Shown here: positions 1 to 40,478 of the stretch, piece by piece
How positions within the stretch are numbered: position 1 is the stretch's first letter
How the letters are laid out: each line of letters opens with the position of its first letter
Origin: Christensenella intestinihominis
GTDB lineage: Bacteria; Bacillota; Clostridia; Christensenellales; Christensenellaceae
DNA: 40,478 nt
Assembly: GCF_001678845.1 (NCBI RefSeq)
Contig: NZ_MAIQ01000012.1
Coordinates: forward strand, 10,867-51,344
Direction: 5' to 3'
Position numbers and translations under genes: made by a program
The notes under the pieces: model-generated
The model's database searches: none
Told to the model about the DNA's origin: nothing
The model's input: only the letters and a program-made list of their open reading frames with translations

Positions 1-3
1 ATT

Positions 4-30
4 CCCCCGGCACAGCCGGGGGATTTTTTC
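4..30 (+). terminator. Intrinsic terminator of a gene left of the window
   Basis: An 8-bp GC stem (4-11 with 15-22, loop ACA) is followed by a T-rich run on the plus strand. It should end a plus-strand transcript that begins outside the window. Confidence 0.8.
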
Positions 31-46
31 GCGCTTAAGCACACAT

Positions 47-76
47 AAAAAAGAACCCTGCGAAGGGTTCTTTTTT
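47..76. terminator. Bidirectional intrinsic terminator
   Basis: Stem GAACCCT/AGGGTTC (53-59 with 64-70, loop GCGA) is flanked by six A on the left and six T on the right, so it can work on both strands. On the minus strand it lies just after the stop codon of the heptad-repeat protein and ends the MMPL operon. Confidence 0.85.
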
Positions 77-90
77 GGTTCGGGGGGCTG

Positions 91-1977
91 TTACTGGAAA
101 AGCGCAACCAGCCGGTCCCAGAAGGTCTCAGGTTTTTCTTCCGCTTCCTGCGGCTCCGGTTCCTCGGGTTTTTCGATTCCGCCGCATTGGAGCACAAACT
201 GTACGAACTCCGTATTCGCATTTTGGGCCGAGGTAAAGGAAACCGGCGTAAATTCCGAAGGCATATAGTCTTCCTTCATTTTATCGATTTCCTCCTGTAT
301 CATATCGGGCAGGCCCGCAATTTCGCGGCTCATTGCGCCGGTGCCGTCGTGCAGTTCCCCCACGCCCCGGTCGAGTTCTTCCACACCGCCGCGATAGGCT
401 GCAAGCCCGGCATGGAACGAGCCATAGCCCGAAGAAAGCTCTTTTACGCCGTCCAGGTACGTGGTGAGCCCGGCATGAAAATCCGCATAATTTTCCGCCA
501 ATGTTTTAAGCCCCGCCGTCAGTTCGCCGAGCTGCCCCAGGCCATCCAACTGCGAAAGGGCGCCGCCGATTTGGGCGGACATCGCATCCAGCGTATCCGC
601 TATCGTGCCGGTTGACGCGGCCAGGGTGTCCGAGGTGGTTCCCACCGCGTCAAACGCCGCTTTCACCTGGTTATAAGTTCCTTTCGCGGTCTGTGCCGCC
701 TGGTACTGTGCCGCAAGACGGTTCACAACATCCTTTTGCTGGTCTGTCAGGCCCGAACCGTCCGCGAGCAGGCCGCCGAGTTCTGCCTGTGAAATGTTTG
801 CGTCAGGAATTCCCTGCATTGCGTTATCAAGCGCGGAGGAAGCCGCGGTAAATCCGTTTTTCATTTGCCTAAGGCCGTCCGCCAATCCCCTGAGGCCATC
901 CGACAATTGTGCTAATCCTGAAGGAAGCTGCCCGATATCCCCGAGGTCGATTCCTTCAGCATTAAGCGCGGAAGCAATTTGGGACAGCGCGCCGTTCAGC
1001 TGGGAGGAAGCATCCTCAAGCTGTCCCGCATGGTCCCCTAATTGCGCAAGGCCGTCCCTGATTCCGCCGGAGCCTTCCACAAGGCCGTCCGCCCCGGACG
1101 TTAACTGCTGCGTCCCGTCTTTAAGCCCGGCAACGCCTTCGTTGAGCTGCTCAATCGCGTCCGGGAGCTGCTCGAGGCCGCTTAACTGTTCCCCCATATC
1201 CGGGAACTCCACACTCATGGAATAGGGCACGGCGGAAATCGAAATGCCTGTCATCGTAAAATCCGTCACGTTCGCTTTGAGCGCGAAATCCGCATCTTTC
1301 CCCGGAAGGACGGTGTATGTGATTATTTTATCCTTACCGGCGCTCGCGGGCGTTCCTTCCGGCGCGTCAATATCCGTACATTTATCCGTATCGAGGGTCA
1401 CGGTGACCTGGAGCATATAATTTTCATAAAAGGTTGCGTCGGTCCCATCGTTTTTCGCGGATGTAATCCTTATTTCCAGCGCGCCGGTTTTCCCGGCGAT
1501 TTCTTCCGGCGCAAGCTTCCTGCCGTCGAGATAATATTCAATCGTAAAATCCCACGGAAGGCCGGTGTCCTTCATATTTCCCTGATAATAAAAATTTCCC
1601 TCGCCCGCGGTAAAGGAAACGGCATCCCCTGAAAGCGCCAGGGGATCGCTGTTTGAGAGGTTCACCACCGACCCATAGTCCCCGTAATCCGTCACGGTCC
1701 CGCCCTTTGCGATTTCAAAGTGATTGACCGTATAAATCGCGCTGGCGTCTCCGTTTGCGGAAAGCGTGGCATAGACCACCTCGTCCTTCCCTGTGATTTC
1801 GGCAGTTCCGCTTGCGCCCGCCTCCGCCGCCCGGGCGGATTCCTGTTCCTGCGCGCCGTCGGTACCGCCGGACGCCGAGGCCAGCCCGGCCGTCGTGGCG
1901 GCAATCAGGCACGCGGCCAACACAAGCGCAACCAGGTGCCTTAATTTCATTTTTCTCATTTTCGGGTTGTCTTTCAT
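91..1977 (-). CDS. Secreted heptad-repeat protein, partner of the MMPL transporter
   Basis: The 628-residue protein starts with a signal peptide (basic residues 1-13, hydrophobic core about 14-35). A beta-rich region covers about 60-270. From about residue 275 to 560 there are many LxxLxxGxxxLxxG-type heptads typical of the X-X-X-Leu-X-X-Gly repeat family, likely a long helical rod. The tail is acidic and proline-rich and ends in an amphipathic helix, with no second membrane segment. Its ATG overlaps the transporter stop (ATGA) and has AGGAG about 9 bases upstream, so the two are translationally coupled. Related repeat proteins are often encoded beside or fused to MMPL or YhgE/Pip-type transporters. 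A role as extracytoplasmic adaptor is inferred; no substrate is known. Confidence 0.8.
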   Translation of the reverse strand: MKDNPKMRKMKLRHLVALVLAACLIAATTAGLASASGGTDGAQEQESARAAEAGASGTAEITGKDEVVYATLSANGDASAIYTVNHFEIAKGGTVTDYGDYGSVVNLSNSDPLALSGDAVSFTAGEGNFYYQGNMKDTGLPWDFTIEYYLDGRKLAPEEIAGKTGALEIRITSAKNDGTDATFYENYMLQVTVTLDTDKCTDIDAPEGTPASAGKDKIITYTVLPGKDADFALKANVTDFTMTGISISAVPYSMSVEFPDMGEQLSGLEQLPDAIEQLNEGVAGLKDGTQQLTSGADGLVEGSGGIRDGLAQLGDHAGQLEDASSQLNGALSQIASALNAEGIDLGDIGQLPSGLAQLSDGLRGLADGLRQMKNGFTAASSALDNAMQGIPDANISQAELGGLLADGSGLTDQQKDVVNRLAAQYQAAQTAKGTYNQVKAAFDAVGTTSDTLAASTGTIADTLDAMSAQIGGALSQLDGLGQLGELTAGLKTLAENYADFHAGLTTYLDGVKELSSGYGSFHAGLAAYRGGVEELDRGVGELHDGTGAMSREIAGLPDMIQEEIDKMKEDYMPSEFTPVSFTSAQNANTEFVQFVLQCGGIEKPEEPEPQEAEEKPETFWDRLVALFQ

Positions 1978-4043
1978 TTTGCTTTACTCCTATCGATCAG
2001 AAAACCGGCCTTATAGGTCGTCTTTGCAATTGCCTTGTCAAACACCTTTAGAAGCGCGGGCAGGAAGCATACCACCATGAAAAGGGACAACAGCGTTCCG
2101 CGCCCCAGCAAAAGCCCGATATCGGACACCGCCGGATTGGAGGAGGTCGCGTACAGGGTGAAGCCCGCCGTTGCAAGCGTCGCCGCGGACACCAGAATCG
2201 ATTTGAACGAATCCCCCATGGCCCGATGCATCGCCTCTTTTTGCGGCATGTTTTTTCGGTTCCTCATATAGGTGGTGGTCAGCAGGATGGCATAATCCAC
2301 CGTCGCCCCCAGCTGCACCGTGTTGAGCACCAGGTAACCGATAAAATTGATGGACGTTCCCGTAAAATACGGGATCGCCAGGTTGATCCAGATGCCCGCC
2401 TCGATGGTCAGCAAAAGGATAAACGGCAGGGTCCCTGATTTGAAGGTGACCAGCAGCACGAGGAAAATCGCAATAACCGCTAATATGGTGACAAACCGGT
2501 TATCCTCCTGCACCACATTTTTCATATCGTAAAGATTGGCGCTTTCCCCGGCCGAATATACCGTATCCCCATAATAAGACCGGGCAATTTCGTTGATTTC
2601 CTCCACTACGCCAAAGGCGAGGTCGCCCTCCGCCGGCGTGTTTGTATACACGATAATGCGGGCATAGTTGTCCGAATAGAACTGCCCGGTCACGTCCTCC
2701 CCCAAAAATTCCGGGGGATATACCGTTCCCGCCATATTGGCATAGGATACGACCGCCGTTACATGGCCTATGCCTTCGATCTCCTGCCCAAGCGCGAGCT
2801 CCTTCGATACGTCCCCCCGCGGCACAAGCAGCGCCATAATGGTGGACTGTCCAAACTCCTCCCGGATATCCTCTTTTGCACGACCGCTCTCGCTTGCCTG
2901 GGCGGCGCTTCCGTTCCCGTATACAAAACCGGTCTGGCCCTGTCCGAGGAAGGCGGGTACGATCACCAGAAGCACTAAAACCAGCGCCGGAACCGCAAGC
3001 TTCGAGAATACCTTGTTTATATTTTTGAAGTTCGGCATCAGCCGCCGGTGCTGTGTTTTGTCGATCAGCTTATAGGTGCACAGCGTAAGCGCGGGCAGGA
3101 AAACCATGGTTGTTACAAAGCTCAGGATAATCCCTTTTGCCAGGTTCCAGCCAAGGTCCGCCCCGATCTGGAAATTCATAAACGTAAGCGCCAGGAACCC
3201 GAACAGGGTGGTTGCCGCACTGGCCGCAATCGTAGAGGCCGACTCTTTGATCGCATGCCGCACGGCTTCGTTTACATCGCCGTATTTTTTCCGGTTATCG
3301 GCAAAGCTATGCAGGAAAAAAATGGCATAATCCAATGAAACCGCAAGCTGCAGGATCGGGCTCACGGAATTTGTCATAAAGGAGACTTCCCCGGCAAAGA
3401 TATTGGTTCCCATATTAATCAGGATGGAAATGCCGATGGTCAGGATAAAGAGCAGCGGCTCTATCCACGAGGAAGAGGATAAAATCAGGATTGCAATAAT
3501 GATGGGAAGCAGGATTGCCATTGCGTTCCCGACTTCCGCACCCGTCGCCTGCTGCATGGTTGCAAGGTCGGGCGCTTCCCCGGCGAGCGCGCCGTCTTCC
3601 CCGATCAGTCTCCGGATTCCATCCGAGGCTTCCTGCTCCATTCCCTCTTCGATCGTAACGGTGTAAAGGGCGTTTCCGTCCTTGTAATAACCCCGGACCG
3701 TATCCGCGTCCGCCGTTTCAATGGGCTTTTTGAGGTCTGCCACATCGTCAAGCCACATCACGCTGCCAACCCCGGGAACCCCGGCAAGCTCCCGCTTAAC
3801 CTCCAGCGCTTCCTCGATAGACACATCCTTTACCATGACGCTGGCGTTCGGCATATCCGCGTCGAACTCCCCTTCCATGATCTCCAGCGCCTTTGTCGAC
3901 TGCGCATCCGGCGGCAGGTAATCCGCCATATTGTAATTGACCGCTACAAACGACTGCAAAACCGCACATACCGCCGCCGCTGCAATAAACAGCGCAAGAA
4001 TCATTCGTTTATGTTTAATCGTCAGGTTTGCCAATCCGCTCAT
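1974..4043 (-). CDS. MMPL-family RND transporter
   Basis: The 689-residue protein has the two-fold RND layout. There is one membrane helix at about 14-33, an extracytoplasmic loop, then a bundle of helices, and the pattern repeats in the second half. Motifs such as SLDYAIFFLHSF and ATVDYAILLTTTYM in equivalent helices are typical of the MMPL/sterol-sensing-like family, which exports lipids or hydrophobic compounds using the proton gradient. I chose the ATG at 4043 because GGAGG lies 5 bases before it. An upstream in-frame ATG at 4121 would start within the promoter and operators. It forms an operon with the heptad-repeat protein and is divergent from a TetR regulator, the usual arrangement for a ligand-induced exporter. 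Substrate unknown. Confidence 0.92.
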   Translation of the reverse strand: MSGLANLTIKHKRMILALFIAAAAVCAVLQSFVAVNYNMADYLPPDAQSTKALEIMEGEFDADMPNASVMVKDVSIEEALEVKRELAGVPGVGSVMWLDDVADLKKPIETADADTVRGYYKDGNALYTVTIEEGMEQEASDGIRRLIGEDGALAGEAPDLATMQQATGAEVGNAMAILLPIIIAILILSSSSWIEPLLFILTIGISILINMGTNIFAGEVSFMTNSVSPILQLAVSLDYAIFFLHSFADNRKKYGDVNEAVRHAIKESASTIAASAATTLFGFLALTFMNFQIGADLGWNLAKGIILSFVTTMVFLPALTLCTYKLIDKTQHRRLMPNFKNINKVFSKLAVPALVLVLLVIVPAFLGQGQTGFVYGNGSAAQASESGRAKEDIREEFGQSTIMALLVPRGDVSKELALGQEIEGIGHVTAVVSYANMAGTVYPPEFLGEDVTGQFYSDNYARIIVYTNTPAEGDLAFGVVEEINEIARSYYGDTVYSAGESANLYDMKNVVQEDNRFVTILAVIAIFLVLLVTFKSGTLPFILLLTIEAGIWINLAIPYFTGTSINFIGYLVLNTVQLGATVDYAILLTTTYMRNRKNMPQKEAMHRAMGDSFKSILVSAATLATAGFTLYATSSNPAVSDIGLLLGRGTLLSLFMVVCFLPALLKVFDKAIAKTTYKAGFLIDRSKAK

Positions 4044-4054
4044 GAAGTCCTCCA

Positions 4055-4106
4055 CAACGCTATGTTGCAATATCGTATGTTTTGTATTATAATCAACACA
4101 ATGTTG
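4055..4106. promoter_or_regulatory. Two operator-like palindromes for the TetR regulator
   Basis: Two copies of CAAC-N5-GTTG are seen, at 4055-4067 (CAACGCTATGTTG) and 4094-4106 (CAACACAATGTTG). The second lies between the -35 and -10 boxes of the transporter promoter and the first in its 5' leader. Binding at either would repress the transporter. That the neighbouring TetR protein binds them is inferred from position and from the repeat of the same arms and spacing. Confidence 0.6.
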
Positions 4107-4114
4107 GATTACAA
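4086..4114 (-). promoter_or_regulatory. Promoter of the MMPL operon
   Basis: On the minus strand, TTGTAA (4109-4114) and a perfect TATAAT (4086-4091) are 17 bases apart. Transcription should start near 4079, giving a leader of about 35 bases. Confidence 0.75.
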
Positions 4115-4205
4115 CCGACAATCCCCTGGGAAATGTCGATTGTACAACACAAAACAGAAAAGCGTTGGACTTTTACAAATTTTTTAAAAATCAGGACCGG
4201 GCAGG

Positions 4206-4790
4206 ATGATGGAAACAAAAAAAGTTGACAGAAGGGTAAAATATACGATTGAAATGCTGAAGAATGCGCTCGTCGAGGCGATGCAGAAGGAGCACATCTC
4301 CAAAATCTCCGTAAAATCCCTGTGCGAGCTTGCCGACATCAACCGCAGCACATTTTACGCGCACTTCCACGACCAATACGACCTGCTGCACTATATCGAA
4401 CAGGAAGTGCTCGGCAACATTACAAAGCAATTGGAACGCCAGGATTTCAGCGGGAAGGGCCCAATTTCCTTCCAGGTACTGAACCTTATTTTAGAATATG
4501 TACAGCAAAACGCTCCCCTATTCAACGCGCTTTTGAGCGACAACTGCGAACCGGGCATCCAGCGTGAAATTATGAAGCTGCCCGATATTATTTCCGCCCA
4601 GATTTATGAAAACCTCGACGAGCGGGCGCGGGACTATCTTTCCGTTTTTGGCGTAACGGGCTGCATCAGCATCCTGCAGAAATGGCTGCAGGACGGGATG
4701 CCGGAATCCACAAAGCAAATTTCCGGGCTGATCCTGCAAATATTGTACCACGGCGTTGCCGATTTCAAATGGGAAAGGCACGAGGCATAA
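4206..4790 (+). CDS. TetR/AcrR-family transcriptional regulator
   Basis: This 194-residue protein has an N-terminal helix-turn-helix of TetR type at about 10-55 (ISKISVKSLCELADINRSTF then YAHFHDQYDLL). It is followed by an all-helical ligand and dimer domain that resembles the TetR_C subgroup of Firmicutes. It lies divergent from the MMPL operon, 162 bases apart, and is probably its local repressor. The start has AGGA about 10 bases upstream; a second ATG follows directly and cannot be excluded. The ligand is unknown. Confidence 0.88.
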   Translation: MMETKKVDRRVKYTIEMLKNALVEAMQKEHISKISVKSLCELADINRSTFYAHFHDQYDLLHYIEQEVLGNITKQLERQDFSGKGPISFQVLNLILEYVQQNAPLFNALLSDNCEPGIQREIMKLPDIISAQIYENLDERARDYLSVFGVTGCISILQKWLQDGMPESTKQISGLILQILYHGVADFKWERHEA

Positions 4791-4867
4791 TCCCCGGTGC
4801 GGTTCATTTCCCGTCTTTTCCCGCGGTTTACGGCAAATATTTCCGTTGATTAAAAAAACGCAAAACA

Positions 4868-4896
4868 TTTACACTTCACAATAAATCCGTTATAAT
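4868..4896 (+). promoter_or_regulatory. Promoter of the EAL phosphodiesterase gene
   Basis: TTTACA (4868-4873) and a perfect TATAAT (4891-4896) are 17 bases apart. Start near 4903, about 50 bases before the chosen ATG. Confidence 0.75.
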
Positions 4897-4952
4897 ATTT
4901 ACATAATTAATATAACGCTTTCTTGGTATTATATCGCCGGAAAAGAGCATCT

Positions 4953-7193
4953 ATGCGAAAGCCGAAAAAGGTATTTGTCGTTTCACTCATTATTATTGTT
5001 ATTATCGCTATTGTAGCGGTTTCTTTGATGTTCTTTTACGCCAACACCGTCAGTGAAATCCTGGATGAAGAAAACACGACCTATCTGCAGGAGGTCGCCC
5101 AGCAGGAGGCCTCCATTATTGAAACGCAGGTGAACGGCGACCTCGCCACCCTCCAATCCATCGCGATGGTATTCGGCAGCGAATATACGCCCAGCCTGCT
5201 TTCCGACGAGGCCATGGAAATCCTCAAAACACTTCAAAAGCAAAACCAGTTTAAACGCATGGGGATTATCTATCCCAACGGAAGCGCCTTCACGACCGAC
5301 GGCGGCCAATATGATTTCTCCAACCGCGAATACTTTAAAAAAGCCCTTGCGGAAATTCCCAATATATCCGACACGTTTTTCGATGCCGTGGACGGCGGCA
5401 ACATCAACGTATATGCTGTCCCGGTGTACAATGGAGCGAAAGTCGAATGCGTGCTGTTTGCCACGAATGAAACCAACCTGTTTGAAAATAAAATTTCCGT
5501 TTCCACCTTTGGCGGGCGCGGCTATTCTTACGTCGTCGACCAGGCGGGCAACAAAATTGCCGCATCCCATCACGAAGACAGCATTACATTTGATAACATT
5601 TTCAACCTGCAGGGCAACGTTGTTGAAGACCCTGACGGAAATTTTGCCGTCATGCAGGAAAATATGAAGAAAGGCGAAAGCGGGGTTGTGCGCTATCTCA
5701 AGCACGGGGAACCCTACTATATCAGTTACGCCCCCATCGGGGTGAATACCTGGTATGTGGTTTCCGCGGTGCCGGCGTCCGTCGCCACTGCAAAAAGCTC
5801 CTACCTTATTACGCTTACCGGCTGGATGACCGGGATCATCGCATGTACGGTGGTCATTTTCCTGGTGTATATCGTATTATCGCAAAACAGGTCCCGCCGC
5901 AGCCTGGAGCGTGTTGTCTACGAAGACGAGCTGACCGGCTCTTTAAGCTGGATGAAATTCCGCGAGGAAGCAAAAAACATCCTGCGCGAACATCCCGGTC
6001 ATTCCTTTGCGATGATTAATTTCGACGTAAATAAGTTCAAGATTTTCAACCAGCTGTACGATTACCAAAGCGGAAATATGCTGCTGCGGCACATCGCGTT
6101 CGTCCTGAAAAAAGATATGCGGGAAAACGAGCTTTATACCCATACGGGCTCGGATGATTTTGACGTTTTAATCGAATATTCCTCCGATGAAGACATTATC
6201 GGCCGTATCCTTAAATGGAACCAGCAAATCCGTGATTACAGCTTCGCCCGCAAGCGGAAATATAACCTGCTTCTTTCCTATGGAATTTATAAGATACAGG
6301 AAAACGACACTTATATAACACGGATGAACGACCGCAGTAAAATTGCCAAAAACAGTGTGAAAAACAATGCGCACACCTTTTACGCGTTTTACGATGATAT
6401 GATGAACCACGAAATGCTGCGCGAGAAAGAGCTTGAAAACGATATGGAAACCGCGCTTTTGAACCGTGAGTTTGAAGTCTATTACCAGCCGAAATTTGAC
6501 CTCGAGACGCAAAAGCCAATCGCCGTGGAGGCGCTGGTGCGCTGGAAATCCCCGAAAAAGGGCTTCATGAGCCCCGGCGCATTTATTCCCGTATTTGAAC
6601 GCAACGGCTTCATCACAAAGCTTGACCTGTATGTATTTGAAGAAACCTGCGCCGCCCTGCGCCGCTGGTCGGAGCTTGGACGCGCGCAGATTCCCGTCTC
6701 GGTGAATTTTTCGCGGCTTAATATGTATGACGATAATTTTGTCCAAAGCTTAAAGGATATTGTTCAAAAATATAATATTTCCACCGATTTGCTTGAAATC
6801 GAGCTTACGGAAAGCGCCCTTGCCTATAATGATGAATTGATTATACGGCGGATGAACGAGCTGCGTGAGGCCGGTTTCTGCCTCTCAATCGATGATTTCG
6901 GCACCGGATATTCTTCCCTGAACCTGCTCCGCACCCTTCCGGTCAATGTAATCAAGCTGGATAAGCGCTTCTTTACGCTGAAGTTTGATTCCGAGCGGGA
7001 GCGCGTCATTATCACAAGCATTGTAGGGATGGCGCAGCAGCTTGGTATAACGGTTGTCGCGGAGGGCGTCGAGACAAAGGCGCAGGCGGACTTTTTAAAA
7101 GGAATCGGGAAAAGCATCATCGTACAGGGTTTCCTGTATGCGCGGCCGATGTCGGAGGAAGACCTGCTGCGGTGGCTCTCCGAAGTAGAATAA
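4953..7193 (+). CDS. Membrane c-di-GMP phosphodiesterase: Cache-like sensor, degenerate GGDEF, EAL
   Basis: 746 residues with one membrane helix near 7-28, an extracytoplasmic Cache-like sensor (about 30-280), and a second helix (about 283-310). A GGDEF-type domain has GSDDF at 399-403 in place of the GG(D/E)EF signature, so cyclase activity is doubtful. The C-terminal EAL domain keeps the residues needed for metal binding and catalysis: E526 of EAL, N585, E617, D647 and D648, K668, E704. It should hydrolyse c-di-GMP to pGpG under control of an external signal; the GGDEF relic may bind GTP as an allosteric site. I chose the ATG at 4953 (AAGAG upstream); a TTG at 4923 would add ten residues. 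It lies just before a hybrid kinase, and the window also carries a c-di-GMP riboswitch. Confidence 0.92.
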   Translation: MRKPKKVFVVSLIIIVIIAIVAVSLMFFYANTVSEILDEENTTYLQEVAQQEASIIETQVNGDLATLQSIAMVFGSEYTPSLLSDEAMEILKTLQKQNQFKRMGIIYPNGSAFTTDGGQYDFSNREYFKKALAEIPNISDTFFDAVDGGNINVYAVPVYNGAKVECVLFATNETNLFENKISVSTFGGRGYSYVVDQAGNKIAASHHEDSITFDNIFNLQGNVVEDPDGNFAVMQENMKKGESGVVRYLKHGEPYYISYAPIGVNTWYVVSAVPASVATAKSSYLITLTGWMTGIIACTVVIFLVYIVLSQNRSRRSLERVVYEDELTGSLSWMKFREEAKNILREHPGHSFAMINFDVNKFKIFNQLYDYQSGNMLLRHIAFVLKKDMRENELYTHTGSDDFDVLIEYSSDEDIIGRILKWNQQIRDYSFARKRKYNLLLSYGIYKIQENDTYITRMNDRSKIAKNSVKNNAHTFYAFYDDMMNHEMLREKELENDMETALLNREFEVYYQPKFDLETQKPIAVEALVRWKSPKKGFMSPGAFIPVFERNGFITKLDLYVFEETCAALRRWSELGRAQIPVSVNFSRLNMYDDNFVQSLKDIVQKYNISTDLLEIELTESALAYNDELIIRRMNELREAGFCLSIDDFGTGYSSLNLLRTLPVNVIKLDKRFFTLKFDSERERVIITSIVGMAQQLGITVVAEGVETKAQADFLKGIGKSIIVQGFLYARPMSEEDLLRWLSEVE

Positions 7194-7264
7194 GCTGCCG
7201 GCAGCAAAAGCGGGAGTGGGCGATAAAGCCGTTCTTTGGAAGCCTTTCATATTATTCAAATTAA

Positions 7265-7290
7265 ATACGCGACTTATAGCGTATTGTTTT
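7265..7290 (+). terminator. Weak terminator-like hairpin
   Basis: Stem ATACGC/GCGTAT (7265-7270 with 7279-7284, 8-base loop) is followed by TGTTTTATT. The stem is short, so termination between the phosphodiesterase and the kinase is probably partial at best. Confidence 0.35.
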
Positions 7291-7314
7291 ATTAAGATAA
7301 GAAGAGGCTAATGA

Positions 7315-9978
7315 ATGAATCAAGAAAAAGAAGATGCGTCCAGGATAACAAAACGGCACAGCTGGGTCATTGTTTTGGTGTCGTGTTTGATTGCCGTTGT
7401 TTTTTCCGTCGTAACAATCGTGGGTGCGGGCAGCCTGAACCAAAACCTGGATACGCTTTCCGAGCACCCGTTCGCGGTTTCCGGATCGCTGTATAAAATC
7501 CGCCGGTATATGTCGGACAGCCAGATTCGTATGGGGCGTCTGCTGCAATACAACGATACGGCCGATGTGGAGATTGTAAAGAATGCTCTTATGGAGATAT
7601 ACGGGCAAATCGATGAAAACGCGGCTTACGTTGTAGAGAATTATTTGGGGAAGGACCTTGGAAACGACGATGAGCTGGTGGAGCTGATTGGGCAAATCAG
7701 GGAGCAGGAAAATATCCTTCTCGATCATTCGGCTGCATGGACTGCGGAGCAAAACGAGGAATTTACCGCGCAACACCTCACGCCGCTTTACGAACAGCTT
7801 GACGAGCTTACAAACCAAATGATCCAATATACGGAAAACACAGTGGTGGAATTGTCCCGAAAATCCGACGGAATACTGACGACAACCATCCTGTTTACCT
7901 GTATTTTGTGCGCGGCGATTGTAATCGTATCGATCCTGTACCGGCATTCCGTCAATAAGGAACTGCGGGCGCAGGCGGCTTATTATAACGATATCCACTA
8001 TAGGGAGTTTTTGTTTAATATTCTTTCCGGAAATATCGACGATGTGTACCTGATCTATAATTTTACGGGTAAAAATATGGATTTCGTTTCCACGAATATG
8101 GAGCGTATTTTTGGCGTTGATTGCGATAAGGTAAACGGAGACATGGAAACGTTATTCGCTTACTGTGATTTTGGAGAACAAAATGACGAGGTGAAAACGG
8201 CGCTTGAACGCGAGACCCTTATCCATGCCGAGTGGGAGGGAACGCTTAAAAATCCCCGGAGTGGAAAAACGACCGATATCCGGTTTGGAATCTATCCTGC
8301 TATGGAACAAAACGGGGTCGTCCGGTATATCGTAGAAATCTCGGATTTAACGAAAATCAAAAAAACGCAGCAAACGCTTATGGACGCCCTTGCCAACGCA
8401 CAACAGGCAAATGAGGCAAAAAGCGAGTTTTTATCACGTATGAGCCATGAAATCCGTACTCCCATGAACGCGATTATCGGGATGTCAACGATCGCCGCGG
8501 CAAAGATAGACGACCGCGTCCGCGTGGAGGATTGCCTGGCGAAGATCGGATATGCGTCCAAGCACCTGCTTATGCTGATTAACGATATCCTGGATATGTC
8601 GAAAATCGAAAGCAACAAGCTGACGCTTACAAACGAACCGTTTGATATCTACCAGTTTCTGAACACGTTTATGTCAATCGTATACCAGCAGGCGTGTGAA
8701 AAAGGCGTAGAACTGACGGAAAAAATTACCGGATTTGACGATCACTCATCGACCCTGGCGGGCGATTCTCTGCGCCTGAACCAGGTGCTGCTGAATTTGA
8801 CCTCCAACGCGATCAAGTTCACGCAAAAAGGAGGGCATATCTCCATTTCCGTCCAGCGCTTTTTGAGGCAGGGAAAAAATCAGCGCGTTCGTTTTATTGT
8901 AGAGGATACGGGCGTTGGCATGGACGCGGATACGCTCGAAAGAATATTCGACCCGTTCGAGCAGGCCAATGCGGGCATTGCGAAAAAGTATGGCGGCTCC
9001 GGGCTTGGGCTTTCCATTACGAAAAACCTCGTTACCCTGATGGGAGGCACAATCGATATCGAAAGCGCGCCGGGAAAAGGAACGGTATGCACAGTGGAAC
9101 TGCCGTTTGAAATGAGCGATGTAGAGCTGTCCTATGTAAAAGAGGAGGAACTCAAGTCGTTGCACGTATTGGTTGTGGACGACGAAAAAGACGTGTGCGA
9201 GCATACAGCGATTCTGCTGGAACGGATGAGTATCAACGCCAGTTGGGTGCTGAGCGGCCGTGAGGCGGTAGAAGCGGTTGAACGGGCATACCGGCAGGAA
9301 AAGATGTTTGACGTATGCTTTATCGACTGGAAGATGCCTGAAATGAACGGGCTTGAGACAACGCGGCGGATTCGCCGGACGGTTGGCGGGGATATTCCCA
9401 TCATTATTATTTCCGCTTACGACTGGACGGATATCGAGCAGGAGGCGCGGGCGGCGGGCGCGAACGGCTTTATTTCAAAACCGCTCTTTGGTTCCTCGCT
9501 TTATAACACGCTGGTCAGCGTAACAGGCGGATCGTTTGGACACAGCGGCGCCATAGGCCAGCCCGAAGACTATACGCTTGAGGGGAAAACATTCCTGGCG
9601 GTCGAGGATAACGAAGTGAATATGGAAATCCTGAAGGAGATGCTGGAGCTCAATAACGCGCAGGAGGTTGTGTGCGCTTACGATGGCACAGAAGCGGTGG
9701 AGCGTTTCAGGGAATCGGAGCCGGGAACCTTTGACGCAATCCTGATGGATATCCAGATGCCCGAAATGGACGGCTATGAAGCGACCCGCATTATCCGCGC
9801 GCTGGACCGTCCTGACGCGGCGGGCATACCGATCATCGCCACAACGGCCAATGCGTTTTCCGAGGATGTATCCGCGGTGCTCGCGGCGGGAATGGACGCG
9901 CACACCAGCAAGCCGATCAATATGCACGAATTGTGCAAATTGCTGCGGAAGCTGACTACAAAGCATCCCGGCGATTGA
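7315..9978 (+). CDS. Hybrid sensor histidine kinase with two receiver domains
   Basis: 887 residues. A membrane helix lies at about 17-38, a helical extracytoplasmic region at about 40-185, and a second helix at about 186-210. A PAS-like domain follows (about 225-345), then HisKA with the SHEIRTP motif (H378 as phosphoacceptor) and an HATPase domain with DTGVGM and GGSGLGLSI boxes. Two receivers close the protein, with D671 (in FIDWKMPE) and D812 (in LMDIQMPE). No Hpt domain is present and no response regulator lies nearby, so the output partner is elsewhere. AGAGG lies 7 bases before the ATG at 7315; an out-of-frame ATG at 7311 is not used. It follows the c-di-GMP phosphodiesterase by 121 bases, and shared signalling is only inferred. 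The signal sensed is unknown. Confidence 0.93.
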   Translation: MNQEKEDASRITKRHSWVIVLVSCLIAVVFSVVTIVGAGSLNQNLDTLSEHPFAVSGSLYKIRRYMSDSQIRMGRLLQYNDTADVEIVKNALMEIYGQIDENAAYVVENYLGKDLGNDDELVELIGQIREQENILLDHSAAWTAEQNEEFTAQHLTPLYEQLDELTNQMIQYTENTVVELSRKSDGILTTTILFTCILCAAIVIVSILYRHSVNKELRAQAAYYNDIHYREFLFNILSGNIDDVYLIYNFTGKNMDFVSTNMERIFGVDCDKVNGDMETLFAYCDFGEQNDEVKTALERETLIHAEWEGTLKNPRSGKTTDIRFGIYPAMEQNGVVRYIVEISDLTKIKKTQQTLMDALANAQQANEAKSEFLSRMSHEIRTPMNAIIGMSTIAAAKIDDRVRVEDCLAKIGYASKHLLMLINDILDMSKIESNKLTLTNEPFDIYQFLNTFMSIVYQQACEKGVELTEKITGFDDHSSTLAGDSLRLNQVLLNLTSNAIKFTQKGGHISISVQRFLRQGKNQRVRFIVEDTGVGMDADTLERIFDPFEQANAGIAKKYGGSGLGLSITKNLVTLMGGTIDIESAPGKGTVCTVELPFEMSDVELSYVKEEELKSLHVLVVDDEKDVCEHTAILLERMSINASWVLSGREAVEAVERAYRQEKMFDVCFIDWKMPEMNGLETTRRIRRTVGGDIPIIIISAYDWTDIEQEARAAGANGFISKPLFGSSLYNTLVSVTGGSFGHSGAIGQPEDYTLEGKTFLAVEDNEVNMEILKEMLELNNAQEVVCAYDGTEAVERFRESEPGTFDAILMDIQMPEMDGYEATRIIRALDRPDAAGIPIIATTANAFSEDVSAVLAAGMDAHTSKPINMHELCKLLRKLTTKHPGD

Positions 9979-10025
9979 TATCCACACCCGCGCCGGCGGC
10001 CGTCCTGCAAACAGGTAAACCAAAA

Positions 10026-10076
10026 GGGGCTGCTGCACCAGGAAAAATAATCCTGATGCAGCAGCCTCCTTTTTTA
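10026..10076 (+). terminator. Strong intrinsic terminator after the hybrid kinase
   Basis: A long stem pairs GGCTGCTGCA (10028-10037) with TGCAGCAGCC (10057-10066), extended by CAGGA/TCCTG after one mismatch, with a 7-base loop and a T run at 10070-10075. It may also slow minus-strand transcription from the nitroreductase. Confidence 0.9.
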
Positions 10077-10137
10077 TCAGGCCTTTTTACCATTTTCCGG
10101 TATTTACGCAAGAATTTCACCCTGCGCCCGGGGCCGC

Positions 10138-10656
10138 TTACAGCGTTTCACGGAATACCGTCCCGCCGAGCGGCTTACGCATTTTTTCATGCCTGTCCGG
10201 GCTCTGCGGCTCGCCGTCCGCATACCCGATTGCCAGCAGGTTCACAATTTCAAGCTGGTCCGGAATATCAAATTCCGCGCGCAGCACCTTGGGATCGAAC
10301 CAGCATATCCACAACGTCCCGAGCCCGAGCTCCGTTGCCTGCAGCATCATATGGTCCGTCACAATGCTTGCATCGATGTCCGTCAGCTTCTTTCCATCAT
10401 ATGGACGTTCCCACGTTTCAGCCGTATCGCTGCATACGATAACGACACAAGGCGCGCCGTAAAACCGCGCCGCCTTACCCAGCTTTTCAAGCCCCTCTCT
10501 GCTTTGGACCACAATCAGGCGCTGCGGCTGTTTATTGGCCCCGGTGGGCGCGACCCGGCCCGCCTCAAGGATTTGTTCCAGTTTCTCCGGTTCCACCGGT
10601 ATATCCTTATATTTACGTACGGAATATCTCTTTTTTGCCAATTCAAGAAAACCCAT
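10138..10656 (-). CDS. Nitroreductase-family FMN oxidoreductase
   Basis: 172 residues with the N-terminal KRYSVRKYKD motif that binds FMN phosphate, APTGANKQPQ, and the later LGLGTLWICWFD segment of the nitroreductase fold. These are usually homodimeric flavin enzymes using NAD(P)H. The length is short for the family and fits the small clostridial subgroup. The natural substrate cannot be read from sequence. GGAGG lies 8 bases before the ATG. It is downstream of a flavodoxin on the same strand, 55 bases away, so the two are probably co-transcribed. Confidence 0.9.
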   Translation of the reverse strand: MGFLELAKKRYSVRKYKDIPVEPEKLEQILEAGRVAPTGANKQPQRLIVVQSREGLEKLGKAARFYGAPCVVIVCSDTAETWERPYDGKKLTDIDASIVTDHMMLQATELGLGTLWICWFDPKVLRAEFDIPDQLEIVNLLAIGYADGEPQSPDRHEKMRKPLGGTVFRETL

Positions 10657-10711
10657 TTCATATGCCTCCCCGGTTTATTTTTACAGTTTTAACTCTTCCC
10701 GTTTTCGTGCT

Positions 10712-11116
10712 TCACAGGCTTCTGTTTTCTTCCAGTATCTCTTTTGCAAAGGCTTCCGCCCGCACGGCCGCTCCTTCGCTTTTTGCTTCCCCGCCTGTGC
10801 AGTGGAATTCATGCTCCAGCACACGCAGGCCTTGCTTATCCAGCGCCTTTTTGATTTTTTCATACGCGCCGTTTGGGTTCGCCGTTGTGCTGAATACCGC
10901 CACGCACCCGACCTTTTCCGGCGAAAGCGTTTTGATAAACTTTTTCAGTTTTCCCGCGATGCCGCCCGCATACAGCGCCCCGCCGACAAATAAAATATCC
11001 GCGTCCGATACTCCGGCCGCATCCGCGCTTTCAGCCTTTACTCCGGCTGCCGAAGCGATTACGTCCGCAATTGCCTTCGTATTTCCCGACCGGGAAAAAT
11101 ACCGCACCTCTACCAT
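10712..11116 (-). CDS. Flavodoxin-like protein
   Basis: 134 residues. YFSRSGNTKAIAD near the N-terminus is the FMN-phosphate loop of flavodoxins, and FVGGALYAGG and VFSTTANPNG match the other two flavin loops. It is a small soluble electron carrier or flavodoxin-domain oxidoreductase. I chose ATG at 11116 because AGGAGG is 8 bases upstream; the GTG at 11122 is only 2 bases from that site. It heads a probable two-gene unit with the nitroreductase. Confidence 0.88.
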   Translation of the reverse strand: MVEVRYFSRSGNTKAIADVIASAAGVKAESADAAGVSDADILFVGGALYAGGIAGKLKKFIKTLSPEKVGCVAVFSTTANPNGAYEKIKKALDKQGLRVLEHEFHCTGGEAKSEGAAVRAEAFAKEILEENRSL

Positions 11117-11139
11117 GGCCACTACCTCCTGTTTTTTTC

Positions 11140-11148
11140 ATTATACCA
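11140..11148 (-). promoter_or_regulatory. Extended -10 promoter of the flavodoxin gene
   Basis: The minus strand reads TGGTATAAT, a perfect -10 with the TGn extension. A TTGAAA lies 15 bases upstream, short of ideal, so the extended -10 probably carries the promoter. Confidence 0.6.
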
Positions 11149-11191
11149 CTCTTTCCGCCATTTCAAGTTGAATTATATGTGAATTTTAAAC

Positions 11192-11229
11192 AAAAAACAG
11201 ACCGGGCCGAAAAAATCCGGGCCGGTCTG
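11192..11229 (-). terminator. Intrinsic terminator of proS
   Basis: On the minus strand, CAGACCGG pairs with CCGGTCTG, and an inner CCG/CGG pair follows after one mismatch. The stem is followed by six T. It lies 27 bases after the proS stop. Confidence 0.8.
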
Positions 11230-11255
11230 CGTCGTTTCCTTCAGGAATACGGGGC

Positions 11256-12698
11256 TTAATAGGATTTCGCGAAATACATCATTTTCTTTGCGGGCTTGCC
11301 GCAGTGTACGCACACGTCGCCAAGGTTTTTCTGGTCAAACGGAGCGCACCGCGTCGTCACGCCCGTTTTTTCCTTGATCGCTTCCTCGCACTCCGTCTCG
11401 CCGCACCACATCGCGCGTACGAAGCCATGCCCTTCCTCGATGCCCTGCATGAATTCTTCCCAGCTGCGCGCGTCGAACGTGCGTTCCTCACGGTATTTAA
11501 GCGCGGTTGCGAGCATATTATCATGAATATGATCCAGCAATTCCCGCACGGTTTCCTGGATATTTTCAAGCGGATAAGACGCCTTTTCACACGTATCCCT
11601 GCGCGCAAGCATGCACGCGCCCTTTTCGATATCGCGCGGGCCGATTTCCAGCCGCACCGGGACGCCCTTCAACTCCCATTCGTTGAACTTCCAACCCGGG
11701 CTTTGGTCGCGGTCGTCAAGTTCCACGCGGATTCCCGCGCCTTTCAGCGTATCGAAAAGCTCCTGCGCCTTTTCAAGCACCCCTTCCTTATGGGCCGCCA
11801 CCGGCACGATCACGCACTGGACCGGCGCAACGCGCGGCGGAAGCTTCAGGCCGCGTTCGTCGCCATGCACCATGATAATCCCGCCGATCATGCGGGTCGA
11901 CGTTCCCCACGAGGTCTGCCACGCATACTTGAGCTGCCCGTCCTTATCCAGGAACTGGATATCGAACCCCTTCGCAAAATTCTGGCCCAAATTATGCGAC
12001 GTGCCCATTTGAAGCGCCTTTCCATCCAGCATCATCGCTTCCACGGTATAGGTATGGTCCGCCCCCGCAAACTTTTCCTTTTCGCTTTTTTGCCCGGAAA
12101 TGACGGGGATCGCCAATACCTCATGCATAAAATCGCTGTAAACGCCCAGCATGCGCACCGTTTCTTCCTCCGCTTCTTCCCGGGTGGCGTGAACGGTGTG
12201 CCCTTCCTGCCACAGGAATTCGGACGTCCGCAAAAACGGTCGCGTGCTCTTTTCCCAGCGCAGCACATTACACCACTGGTTCAGCAGCACGGGCAAATCG
12301 CGGTAGCTCTGCACCCATTTGGAATACATGGAACAAATGATCGTCTCGGACGTGGGGCGGATGCACAGCGGTTCCGCCAGCTTTTCCATTCCGCCCTGCG
12401 TGACCCACGCCACCTCGGGCGCGAACCCTTCCACATGCTCCGCCTCTTTTTCCAGCAGGTGCTTGGGGATCAAAAGCGGGAAATAGGCATTCTTGTGGCC
12501 GGTTTCTTTAAAACGCTCGTCCATTTGCTGCTGGATCAGCTCCCAAATTCCGTAGCCGTACTGCTTGATGACCATGCAGCCCTTGACCTCGGAATAATCG
12601 ATCATATCCGCCATCTTGATGACATCCGTATACCACCGTGAAAAATCTTCATTCTGCGGTGTAATATGTTCCACAAATCCGCCTGCTTGCTTTGCCAT
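11256..12698 (-). CDS. proS: Prolyl-tRNA synthetase, archaeal/eukaryal-type short form
   Basis: 480 residues that charge tRNA-Pro with proline. The class II core shows CIRPTSETII and the motif-2 region around NVLRWEKSTRPFLRTSEF, then the HGDERGLKLPP segment and an anticodon-binding domain. The C-terminal zinc-binding-like extension has cysteines in WCGETECE, TRCAP and CVHC, and the protein ends in tyrosine. The long editing insert of the typical bacterial ProS is absent, which marks the ProS type 3 also found in many Clostridia. The ATG at 12698 has GGAG 7 bases upstream. It is a single gene between its own promoter and terminator. Confidence 0.97.
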   Translation of the reverse strand: MAKQAGGFVEHITPQNEDFSRWYTDVIKMADMIDYSEVKGCMVIKQYGYGIWELIQQQMDERFKETGHKNAYFPLLIPKHLLEKEAEHVEGFAPEVAWVTQGGMEKLAEPLCIRPTSETIICSMYSKWVQSYRDLPVLLNQWCNVLRWEKSTRPFLRTSEFLWQEGHTVHATREEAEEETVRMLGVYSDFMHEVLAIPVISGQKSEKEKFAGADHTYTVEAMMLDGKALQMGTSHNLGQNFAKGFDIQFLDKDGQLKYAWQTSWGTSTRMIGGIIMVHGDERGLKLPPRVAPVQCVIVPVAAHKEGVLEKAQELFDTLKGAGIRVELDDRDQSPGWKFNEWELKGVPVRLEIGPRDIEKGACMLARRDTCEKASYPLENIQETVRELLDHIHDNMLATALKYREERTFDARSWEEFMQGIEEGHGFVRAMWCGETECEEAIKEKTGVTTRCAPFDQKNLGDVCVHCGKPAKKMMYFAKSY

Positions 12699-12733
12699 AA
12701 TCGTCTCCTTCAAATATGTACTGAAACTCTATT

Positions 12734-12762
12734 AGTTTATCATCATGCCATGCTTTTTTCAA
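12734..12762 (-). promoter_or_regulatory. Probable proS promoter
   Basis: TTGAAA (12757-12762) and TAAACT (12734-12739) on the minus strand are 17 bases apart, with a start near 12727 just upstream of the ProS ribosome site. Confidence 0.55.
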
Positions 12763-12785
12763 GCATCGCCCCTTACGCAAAATTT

Positions 12786-15700
12786 CTATTTCCTGCCCTT
12801 CCTCCGCACAAACAGGACCGCTCCCGCAGCGATCGCTGCCGCCGCTGCAACGGCAAGGACAATCCACGGGGTCATATCTTTCGTATCCCCGGTCCGCGGC
12901 CCGCTCTGCGGCTCGTTCTCCGGTCCTGCCGCGTCTCCGCTGCCCGCAGGGCCGGGCCCGGCGCTTTCGGCCTGCTTCCGGTCCGCAAGCACATATTCCG
13001 AGCAATGTTCGAGGGTAAACGCCGCATAGCCCGCGCTGTCCACATCCTGCGAGCTGATATAGTCGTACCCTGTTCCGTTGAAGTAATAAAGATGCGTTTC
13101 CGTTCCAGTCCCAAACGGCGGCACGGCAAGCACGGATACGGTTGCCTTGCCCGGAAGCGCCCCGCTGTGCCCGAAATTCAGGAACAGCAGCTTCGTTCCC
13201 TGCGGGAATACGGCGGCCTCCTTTGCCGCTTCGCCGGGCGTATTGGAGAATGCAAGGCTCACGTCCATTCCCTCCGCAATATCCATACCATGGAATACGA
13301 ACCGCGCGAGCACATTACCCGCACCATCCACAACCGCAAAAATAACCGTCTTATCCTGCCCCTTGATTTGCTCAAAAATTTCTTTGGGGACGGTCGTTCC
13401 TTCTTTCACGGGAACGAGCAGCGCCTGCTGCGCGCCAAGCCCGGACAAGGCTTCTTTTATTTTTTCGGTATCGAGGCCGTTTTCCATCAGCGGCAGGGAA
13501 ACAATCTCCTTGCCCTCCGCTCCCGGAATCTGCGCCTCCTGCAAAATCGTAACCGTTTTGCTTACCGATTTCGTATCGTCCGCCGTGCTCCGCGCCGTAA
13601 CCGTAACGGTGCCCGTCGCTTTTGCCGTAAACAGCACCGCCCGCTCTCCGCTGCGCCCGGTTTCCGTCTTGATATCGATGCTGTCAAGGTCGCCCGCATA
13701 GCTCCACTCAATTCCTGAAAATTCTTCCCTGTCCGGCGTAACCAGCGCCGCAGCGGAAAAATCGGCCGTCTTGCCGATTTCCAGGCGAAGCGAATCCGCA
13801 CTGTCGATCCCGACGCTTTCCACGCCCATCTGTTCTGCAATATTATTCTGCCGCAGCAGGATGCTCTCCGCGCTGCTCATTGCTGCAAACGTCCAACAGG
13901 ATGGAATCCAGCCCTGGTTTTTGACCGGGGTCACCGCGCCGATATCCCGCAGGTCAAATTTTTCGGGAAGGCTTGTTACCGGCGCGGCAGTCCGTCCCTG
14001 CGGAAGGATGCTTGTCTTATTCTGGCCGCTGTCCGACGCGCTGTCCGGCACCGCCGCCGGAGAGGAAAACCCGTCTGTTCCTTCAAGCTGGGCCGTGCTG
14101 AACGCGCGGCCCGCATTTCCCTGGGAGGAATCGTCCGTTCCGCCGCCCGCGCCGTCCGTAAACGCCTTGATGCAGTTATTTGCGGAATATTCCCGGGAAA
14201 TATCGGTCCAGTCCCGCCCGTCGGCGCTGGTGAAGCTTTGCCCGGCCTGCGCCCTGGCACGGTCCGAACGCCCGGCAATGGGCATTTCGACCGCCGCGAC
14301 AACGTCGCTCCCATCCCGGTTTTGCAGGCGTACGGTCACGCCGAATTCCTCACCGGCGGCAACGGGAATGCCTTCCCCGAGCCCTACCGTATAATATCCC
14401 TTGTATTTATGGGTGCCGCTTGCCGCATGGCGCGTCTCTCCCCCTGTTTCAATATAAACATCGTAATCCTGGTCCTCATGCATGGAATAGAACGATACGG
14501 CCTTTATAACCTGCCCCCCCGCCGCGGTGAACACATTTTTGGTATACAGCACCTTCCCCCGCGAATACTGGCTGGGTTCGTAAAGGTTCGTATAGCCGAG
14601 CGGGTCGTATTGGTAAATATTATCGTAATCGTTCGCCGGATCGTCTACGAATATAGCGGCCGCAGGATTGGAGGACAGGTCCGCACTGTAATAGGAAATA
14701 TAGAAAAAGCCGTTCTGCCCCTTTTCCGTCCCATAGTTGTTTTTGGCGATAAACGCGCCGTCGCCCGCGGGCGTATAGGAATTGCCGTCCACCATTACCG
14801 TAAATTTTTCCGCCGGCACCGTATCGTCCCATCCGACAAGCGAAATCGCATGCCCGCCGCCGGGCATGCCCGCATCCGGTTTACAGTAGTACGAGCCGGT
14901 TTCATCGTAATAACCGCCCTCGCCTTCCTGGTGGCGGATTCCGCAGTAAATCGCCCCATAGGTATAAATCGCGTTTTTATAATGGAGCGTATCCTCCGCT
15001 GTTTTTTCCCGGTCGGGCAGCAGGATCGCCTGCCGCAGGTGATAGCGGGCGGGCAGCTCATGGTAGGCGAATTCGCTTACGTCCCCTCCGTATTCATCCA
15101 GCATATACGGGTCGTCCGCTTCCATGACAGGACCGCTCCACCGCGCAAGATAAGCAAGCGCCATATAAATATCCCCGCCGGAAAGCACGCCGCCGCGCCC
15201 TTCGTCCGGCGTATAACACTCCTCGGAGGAATCCGCATTCAGCATCGCGTTAAGCATATTGTATTCGGATAAATCAAGGCCCTCCACGGCCTGTTTGGAA
15301 ATTGAAAGCGTATATTCCCCGGCGGAAAAACGCCCGTCCGGGCTTTGTACCACGGCATAGTAGTCTCCTTCGCCAAGCCCTGCCGTAATCCGCTGGTCCC
15401 CTGAAAGCGCGCTTTGCGCAACCTCGGTTCCATCGCTGCCAAGAAGCGTAAGCGAATAAGCCGCGCCGTCCCCGTCCGGCTGGAACAGCAGCAGCTCTGC
15501 GGGGGTGGCATAGTTATAATGGAATTTATAATAGTCCACATCCGCGGCGCTGTGAATCGTGGCCCGGATTTTAGAGGGGAAGGAAACGTCCGTCGCCGCC
15601 GTCCGGCTGTCATTGGGCTCGTACGCGTCGCCCACGCCCCCTACCGTATAGGAAAACCGCTGCACATCCCCCGGCGCAACCCCTTCCTGATAGGTGCGCG

Positions 15701-16586
15701 CACTGATGACCATATCCCCATTGACCGTAACCGTCGCCGTATTGCTGCCGGAATCCACGGTGCCTGCCGCGCCCTGCGCCGGTGCGGTCCCGTCCGTCGT
15801 GTAGAGGATTTTTTCTGCATCCGCCGCCGCGCGGAGTGTGACCTGCGTGCCAGCCGGAACCGTGCCCGGCGCGGGATCGGCCGTCACCATGCCGCTCTTT
15901 TGCACGGTATAGGCCGCCGTCGTGGGTTCGCTGCCCTTAAGCCCCGGCTTCCGCGCGCTTGCCAGAATCCTGCTGTCCCCCGTCAGCGCCAGCCCGCCCG
16001 TCGGATCATACGGCAAAGCGCTCGCAAGTCTCGGCGAGGTGCCGTCCAGCGTATAATAGATTTCAGCCCCCGGCGTTTCGCTTGAAAGCCCGATCAGCGT
16101 TCCCGCCGGATATTCTCCCTCCGCGGTATCAAAAGCTACGGGTTTGCAGGCTGCCGGGAGGAAACGCGCATTACCGGCCGCAACCGGGTCATACTCGTCG
16201 CCCGCCGCCATATCGATAAACGCTACCCCTACACCATCCAGTTCTTCCCGCGAAAGCACTCCGTCCGCCACCGCCTGTGCAATTGCTTCCCGCAGCGATA
16301 CCGGCCCCGTATACAGGATGCGTTCCGTAGCTCTCGCTTCCTTGTTTTTCAAAGTAAACGTCAGTATATAATAAATCGGTTCCCCGCCCGCCGGCGCAAT
16401 ATCGGCGATTTCGACCGTCGTATCCTCGCCTGCCGCATAAAGGTCCCCCTCTTCCGGCGGATCGCAATTTTTAAACACAAGCGAAAGCTCTGCGGGGCCT
16501 TCCTGCGCAAAAGCGAACGACGCGCAGGAAAATACCGCGGCCGCCGCCAAAATCACTGCCAAAAATATACAAACTGTTCTTTTCAT
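12786..16586 (-). CDS. Giant surface cysteine protease with a circularly permuted papain-like domain
   Basis: 1266 residues, in order: signal peptide (1-27); an unassigned domain; two chitobiase-C-terminal-like domains (about 140-312, each with YTxDGTxP); a PPC-like domain (about 318-430). Next comes the His/Asn half of a C1 peptidase of the lectin-like-domain group (about 436-650, LDLSEYNM, LARWSGPV, GGGHAISLVGWDD with H579, AKNNYG with N616) and its lectin-like region to about 812. A 60-residue linker leads to the Gln/Cys half (about 873-919, LPEKFDLRD, PVKNQG with Q891, PSCWTFAAM with C897). Then a BIG2-like domain, a C-terminal module (1026-1203) shared with the other giant surface protein, and a tail PRTGD, membrane helix, RRKGRK. 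In relatives the Cys half comes first. All four catalytic residues are present in one frame. Anchoring by sortase is possible; the substrate is unknown. Confidence 0.9.
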   Translation of the reverse strand: MKRTVCIFLAVILAAAAVFSCASFAFAQEGPAELSLVFKNCDPPEEGDLYAAGEDTTVEIADIAPAGGEPIYYILTFTLKNKEARATERILYTGPVSLREAIAQAVADGVLSREELDGVGVAFIDMAAGDEYDPVAAGNARFLPAACKPVAFDTAEGEYPAGTLIGLSSETPGAEIYYTLDGTSPRLASALPYDPTGGLALTGDSRILASARKPGLKGSEPTTAAYTVQKSGMVTADPAPGTVPAGTQVTLRAAADAEKILYTTDGTAPAQGAAGTVDSGSNTATVTVNGDMVISARTYQEGVAPGDVQRFSYTVGGVGDAYEPNDSRTAATDVSFPSKIRATIHSAADVDYYKFHYNYATPAELLLFQPDGDGAAYSLTLLGSDGTEVAQSALSGDQRITAGLGEGDYYAVVQSPDGRFSAGEYTLSISKQAVEGLDLSEYNMLNAMLNADSSEECYTPDEGRGGVLSGGDIYMALAYLARWSGPVMEADDPYMLDEYGGDVSEFAYHELPARYHLRQAILLPDREKTAEDTLHYKNAIYTYGAIYCGIRHQEGEGGYYDETGSYYCKPDAGMPGGGHAISLVGWDDTVPAEKFTVMVDGNSYTPAGDGAFIAKNNYGTEKGQNGFFYISYYSADLSSNPAAAIFVDDPANDYDNIYQYDPLGYTNLYEPSQYSRGKVLYTKNVFTAAGGQVIKAVSFYSMHEDQDYDVYIETGGETRHAASGTHKYKGYYTVGLGEGIPVAAGEEFGVTVRLQNRDGSDVVAAVEMPIAGRSDRARAQAGQSFTSADGRDWTDISREYSANNCIKAFTDGAGGGTDDSSQGNAGRAFSTAQLEGTDGFSSPAAVPDSASDSGQNKTSILPQGRTAAPVTSLPEKFDLRDIGAVTPVKNQGWIPSCWTFAAMSSAESILLRQNNIAEQMGVESVGIDSADSLRLEIGKTADFSAAALVTPDREEFSGIEWSYAGDLDSIDIKTETGRSGERAVLFTAKATGTVTVTARSTADDTKSVSKTVTILQEAQIPGAEGKEIVSLPLMENGLDTEKIKEALSGLGAQQALLVPVKEGTTVPKEIFEQIKGQDKTVIFAVVDGAGNVLARFVFHGMDIAEGMDVSLAFSNTPGEAAKEAAVFPQGTKLLFLNFGHSGALPGKATVSVLAVPPFGTGTETHLYYFNGTGYDYISSQDVDSAGYAAFTLEHCSEYVLADRKQAESAGPGPAGSGDAAGPENEPQSGPRTGDTKDMTPWIVLAVAAAAAIAAGAVLFVRRKGRK

Positions 16587-16647
16587 TTAACCCGCCTTGC
16601 CTCCATGCCTGCATCCGTGGCACACGCCATCAATTTTCATATCAAAT

Positions 16648-16656
16648 ATTATACCA
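16648..16656 (-). promoter_or_regulatory. Extended -10 promoter of the permuted protease gene
   Basis: TGGTATAAT is present on the minus strand. The -35 position holds only a poor match. The gene start is about 55 bases downstream and no riboswitch-like leader is seen. Confidence 0.55.
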
Positions 16657-16684
16657 TGATCGCGGCGCGTCCGCATCATACGGG

Positions 16685-16720
16685 TAAATAAAAATAAGGC
16701 CGTGCCCCGCGGCACAGCCC
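16685..16720 (-). terminator. Intrinsic terminator of the cobalamin transporter operon
   Basis: Stem GTGCC/GGCAC with an outer GGC/GCC pair after one mismatch, followed on the minus strand by TTATTTTTATTT. It lies directly after the btuD stop. Confidence 0.75.
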
Positions 16721-16738
16721 GTTCCTTTTTCTTTTTCG

Positions 16739-17509
16739 CTATTGCATTTCCGGGAGGATATAGGTGGAACCGTCTTCCGCCCGTATCATGCAGATTTTCG
16801 TGTCATACACCGCCTCGAGGATATCCTTTTTCAGGATGTTTTCCGTAAGCCCATATTTCACGATTCGTCCTTTTTCCATCAGCACAATCTGGTCGCAGTA
16901 ATGGCTTGCAAGGTTCAAATCATGCAGGACGCACACGCACAACAGCCCGCTTCCCGCGACTAAATCCCGCACCAGGGAAAGGATGCCCACCTGATGCTTA
17001 ATGTCGAGGTTTGATACCGGTTCGTCAAGCAGCAGGATGCTCGATTGCTGGACGAGGGCGCGCGCGATAATCATCCGCTGCCATTCCCCGCCCGAAAGCC
17101 CGATTACCGTCCTGTTTTCAAGGGAAGCAATTCCCGTTTTTTCAAGCGCTTCCCGGGCAAGGCGGATGTCCCCGGGGCTGTCGCCTTCAAAGGTTCTTTT
17201 GTGCGGATTGCGTCCCATCAAAACCGTTTCCAGCACCGTAAAGTCGTATTCCAGGGCATAGTTCTGCGGAACAAGCGCCATTTTTTTAGCCAGCGCCTTC
17301 ACCCCGATTTTCCGCACATCCGCGCCGTCGATTTCCACGCTTCCGCTTTCCGGCTTCAAATATCCGGAAACCGTACGCAAAAGCGTCGTCTTGCCAGCGC
17401 CGTTCGGGCCGATGACCCCAACCATTCCCGAAGCAAGGTCGAGCGAGATATCGTGCAGGATCGGCGTATCGTTGATCGAGCAGTTCAAATTTCGGATTAA
17501 AATTCCCAT
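16739..17509 (-). CDS. btuD: Cobalamin ABC transporter ATP-binding protein
   Basis: 256 residues with Walker A (GPNGAGKTT), Q-loop (LVPQNYAL), signature (LSGGEWQRMIIARAL), Walker B (ILLLDEPVSNLD) and H-loop (LHDLN). It belongs to the FecE/BtuD/FhuC importer family. The ATG at 17509 overlaps the permease stop by one base (TGATG), and a G-rich ribosome site precedes it; the open frame extends further upstream only as an overlap with the permease. Cobalamin as substrate follows from the riboswitch upstream of the operon; siderophore import is the family alternative. Confidence 0.92.
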   Translation of the reverse strand: MGILIRNLNCSINDTPILHDISLDLASGMVGVIGPNGAGKTTLLRTVSGYLKPESGSVEIDGADVRKIGVKALAKKMALVPQNYALEYDFTVLETVLMGRNPHKRTFEGDSPGDIRLAREALEKTGIASLENRTVIGLSGGEWQRMIIARALVQQSSILLLDEPVSNLDIKHQVGILSLVRDLVAGSGLLCVCVLHDLNLASHYCDQIVLMEKGRIVKYGLTENILKKDILEAVYDTKICMIRAEDGSTYILPEMQ

Positions 17510-18519
17510 CAGGCCGCCCCCTTCCTTCCGCGCCGCAGCAGGAAAATAAAGAAGGGCACGCCGAGGATAGAGGTCACGATTCCCACAGGCATTTCCTGCC
17601 CGTTTAAAACGGTACGGGCAATCACGTCGCAGAAAAGCAGGTACATTCCCCCGCCCACAAAGCACAGCGGCAGGAGTTTTTTATTGTCCGGCCCGGCAAC
17701 CATGCGCAGCAAATGCGGCACCATCAGCCCCACAAAGCCAATGATCCCGCTGACCGACACCGCCACCGCGGAGAGCAGGGAGGTCAAAATCAGCATATTC
17801 CGGCGCGTCTTATGCGTATCGACGCCAAGGCTCTGCGATACCTCGTCCCCGTTCAACATAATATTGAGCGGTGTTGCATAGAACATCAGCAGCGTTGCGC
17901 ATATGATAATCGCCGGAAGGGCAATCCATATTTTATCCCATGTCATGTTCGCAAGGCTGCCCATGTTCCACATGACCACATTTTCCATCTTATCGCGGTT
18001 CAGCAGCATAATCAGGTAGATGATTGCCGAAAACATAGCGCTCATGGAAAAGCCGGAGAGCAGGAGCGAAAAGGTCGATACCTTGCCGCGTATACGCGAA
18101 ATATTATATACCACAAAGACCGCGGCAAGCGCCCCCACAAAGCTGAATACCGCAATGGTTCCCGCCCCGAGCAGGGTCATGCCCGACATAAACGTCATGG
18201 CAACGGTCGCCCCGAGGGCCGCGCCCGACGAAATTCCAAGGACAAAGGAGTCTGCCATCGGGTTTTTGAACACCCCCTGCAGGCAGCAGCCCGAAACCGC
18301 AAGCGCCGCCCCCACGAGGAACGCGCCGATCGCCCGGGGCAGGCGGATGTTCAGGAAAATATTATAGATCGTGTTGGAAGCCGTCCCGTCCAGTATTTTT
18401 GCAAATTCCGCGACCGAAAAACCGGAACTCCCCACAAAAAAAGCGCACACAAAGGCGGCAACGCCGCCTAAGATGAGCGCCAGTAAAAGCGTATGGAATT
18501 GAACAGGCCCTTTTTTCAT
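17509..18519 (-). CDS. btuC: Cobalamin ABC transporter permease, FecCD family
   Basis: 336 residues with about ten membrane helices. GFVGLMVPHLLRM and the preceding LPRAIGAFLVGAALAVSGC are typical FecCD/BtuC motifs, the first contacting the ATPase. AAGGAGG lies a few bases before the ATG. It sits between btuF (15 bases upstream) and btuD (overlapping), forming the usual binding protein, permease, ATPase order. Confidence 0.93.
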   Translation of the reverse strand: MKKGPVQFHTLLLALILGGVAAFVCAFFVGSSGFSVAEFAKILDGTASNTIYNIFLNIRLPRAIGAFLVGAALAVSGCCLQGVFKNPMADSFVLGISSGAALGATVAMTFMSGMTLLGAGTIAVFSFVGALAAVFVVYNISRIRGKVSTFSLLLSGFSMSAMFSAIIYLIMLLNRDKMENVVMWNMGSLANMTWDKIWIALPAIIICATLLMFYATPLNIMLNGDEVSQSLGVDTHKTRRNMLILTSLLSAVAVSVSGIIGFVGLMVPHLLRMVAGPDNKKLLPLCFVGGGMYLLFCDVIARTVLNGQEMPVGIVTSILGVPFFIFLLRRGRKGAA

Positions 18520-18534
18520 AGGCCCTCCTTGCCG

Positions 18535-19509
18535 CTATTTATTGAGGATTTCGCTGATTTGCGTAATTGCTTCCGCAATGCGGGGGCCGGGCCGCGTGAA
18601 TACGTTTGCGTCCACTTCATATACGTTCCCGTTTTTCACAGCGTCAAGGTCCTGATAGCCCTGCGCGTCAGCAAGGCCTTCCGCCGTGTTGCCCATGCTG
18701 GTATCCAGCAGGATGATGTCCGGGTTCGCGAGCACCAGGTCTTCAACCGGGTATTCAACCCAGGAATATTCCGCATTTTCCGTGACGCATTTTCCGCCCG
18801 CAAGTTCGATCATTGTATTCATGAAGCTGCCGGGGCCGCTGGTCCAGTTCCCGTTATCCCCATAGCTCATAACGTAATAAACGGTCTTTTCCCCTTCCGG
18901 TTTATTCGCCTCTGCCGCGCTGACCGCCGCATCGATTTCGCCGACTACCGCCTCTGCTTCATCCTGCGCACCCAATACCTCGCCGACAAGCCGGATGGCC
19001 TTGGAAATATCGTCAAAGGTGGTCGCTTCCACACTCACAACCGTAATTCCAAGATTTTTCAGCTGGTCGATCGCTTCCTGCTGCAACCCGTTTCCCGCAA
19101 ATACAACATCCGGTTCAAGGGCCGCAACCTTCTCCACATCCGGGCCGTTGAAATCCCCGACCACTTCGATCGATTTCGTAATCTCCGGGTAATCGGAGCT
19201 TGCGTCGATGCCTACAAGCTGCTTTGACGCGCCGAGGGCGCACACGATTTCCGTGCCCGCAGGGGTAAGGGAAACAATTTTATCCGTCTTCCCCACCGTG
19301 ACCTCGCTGCCGAGCATATCGGTTACGGTAACGCCGCCGACCGCGGAAGACGCTTCCGCCGATTCCGTTGCTTCGGCAGAAACGCTCGCTGAAGGCGCCA
19401 CTGCCTGGGCCGCGGAGCTTGTTTCCGCAGGCGCGGGTTGTGCGCAGCCCGCAAATACCGCGATACATAGTACGATGCATGCAAATAATGCAATTCTTTT
19501 CCTGTTCAT
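18535..19509 (-). CDS. btuF: Cobalamin-binding lipoprotein
   Basis: 324 residues. The lipoprotein signal ends in VFAGC with C22 as the lipidated cysteine. A low-complexity Ala/Ser/Glu linker follows to about residue 58. Then comes a periplasmic-binding-protein fold of the BtuF/FecB type, with KIVSLTPAGTEIVCALG at its start and a GPRIAEAITQI segment near the end. It captures substrate outside the membrane and passes it to the BtuCD importer. AAGGAG is 8 bases before the ATG. It is the first gene after the cobalamin riboswitch, which supports B12 or a related corrinoid as ligand. Confidence 0.92.
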   Translation of the reverse strand: MNRKRIALFACIVLCIAVFAGCAQPAPAETSSAAQAVAPSASVSAEATESAEASSAVGGVTVTDMLGSEVTVGKTDKIVSLTPAGTEIVCALGASKQLVGIDASSDYPEITKSIEVVGDFNGPDVEKVAALEPDVVFAGNGLQQEAIDQLKNLGITVVSVEATTFDDISKAIRLVGEVLGAQDEAEAVVGEIDAAVSAAEANKPEGEKTVYYVMSYGDNGNWTSGPGSFMNTMIELAGGKCVTENAEYSWVEYPVEDLVLANPDIILLDTSMGNTAEGLADAQGYQDLDAVKNGNVYEVDANVFTRPGPRIAEAITQISEILNK

Positions 19510-19564
19510 TTAAAAAACTCCTTTTTATAATCCGGTCCGCAGGGGCGGGGCCGGTTATTTACAT

Positions 19565-19640
19565 ATAAAAAACACCTTTTCGGCATATGCAAAAAAGGCG
19601 TTAAGCACTTTTTTCCTTCCCGCCGAAGAAAAAAACGTCC
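19565..19640 (-). promoter_or_regulatory. Probable expression platform of the B12 riboswitch
   Basis: Between the aptamer and btuF the minus strand can form a TTCGGC/GCCGAA stem followed by AAGGTGTTTTTT, and an inner AAAAAAG/CTTTTTT stem. Both are T-tract hairpins that could terminate when B12 is bound. The exact switching pair is not certain. Confidence 0.45.
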
Positions 19641-19645
19641 CCAAT

Positions 19646-19836
19646 CCGGCAGGTTTTCCGACTTGACTTCATCACATCCTGCGTACCTTCCCGGCTTTCG
19701 CCAGTGGCCTTTTGCGGTTTCCCGCAAGCTTCCGGACGGTTTCCCGTCCGGCGCAGGCGCTCCGTCACACGGCAGCGGTGGGCTGTAGCGGCATACGCTT
19801 TCCCTTTTACCCGGTTTCCCGGCACCAGATTGGTTC
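19646..19836 (-). ncRNA. Cobalamin (B12) riboswitch
   Basis: The minus strand carries the 18-base B12 box at 19647-19664 (AAGTCGGAAAACCTGCCG), which matches the consensus at nearly all positions. It also has GCCACTGGCGAAAGCC with the GGGAAGGT that follows, and GGTGCCGGGAAACCGGG at the 5' end. The order and spacing are those of the class I cobalamin aptamer. It lies between a promoter and btuF and should lower expression of btuFCD when cobalamin is abundant. Confidence 0.93.
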
Positions 19837-19855
19837 AATTTCAATTACAAATATT

Positions 19856-19884
19856 AATATATCACAAGACGCTCCATAACACAA
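19856..19884 (-). promoter_or_regulatory. Promoter of the B12 riboswitch and btuFCD
   Basis: TTGTGT (19879-19884) and TATATT (19856-19861) on the minus strand are 17 bases apart. The start near 19849 is a few bases before the aptamer. Confidence 0.6.
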
Positions 19885-19956
19885 TGAAGTTTATTTTGCC
19901 TGGCTGCATTCCCGGTTTGTATACACCCATATATCAAATATTTCCCGCAAACAGCT

Positions 19957-19994
19957 ATTGCATAATTATTCATTTCAATGTATAATTATTAATA
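19957..19994 (+). promoter_or_regulatory. Tandem ARG boxes (arginine repressor operators)
   Basis: ATTGCATAATTATTCATT (19957-19974) matches all positions of the ArgR consensus WNTGNATWWWWATNCANW. AATGTATAATTATTAATA (19977-19994) matches all but one. The boxes are 2 bases apart and cover the -35 and -10 of the argC promoter, so ArgR with arginine should block polymerase directly. Confidence 0.85.
19958..19986 (+). promoter_or_regulatory. Promoter of the arg operon
   Basis: TTGCAT (19958-19963) and a perfect TATAAT (19981-19986) are 17 bases apart. The start near 19993 gives a leader of about 60 bases before argC. Both boxes lie within the ARG boxes. Confidence 0.85.
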
Positions 19995-20054
19995 TTAATT
20001 GAAGTTTGGAGCGTTTCGCGGCGCCCCTGCATAAAAAAGGAGCTGTTTAAAACC

Positions 20055-21089
20055 ATGGTAAATGTCAGTGTAATCGGCGCAACGGGCTATGTCGGCGCGG
20101 AGCTTTTACGCCTCCTCGCGGCCCATCCCTGCGTACAGATCAATAAGGCCGTATCAAAAAGCTTCGCCGGGAAAAAGCTTCACGATATCTATGCAAATTT
20201 CCTGCCGGAAAAAGAGCTGGAGCTCCAGGATATGGACGGCAAATTCGGCGCGGACGATTTCGTGTTTTTATGCCTTCCCCACGGGCAATCCCTGGCGGCG
20301 GCGCCTTCTTTGCTGAAAAAGGGGCATAAGGTGATCGACCTTTCCGGCGATTTCCGTTACGAAAATACGGATATTTATGAAAAATGGTATGGAATTACCC
20401 ATTCCGCAAAAAAGGAAAACAGCGAGGCTGTCTACGGCCTCCCCGAATTTTTCAGCGAGCAGGTGAAGAAAACGAACTTTACCTCGAACCCGGGATGTTA
20501 CACCACAACCAGCATCCTCGCGCTGGCCCCGCTTTTAAGGGAGGGCCTTATCAGCGAAAAGGGAATTGTGATTGATGCGAAATCCGGCGTTACCGGTGCG
20601 GGCAGGAAAGAAAAACTCGCATTTTCCTACTGTGAAACCGCCGATAATTTCAAGGCATATTCCGTGCCCATGCACAGGCATACCTCGGAGATTGAGGAAC
20701 AGCTTACCAGACTATCCGGCAAAGACGTCTGCCTGCTCTTTACGCCGCACCTGCTGCCCGTAAAGCGCGGAATCCTCGCAACGATCTACGCGGACCTTGC
20801 GGAAGGCGTTACGCCCGAAGCGGTTGCCGCAGCATACGAAAAATATTATGCAAATACCCCGTTTACGCACATACTGCCCCACGGTAAGCTTCCGGAGCTG
20901 AAGTACGTGGTGGGCTCCAACAATTGCATGATTGGGTTCGAGGTCTCGCCGCGGACAGGAAAAATTATCCTTGTTTCGTGCACCGATAACCTCATCAAAG
21001 GGGCGGCAGGCCAGGCGGTGCAGAACTTCAACCTGATGAACGGCTTTGACGAGACGCTGGGCCTGCCCCGCACCGCATGGTATCTGTAG
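20055..21089 (+). CDS. argC: N-acetyl-gamma-glutamyl-phosphate reductase
   Basis: 344 residues. It reduces N-acetylglutamyl phosphate to the semialdehyde with NADPH, the third step of arginine synthesis. The nucleotide loop GATGYVGAELLRLL is at the N-terminus, the catalytic cysteine is in SNPGCYTT, and the MHRHTSEIE segment is typical. Length is normal for the family. AAAGGAG lies 12 bases before the ATG, a somewhat long spacing. It is the first gene of the ArgR-controlled run. Confidence 0.97.
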   Translation: MVNVSVIGATGYVGAELLRLLAAHPCVQINKAVSKSFAGKKLHDIYANFLPEKELELQDMDGKFGADDFVFLCLPHGQSLAAAPSLLKKGHKVIDLSGDFRYENTDIYEKWYGITHSAKKENSEAVYGLPEFFSEQVKKTNFTSNPGCYTTTSILALAPLLREGLISEKGIVIDAKSGVTGAGRKEKLAFSYCETADNFKAYSVPMHRHTSEIEEQLTRLSGKDVCLLFTPHLLPVKRGILATIYADLAEGVTPEAVAAAYEKYYANTPFTHILPHGKLPELKYVVGSNNCMIGFEVSPRTGKIILVSCTDNLIKGAAGQAVQNFNLMNGFDETLGLPRTAWYL

Positions 21090-21207
21090 TGAAGAAGGAA
21101 CGATAAGCTTGCATCGGTTTTGCCGGTCATCATAGGCCGTATACCGGAGGCATACTCGCTGCCCGTTGCATATTATCTGTTATCTATTAATTTAAAAGGT
21201 GGAAATT

Positions 21208-22086
21208 ATGGAAGATCAAAAAATGGAACAATACCTGGAACGCGCACATATGCTGGTGGAGGCGCTGCCTTATATCCAGCGCCTGTTCGGTAAGACCATC
21301 GTTATCAAATACGGCGGGGCCGCCATGATGCATGACGACCTCACGCAGAAAATCATGGAGGATATCACCCTCCTGAAGTTCGTCGGGATGAACCCGATTC
21401 TGGTGCACGGCGGCGGCCCCGATATCAACCATATGCTCGATTCCCTCGATATCAAGCCGAATTTTGTGGACGGGCTGCGCGTGACCGACGACGCCACTAT
21501 GGAAGTCGTGCAGATGGTGCTCACCGGGAAAATCAACAAGGAAATTGTCGCCAAGCTGAACGGCATGGGCGCGTCGGCAATCGGCCTGTGCGGCATCGAC
21601 GGAAACATTATCAAGGCAGTCAAAGCCCCGCCGAAAAACGGTGTGGACCTTGGCAATGTCGGGCAGATTACGTCCATCAATACGACGCTCCTCAACACCC
21701 TCGCGCACGACCAGTATATCCCGGTCATCGCCCCTGTCGGCACGGGCGACCACGGGGAAAGTTATAATATCAACGCGGACACGGTCGCAGGCGCAATCGC
21801 GACGGCCCTCAAGGCGGAAAAGCTGATTTTCCTGACCGATACGGACGGCATCCGCACAAAGGAAGATGATCCCGAATCCCTCTTGTATGTAGCTTCCAAA
21901 ACGGATATACTAAATATGATTGACGAGGGCAAGATTACGGGCGGAATGCTTCCCAAGGTGCAAAGCTGCCTTTCCGCAATCGAGAAGGGCGTTGGGCGGA
22001 CCCATATTTTAAACGGCACGATTCCGCACCCGATCATCCTTGAAATCTTTACGGATTCCGGTATCGGAACGATGGTAACCGGCTAA
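21208..22086 (+). CDS. argB: Acetylglutamate kinase
   Basis: 292 residues. It phosphorylates N-acetylglutamate with ATP, the second step of arginine synthesis. VIKYGGAAM near residue 31 and VHGGGPDI are the glycine-rich loops of the amino-acid-kinase fold, and the C-terminal GGMLPKVQSC segment also fits. The ATG at 21208 has AGGTGG about 6 bases upstream; an in-frame GTG three codons earlier lies inside that site. It is 118 bases after argC. Arginine feedback is common in this family but the N-terminal arm cannot be judged here. Confidence 0.97.
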   Translation: MEDQKMEQYLERAHMLVEALPYIQRLFGKTIVIKYGGAAMMHDDLTQKIMEDITLLKFVGMNPILVHGGGPDINHMLDSLDIKPNFVDGLRVTDDATMEVVQMVLTGKINKEIVAKLNGMGASAIGLCGIDGNIIKAVKAPPKNGVDLGNVGQITSINTTLLNTLAHDQYIPVIAPVGTGDHGESYNINADTVAGAIATALKAEKLIFLTDTDGIRTKEDDPESLLYVASKTDILNMIDEGKITGGMLPKVQSCLSAIEKGVGRTHILNGTIPHPIILEIFTDSGIGTMVTG

Positions 22087-22138
22087 AGCGGCCCCTGGCG
22101 GCTTATTATGGCGGCGCTTATGAAATCGGAGATATAGA

Positions 22139-23332
22139 ATGACTTACAACGAACTGAAAGAACTGGATTCGCAATACCATATGAAAACCTTCGGCACACG
22201 CCTGCCCGCCGTATTTACCGGCGGCAGCGGCGCGGTCCTTACCGATTCCGCGGGGAAAGAATATATCGATTTTCTCGCCGGAATTGCCGTTAATTGCCTC
22301 GGCTATTCGGATGAAGGATTTAAGGCCGCACTCGAGGGCCAGGTCGATACCGGCATCGTCCATATTTGCAATTATTTTTACAACGAGCCCCAGGCGCGGC
22401 TGGCGCGGCTTTTATGTGAAAAAACGGGGTTCGACCGTGTGTTTTTCGGAAACAGCGGCGCGGAAGCAAACGAATGTGCCCTTAAGCTGGCAAAGAAGTA
22501 CGCATACGGCAAGGGAAAGGATTCCGATAAGTTCGTCGCGCTCAAAAAAAGCTTCCACGGACGGACGCTTCTTGCGCTTTCCGCAACCGGGCAGGAAAAA
22601 TTCCACGAGCCCTTCCGTCCCACGGCTTATGATTTTACTTATATTGACGCAAACGACATGGAGGCCGCAAAAGCCGCTGTTACAGCGGATAAATGCGGTG
22701 TAATACTCGAAGTAATACAGGGTGAAAGCGGCGTTCTTCCCCTGCACGGGGAGTTTGTTTCCCTCCTTCGCGCCCTGTGCACAGAGGCGGATGTTCCCCT
22801 CATCATCGACGAGGTGCAAACGGGCATGGGCCGTACGGGCAGGCTGCTTGCGCAGGAGCATTATGGCATCAAGGCAGACGTCGTCACGCTGGCAAAAGCG
22901 CTCGGGAACGGTATCCCCATTGGGGCCTGCCTCGCCTCCGCGCCTTTTGCGGATGCTTTCGGCCCGGGCGATCATGGTTCCACCTTTGGCGGGAACCCCC
23001 TCGCATGTGCGGCAGGGCTTTACGTAACGAACAAAATCGACGATAAAATGCTTTCCCATGTCGAGCGTATGGGCGCGTATTTCAGTCAGCAGCTTGAAGC
23101 CCTGATGCAAAAACATCCGGATACGATCATCGACGTGCGCGGCAAGGGGCTTTTGCTCGGCGCGGAGCTCTCGGGCAAAGCCGATGCGCACGAAATGCAG
23201 CGTGCGCTACTCTCGCAGGGCTTTGTGATCGGGACGGCCGGGGCGAATACGCTTCGTTTTGCGCCGCCCTACATCATCATGCAAAAGCAAATCGATCTTT
23301 TGATCGAAGCGCTCGACCGGCTATTCCAATGA
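22139..23332 (+). CDS. argD: Acetylornithine aminotransferase
   Basis: 397 residues, a class III PLP aminotransferase that makes N-acetylornithine from the semialdehyde and glutamate. FGNSGAEANECALKLA binds cofactor phosphate, IIDEVQTGMGRTG carries the aspartate that contacts the pyridine nitrogen, and TLAKALGNGIPIGA carries the PLP lysine. GGAG lies 8 bases before the ATG. It follows argB by 52 bases and precedes a terminator-like hairpin. Confidence 0.96.
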   Translation: MTYNELKELDSQYHMKTFGTRLPAVFTGGSGAVLTDSAGKEYIDFLAGIAVNCLGYSDEGFKAALEGQVDTGIVHICNYFYNEPQARLARLLCEKTGFDRVFFGNSGAEANECALKLAKKYAYGKGKDSDKFVALKKSFHGRTLLALSATGQEKFHEPFRPTAYDFTYIDANDMEAAKAAVTADKCGVILEVIQGESGVLPLHGEFVSLLRALCTEADVPLIIDEVQTGMGRTGRLLAQEHYGIKADVVTLAKALGNGIPIGACLASAPFADAFGPGDHGSTFGGNPLACAAGLYVTNKIDDKMLSHVERMGAYFSQQLEALMQKHPDTIIDVRGKGLLLGAELSGKADAHEMQRALLSQGFVIGTAGANTLRFAPPYIIMQKQIDLLIEALDRLFQ

Positions 23333-23337
23333 TTGAT

Positions 23338-23364
23338 AAGCAGGCGCAAGCGTCTGCTTTTTTT
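23338..23364 (+). terminator. Intrinsic terminator between argD and carB
   Basis: AAGCAGGCG (23338-23346) pairs with CGTCTGCTT (23351-23359) including one G-T pair, loop CAAG, then a run of seven T. No clear promoter lies in the 30 bases left before the carB ribosome site, so it is likely a partial terminator that lowers carB expression. Confidence 0.75.
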
Positions 23365-23393
23365 AAAAGATTTTAACACCGCAGGAGGAAACC

Positions 23394-26300
23394 ATGCCAA
23401 AACTTACAGACATTGAGAAAATACTCGTAATCGGTTCCGGCCCGATCATCATCGGGCAGGCCGCTGAATTTGACTACAGCGGCACGCAGGCGTGCAAGGC
23501 CCTGAAGGAAGAAGGCTACGAGGTTGTGCTCATTAATTCCAACCCCGCTACGATAATGACGGACCTTGATATGGCGGATAAGGTCTATATCGAACCGATT
23601 ACCCTCGATACGGTTATCCGCATCCTGAAAAAGGAGAAACCGCAGGGAATCATCGCGACCCTCGGCGGCCAGACGGGCCTTAATATGGCCATCGAGCTGG
23701 ATAACAGCGGTATCCTGCCCAAGCTTGGCGTCCGCCTCCTCGGTACGCAGCTCGATTCCATCAAGCTGGCCGAAGACCGCGAGCTATTCAAGGACCTGAT
23801 GGTGAAAACCGGACAGAAAACGACCCACTCCACCATCGTTACCTCCCTTGAGGAAGCGGAAGCATTTTCGCAGGAATGCCCTTTCCCGCTGATCGTGCGG
23901 CCCGCCTATACGCTCGGCGGAACCGGGGGCGGCGTTGCGCACAATATGGACGAGCTTCGGGATATCACCGCGCGCGGCCTTAAAATGAGCCTCATCCACC
24001 AGGTGCTTCTCGAACAGAGTGTCGCCGGCTGGAAGGAAATTGAATACGAGGTGATCCGCGACAATGCCGATAACTGCATCATCGTGTGCAACATGGAAAA
24101 CATAGACCCCGTGGGAGTGCATACGGGCGACAGTATTGTCGTCGCGCCCTCCCAGACGCTTACGGACCGCGAGTACCAGATGCTGCGCACCTCGGCGCTG
24201 AAAATCATCCGCGCGCTCGACATCAGGGGCGGCTGCAACATCCAGTATGCGCTCGATCCGAATTCCTACGATTACGTGGTCATCGAGGTCAACCCGCGCG
24301 TATCGCGTTCCTCCGCGCTCGCCTCCAAGGCGACAGGCTATCCGATCGCCCGTGTCGCGGCAAAAATCGCGGTGGGCTACAACCTCGATGAAATCAAAAA
24401 TTCCGTTACCGGGAAGACATACGCATGCTTTGAGCCGACGCTCGACTATGTAGTCACCAAGGTTCCCCGCTGGCCTTTCGATAAGTTCACGGGCGCAGAC
24501 AGGATTCTCGGCACGCAGATGAAGGCCACGGGCGAGGTCATGGCCATTGGCCGCAGCATCGAGGAATCCCTGCTGAAGGCAATCGACTGCCTCGACGTAA
24601 AACTCAACTATAACCTCGGCATGAAAAACATCGACGACTGGACGCTGAACGAGCTCCACGAATCGCTCCGCAACCCGGACGACGAACGAATTTTCGTGCT
24701 CTCAAAGGCGCTCGAACGCGGCTATACGGTTGAAAAGCTGCATGAAATCACCCAGATTGACGAATTCTTTATCAATAAGCTGAAAAACATCGTCGACCTT
24801 TCAAGCCGCCTTAGGAGCTACACCATCGAAGACCTGCCCGAATGGGTGCTTCGGAAGTGCAAAAAGGCGGGCTTCGGCGACGGCTACATCGCGGACTGCA
24901 TCGGCGCGCACGAATCGCAGATCACCTATATGCGCAATTCGATGGGCATCCATCCGTCCTTCAAGAAGGTGGATACCTGCGCGGGCGAGTTCAAGGCCGT
25001 CACGCCCTATTATTATTCGACCTACGACAATGAGGACGAGGTCGAGCGCACCGACCGCAAAAAGGTCATCGTGCTCGGTTCCGGCCCCATCCGCATCGGC
25101 CAGGGCATCGAGTTTGACTACTGCTCCGTGCATTCCGTCAACACCTTAAAGGAAATGGGCTACGAGTCCATCATCATCAACTCCAACCCGGAGACGGTCT
25201 CCACGGACTTCGATACGTCCGATAAGCTGTACTTCGAGCCGCTCACCAAAGAATGCGTGCTCGATATCATCGATAAGGAGAAGCCGGAAGGCGTCATCGT
25301 CCAGTTCGGCGGCCAGACGGCGATCAACCTTGCCAAGCCCATTGTGGATACGGGTAAATCGGTGCTCGGCACCTCGGTGGAAGACATCGACCGCGCGGAG
25401 GATCGGGACAAATTCCTGCATGTGCTGCAGGAGCTCGATATCCCGCTTCCCAAGGGCGATACAACCTTTTCCCTCGAGCACGCGCTCGAGGCGGCGGCGG
25501 ATATCGGTTACCCGGTGCTCGTGCGTCCCTCCTATGTGCTCGGCGGCCGCGCCATGGAAATCGTGTACAACGACGCGGAGCTCACCGAATATATGACGAT
25601 GGCGGCGGAGGTTTCCCCGGATAAGCCCGTTTTGGTGGACAAATATGTCGTCGGCAAGGAAATTGAGCTCGACGCGGTATGCGACGGCGAGGACGTCCTC
25701 GTCGTGGGGATCATGGAGCACCTCGAGCGTGCAGGCGTGCATTCGGGCGACAGCTTCGCAGTCTATCCCACGCAGACCATCTCCAAGGAAGCGAAAAAGA
25801 AGGTTGCGGAATACGGCATTGCCCTCGGACGGGCGCTCAACGTCAAGGGGCTTTTCAACATCCAGTTCGTTATGGATGAAAAAGAAAACGTATATGTCAT
25901 TGAAGTAAACCCGCGCGCGAGCCGCACCGTCCCGATCCTGTCCAAAGTGACGGGCGTGCCGATGGTCGGCCTTGCGACGCGCATCATGCTCGGTGAAACG
26001 CTTAAGGGTATGGGGTATGAAACGGGCGTTCACAAGGAATCGCGGCTTGTCACCGTCAAGGCCCCGGTGTTCTCCTTCTCCAAGCTTGCCACGGTGGACA
26101 CCTTCCTCGGACCGGAGATGAAATCCACGGGCGAGGTGATGGGAACGGACCGTACGTTCATCAAAGCGCTGAAAAAGGCGTTCCTGGCCTCCGGGAGCAG
26201 CATCCCGGCTAAGGAAGGCACGATACTCGTCAGCGTCGCCAACCGCGATAAAGAAGAAGCGCTTGGCATCGCAAAGCAAATGAAGGAATGCGGCTTCGAG

Positions 26301-26588
26301 CTCGCGGCAACGCCGGGAACACATCAATATTTCAGCGAGCACGGCTTTGAAACGGAGCTTGTGCCCAATGAAAATGTGCTCGAGCGCATCAAATCCGGGG
26401 ATTTCGTGCTGATTGTCAATACGCCCACGCGCGGTAAGCAAAAAACGCGCAGCGGCTTCCGCCTGCGCCGTACGGCGGTTGGCTTCAACGTTCCGTGCAT
26501 TACGTCCATGGATACGGTGAATTCCATGCTTAAGGTGCTCCAGTCGGACGACAAGCTGAGCATTATTCCGCTCGGCGATTACAAATAA
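23394..26588 (+). CDS. carB: Carbamoyl-phosphate synthase large subunit
   Basis: 1064 residues, full length. It makes carbamoyl phosphate from bicarbonate, ammonia (from the glutamine amidotransferase subunit) and two ATP, feeding arginine and pyrimidines. The two homologous halves both start with a GSGP(I) loop ([17 protein letters not shown] and [17 protein letters not shown]). Both ATP-grasp domains are intact ([24 protein letters not shown]). The C-terminal allosteric domain spans about 935-1064. AGGAGG is 5 bases before the ATG. The small subunit gene carA is not in the window, so the partner is encoded elsewhere. Position after argCBD suggests a link to arginine. Confidence 0.97.
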
Positions 26589-26602
26589 GGGGGCGGCGCA
26601 TC

Positions 26603-27130
26603 ATGATGGATCAGATTTTACTGGTAAAGGCCACGGAAGCCGATGCAAAAGACGTCCTTGAAATTACCAAGCGTGCTTTTGACCTTTATGCAAAGGAAAT
26701 CCGCAAACGCGAAAGCGTCGCGGCACTGTATGAAACGCTTGACGACGTGCTTTCGGATATCCGCAGCAAAAATGTTTATATCGCCAAGATCGATGGTGAA
26801 ATCGTGGGCAGCGTTCGTTTCGAGCTGCTTGCGGACGGCATTGCCTACCTGAGCCGCTTTTCCATCGACCCCGAGGCGCAGAACCTTGGCATCGGCGGCC
26901 TGCTGCTCGAGAAGGTGCGCATTGAATGCCTTTCCATGGGCGTGCGCGCCATCGCCCTGCATACGGCGTCCAAAATGCGCTCTACAGTGGCGTTTTACCT
27001 CAAAAACGGCTATTACATCCATTCCATCTCCAAGGACAGCGACTATATTCGGGCGCTCATGGTGAATGAAATTTGCGAGATGGATGAAATGTTTGATTAC
27101 GAAACGGTGTGTGCCAGGGCCAAGCATTAG
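26603..27130 (+). CDS. GNAT-family N-acetyltransferase
   Basis: 175 residues with the acetyl-CoA fold. SRFSIDPEAQNLGIGGLLL is motif A with the Q/RxxGxG-type pyrophosphate loop, and VAFYLKNGYYI is the usual C-terminal segment. The start has a GGGGG-type ribosome site about 8 bases upstream; two ATG codons are adjacent. It begins 14 bases after carB and is probably co-transcribed. Its substrate is not shown. The cluster lacks argJ and argA, so a short acetylglutamate synthase is one hypothesis; an unrelated acetyltransferase is at least as likely. Confidence 0.87.
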   Translation: MMDQILLVKATEADAKDVLEITKRAFDLYAKEIRKRESVAALYETLDDVLSDIRSKNVYIAKIDGEIVGSVRFELLADGIAYLSRFSIDPEAQNLGIGGLLLEKVRIECLSMGVRAIALHTASKMRSTVAFYLKNGYYIHSISKDSDYIRALMVNEICEMDEMFDYETVCARAKH

Positions 27131-27149
27131 GCGCACGGGAGGAGCGGTT

Positions 27150-28121
27150 ATGAAAAAGCTTTCGGCAATCATTTTAAGCGCGGTTGTTTTGTTCGCCGCG
27201 CTTTTTTCCGCCTGTTCGGCAGCGCCGGAGCCTTCCACGCCGCCTGTCGTCTCTGCGGCCCCGTCCGCAGCACCGTCGCCGGAGCCTTCCCCGTCGCCCA
27301 CGCCGCCGCCTGCTTCCGTAACGCTCATGGCGGTGCCGGAGACCTTCACGGATATTCCCGAACTTTTTTTCATTATATCCCCGCAATTGGATGTCAATAT
27401 CCCGGCCGATCTCGGTTTCCCCGTCTACCTTGACGCGGGAAACGCTGATAATGAATATTTTGCCTTTGGCCAAAAGCTCGACCCGGCGGATGGCTCTGTG
27501 ATCGAACAGGGTTTTTACATCGTCTCTTTCCACGAGGAGCCCGTGACGGCAGAATCCGCAAAATTCCTTTCCGAGGGTGAACAGCTTGTCTGCCGCACAA
27601 GGTCGGAAAACAACCTGGCGGAGGTTTTTACAATTGGCGACCGGGAAAATCCTTATGATGATTCGATTTTTACGGATTATAAGGTCGTGCGCATGGCGCT
27701 CGATTTCGATCCGCTGACGGCTGTACCGGTTGACCTTGCCGCCCGCGCGGCCGCAGCAACGCCCGCGCCAACCTCAACGCCCGTGCCCGATGGCGATAAC
27801 GATGCGGGGCCGGAAACGCCCGGGACGCCTGTGCCCACGGAAGCCTCCGAGCCCGGGCCTACGCTCGTTCCCATGGAAGAAAACGAGGCTTACCAGGCCG
27901 AATACGACCAATTATGGGCGGAATATGAAGCGAAATTTGCCCCGTTATCTGCTAAAATCAAGGAAGCGCAGGAGAAGCTTGACAGCGGGGAATATACGCA
28001 GGAACAATATGACGAGGAGTACCATCGGTGGGATCGGGAAATCCGCTCACTGGATTTTGATTTTATGATGGCACATGCGGAGCTTGCGGAAAAATACGGC
28101 TATCACATTACGATTTCTTAA
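27150..28121 (+). CDS. Lipoprotein of unknown function
   Basis: 323 residues. The signal peptide ends in LFSAC with C22 as likely lipidation site. A Pro/Ser/Ala linker follows (about 23-60), then a globular domain (about 60-190) that I do not recognise, a second Pro/Thr/Glu linker, and a charged, probably helical C-terminus (about 245-320). GGAGG lies before the ATG at 27150. It follows the GNAT gene by 19 bases and may share its transcript. It is likely anchored on the outer face of the membrane. Confidence 0.8.
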   Translation: MKKLSAIILSAVVLFAALFSACSAAPEPSTPPVVSAAPSAAPSPEPSPSPTPPPASVTLMAVPETFTDIPELFFIISPQLDVNIPADLGFPVYLDAGNADNEYFAFGQKLDPADGSVIEQGFYIVSFHEEPVTAESAKFLSEGEQLVCRTRSENNLAEVFTIGDRENPYDDSIFTDYKVVRMALDFDPLTAVPVDLAARAAAATPAPTSTPVPDGDNDAGPETPGTPVPTEASEPGPTLVPMEENEAYQAEYDQLWAEYEAKFAPLSAKIKEAQEKLDSGEYTQEQYDEEYHRWDREIRSLDFDFMMAHAELAEKYGYHITIS

Positions 28122-28145
28122 AGGCTGAAATCTACGGAAAAGGAA

Positions 28146-28174
28146 GGGAATTGCCGTTTCCCGTATTGTTTTTT
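28146..28174 (+). terminator. Weak intrinsic terminator after the lipoprotein gene
   Basis: Stem GGGAA/TTCCC (28146-28150 with 28158-28162) is followed by GTATTGTTTTTT. The stem is short, so efficiency is uncertain. Confidence 0.5.
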
Positions 28175-28211
28175 GTTTATTAAATAAAATAGTTCAGGGA
28201 GGAAATTTATT

Positions 28212-28481
28212 ATGGTATCATTGATTTTAGGACTTTTGGCTCTTTTGTGCGATATCCTCGCATGGATTCCCACGCTCCATCTCAGCTATCTTTCGTTTAT
28301 CGGTTTTGTGCTGGCCATTGTCGCCGTTGCGACGGGCAGTAAGATCATCAAGGTCGATCCCGCGGATAAGAACGCGCGCGCAGGGAAAGCCATCGGCACA
28401 GTGTGTATCGTGCTCGCTCTGCTCGCCGTTATTTTTTGGGTCATCCTGCTGCCCATTGGCTGTATTGCGGCAATCTTTTAA
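28212..28481 (+). CDS. Small membrane protein, DUF4190-like
   Basis: 89 residues with three hydrophobic segments (about 2-18, 25-45, 60-88) around a short polar stretch (KVDPADKNARAGKA). The pattern of two helices, a charged turn with an alanine-glycine start, and a final helix is like the small DUF4190 membrane proteins of Firmicutes, which have no known function. GGGAGG is upstream of the ATG. It has its own terminator. Confidence 0.75.
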   Translation: MVSLILGLLALLCDILAWIPTLHLSYLSFIGFVLAIVAVATGSKIIKVDPADKNARAGKAIGTVCIVLALLAVIFWVILLPIGCIAAIF

Positions 28482-28496
28482 AAAGAATCCTGGCAG

Positions 28497-28528
28497 GAGG
28501 AATATACGGGCTGTATATTCCTCTTTTT
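28497..28528 (+). terminator. Strong intrinsic terminator
   Basis: Perfect 11-bp stem GAGGAATATAC/GTATATTCCTC (28497-28507 with 28513-28523), loop GGGCT, then five T. It ends the small membrane protein transcript. Confidence 0.9.
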
Positions 28529-28537
28529 AGTTCCGTT

Positions 28538-28556
28538 TTTATCGAAAATCGATAAA
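28538..28556. promoter_or_regulatory. Inverted repeat upstream of the DUF2975/YozG promoter
   Basis: TTTATCGA (28538-28545) and TCGATAAA (28549-28556) form a perfect 8-bp inverted repeat with a 3-base centre, 6 bases before the -35 box. It is a good candidate binding site for the Xre-type regulator encoded in the same operon. Binding is inferred from position. Confidence 0.5.
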
Positions 28557-28562
28557 TTTTTA

Positions 28563-28591
28563 TTGACATATAATAATGCGCACGATATACT
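28563..28591 (+). promoter_or_regulatory. Promoter of the DUF2975/YozG operon
   Basis: A consensus TTGACA (28563-28568) and TATACT (28586-28591) are 17 bases apart; start near 28598. Confidence 0.85.
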
Positions 28592-28624
28592 GATTCATGA
28601 AAGCGAATGGACGGAGGGCTTTTT

Positions 28625-29068
28625 ATGAAAATTTCAGGTAAAAAAATAGCGGGCGCCCTGAACGTGATCCTGCTGGTATGTATGGTGGTAATATTCGTGC
28701 TTTTTATGGACCTTCCCTTTTTGACGGAACAGGTCTCCCGTTACTTTATCTATCTGGTGCCGAGTATGTTCTTTTTCTACACGGCTGGCTCGATCTCCCT
28801 GTGGTTCCTGTGGGAGCTGCGTAAGCTGATCCTCAGCGTCAGGGAGGGCAATCCGTTTGTACGGCGCAATGTCAAAAGTTTAAAGCGCCTGTCCGTCGCC
28901 CTTGCGCTCCTGCTGGCGGATTTCATATTCATATTCTGTTTTGTGCCTTCCATCTCGAAACTGCTGTGTATTGCCGTCCTGCTCCTCGGCGTGTTGTGCG
29001 CGCAGGTGCTTGCCCACCTGATTGAGCGGGCCGCGGAATACCGCGAAGAGATCGACCTGACTGTGTGA
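28625..29068 (+). CDS. DUF2975 membrane protein
   Basis: 147 residues with four hydrophobic helices (about 8-30, 42-65, 88-112, 115-138). The segment REGNPFVRRNVKSLKRL between helices two and three is the recognisable mark of the DUF2975 family. These proteins are nearly always paired with a small YozG-like Xre regulator, as here. The ATG at 28625 has GGAGG 7 bases upstream; an in-frame ATG six codons earlier has no such site. Function unknown, possibly a membrane partner of the regulator. Confidence 0.82.
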   Translation: MKISGKKIAGALNVILLVCMVVIFVLFMDLPFLTEQVSRYFIYLVPSMFFFYTAGSISLWFLWELRKLILSVREGNPFVRRNVKSLKRLSVALALLLADFIFIFCFVPSISKLLCIAVLLLGVLCAQVLAHLIERAAEYREEIDLTV

Positions 29069-29077
29069 GGTGATAAT

Positions 29078-29293
29078 GTGGCAATCCTTGTAAACCTCGA
29101 CGTAATGATGGCAAAACGGAAAATCAGCTTAAACGAGCTCTCGTCCATAGTAGATATCTCACTCGCGAACCTGTCTATCCTTAAAAACAATAAATGCCGC
29201 GCGGTGCGCTTCTCTACCCTGAACGCGCTGTGCAGGGCGCTCGACTGCCAGCCGTCCGACTTGCTGGAGTATATCCCGGACGAGGACGCCTGA
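29078..29293 (+). CDS. YozG-like Xre-family helix-turn-helix regulator
   Basis: 71 residues, almost entirely one helix-turn-helix domain. MAKRKISLNELSSIVDIS and the NLSILKNNKCRAVRFSTL segment are close to YozG-type regulators, and the ending ALDCQPSDLLEYIPDE is their typical close. It starts with GTG behind GAGGTG and is 9 bases after the DUF2975 gene. The pair probably controls its own promoter. Confidence 0.88.
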   Translation: MAILVNLDVMMAKRKISLNELSSIVDISLANLSILKNNKCRAVRFSTLNALCRALDCQPSDLLEYIPDEDA

Positions 29294-29491
29294 ACCGTAA
29301 AACCATAGCGGAAACACAATAAGGAATATCCCGCACCGCATCTTTCCCATGCGCATTGCGGCTGGTTTGTTATACCCAAAAACAGGCCGGCCGGAGCCGT
29401 TTGCCCTCCGTCCGGTGCAAAATATTTAATAATTAATTGCCGTATATTCTCTCCTGCCTGTCCGGGCAGGTAACCAAAAGGAGGTTTTCCC

Positions 29492-31093
29492 ATGAATATT
29501 GAATCCACGCAGGCCGGGGTCCGTACCCCGCGCCTTGCCCTCGCGGGCACCGTGCTTGCCATATTGTTCTGCATCCTGCTTTACGATAACCTGGCGGGCC
29601 TCATCCCCCCGGGCCTCAACATTCCGCTCTATCTTGCCGCTTTTTACCTGTGCCTCGGTATGCTGTTCGGCAAACGTTTTTGGCAGGGATGCCGCCGCAC
29701 GGTTTTCCACCTGGTTTTTACCGCCCTTCTGGCGGTTACGTTCCTGTTGTTCAATAACCCGGTATTGCTTACGATCAACGCCATCCTGATTGTTCTGCTC
29801 ACGGGGGAGCAGGTCATGCTGTGTATGAGCCATGCGCTCTATGACCCATATTCCGTCCTATTTGTCGGCGACAGCCTGGCGCTGTGGTTCTCCTTTTCCT
29901 TCGGCGGCATAAAAAACTCTTTCTCCCAATACAGGAGCGGCGGGAAGGGACGTTTTACCGGAATCCTGATCGGCATCGCCGTCACGATTCCCGTCCTGCT
30001 TGCCGTGATTCCGCTTCTCCTTTCCGGCGATGCGGTATTCAGCAAATTCTTTGCCGACCTGTTCGGGAACCTCAAATGGGGCGATATTGTGGGCAAGGTG
30101 CTCTGCGCGCTTGTTTTATTCGCGCTTTTCTCCGGATTATTCTGGTCGCTTGGAAATAAAATTCGTGCGCGGGGCACGGTTCCTCCTGTACACAAGGATA
30201 AGGCCGCCGCCTTTAACCAGGCCGCTTCCTTTGTCCTGCTTTTTGCACTGTGCGCGGTTCTTGCCATCTTTTGCAGCATCCAGTTCCTTTACCTGTTCTC
30301 CGGGCGTGTCCCGGAAGGCATCACCTACAGCGAATATGCGCGCAGCGGATTTTGGCAGCTTCTCGCGGCCGCCGCGATTGTGATGACCATCGTGTTCCTG
30401 CTGCTCCGCTTTGCGGCTCCCTGCCCGCACGCGGCTTTCAACCTGCGGCGCGTCCTTATGTCGCTTCTCCTCGTCTGTACAATCATTCTCCTTGTTTCAT
30501 CCTTTTCACGCATGACCCTGTACGAACAAAGCTTTGGCTTTTCCCAGCTGCGCCTGTTCACCCAATTCTTTATGGCAGCATTGTTTTTATTCCTAGCCGT
30601 CAGCATCCTGCGGCTGTGGCTGCCCCGCGTCGACTTGAAAAAATGCGCCTTCTTCTGCTTCCTTTGCTGCTATATGGCGCTCGCTTTCTGGAATATAGAC
30701 GCATTTATCGCACGGGAAAATATAAAGAACCAGGGCGGGAATGCCGATATCACGTATCTTACGACACTCAGCGCCGATGCGCTTCCCTACTATATCGATT
30801 CCCTTGACGCCGACTATTTCACGACAATGATCGTTGATTCCGATCCCTATACGGATATGGACGATTTCAATTACCAATACCTTGGCGACGGCAAGGTATT
30901 GCTGTACCGTGATGAACAGGTCATCACACAGGCTTATAACCTGCGCCGCATCATGCGGGACCTCGAGGTGTCGTGCGATTGGCGGTACCTGAACCTGGGA
31001 CGGGATGCCGCGCGCGCAGCGCTCAAAACGGTTCCGGAGCTGACCGAAAACATCAATACAATCAAGGATGCGTTTACCCTCTCCCAGCCGTAA
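29492..31093 (+). CDS. DUF4173-family polytopic membrane protein
   Basis: 533 residues with about eleven to twelve membrane helices from residue 18 to about 410, then a soluble C-terminal domain (about 410-533). VPEGITYSEYARSGFWQLL and the NIDAFIARENI end of the last helix are the landmarks of the DUF4173 family, found in many Firmicutes and of unknown function. AAAGGAGG is 8 bases before the ATG. It is a single gene that ends in a bidirectional terminator facing rplA. Confidence 0.85.
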   Translation: MNIESTQAGVRTPRLALAGTVLAILFCILLYDNLAGLIPPGLNIPLYLAAFYLCLGMLFGKRFWQGCRRTVFHLVFTALLAVTFLLFNNPVLLTINAILIVLLTGEQVMLCMSHALYDPYSVLFVGDSLALWFSFSFGGIKNSFSQYRSGGKGRFTGILIGIAVTIPVLLAVIPLLLSGDAVFSKFFADLFGNLKWGDIVGKVLCALVLFALFSGLFWSLGNKIRARGTVPPVHKDKAAAFNQAASFVLLFALCAVLAIFCSIQFLYLFSGRVPEGITYSEYARSGFWQLLAAAAIVMTIVFLLLRFAAPCPHAAFNLRRVLMSLLLVCTIILLVSSFSRMTLYEQSFGFSQLRLFTQFFMAALFLFLAVSILRLWLPRVDLKKCAFFCFLCCYMALAFWNIDAFIARENIKNQGGNADITYLTTLSADALPYYIDSLDADYFTTMIVDSDPYTDMDDFNYQYLGDGKVLLYRDEQVITQAYNLRRIMRDLEVSCDWRYLNLGRDAARAALKTVPELTENINTIKDAFTLSQP

Positions 31094-31141
31094 TCCTTCC
31101 GGCAGGAAACCGTATATAGCCCCGCAGCGCACCCCGGGGAT

Positions 31142-31179
31142 AAAAAAACGGCAGAACATATGTTCTGCCGTTTTTTTTT
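31142..31179. terminator. Bidirectional terminator between DUF4173 gene and rplA
   Basis: CGGCAGAA pairs with TTCTGCCG around CATATG (31149-31170, fully palindromic), with seven A on the left and nine T on the right. It ends both the plus-strand DUF4173 transcript and the minus-strand ribosomal operon right after rplA. Confidence 0.92.
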
Positions 31180-31186
31180 AATTCGT

Positions 31187-31879
31187 TCAGATAAAGCGTA
31201 CCGGGTTGCACTTCACGCCCGGGCCCATCGTTGCGGAAAGGACCACGCTTTTCAGATACGTACCCTTTGCAGCCGACGGCTTTGCCTTAACAATCGCGTC
31301 CATAATCGCCTTGAGGTTTTCACGAAGTTGGTCTTCGCTGAAACTCTTCTTGCCGATCGGAACGTGGATAATCGCCGTTTTGTCTACCCTGTATTCCACT
31401 TTACCGGCTTTGATGTCGTTGATCGCTTTTTCGATCTCCATCGTAACCGTTCCGGATTTCGGGTTCGGCATAAGGCCCTTCGGCCCGAGAATTTTACCAA
31501 TGCGGCCGATCTGTCCCATCATGTCGGGAGTCGCCACGATCACATCGAAATCAAACCAGTTTTCTTTCTGAATCTTTTCGATCATTTCTTCCGCGCCGAC
31601 AAAATCCGCGCCCGCATCCTGGGCTTCCTTCGCCTTATCGCCCTTGGTGATGACGAGCACGCGTACCGCTTTACCCGTACCATGCGGGAGAACAACCGCG
31701 CCCCTTACCTGCTGGTCCGCATGGCGGGGGTCAACGCCCAATTTTACGGAAAGCTCGATGGTTTCATCAAAATTCGCCTTAGCGGTTTCTTTGCAAACCT
31801 TCACCGCTTCTTCCGGGTCAAACAGGTTCATTTTGTCAAAGGACTTTACACTGTCCTGGTATTTTTTTCCTCTTTTCAT
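31187..31879 (-). CDS. rplA: Ribosomal protein uL1
   Basis: 230 residues, normal length. The two-domain L1 protein binds 23S rRNA at the mobile stalk and in many bacteria also represses its own operon. [28 protein letters not shown] and the C-terminal [11 protein letters not shown] are clear family landmarks. The ATG follows the rplK stop by 3 bases, with GGAGGG inside the end of rplK. No rplJ-rplL follows; a terminator comes next, which is unusual. Confidence 0.98.
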
Positions 31880-31882
31880 CGC

Positions 31883-32308
31883 TTAGCCCTCCACTTCTAC
31901 GCCCATGCTTCTCGCCGTGCCGGCAATCATGCTGACCGCCGCATCGAGGCTTGCCGCATTCAGGTCGGGCATTTTCAGAGTCGCAATTTCTTCCAGCTGG
32001 GCGCGCGTGATCTTCGCAACCTTCTGCTTGTTCGGAACGCCGGAAGCCTTTTCGATTTTGCAGGCCTTTTTAATCAGCACTGCCGCCGGGGGCGTTTTGG
32101 TGATAAAGCTGAACGAACGGTCGGCATACACCGTAATTACGACAGGGATAATCAGCCCCGCCTGCTGCGCCGTTTTTTCGTTGAACGCCTTGGTGAAATC
32201 CATAATGTTGACGCCGTGCTGTCCAAGCGCCGGACCTACCGGCGGCGCGGGCGTCGCTTTTCCTGCGGGTATCTGTAATTTGATATACCCTGCAATTTTC
32301 TTTGCCAT
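31883..32308 (-). CDS. rplK: Ribosomal protein uL11
   Basis: 141 residues, normal length. [18 protein letters not shown] is the conserved proline-rich N-terminal region of L11, the target area of thiopeptides on the GTPase-associated centre. The C-terminal rRNA-binding domain ends in the usual [18 protein letters not shown] lies before the ATG. It is in the run rpmG-secE-nusG-rplK-rplA. Confidence 0.98.
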
Positions 32309-32384
32309 TTTCTTTTCTCCTTCTTTTATATGATGTGGTGTACGGCGTGAGGATTACGCCTCCCACTCTTAAACACTCAGGTTT

Positions 32385-33014
32385 TTATATCCGTTTTACC
32401 TGCACGAAGTCGAGCTCCACAGAGGTGTCGCGCCCAAACATAGAGACAAGCACGCGGACCTTCTGGCGCTCCGTATTCACTTCCTCAACCACGCCGACAA
32501 AGCTTTCGAGCGGCCCGGAGGTCACAATCACGTTATTTCCAACCTCAACATCGAGGCTGATCCGTACATTTTCGATTCCCATCGAGCGCACTTCCGCATC
32601 CGAAAGCGGAATCGGCTTGGAAGACGGCCCGACAAACCCGGTTACGCCGCGCGTATTCCGCACAACATACCACGATTCATCCGTCAGGAACATCTTTACC
32701 ATCACGTAACCGGGGAACATTTTCCTCGATACATGGCGCTTCTTTCCGTTTTTAACTTCAACGGATTCCTCCATCGGCACCTTTACATCCATAATCGTGT
32801 CATGCAAATTGTGATTTTCCACCGTCTTTAAAAGGTTGTCCATCACCTTGTTTTCATAACCCGAATAGGTATATACAACATACCAATAAGGCTTATCCGT
32901 TTTTTCCTGCTTTAAGAATTTCGGTTTTTCCTCTTTCTCTTCCGCAGGCTTTTCAATGTTCGCGTTTTCCTCAGGAATCTGAACATCTTCGGGTCCATTT
33001 TTATCCATACTCAT
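32385..33014 (-). CDS. nusG: Transcription termination/antitermination factor NusG, with N-terminal extension
   Basis: 209 residues. The NGN domain starts near residue 42 with WYVVYTYSGYENKV and includes HVSRKMFPGYVMVKM and VRNTRGVTGFVG, the face that binds RNA polymerase. The KOW domain follows (VTSGPLESFVGVVEEV, then the ending VELDFVQVKRI). The first 40 residues are an acidic, glutamate- and lysine-rich extension that most NusG proteins lack. The ATG at 33014 has AGGAG 10 bases upstream. It lies 13 bases after secE, the standard order. Confidence 0.96.
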   Translation of the reverse strand: MSMDKNGPEDVQIPEENANIEKPAEEKEEKPKFLKQEKTDKPYWYVVYTYSGYENKVMDNLLKTVENHNLHDTIMDVKVPMEESVEVKNGKKRHVSRKMFPGYVMVKMFLTDESWYVVRNTRGVTGFVGPSSKPIPLSDAEVRSMGIENVRISLDVEVGNNVIVTSGPLESFVGVVEEVNTERQKVRVLVSMFGRDTSVELDFVQVKRI

Positions 33015-33027
33015 ATGAGAATAACTC

Positions 33028-33300
33028 CTAAGACAGCAGGAACGTCTTGAACAGGGAACCAAAGCCCCAGTCCATCAGTCCAACGATTACTGCGAAAATA
33101 ATGATGAAAACAATGACCGCAAACGTTGTCTTGAACAAATCCTTGCGCGTCGGCCATGTCACCTTTTTAACTTCGCCCCAAACGTCCTTAAAGAAACGGG
33201 CAGGGCTCCTCTTTTGTTTTTTATTCTTCTTCTTGGCGAGCTTCTTTTGCTCTTTCAGGTGCTTTTCCCGTTCCTCGCCGAGTAGTTTGGTCTTAGCCAT
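33028..33300 (-). CDS. secE: Preprotein translocase subunit SecE
   Basis: 90 residues. A basic N-terminal stretch is followed by FFKDVWGEVKKVTWPTRKD, the conserved amphipathic helix of SecE, and one membrane helix (about 61-82). It stabilises SecY in the Sec channel. GAGGTGG precedes the ATG. It sits between rpmG and nusG. Confidence 0.97.
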   Translation of the reverse strand: MAKTKLLGEEREKHLKEQKKLAKKKNKKQKRSPARFFKDVWGEVKKVTWPTRKDLFKTTFAVIVFIIIFAVIVGLMDWGFGSLFKTFLLS

Positions 33301-33320
33301 CGTAACGCCACCTCAAAAAA

Positions 33321-33470
33321 TTATTTGGTTTCCTTATGTACGGTATGCTTTTTGCAAAATTTGCAATACTTGGACATTTCAATCCTGTCCGGGTCGTTCT
33401 TTTTGTTTTTCATCGTATCATAGTTTCTTTGTTTGCATTCCGTGCAAGCAAGCGTAATCTTCGTGCGCAT
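33321..33470 (-). CDS. rpmG: Ribosomal protein bL33, zinc-ribbon form
   Basis: 49 residues read directly from the minus strand (starts [19 protein letters not shown]). Two CxxC pairs, C9/C12 and C36/C39, mark the zinc-binding form of L33. The ending HTVHKETK is typical. GGAGGGAAGGAA lies just before the ATG. It is the first gene of the secE-nusG-rplK-rplA run, 20 bases from secE. Confidence 0.96.
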
Positions 33471-33505
33471 TTCCTTCCCTCCGGTCCATTGTTTTTGAGC
33501 AATCT

Positions 33506-33529
33506 AAAAAAAGGCACTCTCTGCCTTTT
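33506..33529 (-). terminator. Leader terminator-like hairpin before rpmG
   Basis: On the minus strand AAAAGGCA (33522-33529) pairs with TGCCTTTT (33509-33516), loop GAGAG, ending in a run of seven T. It lies only about 12 bases after the predicted start of the ribosomal operon, so it may act as an attenuator rather than end an upstream gene. Confidence 0.65.
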
Positions 33530-33546
33530 ATCAAAGATGCTTTTAT

Positions 33547-33575
33547 ATGTTACCATTAAACCCTGTTGTTGTCAA
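33547..33575 (-). promoter_or_regulatory. Promoter of rpmG-secE-nusG-rplK-rplA
   Basis: A perfect TTGACA (33570-33575) and TAACAT (33547-33552) on the minus strand are 17 bases apart; start near 33540. Confidence 0.75.
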
Positions 33576-33608
33576 TGTTTTTACGCGTTTTTTTCGTATT
33601 CTTTCGCC

Positions 33609-33637
33609 AAAAGGAGCGGCCTTCCCGGCCGCCCCTT
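33609..33637. terminator. Terminator of the glycosyltransferase operon
   Basis: GCGGCC pairs with GGCCGC inside an outer AAGG/CCTT pair with one mismatch. On the minus strand it is followed by TTTT and lies directly after the glycosyltransferase stop. It is roughly symmetric. Confidence 0.75.
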
Positions 33638-34585
33638 TTATTCGTCCCGGAGCACGGTCTCAATGATGTACTTCGGCCGCTTTTTCGTTTCCATATATGC
33701 CTTGCCGACATATTCGCCGATAATGCCGATTGCCATCAGCTGGAGGCCGCCCAGAAGCCAGATCGACATCATCATGCTCGTCCATCCCGCCTGCGTATGC
33801 CCCATGGCGTTCACGACCAGCGAATAGATCAGCATTACGAGGCTCACCAAAAAAATCACCAGCCCCACCGTCGTAATCATACGAATCGGTTTTACCGAAA
33901 ACGAGGTGATTCCGTCGAATGCAAAGCCGACCATCTTTTTCAGCGGATACTTGGATTCCCCCGCGAAGCGCTCGCCGCGCGAATATTCAACCGTCGCTGT
34001 TTTATAGCCGATTTGCGGCACGATCCCGCGCAGGAACAGGTTGACTTCCCCGAATTCGGCAAGCCCTTCAAGCGCGCGCCTTGACATCAGCCGGTAGTCC
34101 GCGTGGTTGTATACGGAATCCACGCCGAAAAATTTCAGCAATTTATAGAAAGCCTGCGCCGTATTACGTTTGAACCCGGTATCCGTATCACGGTTGTTGC
34201 GTACTCCATAGACAATATCGCAGCCGTCCTTGTATTTCTGCATGAACTCGTCCAGCACCTCGATATCGTCCTGCAAATCCGCATCCATGGAAATTGTCAC
34301 GTCGCACAGGTCCTTTGCGGTCATAAGGCCTGCGAGCAGCGCGTTCTGGTGCCCACGGTTCCGGGACAGCTTCACGCCCAGCACACGCGAATCCTGCTTA
34401 TGCAGTTCCTCAATGACCTGCCATGTCTTATCCTTCGAGCCGTCGTCCACATACATGATGCGGCTGTCCGGCGAAACCAGCCCGTCCGCTTCCATCCTGC
34501 TCAATTTATCAGTCAACCGTTTTGTCGTTTCGTGCAGCACCTCTTCTTCGTTATAGCACGGCACAACGATATATAATTTGTCCAT
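33638..34585 (-). CDS. GtrB-like family 2 glycosyltransferase (polyprenol-phosphate type)
   Basis: 315 residues. The N-terminal GT-A domain has VVPCYNEEEVL, YVDDGSKDKTW and the metal-binding SMDADLQDD. RGERFAGESKYPLKKM is the segment seen in polyprenol-phosphate glycosyltransferases, and two membrane helices follow (about 228-250 and 262-285). Such enzymes move a sugar from a nucleotide donor to undecaprenyl phosphate inside the membrane for later use on wall polymers or proteins. The ATG at 34585 has AGG 8 bases upstream; an earlier in-frame ATG has no ribosome site. It is 39 bases after an orphan permease. The sugar is unknown. Confidence 0.92.
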   Translation of the reverse strand: MDKLYIVVPCYNEEEVLHETTKRLTDKLSRMEADGLVSPDSRIMYVDDGSKDKTWQVIEELHKQDSRVLGVKLSRNRGHQNALLAGLMTAKDLCDVTISMDADLQDDIEVLDEFMQKYKDGCDIVYGVRNNRDTDTGFKRNTAQAFYKLLKFFGVDSVYNHADYRLMSRRALEGLAEFGEVNLFLRGIVPQIGYKTATVEYSRGERFAGESKYPLKKMVGFAFDGITSFSVKPIRMITTVGLVIFLVSLVMLIYSLVVNAMGHTQAGWTSMMMSIWLLGGLQLMAIGIIGEYVGKAYMETKKRPKYIIETVLRDE

Positions 34586-34624
34586 TTGATTACCTGCTTT
34601 TCCAGATAGATTTCTCATTTCATG

Positions 34625-35575
34625 TTACTGTATTTTGCCCGCATAGTCAATCGGCTGTACGGCTTTTTTTGCCCGCCATTCGGATGTAAAACAGGCCAGT
34701 ACAGCCATGCCCGCGGCAAGCGGCAGGCGTACCAGTACATCCTGTACAAAGGAACTGATCGCCAGCAGGTTCATCACATTGGACATCAGCGCCCACAAAA
34801 AAGCCAGCAACAGCACATACAGCACAGGCAATAAGCCGTTATCAAACGCCCTGCTTGCATAAATGGCCGCAGCCACGAACACGATATACAGGGTAGTATC
34901 CGCTGATACGGTAACAATCGCCGCACCCAGGCGCGACGCCAGGAAAAACGCCGCAAGCGCGCCGAGCACGGACGACACAACATAGGCAAGCAGGTAGGAA
35001 AGCTCCTTTCCGCCCTTTTGCCTCCTGTTAAACGGCGTTTTCAGCCGTGTAAAGAATACGAACAAAAACACAGCCGTAACCACGGCCGCAAGGAAAACCG
35101 CCGCCGCAAGCGCCGACCGCCCAAAACGGGGAATATCTTCCATCGCCTCCGGCCGCGCCGGGATCACGCCCAGCAATACCCGCAAGCCCACAAGCACAAT
35201 GAGCGTTATTGCCGGGGCAGGTACTGGCGTATACAGCGCAACCGCACCGTTCAGCGCCCCGATTCCCGCCGCGACCAGCAAGGCCACCACAAGTCCGGCC
35301 GCCCATCCGTAGCCCTGCGCACTGAACTGTCCGACTACGAGCATCGTCAGCCCCATTACCGCTGCAATCGAAAAGTCCGGTCCTTTTGCGCGCACCGATA
35401 CGCAGACCGCACAACCGACGACTGTCAGCTGTACCACCTGCATCCACACATTCTGTGCATTCGTCCCGCTGAAAAACATAGGTATAAAGGCCGTACAGCC
35501 AAACATCGCGATCATGGTCGCCGCAACAGGCAGGAGGCCTGCCCCTGTGTTGAAAAAAGTCATCTTTTGTTCCAT
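34625..35575 (-). CDS. Orphan ribose-type (RbsC-like) ABC permease
   Basis: 316 residues with about nine membrane helices. The order, with a GPDFSIAAVMGL segment after helix two and a GIGALNGAVAL segment later, is like the BPD_transp_2 permeases that import sugars. The middle contains a polar insert (TRLKTPFNRRQKGGKE). No ATPase or binding protein lies nearby, so it either pairs with parts from elsewhere or has another role, for instance with the glycosyltransferase that follows it. GGGG lies 7 bases before the ATG. Family assignment is fair; function is open. Confidence 0.72.
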   Translation of the reverse strand: MEQKMTFFNTGAGLLPVAATMIAMFGCTAFIPMFFSGTNAQNVWMQVVQLTVVGCAVCVSVRAKGPDFSIAAVMGLTMLVVGQFSAQGYGWAAGLVVALLVAAGIGALNGAVALYTPVPAPAITLIVLVGLRVLLGVIPARPEAMEDIPRFGRSALAAAVFLAAVVTAVFLFVFFTRLKTPFNRRQKGGKELSYLLAYVVSSVLGALAAFFLASRLGAAIVTVSADTTLYIVFVAAAIYASRAFDNGLLPVLYVLLLAFLWALMSNVMNLLAISSFVQDVLVRLPLAAGMAVLACFTSEWRAKKAVQPIDYAGKIQ

Positions 35576-35636
35576 GCCCGATCCCCTTCCTGTATGTTCA
35601 TCTTCATCGTATCATAGTATCATAAATGCCTTACAT

Positions 35637-35665
35637 AAAAAAGAGGACATTTATAAATGTCCTCT
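35637..35665 (-). terminator. Intrinsic terminator of the giant beta-helix gene
   Basis: A fully palindromic stem AGAGGACATTTA/TAAATGTCCTCT (35642-35665) is followed on the minus strand by six T. It lies 18 bases after the stop codon. Confidence 0.9.
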
Positions 35666-35683
35666 CTTGCTTTACCGCTATTC

Positions 35684-38600
35684 CTATCCTCTTTTCCTGC
35701 GCCTGTGCACCAGGCCAGCGCCCACCGCAGCCACACTGCCCATCAGTGCGGCCAGGAACAGATATGGCAGCAAATCCTGCCCGTCGTCTGTTTTGGGCGC
35801 CGTCGCGGGTTCGGAATCGCCCGCGTTTAGGTCCACCGGCTTCGTATCACCGCCGGTAACGCCCGGGCTGTCTCCCCCGTTATTGTCCGGCCTGCCTGTG
35901 CCCGGATCGTCCGGTTCCTGCGTTCCCGTGCCGCCCGGGTTGTCGCTGCCGCCTGCCGTCGGGGGCGCAATCGTGGCCGCCTCCATCCTGCGGCTGGAAA
36001 CCGCGTAGGGCGAGGCGTGCGATATTGTATAGGTAATATAGCCGTTTTCATCCACCGCAAGCTCCTGCTCCTCGCAAAGCCCCCCTGTGGGATCGATCCA
36101 ATACAGATATACGTTACTTCCCGGAGCAAAATTCCCGCCGACATAATCCATCCGCGTCACCGGGCAGGGGAACTCCCCGTCGTGCGCCAACTGGATAAAC
36201 AGGATGCTCGCTCCCTCCGGCACGGAGTTTTTAGCTTGCTCCGCTACTTCGGTGCTTACCTCGTTGGTAAATCCAAGGTTGATGTCTTTTAGTTCTTCGG
36301 GCGCCACTCCAAGGGATAAATCAAGCGTAACCGTGGCTAAAATCTTTCCGTCTTCCCCTGTTGTTGCAAAAACCACGGCCTGTGAACCGTTGGCCACTGC
36401 GTCCACTATGCTTGCATCCACGTTTGCATTCACAGAATCTTTCGCATCCACTTTTATTACAACCACTTCTTCGGGTTTTGCACTTGAAATTGCTTCCCTG
36501 ACTGTGTCGGAATCAATTTTCCCATTCTTCATTTCGGGTTCCACCACAACCTGCTCTTTTCCGCCCATACCCGGCACGACAGGTTTTGTCTCCGGCTGCG
36601 CCATTACCGTGACGGTGCAGGAAGCCATTTTTTCGTTCGCTGACCGGGCAGTAACTGTCGCCGTACCCGGTGCAACGGGAAGCAATAAACCCGTTTGGTC
36701 AACCTCCAGCACCTGAGGATCGGAAGAGCTCCATGTAAGCCCCTTGTCCGTTGCCGCATCCGGCTTAACAAATGCAACCAAGCGTCCTTTGCTCCCCATA
36801 TCAAGGGAAATTGCTGAATTGCTCAAGGTTACGCTTGTCACCGCCACCGAGGCACTTGGAACGCTGACCGTCACTTCACATATCGCCTTCTTGCCTCCGG
36901 CTTCCGCCGTGATCGTCGCCGCACCGCTGCCAACCGCGGTTACTTTGCCGTTTTCAACCGCTGCCACTGCCGCGTTTGACGTACTCCAGGCGACCGTCTT
37001 ATTTGCCGCGTCCTCTGGCAGTACCGTTGCCGTCAGCTGTGCATCCGCGCCTTTTTCCAGCACCAGCGCGGCCCGGTCAAGGCTCACGCTTTCCACACCG
37101 GGAACAATCCGGAAGGAATACGCGGTATCGTCCACACTTTCGCCGTAATAATAGCTCGCGTTGCCGTCATATTTCGCGCGAACCCAGTAGGTTCCCTTTT
37201 CCGACGGTACCGCGATTTGAGTGCCGGGCTGTCCGTTGTCGTCCGTATAATACAGCAGGGTGACTGCCGCTCCCGGAATTACCGTCCCGTCCGTCTTTTT
37301 AACGGTAAGACCTTGTAATTCCACCGTCGGGGCAGTTCCCGCAATAAATACATCTTTTTCCAGTCCGTCGGCGCTTACGGTAGTGGGAATGCCTACCACA
37401 GCCTTCCCGCTAAGGCCGATGAATGAAACCTCCGTTCCATCCGGCACAAAATTTTCCATATTCATTGACTGTCCGTCATCCGCGGTTGCAACCAGCGTTC
37501 CCGCCGTTGTCCGGTAGGGCGTCACGCCGATTCTTGCGGCACTTCCGATCCCCGTCACGTCGATCGATTTGCCTGAAGTCAGCACAACATTGCTCGGGGC
37601 CCCGTTTTTCGTGTTTCCCGTTACCTGTGCATTTCCGGAAATATTCAGGCTGCCGTTTGACATATAAATTCCGCCTGCGCCCGTATCAAACGGCATGGTG
37701 TTTTCCGTCACCTGCGCCTGGTCGGTAACCGTAAGGCTGCCGCCCGTCATGTAAATTCCCGCAACCGGCATCCTGGCAGTAGTATCGTTTGATACGTTGC
37801 CTGTTATCTTTGCATTTCCTTTAAGGACCACAGTTCCCTTGGTCATGTAGAAAGCCGCCGCCCGGTTATTCCTGCCCGATGTATTTCCTGAAATTTCCCC
37901 ACCGTTCATGGTGAAAACGCCTTCTCCTGTGACAGAAACGCCGGGAGTCGCCTGGTTGCTGCCGCCGGTATTTCCGGTGATGGCGCCGCCGTTTATGGTA
38001 ACGCTGCAGCCGTCTCCCTGGAGGCAAACGCTCGCGCTCGTCGTGCCGTTTCCGGAATTTCCGGTAATGGTTCCCCCGTTCATCACGAACGTCGCCGGTT
38101 CCGTCGCCCAGATGCTGCTTGTAACCTGTACGCCCCCGCCCGCAAATCCGGAATTCCCGGAAATCGTTCCGCCGTTCATGGTAAAATGGCCGCCGGCAAC
38201 CGTTACGCCATAGCCGGAGCCGCCTTGGTTGGTCGTAACGCCGTTGCAGTTAGAAATTTCCCCGCCGTCCATGATAAGCGTGCCGTTTCCCATCAGCTTC
38301 ACGCCGTCTTTTGCATTTCCCATCACGGCGGACCCTTCTTTCATGACCAGCGTTCCGGACGTGGCCATATTTTCGCCCACCTGCACGCCGGAGGAACCAA
38401 GATGCTGCAGCACCGCGCCGCCCTCAAGCGTCAGCGTCGAATTTTCCTTTATCACAAAGCTGTTGCTCTTTCCGCCTTCCACAACCACGTTTGCAAATGT
38501 GGTATCGGCGGTTACGGTCAGCATGCTGGTCATCGTAACGGTGTGCGCCCCTTCGTCGCTGCGAATCGTGAGGGGCTTATAAAATTTTCCGTAAAGACCG

Positions 38601-39988
38601 TATCCCACGCCGTCTTCATCATACCCTGTCTGCGTGGTCGTTCCAAATTCGCAGTCTTTTCCAAGGAGGATCGTATCGCCCGCCTCCGCCTTGTTGATCG
38701 CCTTCTGGAGGGATTCATACTCTTCCCCGGTTCGTTCGTTTTTCGCTGCAAATTTCGTTTTGGAATATACGGTTCCCACCGGGATCAGGCCGCTGAATGC
38801 GCCCGCCGTTTCCCCCGCGGCTTTCCGGTACGCATAATTTCCCTGGCTGGTAAGCGTTCCATCCGCGCCAACCGTAAAATAAGCGTTTACGCCATACCCT
38901 ACCTTCAGCGTAACGACCAGGCTTCCGTTTCCGTCAAAAGAAGACGACGCCGAAACACCGCTTTCCGCCTGTGTCCCATCCGCCTGCAATTCCCCGACGA
39001 TCCTGCCCCTCACCGCGCTGCCGCTTTGATAGATTTCAATTGCAGGTGCGTCCGGATTTTCGCTGCCGTAAGTTCCGATATAGTCTGTCAATACAACTGT
39101 TTTTCCCGGCTGTTCCGACGGTTGGAATAAGTTTTTCAAATATCCCTTATAGGTGTAGTTCCCGTCCATCTGTTCCCAGGTCAAGGCGCCGTCCACAAGC
39201 CTTTGCGCCCATACTCCCGCATAGGAAACGGTGAACTGGAGCAAATCATAATCGCCATATGCCACGCTCCTGAAAAACGCCGCGTCCAGCGCCAAAACCT
39301 CGCCCAGCCTTACGGTCGCGTCATAGCTGTCGTCCCCTACCTGAAAGCCTACCGCTGCGTCACCCCGGACGTTTCCCGCATAATCGTCTTTTGCGGTGAT
39401 TTTCAGGTAGACCTTCTCTTGTTCGGCGGACATCACAGAAGCGGCCCTGAACTCATAAAAAATATTCGAACCCGTATTCCCGTTAAAAGAAGAATCCATT
39501 TTCTCGAGATGATCCGGGGCCGTTCCCACCCAAACATCCAGCACGTCCGGATTTGTATGGTCCTCTGCAATCGCATTGCTTTCAGTCTGCGGAATTTCCC
39601 TTGCCGATTCTTCCTGTATTGGTTGCTGGTCCCGTTCCACCGGCAGCACAGCCTGAGATGCGAATGTTTGTTCTGTATCCGGCTGCAGCGAAGGCTCCAC
39701 CGTCGCTTCCGCGCTTACGCTTTCCTGCGGCTGGGCCATTTCCCCGGCCCCTCCCTCTTGTTCGCCGCTTTCCTCCGGCATCCCGGATTCTTCCGGCTGC
39801 AGTGCATTGGGCTCTGCCGTTTCCTCCGGTACTTCTGCCTGCTCCGCCGTCGTTTCTGCATCTGTCGCGCCCGTCGCGTCCGGCTGGGCGTTTGATATCC
39901 CAAATATGCCAAAAATAAGTGCGGACGCCAATAAGACCGCAATCCACCTCTTTGTTTTGCTGCCTGCTTTTTTTGTTTGTTTTCTCAT
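35684..39988 (-). CDS. Giant beta-helix surface protein under c-di-GMP riboswitch control
   Basis: 1434 residues. In order: signal peptide (1-35); acidic Glu/Pro/Ala-rich stalk (about 36-145); two unassigned beta-rich regions (about 150-405); a right-handed beta-helix (about 415-865) with many MNGGxIxGN-type rungs and an N-terminal cap of the pectate-lyase-like kind. Next an Ig-like region (about 885-955), two BIG2-like domains (about 960-1130), and a module (about 1143-1331) homologous to that of the permuted protease. The Gly/Pro/Asp-rich wall-spanning region leads to APKTDD, a membrane helix and HRRRKRG. The ATG at 39988 has GGGGAAG just upstream; one five codons earlier has no site. It is probably an adhesin or a carbohydrate-binding surface factor; enzymatic activity cannot be excluded. 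PKTDD differs from the standard sortase motif in the glycine. Confidence 0.9.
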   Translation of the reverse strand: MRKQTKKAGSKTKRWIAVLLASALIFGIFGISNAQPDATGATDAETTAEQAEVPEETAEPNALQPEESGMPEESGEQEGGAGEMAQPQESVSAEATVEPSLQPDTEQTFASQAVLPVERDQQPIQEESAREIPQTESNAIAEDHTNPDVLDVWVGTAPDHLEKMDSSFNGNTGSNIFYEFRAASVMSAEQEKVYLKITAKDDYAGNVRGDAAVGFQVGDDSYDATVRLGEVLALDAAFFRSVAYGDYDLLQFTVSYAGVWAQRLVDGALTWEQMDGNYTYKGYLKNLFQPSEQPGKTVVLTDYIGTYGSENPDAPAIEIYQSGSAVRGRIVGELQADGTQAESGVSASSSFDGNGSLVVTLKVGYGVNAYFTVGADGTLTSQGNYAYRKAAGETAGAFSGLIPVGTVYSKTKFAAKNERTGEEYESLQKAINKAEAGDTILLGKDCEFGTTTQTGYDEDGVGYGLYGKFYKPLTIRSDEGAHTVTMTSMLTVTADTTFANVVVEGGKSNSFVIKENSTLTLEGGAVLQHLGSSGVQVGENMATSGTLVMKEGSAVMGNAKDGVKLMGNGTLIMDGGEISNCNGVTTNQGGSGYGVTVAGGHFTMNGGTISGNSGFAGGGVQVTSSIWATEPATFVMNGGTITGNSGNGTTSASVCLQGDGCSVTINGGAITGNTGGSNQATPGVSVTGEGVFTMNGGEISGNTSGRNNRAAAFYMTKGTVVLKGNAKITGNVSNDTTARMPVAGIYMTGGSLTVTDQAQVTENTMPFDTGAGGIYMSNGSLNISGNAQVTGNTKNGAPSNVVLTSGKSIDVTGIGSAARIGVTPYRTTAGTLVATADDGQSMNMENFVPDGTEVSFIGLSGKAVVGIPTTVSADGLEKDVFIAGTAPTVELQGLTVKKTDGTVIPGAAVTLLYYTDDNGQPGTQIAVPSEKGTYWVRAKYDGNASYYYGESVDDTAYSFRIVPGVESVSLDRAALVLEKGADAQLTATVLPEDAANKTVAWSTSNAAVAAVENGKVTAVGSGAATITAEAGGKKAICEVTVSVPSASVAVTSVTLSNSAISLDMGSKGRLVAFVKPDAATDKGLTWSSSDPQVLEVDQTGLLLPVAPGTATVTARSANEKMASCTVTVMAQPETKPVVPGMGGKEQVVVEPEMKNGKIDSDTVREAISSAKPEEVVVIKVDAKDSVNANVDASIVDAVANGSQAVVFATTGEDGKILATVTLDLSLGVAPEELKDINLGFTNEVSTEVAEQAKNSVPEGASILFIQLAHDGEFPCPVTRMDYVGGNFAPGSNVYLYWIDPTGGLCEEQELAVDENGYITYTISHASPYAVSSRRMEAATIAPPTAGGSDNPGGTGTQEPDDPGTGRPDNNGGDSPGVTGGDTKPVDLNAGDSEPATAPKTDDGQDLLPYLFLAALMGSVAAVGAGLVHRRRKRG

Positions 39989-40054
39989 GATTTGCTTCCC
40001 CATCTGTTTCTGGATCAGTTTGGTCCGCAGAGATGGTTTTGCAGAAGTGTAATT

Positions 40055-40080
40055 AAAATACCTTACCGATCTGGTATTTT
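40055..40080 (-). promoter_or_regulatory. Probable expression-platform hairpin of the c-di-GMP riboswitch
   Basis: AAAATACC (40073-40080) and GGTATTTT (40055-40062) form a perfect 8-bp stem on the minus strand. A competing CCTTA/TAAGG stem overlaps its 3' arm. No long T run follows, so the mode of control (termination or translation) is unclear. Confidence 0.45.
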
Positions 40081-40101
40081 ATAAGGAAATAACATCACTT
40101 A

Positions 40102-40182
40102 ACCTGCAACCCGGCCATCCTGCTTTCCGTTTAGACCCGTTGGCTTTGCGTCCCCGCCTTTCGACAGGTTTGCCTTTATAGA
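40102..40182 (-). ncRNA. c-di-GMP-I (GEMM) riboswitch
   Basis: The minus strand reads AAAGGCAAACC, a stem CCTGTC-GAAA-GGCGGG with the GNRA tetraloop, the near-invariant GGGACGCAAAGCC, then an arm with TCTAAACGG holding the tetraloop receptor. The aptamer closes with GGCCGGGTTGCAGG. These are the class I c-di-GMP aptamer landmarks in the right order. It lies between a promoter and the giant surface protein gene. Confidence 0.88.
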
Positions 40183-40195
40183 TTATCTTACTTTT

Positions 40196-40223
40196 ATTGT
40201 ACTCCTTTTTCCCTAAAGGTCAA
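40196..40223 (-). promoter_or_regulatory. Promoter of the c-di-GMP riboswitch and surface protein
   Basis: TTGACC (40218-40223) and TACAAT (40196-40201) on the minus strand are 16 bases apart. The start near 40189 is directly before the aptamer. Confidence 0.75.
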
Positions 40224-40337
40224 CAAAATAATCATGAAAATACGCTTTGTAAAGGCAATTTTAAGCATTGGAGCAAAAAATGTATGATTTACCTCCCGCA
40301 ATTTGCCAAATTCCGGCCAATACATTTTAACGAAAGC

Positions 40338-40369
40338 AAAAAAGGAATGGCAGCCTGCCATTCCTTTTT
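40338..40369 (-). terminator. Intrinsic terminator of tuf
   Basis: AAGGAATGGCA pairs with TGCCATTCCTT (40342-40366) and seven T follow on the minus strand. It lies about 26 bases after the tuf stop and separates it from the surface-protein promoter. Confidence 0.9.
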
Positions 40370-40394
40370 GTTTCTTTTGTTCCTTGGCCTGCGC

Positions 40395-40478
40395 TTACTC
40401 GATAACCCCGGATACAACCCCGGAGCCTACCGTGCGTCCGCCTTCGCGAATTGCGAACCGCAGTCCTTCTTCGATTGC
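40395..40478 (-). CDS. tuf: Elongation factor Tu, C-terminal end (partial)
   Basis: The last 27 residues read AIEEGLRFAIREGGRTVGSG and then VVSGVIE before the stop. They form the end of EF-Tu domain 3, with the near-invariant FAIREGGRTVG. The rest of the gene runs off the right edge. EF-Tu carries aminoacyl-tRNA to the ribosome. Confidence 0.95.
   Translation of the reverse strand, partial: AIEEGLRFAIREGGRTVGSGVVSGVIE

Follow-up and report, generated by a model that had tools for sequence, protein, structure and literature searches.

Reversed catalytic halves in a papain-like peptidase

When two partial matches to one protease domain lie in the wrong order in a protein, do they reflect noise or a genuine arrangement? 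The question is raised by a gene in the stretch of Christensenella intestinihominis DNA that we analysed (40,478 nucleotides, hereafter the window). A single open reading frame of 1266 codons, complete and without internal stops, spans positions 12786 to 16586 of the reverse strand. In its translation, the part of a papain-like peptidase carrying His579 and Asn616, followed by a lectin-like domain, precedes the part carrying Gln891 and Cys897. An earlier reading, made from the letters alone (the sequence-only reading), had claimed this order, and Pfam searches bore it out. Peptidase_C1 (PF00112) scored 51.8 bits on the whole protein, with profile positions 66–204 matching the His/Asn half and positions 1–44 the Cys half; separately, the two stretches scored 31.6 and 26.3 bits, both above the cut-off of 20.7. 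The Lectin_like domain (PF18560, residues 657–810, 123 bits) follows the His/Asn half, as is usual in the family, while the family's order of halves, Cys half first, is reversed here and in the 16 other permuted genes described below. The features of the gene are as follows.

12786–16586, reverse strand: complete gene for a secreted-type protein with a permuted papain-like domain, 1266 residues (open reading frame and translation)
16506–16586, reverse strand: signal-peptide-like N-terminus, residues 1–27 (by eye from the translation)
15921–16124, reverse strand: CHB_HEX_C_1 / Fn3_assoc domain, residues 155–222, the best of two stretches (Pfam)
15297–15635, reverse strand: putative PPC-like region, about residues 318–430, adjoining the permuted domain upstream (from relatives; no Pfam match here)
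14637–15287, reverse strand: His/Asn half of Peptidase_C1, residues 434–650, with LDLSEYNM at 437 (PF00112 profile 66–204)
14850–14852, reverse strand: predicted catalytic His579 (sequence)
14739–14741, reverse strand: Asn616, the papain-type Asn in KNNYG (sequence)
14157–14618, reverse strand: Lectin_like domain, residues 657–810 (PF18560)
13971–14150, reverse strand: linker, residues 813–872, at the propeptide place of canonical relatives (low pLDDT; relatives)
13833–13970, reverse strand: Cys half of Peptidase_C1, residues 873–918, with the active-site helix (PF00112 profile 1–44)
13914–13916, reverse strand: Gln891, oxyanion hole (sequence)
13896–13898, reverse strand: predicted catalytic Cys897 (sequence)
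13533–13817, reverse strand: putative Ig-like region, about residues 924–1018 (from relatives; no Pfam match here)
12789–12902, reverse strand: sorting-type signal at the C-terminus, residues 1229–1266, with PRTGD, a hydrophobic stretch and a basic tail (profile scores below cut-off)

All motifs named in the sequence-only reading lie where it had placed them: LDLSEYNM at residues 437–444, GGGHAISLVGW at 576–586 (H579), AKNNYG at 614–619 (N616), CIKAF at 805–809, LPEKFDLRD at 873–881, Q891, C897 and AESILLRQNNIAEQ at 906–919. The papain-site residues are complete. That reading had also named beforehand, as grounds for giving it up, a Cys half N-terminal to residue 436; no such second half was found there in the window protein.

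For the regions flanking the permuted domain, relatives served as a guide. PPC occupies the equivalent place in locus L047 (33.3 bits) and, just below the cut-off of 25.9, in L007 (25.2 bits), and Big_2 lies downstream of the Cys half in L047, L049 and L220. At the C-terminus, two sorting-signal profiles scored below their cut-offs (Gram_pos_anchor, 13.4 bits against 20; GVDTG_CTERM, 19.9 bits against 29), and the window's genome has ten sortase matches. Judged by its sequence, the protein is probably secreted and wall-anchored.

Conservation and origin of the permuted order

The permuted order is real and is conserved among relatives, which shows that partial matches to the two parts of a domain, even when out of order, can mark a genuine arrangement rather than noise. 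Classification of 213 frames, many from overlapping loci, gave 162 canonical frames, 46 permuted frames and five without a Cys half (L073, L076, L149, L185 and L187). The 46 permuted frames reduce to 17 genes, with L005/L043, L006/L044 and L008/L045, which are the same records, each counted once. The permuted order is thus present in at least 17 genes, spread over 16 genomes that include the single-contig assemblies G001, G003, G437 and G463, and the identity of these genes to the window core goes down to about 30%. These counts are lower bounds; order was determined by script where the locus was retrieved and, elsewhere, from matches ending before the Cys half, and the scans were queried with permuted proteins, which biases them towards permuted relatives. 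Gln, Cys and His are conserved in all 17 genes and Asn in 16, with Asp at this position in L220. A hidden N-terminal Cys half was rejected, as each of the 17 genes has a single Cys-half match in a scan that covered everything except the N-termini of L045, which lies at a contig end, and of L154, the locus of which is cut.

A single origin of the permutation is supported. In a tree of 103 rows, obtained by score and length filters (149 rows) and subsequent thinning of similar canonical rows, the 17 permuted sequences formed one side of a branch and the 86 canonical sequences the other (SH-aLRT 93), with one change of order against a mean of 16 after shuffling. A second tree, with 16 permuted and 60 canonical rows (76 in all), was further thinned and left out the long permuted L220 and six canonical loci; its support was 96/88, and 94% of 200 bootstrap trees had one change. 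Within the genus, the permuted gene is absent from one of six Christensenella genomes (G002). A canonical partner acting in trans was rejected: the five genomes with a C1 match contained no canonical copy and no other PF00112 or PF18560 match. Three plasmid records matched, none over more than 76% of the query. The flanking domains vary among permuted members (LRR_5, Flg_new, PPC, choline-binding repeats), which suggests that these genes shuffle domains readily.

Selection and structure models

In three comparisons with congeners, in which some dS values exceeded 1, dN/dS was 0.015–0.045 for the Cys half, 0.041–0.068 for the His half with the lectin-like domain and 0.19–0.34 for the linker. 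The two catalytic halves had the lowest dN/dS among the five segments measured. Because the arrangement is real, conserved and strongly selected, the permuted protein probably still functions as an enzyme.

The AlphaFold2 model of residues 435–930 reached a pTM of 0.86 (the first fold was computed with 24 His-half and 25 Cys-half fragments, out of 37 of each). Four ten-residue blocks of the Cys half (875–914) had pLDDT values of 87–95, with weaker flanks of 76 and 61, and the linker fell below 50 over most of its length. A Foldseek search gave Cwp84 of Clostridioides difficile as its three best chains (E-values of 1.0 × 10−21 to 4.9 × 10−21, TM to target 0.64–0.73). For L046, the pTM was 0.79 and the Cys half again well modelled (81–94), while the beginning of the His half, expected to lie opposite the Cys half, was poor (first seven blocks 40–85; residues 19–33 and 63–67 below 50). 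Both pTM and pLDDT are indirect measures of the Cys897–His579 geometry. The catalytic halves would most likely pack against each other within one molecule.

Comparison with Cwp84 and the role of the linker

The window protein resembles Cwp84 (4ci7, 4d59) in the sequence of both halves, the Gln/Cys/His site, the lectin-like domain after the His half and its surface-type character. A phmmer comparison with 4ci7 recovered the reversed order, aligning query residues 468–810 to chain residues 133–467 (64.6 bits) and, weakly, 858–910 to 49–102 (15.2 bits). By phmmer, the Cys half is closer to plant papains than to Cwp84 (ervatamin C, E-value of 9.5 × 10−7). Unlike in Cwp84, the halves have changed places, what precedes the Cys half is an internal segment tied at both ends, the papain-type Asn is present (KNNYG instead of KSSWG), and the C-terminus is of the sorting type instead of consisting of cell-wall-binding repeats.

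The Cwp84 propeptide comprises 59 residues (33–91); it is wrapped around the lectin-like domain before passing through the groove of the active site in the direction of the mature N-terminus (PMC4089489). The permuted linkers are near this length, at 43–88 residues by HMM ends, with the length overstated in L220, L154, L221 and L222, where the lectin match stops early. A canonical propeptide motif was found in four of the 17 linkers (L046, L053, L051 and one L049 gene), one of which scored 24 bits against a propeptide HMM built from 23 propeptides, including a few Methanobrevibacter rows that are probably chance matches. Resemblance of the linker to the canonical propeptide persists in one sub-clade. 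Twelve linkers, the window's included, gave no signal with this HMM, and the L049 linker at 3308 did not score above its own shuffles. The L046 linker shows weak helices (blocks 67–70), which were set aside as evidence because the canonical propeptides that had been added align poorly in their N-terminal parts. From the relatives we infer that the linker is the former propeptide in this species as well. It is possible, albeit tentative, that cleavage at this hinge activates the enzyme and splits it into two chains; as only the Cys-half chain keeps the wall-sorting signal, the chain with the lectin-like domain would be released or held less tightly upon activation.

Proposed rearrangement and alternative explanations

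Judged by sequence, the window gene likely encodes a secreted, probably wall-anchored, Cwp84-like cysteine peptidase of the C1A type, the catalytic domain of which was permuted once in an ancestor within Clostridia. This single circular permutation would have created new ends after the active-site helix and before the xLSExxM segment, giving the present chain order of His/Asn half, lectin-like domain, linker and Gln/Cys half. Both halves would pack in the same molecule and rebuild a normal papain active site, with the old propeptide turned into a joining loop at its ancestral place, which would be a simple structural reason for the tolerated cut. Intramolecular folding, activity and wall anchoring are all inferred features of this reading. 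The permutation would most likely have come about by fusion of a tandem duplication in which copy 1 retained only its second half and copy 2 only its first. Such a duplication with loss of both outer halves had been proposed in the sequence-only reading, and the proposal stands in part: the propeptide motif in four linkers and a tandem fusion in a canonical relative favour it, but the window linker itself has no such homology. The relative, L102 of Methanobrevibacter, is an in-frame fusion of two complete C1/lectin-like units and thus the kind of intermediate that the duplication model requires, although it differs in being canonical in order, archaeal and outside the permuted clade. Rather less probably, the Cys half was gained on the C-terminal side from another C1 gene and the native one lost, without tandem duplication. 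The differing flanking domains and the window linker without propeptide signal are consistent with such shuffling, whereas the four propeptide-like linkers fit a head-to-tail fusion, for which L102 provides an in-frame example. The two routes are difficult to tell apart, because a Cys half taken from another gene could have brought its own propeptide along.

An unlikely alternative to folding within one molecule is that the Cys half pairs with the His half of an adjacent molecule on the cell surface to complete the domain, in a domain-swapped dimer or chain. The linker, disordered in the model with one half on each side, would allow this, and the L046 model is unsure of just that part of the His half meant to face the Cys half. 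The single-chain window model is nevertheless confident overall, the linker is about as long as the Cwp84 propeptide, which already links the lectin-like domain to the active site within a single chain (PMC4089489), and the missing canonical partner in five Christensenella genomes would restrict any exchange to identical chains. That the permuted domain is a pseudoenzyme, retained as a binding module rather than as a protease, appears very improbable: L220 has Asp in place of the Asn, but Gln, Cys and His are retained throughout, and dN/dS is lower in the Cys half than in any other segment measured. Finally, an assembly error or locally shuffled DNA in place of a fixed order deserves practically no weight. 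The sequence-only reading had named reads that show an assembly error as grounds for giving it up; the recurrence of the order in independent assemblies, four of them single contigs, and at such low identities speaks strongly against an error of this kind. Positions 12700–16700 hold four direct repeat families (19–33 nucleotides) and one 16-nucleotide inverted pair, none of which bounds the moved half; as DNA able to drive shuffling, this region contains just short imperfect repeats.

Relation to known permuted folds

Permuted papain-like folds are already known. For the C1/lectin-like group, which the sequence-only reading had believed to lack a described permuted member, and for family C1 as a whole, we found no published case in the open-access literature searched. 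Family C1 is the papain family itself, and here a good alignment between the permuted and the canonical forms is still possible. Together with the supported single origin, the tandem-fusion relative and the propeptide-like linkers, this makes the route by which a cut protease survives directly testable.

Like the permuted NlpC/P60 proteins (YaeF/YiiX, LRAT; PMC3142127) and PPPDE, the window protein has the His part first and the active-site helix near the C-terminal end of the domain. It gave no NlpC/P60, LRAT or YiiX family match in Pfam or NCBIfam at E-values up to 1, and, unlike in that superfamily, canonical relatives still align to the permuted ones, with roughly 30–40% identity in the His half. 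PMC10318531 gives a GD motif on strand β-1 as a feature of the permuted NlpC/P60 superfamily. It also describes LupA (PF18242) as a permuted relative of LotA, in a Legionella deubiquitinase group that belongs to another cluster and not to C1. LupA sets a precedent, as its permuted branch stands next to canonical papain-like proteins to which it is closely related.

Gene and domain order

The protease gene is a single uninterrupted frame free of stops, in which Pfam models match as follows:

12786-16586 (-): papain-like (C1) cysteine protease with swapped halves, 1266 residues
residues 657-810: Lectin_like (123 bits)
two stretches: CHB_HEX_C_1
two stretches: Peptidase_C1, split

We call the order canonical where the Cys half precedes the His half and permuted where it follows. 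In the genome search, Peptidase_C1 profile positions 66-204 (26.3 bits) lay upstream of positions 1-44 (31.6 bits), each stretch exceeding the cut-off of 20.7 bits. The residue numbers of the sequence-only reading, including His579 and Asn616 in the first half and Gln891 and Cys897 in the last, were correct on re-check. The closest solved sequence was Cwp84 of Clostridioides difficile, a C1A peptidase with a Lectin_like domain, which aligned as two separate pieces, their order reversed; the alignment of the Cys piece was weak (15.2 bits), and plant papains matched the Cys half better. The C-terminus resembles a sortase signal, with two matching models both under cut-off, and the genome contains ten sortase matches.

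Distribution of the permuted order

C1 matches were found in five of six Christensenella genomes, each with just two swapped pieces and a single Lectin_like occurrence, so these five hold no canonical copy able to donate a half in trans; the search found no C1 match in the sixth (G002). We then scanned a species-genome collection with the permuted core as query and kept the best 80 of 104 relatives. Among these, the Cys half follows the His half in eight loci (nine frames) and precedes it in 70; in two of the latter (L094 and L115) this call depends on a Cys half that scored weakly, at 9-13 bits. L073 and L076 yielded no Cys half. The permuted loci are those of C. hongkongensis, Christensenella sp. 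Marseille-P2438, the complete genome of Claveliimonas bilis, a Christensenellaceae bacterium (L045) truncated by the contig end, two Lachnospiraceae bins, one uncultured Eubacteriales bin and a Firmicutes bin (L049) with two permuted genes.

Whole-genome searches (E-value limits differed and sets overlapped; counts are lower bounds)
Class-wide: 391 genomes, 65 with a match, at least 4 with a permuted gene
Family of genome G437: 40 genomes, 18 with a match, at least 3 permuted
Claveliimonas family: 397 genomes, 140 with a match, at least 3 permuted (G476, G681, G526)
Order of the window's species: 396 genomes, 36 with a match, at least 6 permuted, all six in the window's family; the four loci next by score are canonical

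The half order first read from this one sequence thus recurs in related genomes: after removing repeats, there are at least 17 permuted genes in 16 genomes. An assembly error or a lone case was rejected on this recurrence, which includes the complete Claveliimonas bilis genome.

In L053, near position 6353, the permuted protein terminates directly after the active-site Cys helix, and the following frame is tyrS-like by eye. The L049 genes (frames at 3308 and 7242) follow one another along a single contig; in the one that was scanned, Big_2 matched in three stretches, most strongly C-terminal to the peptidase unit. The L045 frame (Christensenellaceae K19) starts just upstream of the His motif, and only its 3' part was used. 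Genome G479, source of L051, has an additional His half without a Cys half in frame on a short contig (L185) and a lone Cys half on a separate contig (L190), possibly one further permuted gene in pieces, which we left out of the count.

Support for a single origin

For phylogenetic analysis the halves were aligned separately and concatenated in identical order for every row, so half order had no influence on the tree. In the 103-row tree, a single branch separated the 17 permuted genes from all canonical rows (SH-aLRT 93), and one order change sufficed, against 16 on average after shuffling; the trees are unrooted, and near-copies among the rows favour any clustering. Removing long rows, including permuted L220, left 16 permuted and 60 canonical rows with support of 96/88, and one change sufficed in 94% of 200 bootstrap trees. 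Within the 103-row tree the permuted clade has two parts, one of 12 rows (Christensenellaceae, Claveliimonas, the G437 family, G681 and G526) and one of five (Lachnospiraceae, Eubacteriales and Firmicutes bins). The permutation is very likely real, conserved and of single origin.

Predicted structure and selection

Residues 435-930 were modelled with AlphaFold2 from ten permuted rows and 49 fragments of canonical relatives left unchanged (mean pLDDT 82.4, pTM 0.86). Four blocks of the Cys half (residues 875-914) reached pLDDT 87-95, with edges at 76 and 61; values below 50 were confined to linker residues 820-862 and the final three residues. The L046 core gave pTM 0.79 and 81-94 in its Cys half, and is weaker support because the start of its His half was poor (first seven blocks 40-85). 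Three Cwp84 chains were the top Foldseek matches of the model, from an aligner that follows sequence order and is therefore blind to the position of the moved half. Local confidence and overall pTM suggest that the active-site helix occupies its native place. The predicted enzyme is likely active and intramolecular.

Gln, Cys and His are retained in all 17 permuted genes and Asn in 16, with Asp instead in L220; the His of L223 lies in GGHYVTLIGW, outside the search pattern. Against three congeners, the Cys half had a dN/dS of 0.015-0.045, the His half together with the lectin domain 0.041-0.068, the region following the Cys half 0.12-0.17, the N-terminal part 0.16-0.19 and the linker 0.19-0.34. 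These ratios are rough because dS was 0.6-2.1. The Cys half ranked lowest, the His half second and the linker top in all three comparisons.

The linker as a possible former propeptide

Many canonical relatives carry a pre-Cys segment of the type APLNPxFxEY ... G.IPSPVDLS ... LPxxYDLR. Of 86 pre-Cys segments from canonical relatives, 25 contain the motif [NSD]P.[FY][VLIAEQS] (2.25 after shuffling), as do four of 17 permuted linkers (0.34 shuffled), namely those of L046, L053 and both L049 genes. The permuted linkers are 43-88 residues long by HMM ends. A propeptide HMM built from 23 canonical segments scored the L046 linker at 24.2 bits against 9.3 for the best of 20 shuffles, followed by L053 (9.4 against 4.5), the second L049 gene (8.2 against 3.8) and L051 (3.7 against 1.9). 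The first L049 gene, at 5.3 bits, fell below its best shuffle (7.3), and this HMM gave no signal in the other 12 of the 17 linkers, the window's among them.

The Cwp84 source (PMC4089489) describes a propeptide path that runs round the lectin-like domain first and then into the active-site groove. A connection along this path between the lectin-like domain and the mature N-terminus therefore pre-existed, and joining the ends needed no new route. The permuted order could have arisen by tandem duplication with the copies fused in frame, of which a canonical example is L102 from Methanobrevibacter (frame at 797, 2061 codons), with two full C1/lectin-like units in the order C-H-C-H. Loss of both outer halves would then leave the His half, lectin-like domain, propeptide-derived linker and Cys half. 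Cleavage of the linker might activate the putative enzyme and yield a two-chain form.

Comparison with known permuted enzymes

In the relevant sections of a survey of papain-like enzymes, cluster I, which includes C1, keeps all core elements, and permuted families are placed in other clusters, such as LupA beside its near relative LotA (PMC10318531). No word beginning 'permut' was found in the available text of a C1A survey (PMC10380794); permutation in NlpC/P60 is the subject of a description in PMC3142127. Our search of an open-access library for permuted C1, papain or cathepsin listed no report of a permuted member of this C1 group. Judged by its sequence, the window protein is a permuted derivative of C1A, to which it is related but from which it differs in one defining feature, the order of the halves. 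Its layout resembles that of the permuted NlpC/P60 enzymes, a group to which it does not belong.

Other features of the window

Two riboswitches and their neighbouring genes lie on the same strand as the protease gene:

16739-19509 (-): periplasmic-binding-protein, FecCD permease and ABC ATPase set
19631-19844 (-): cobalamin riboswitch, 60.8 bits
35684-40003 (-): 1439-aa surface-type protein with Big_2 domains
40101-40183 (-): c-di-GMP-I-GGC riboswitch, 66.1 bits

The cobalamin riboswitch lies ahead of the transport set, which probably serves B12 uptake; about 150 nt separate the end of this set from the permuted protease gene further downstream. As the c-di-GMP riboswitch lies about 100 nt upstream of the Big_2 protein, this protein may be under c-di-GMP control.
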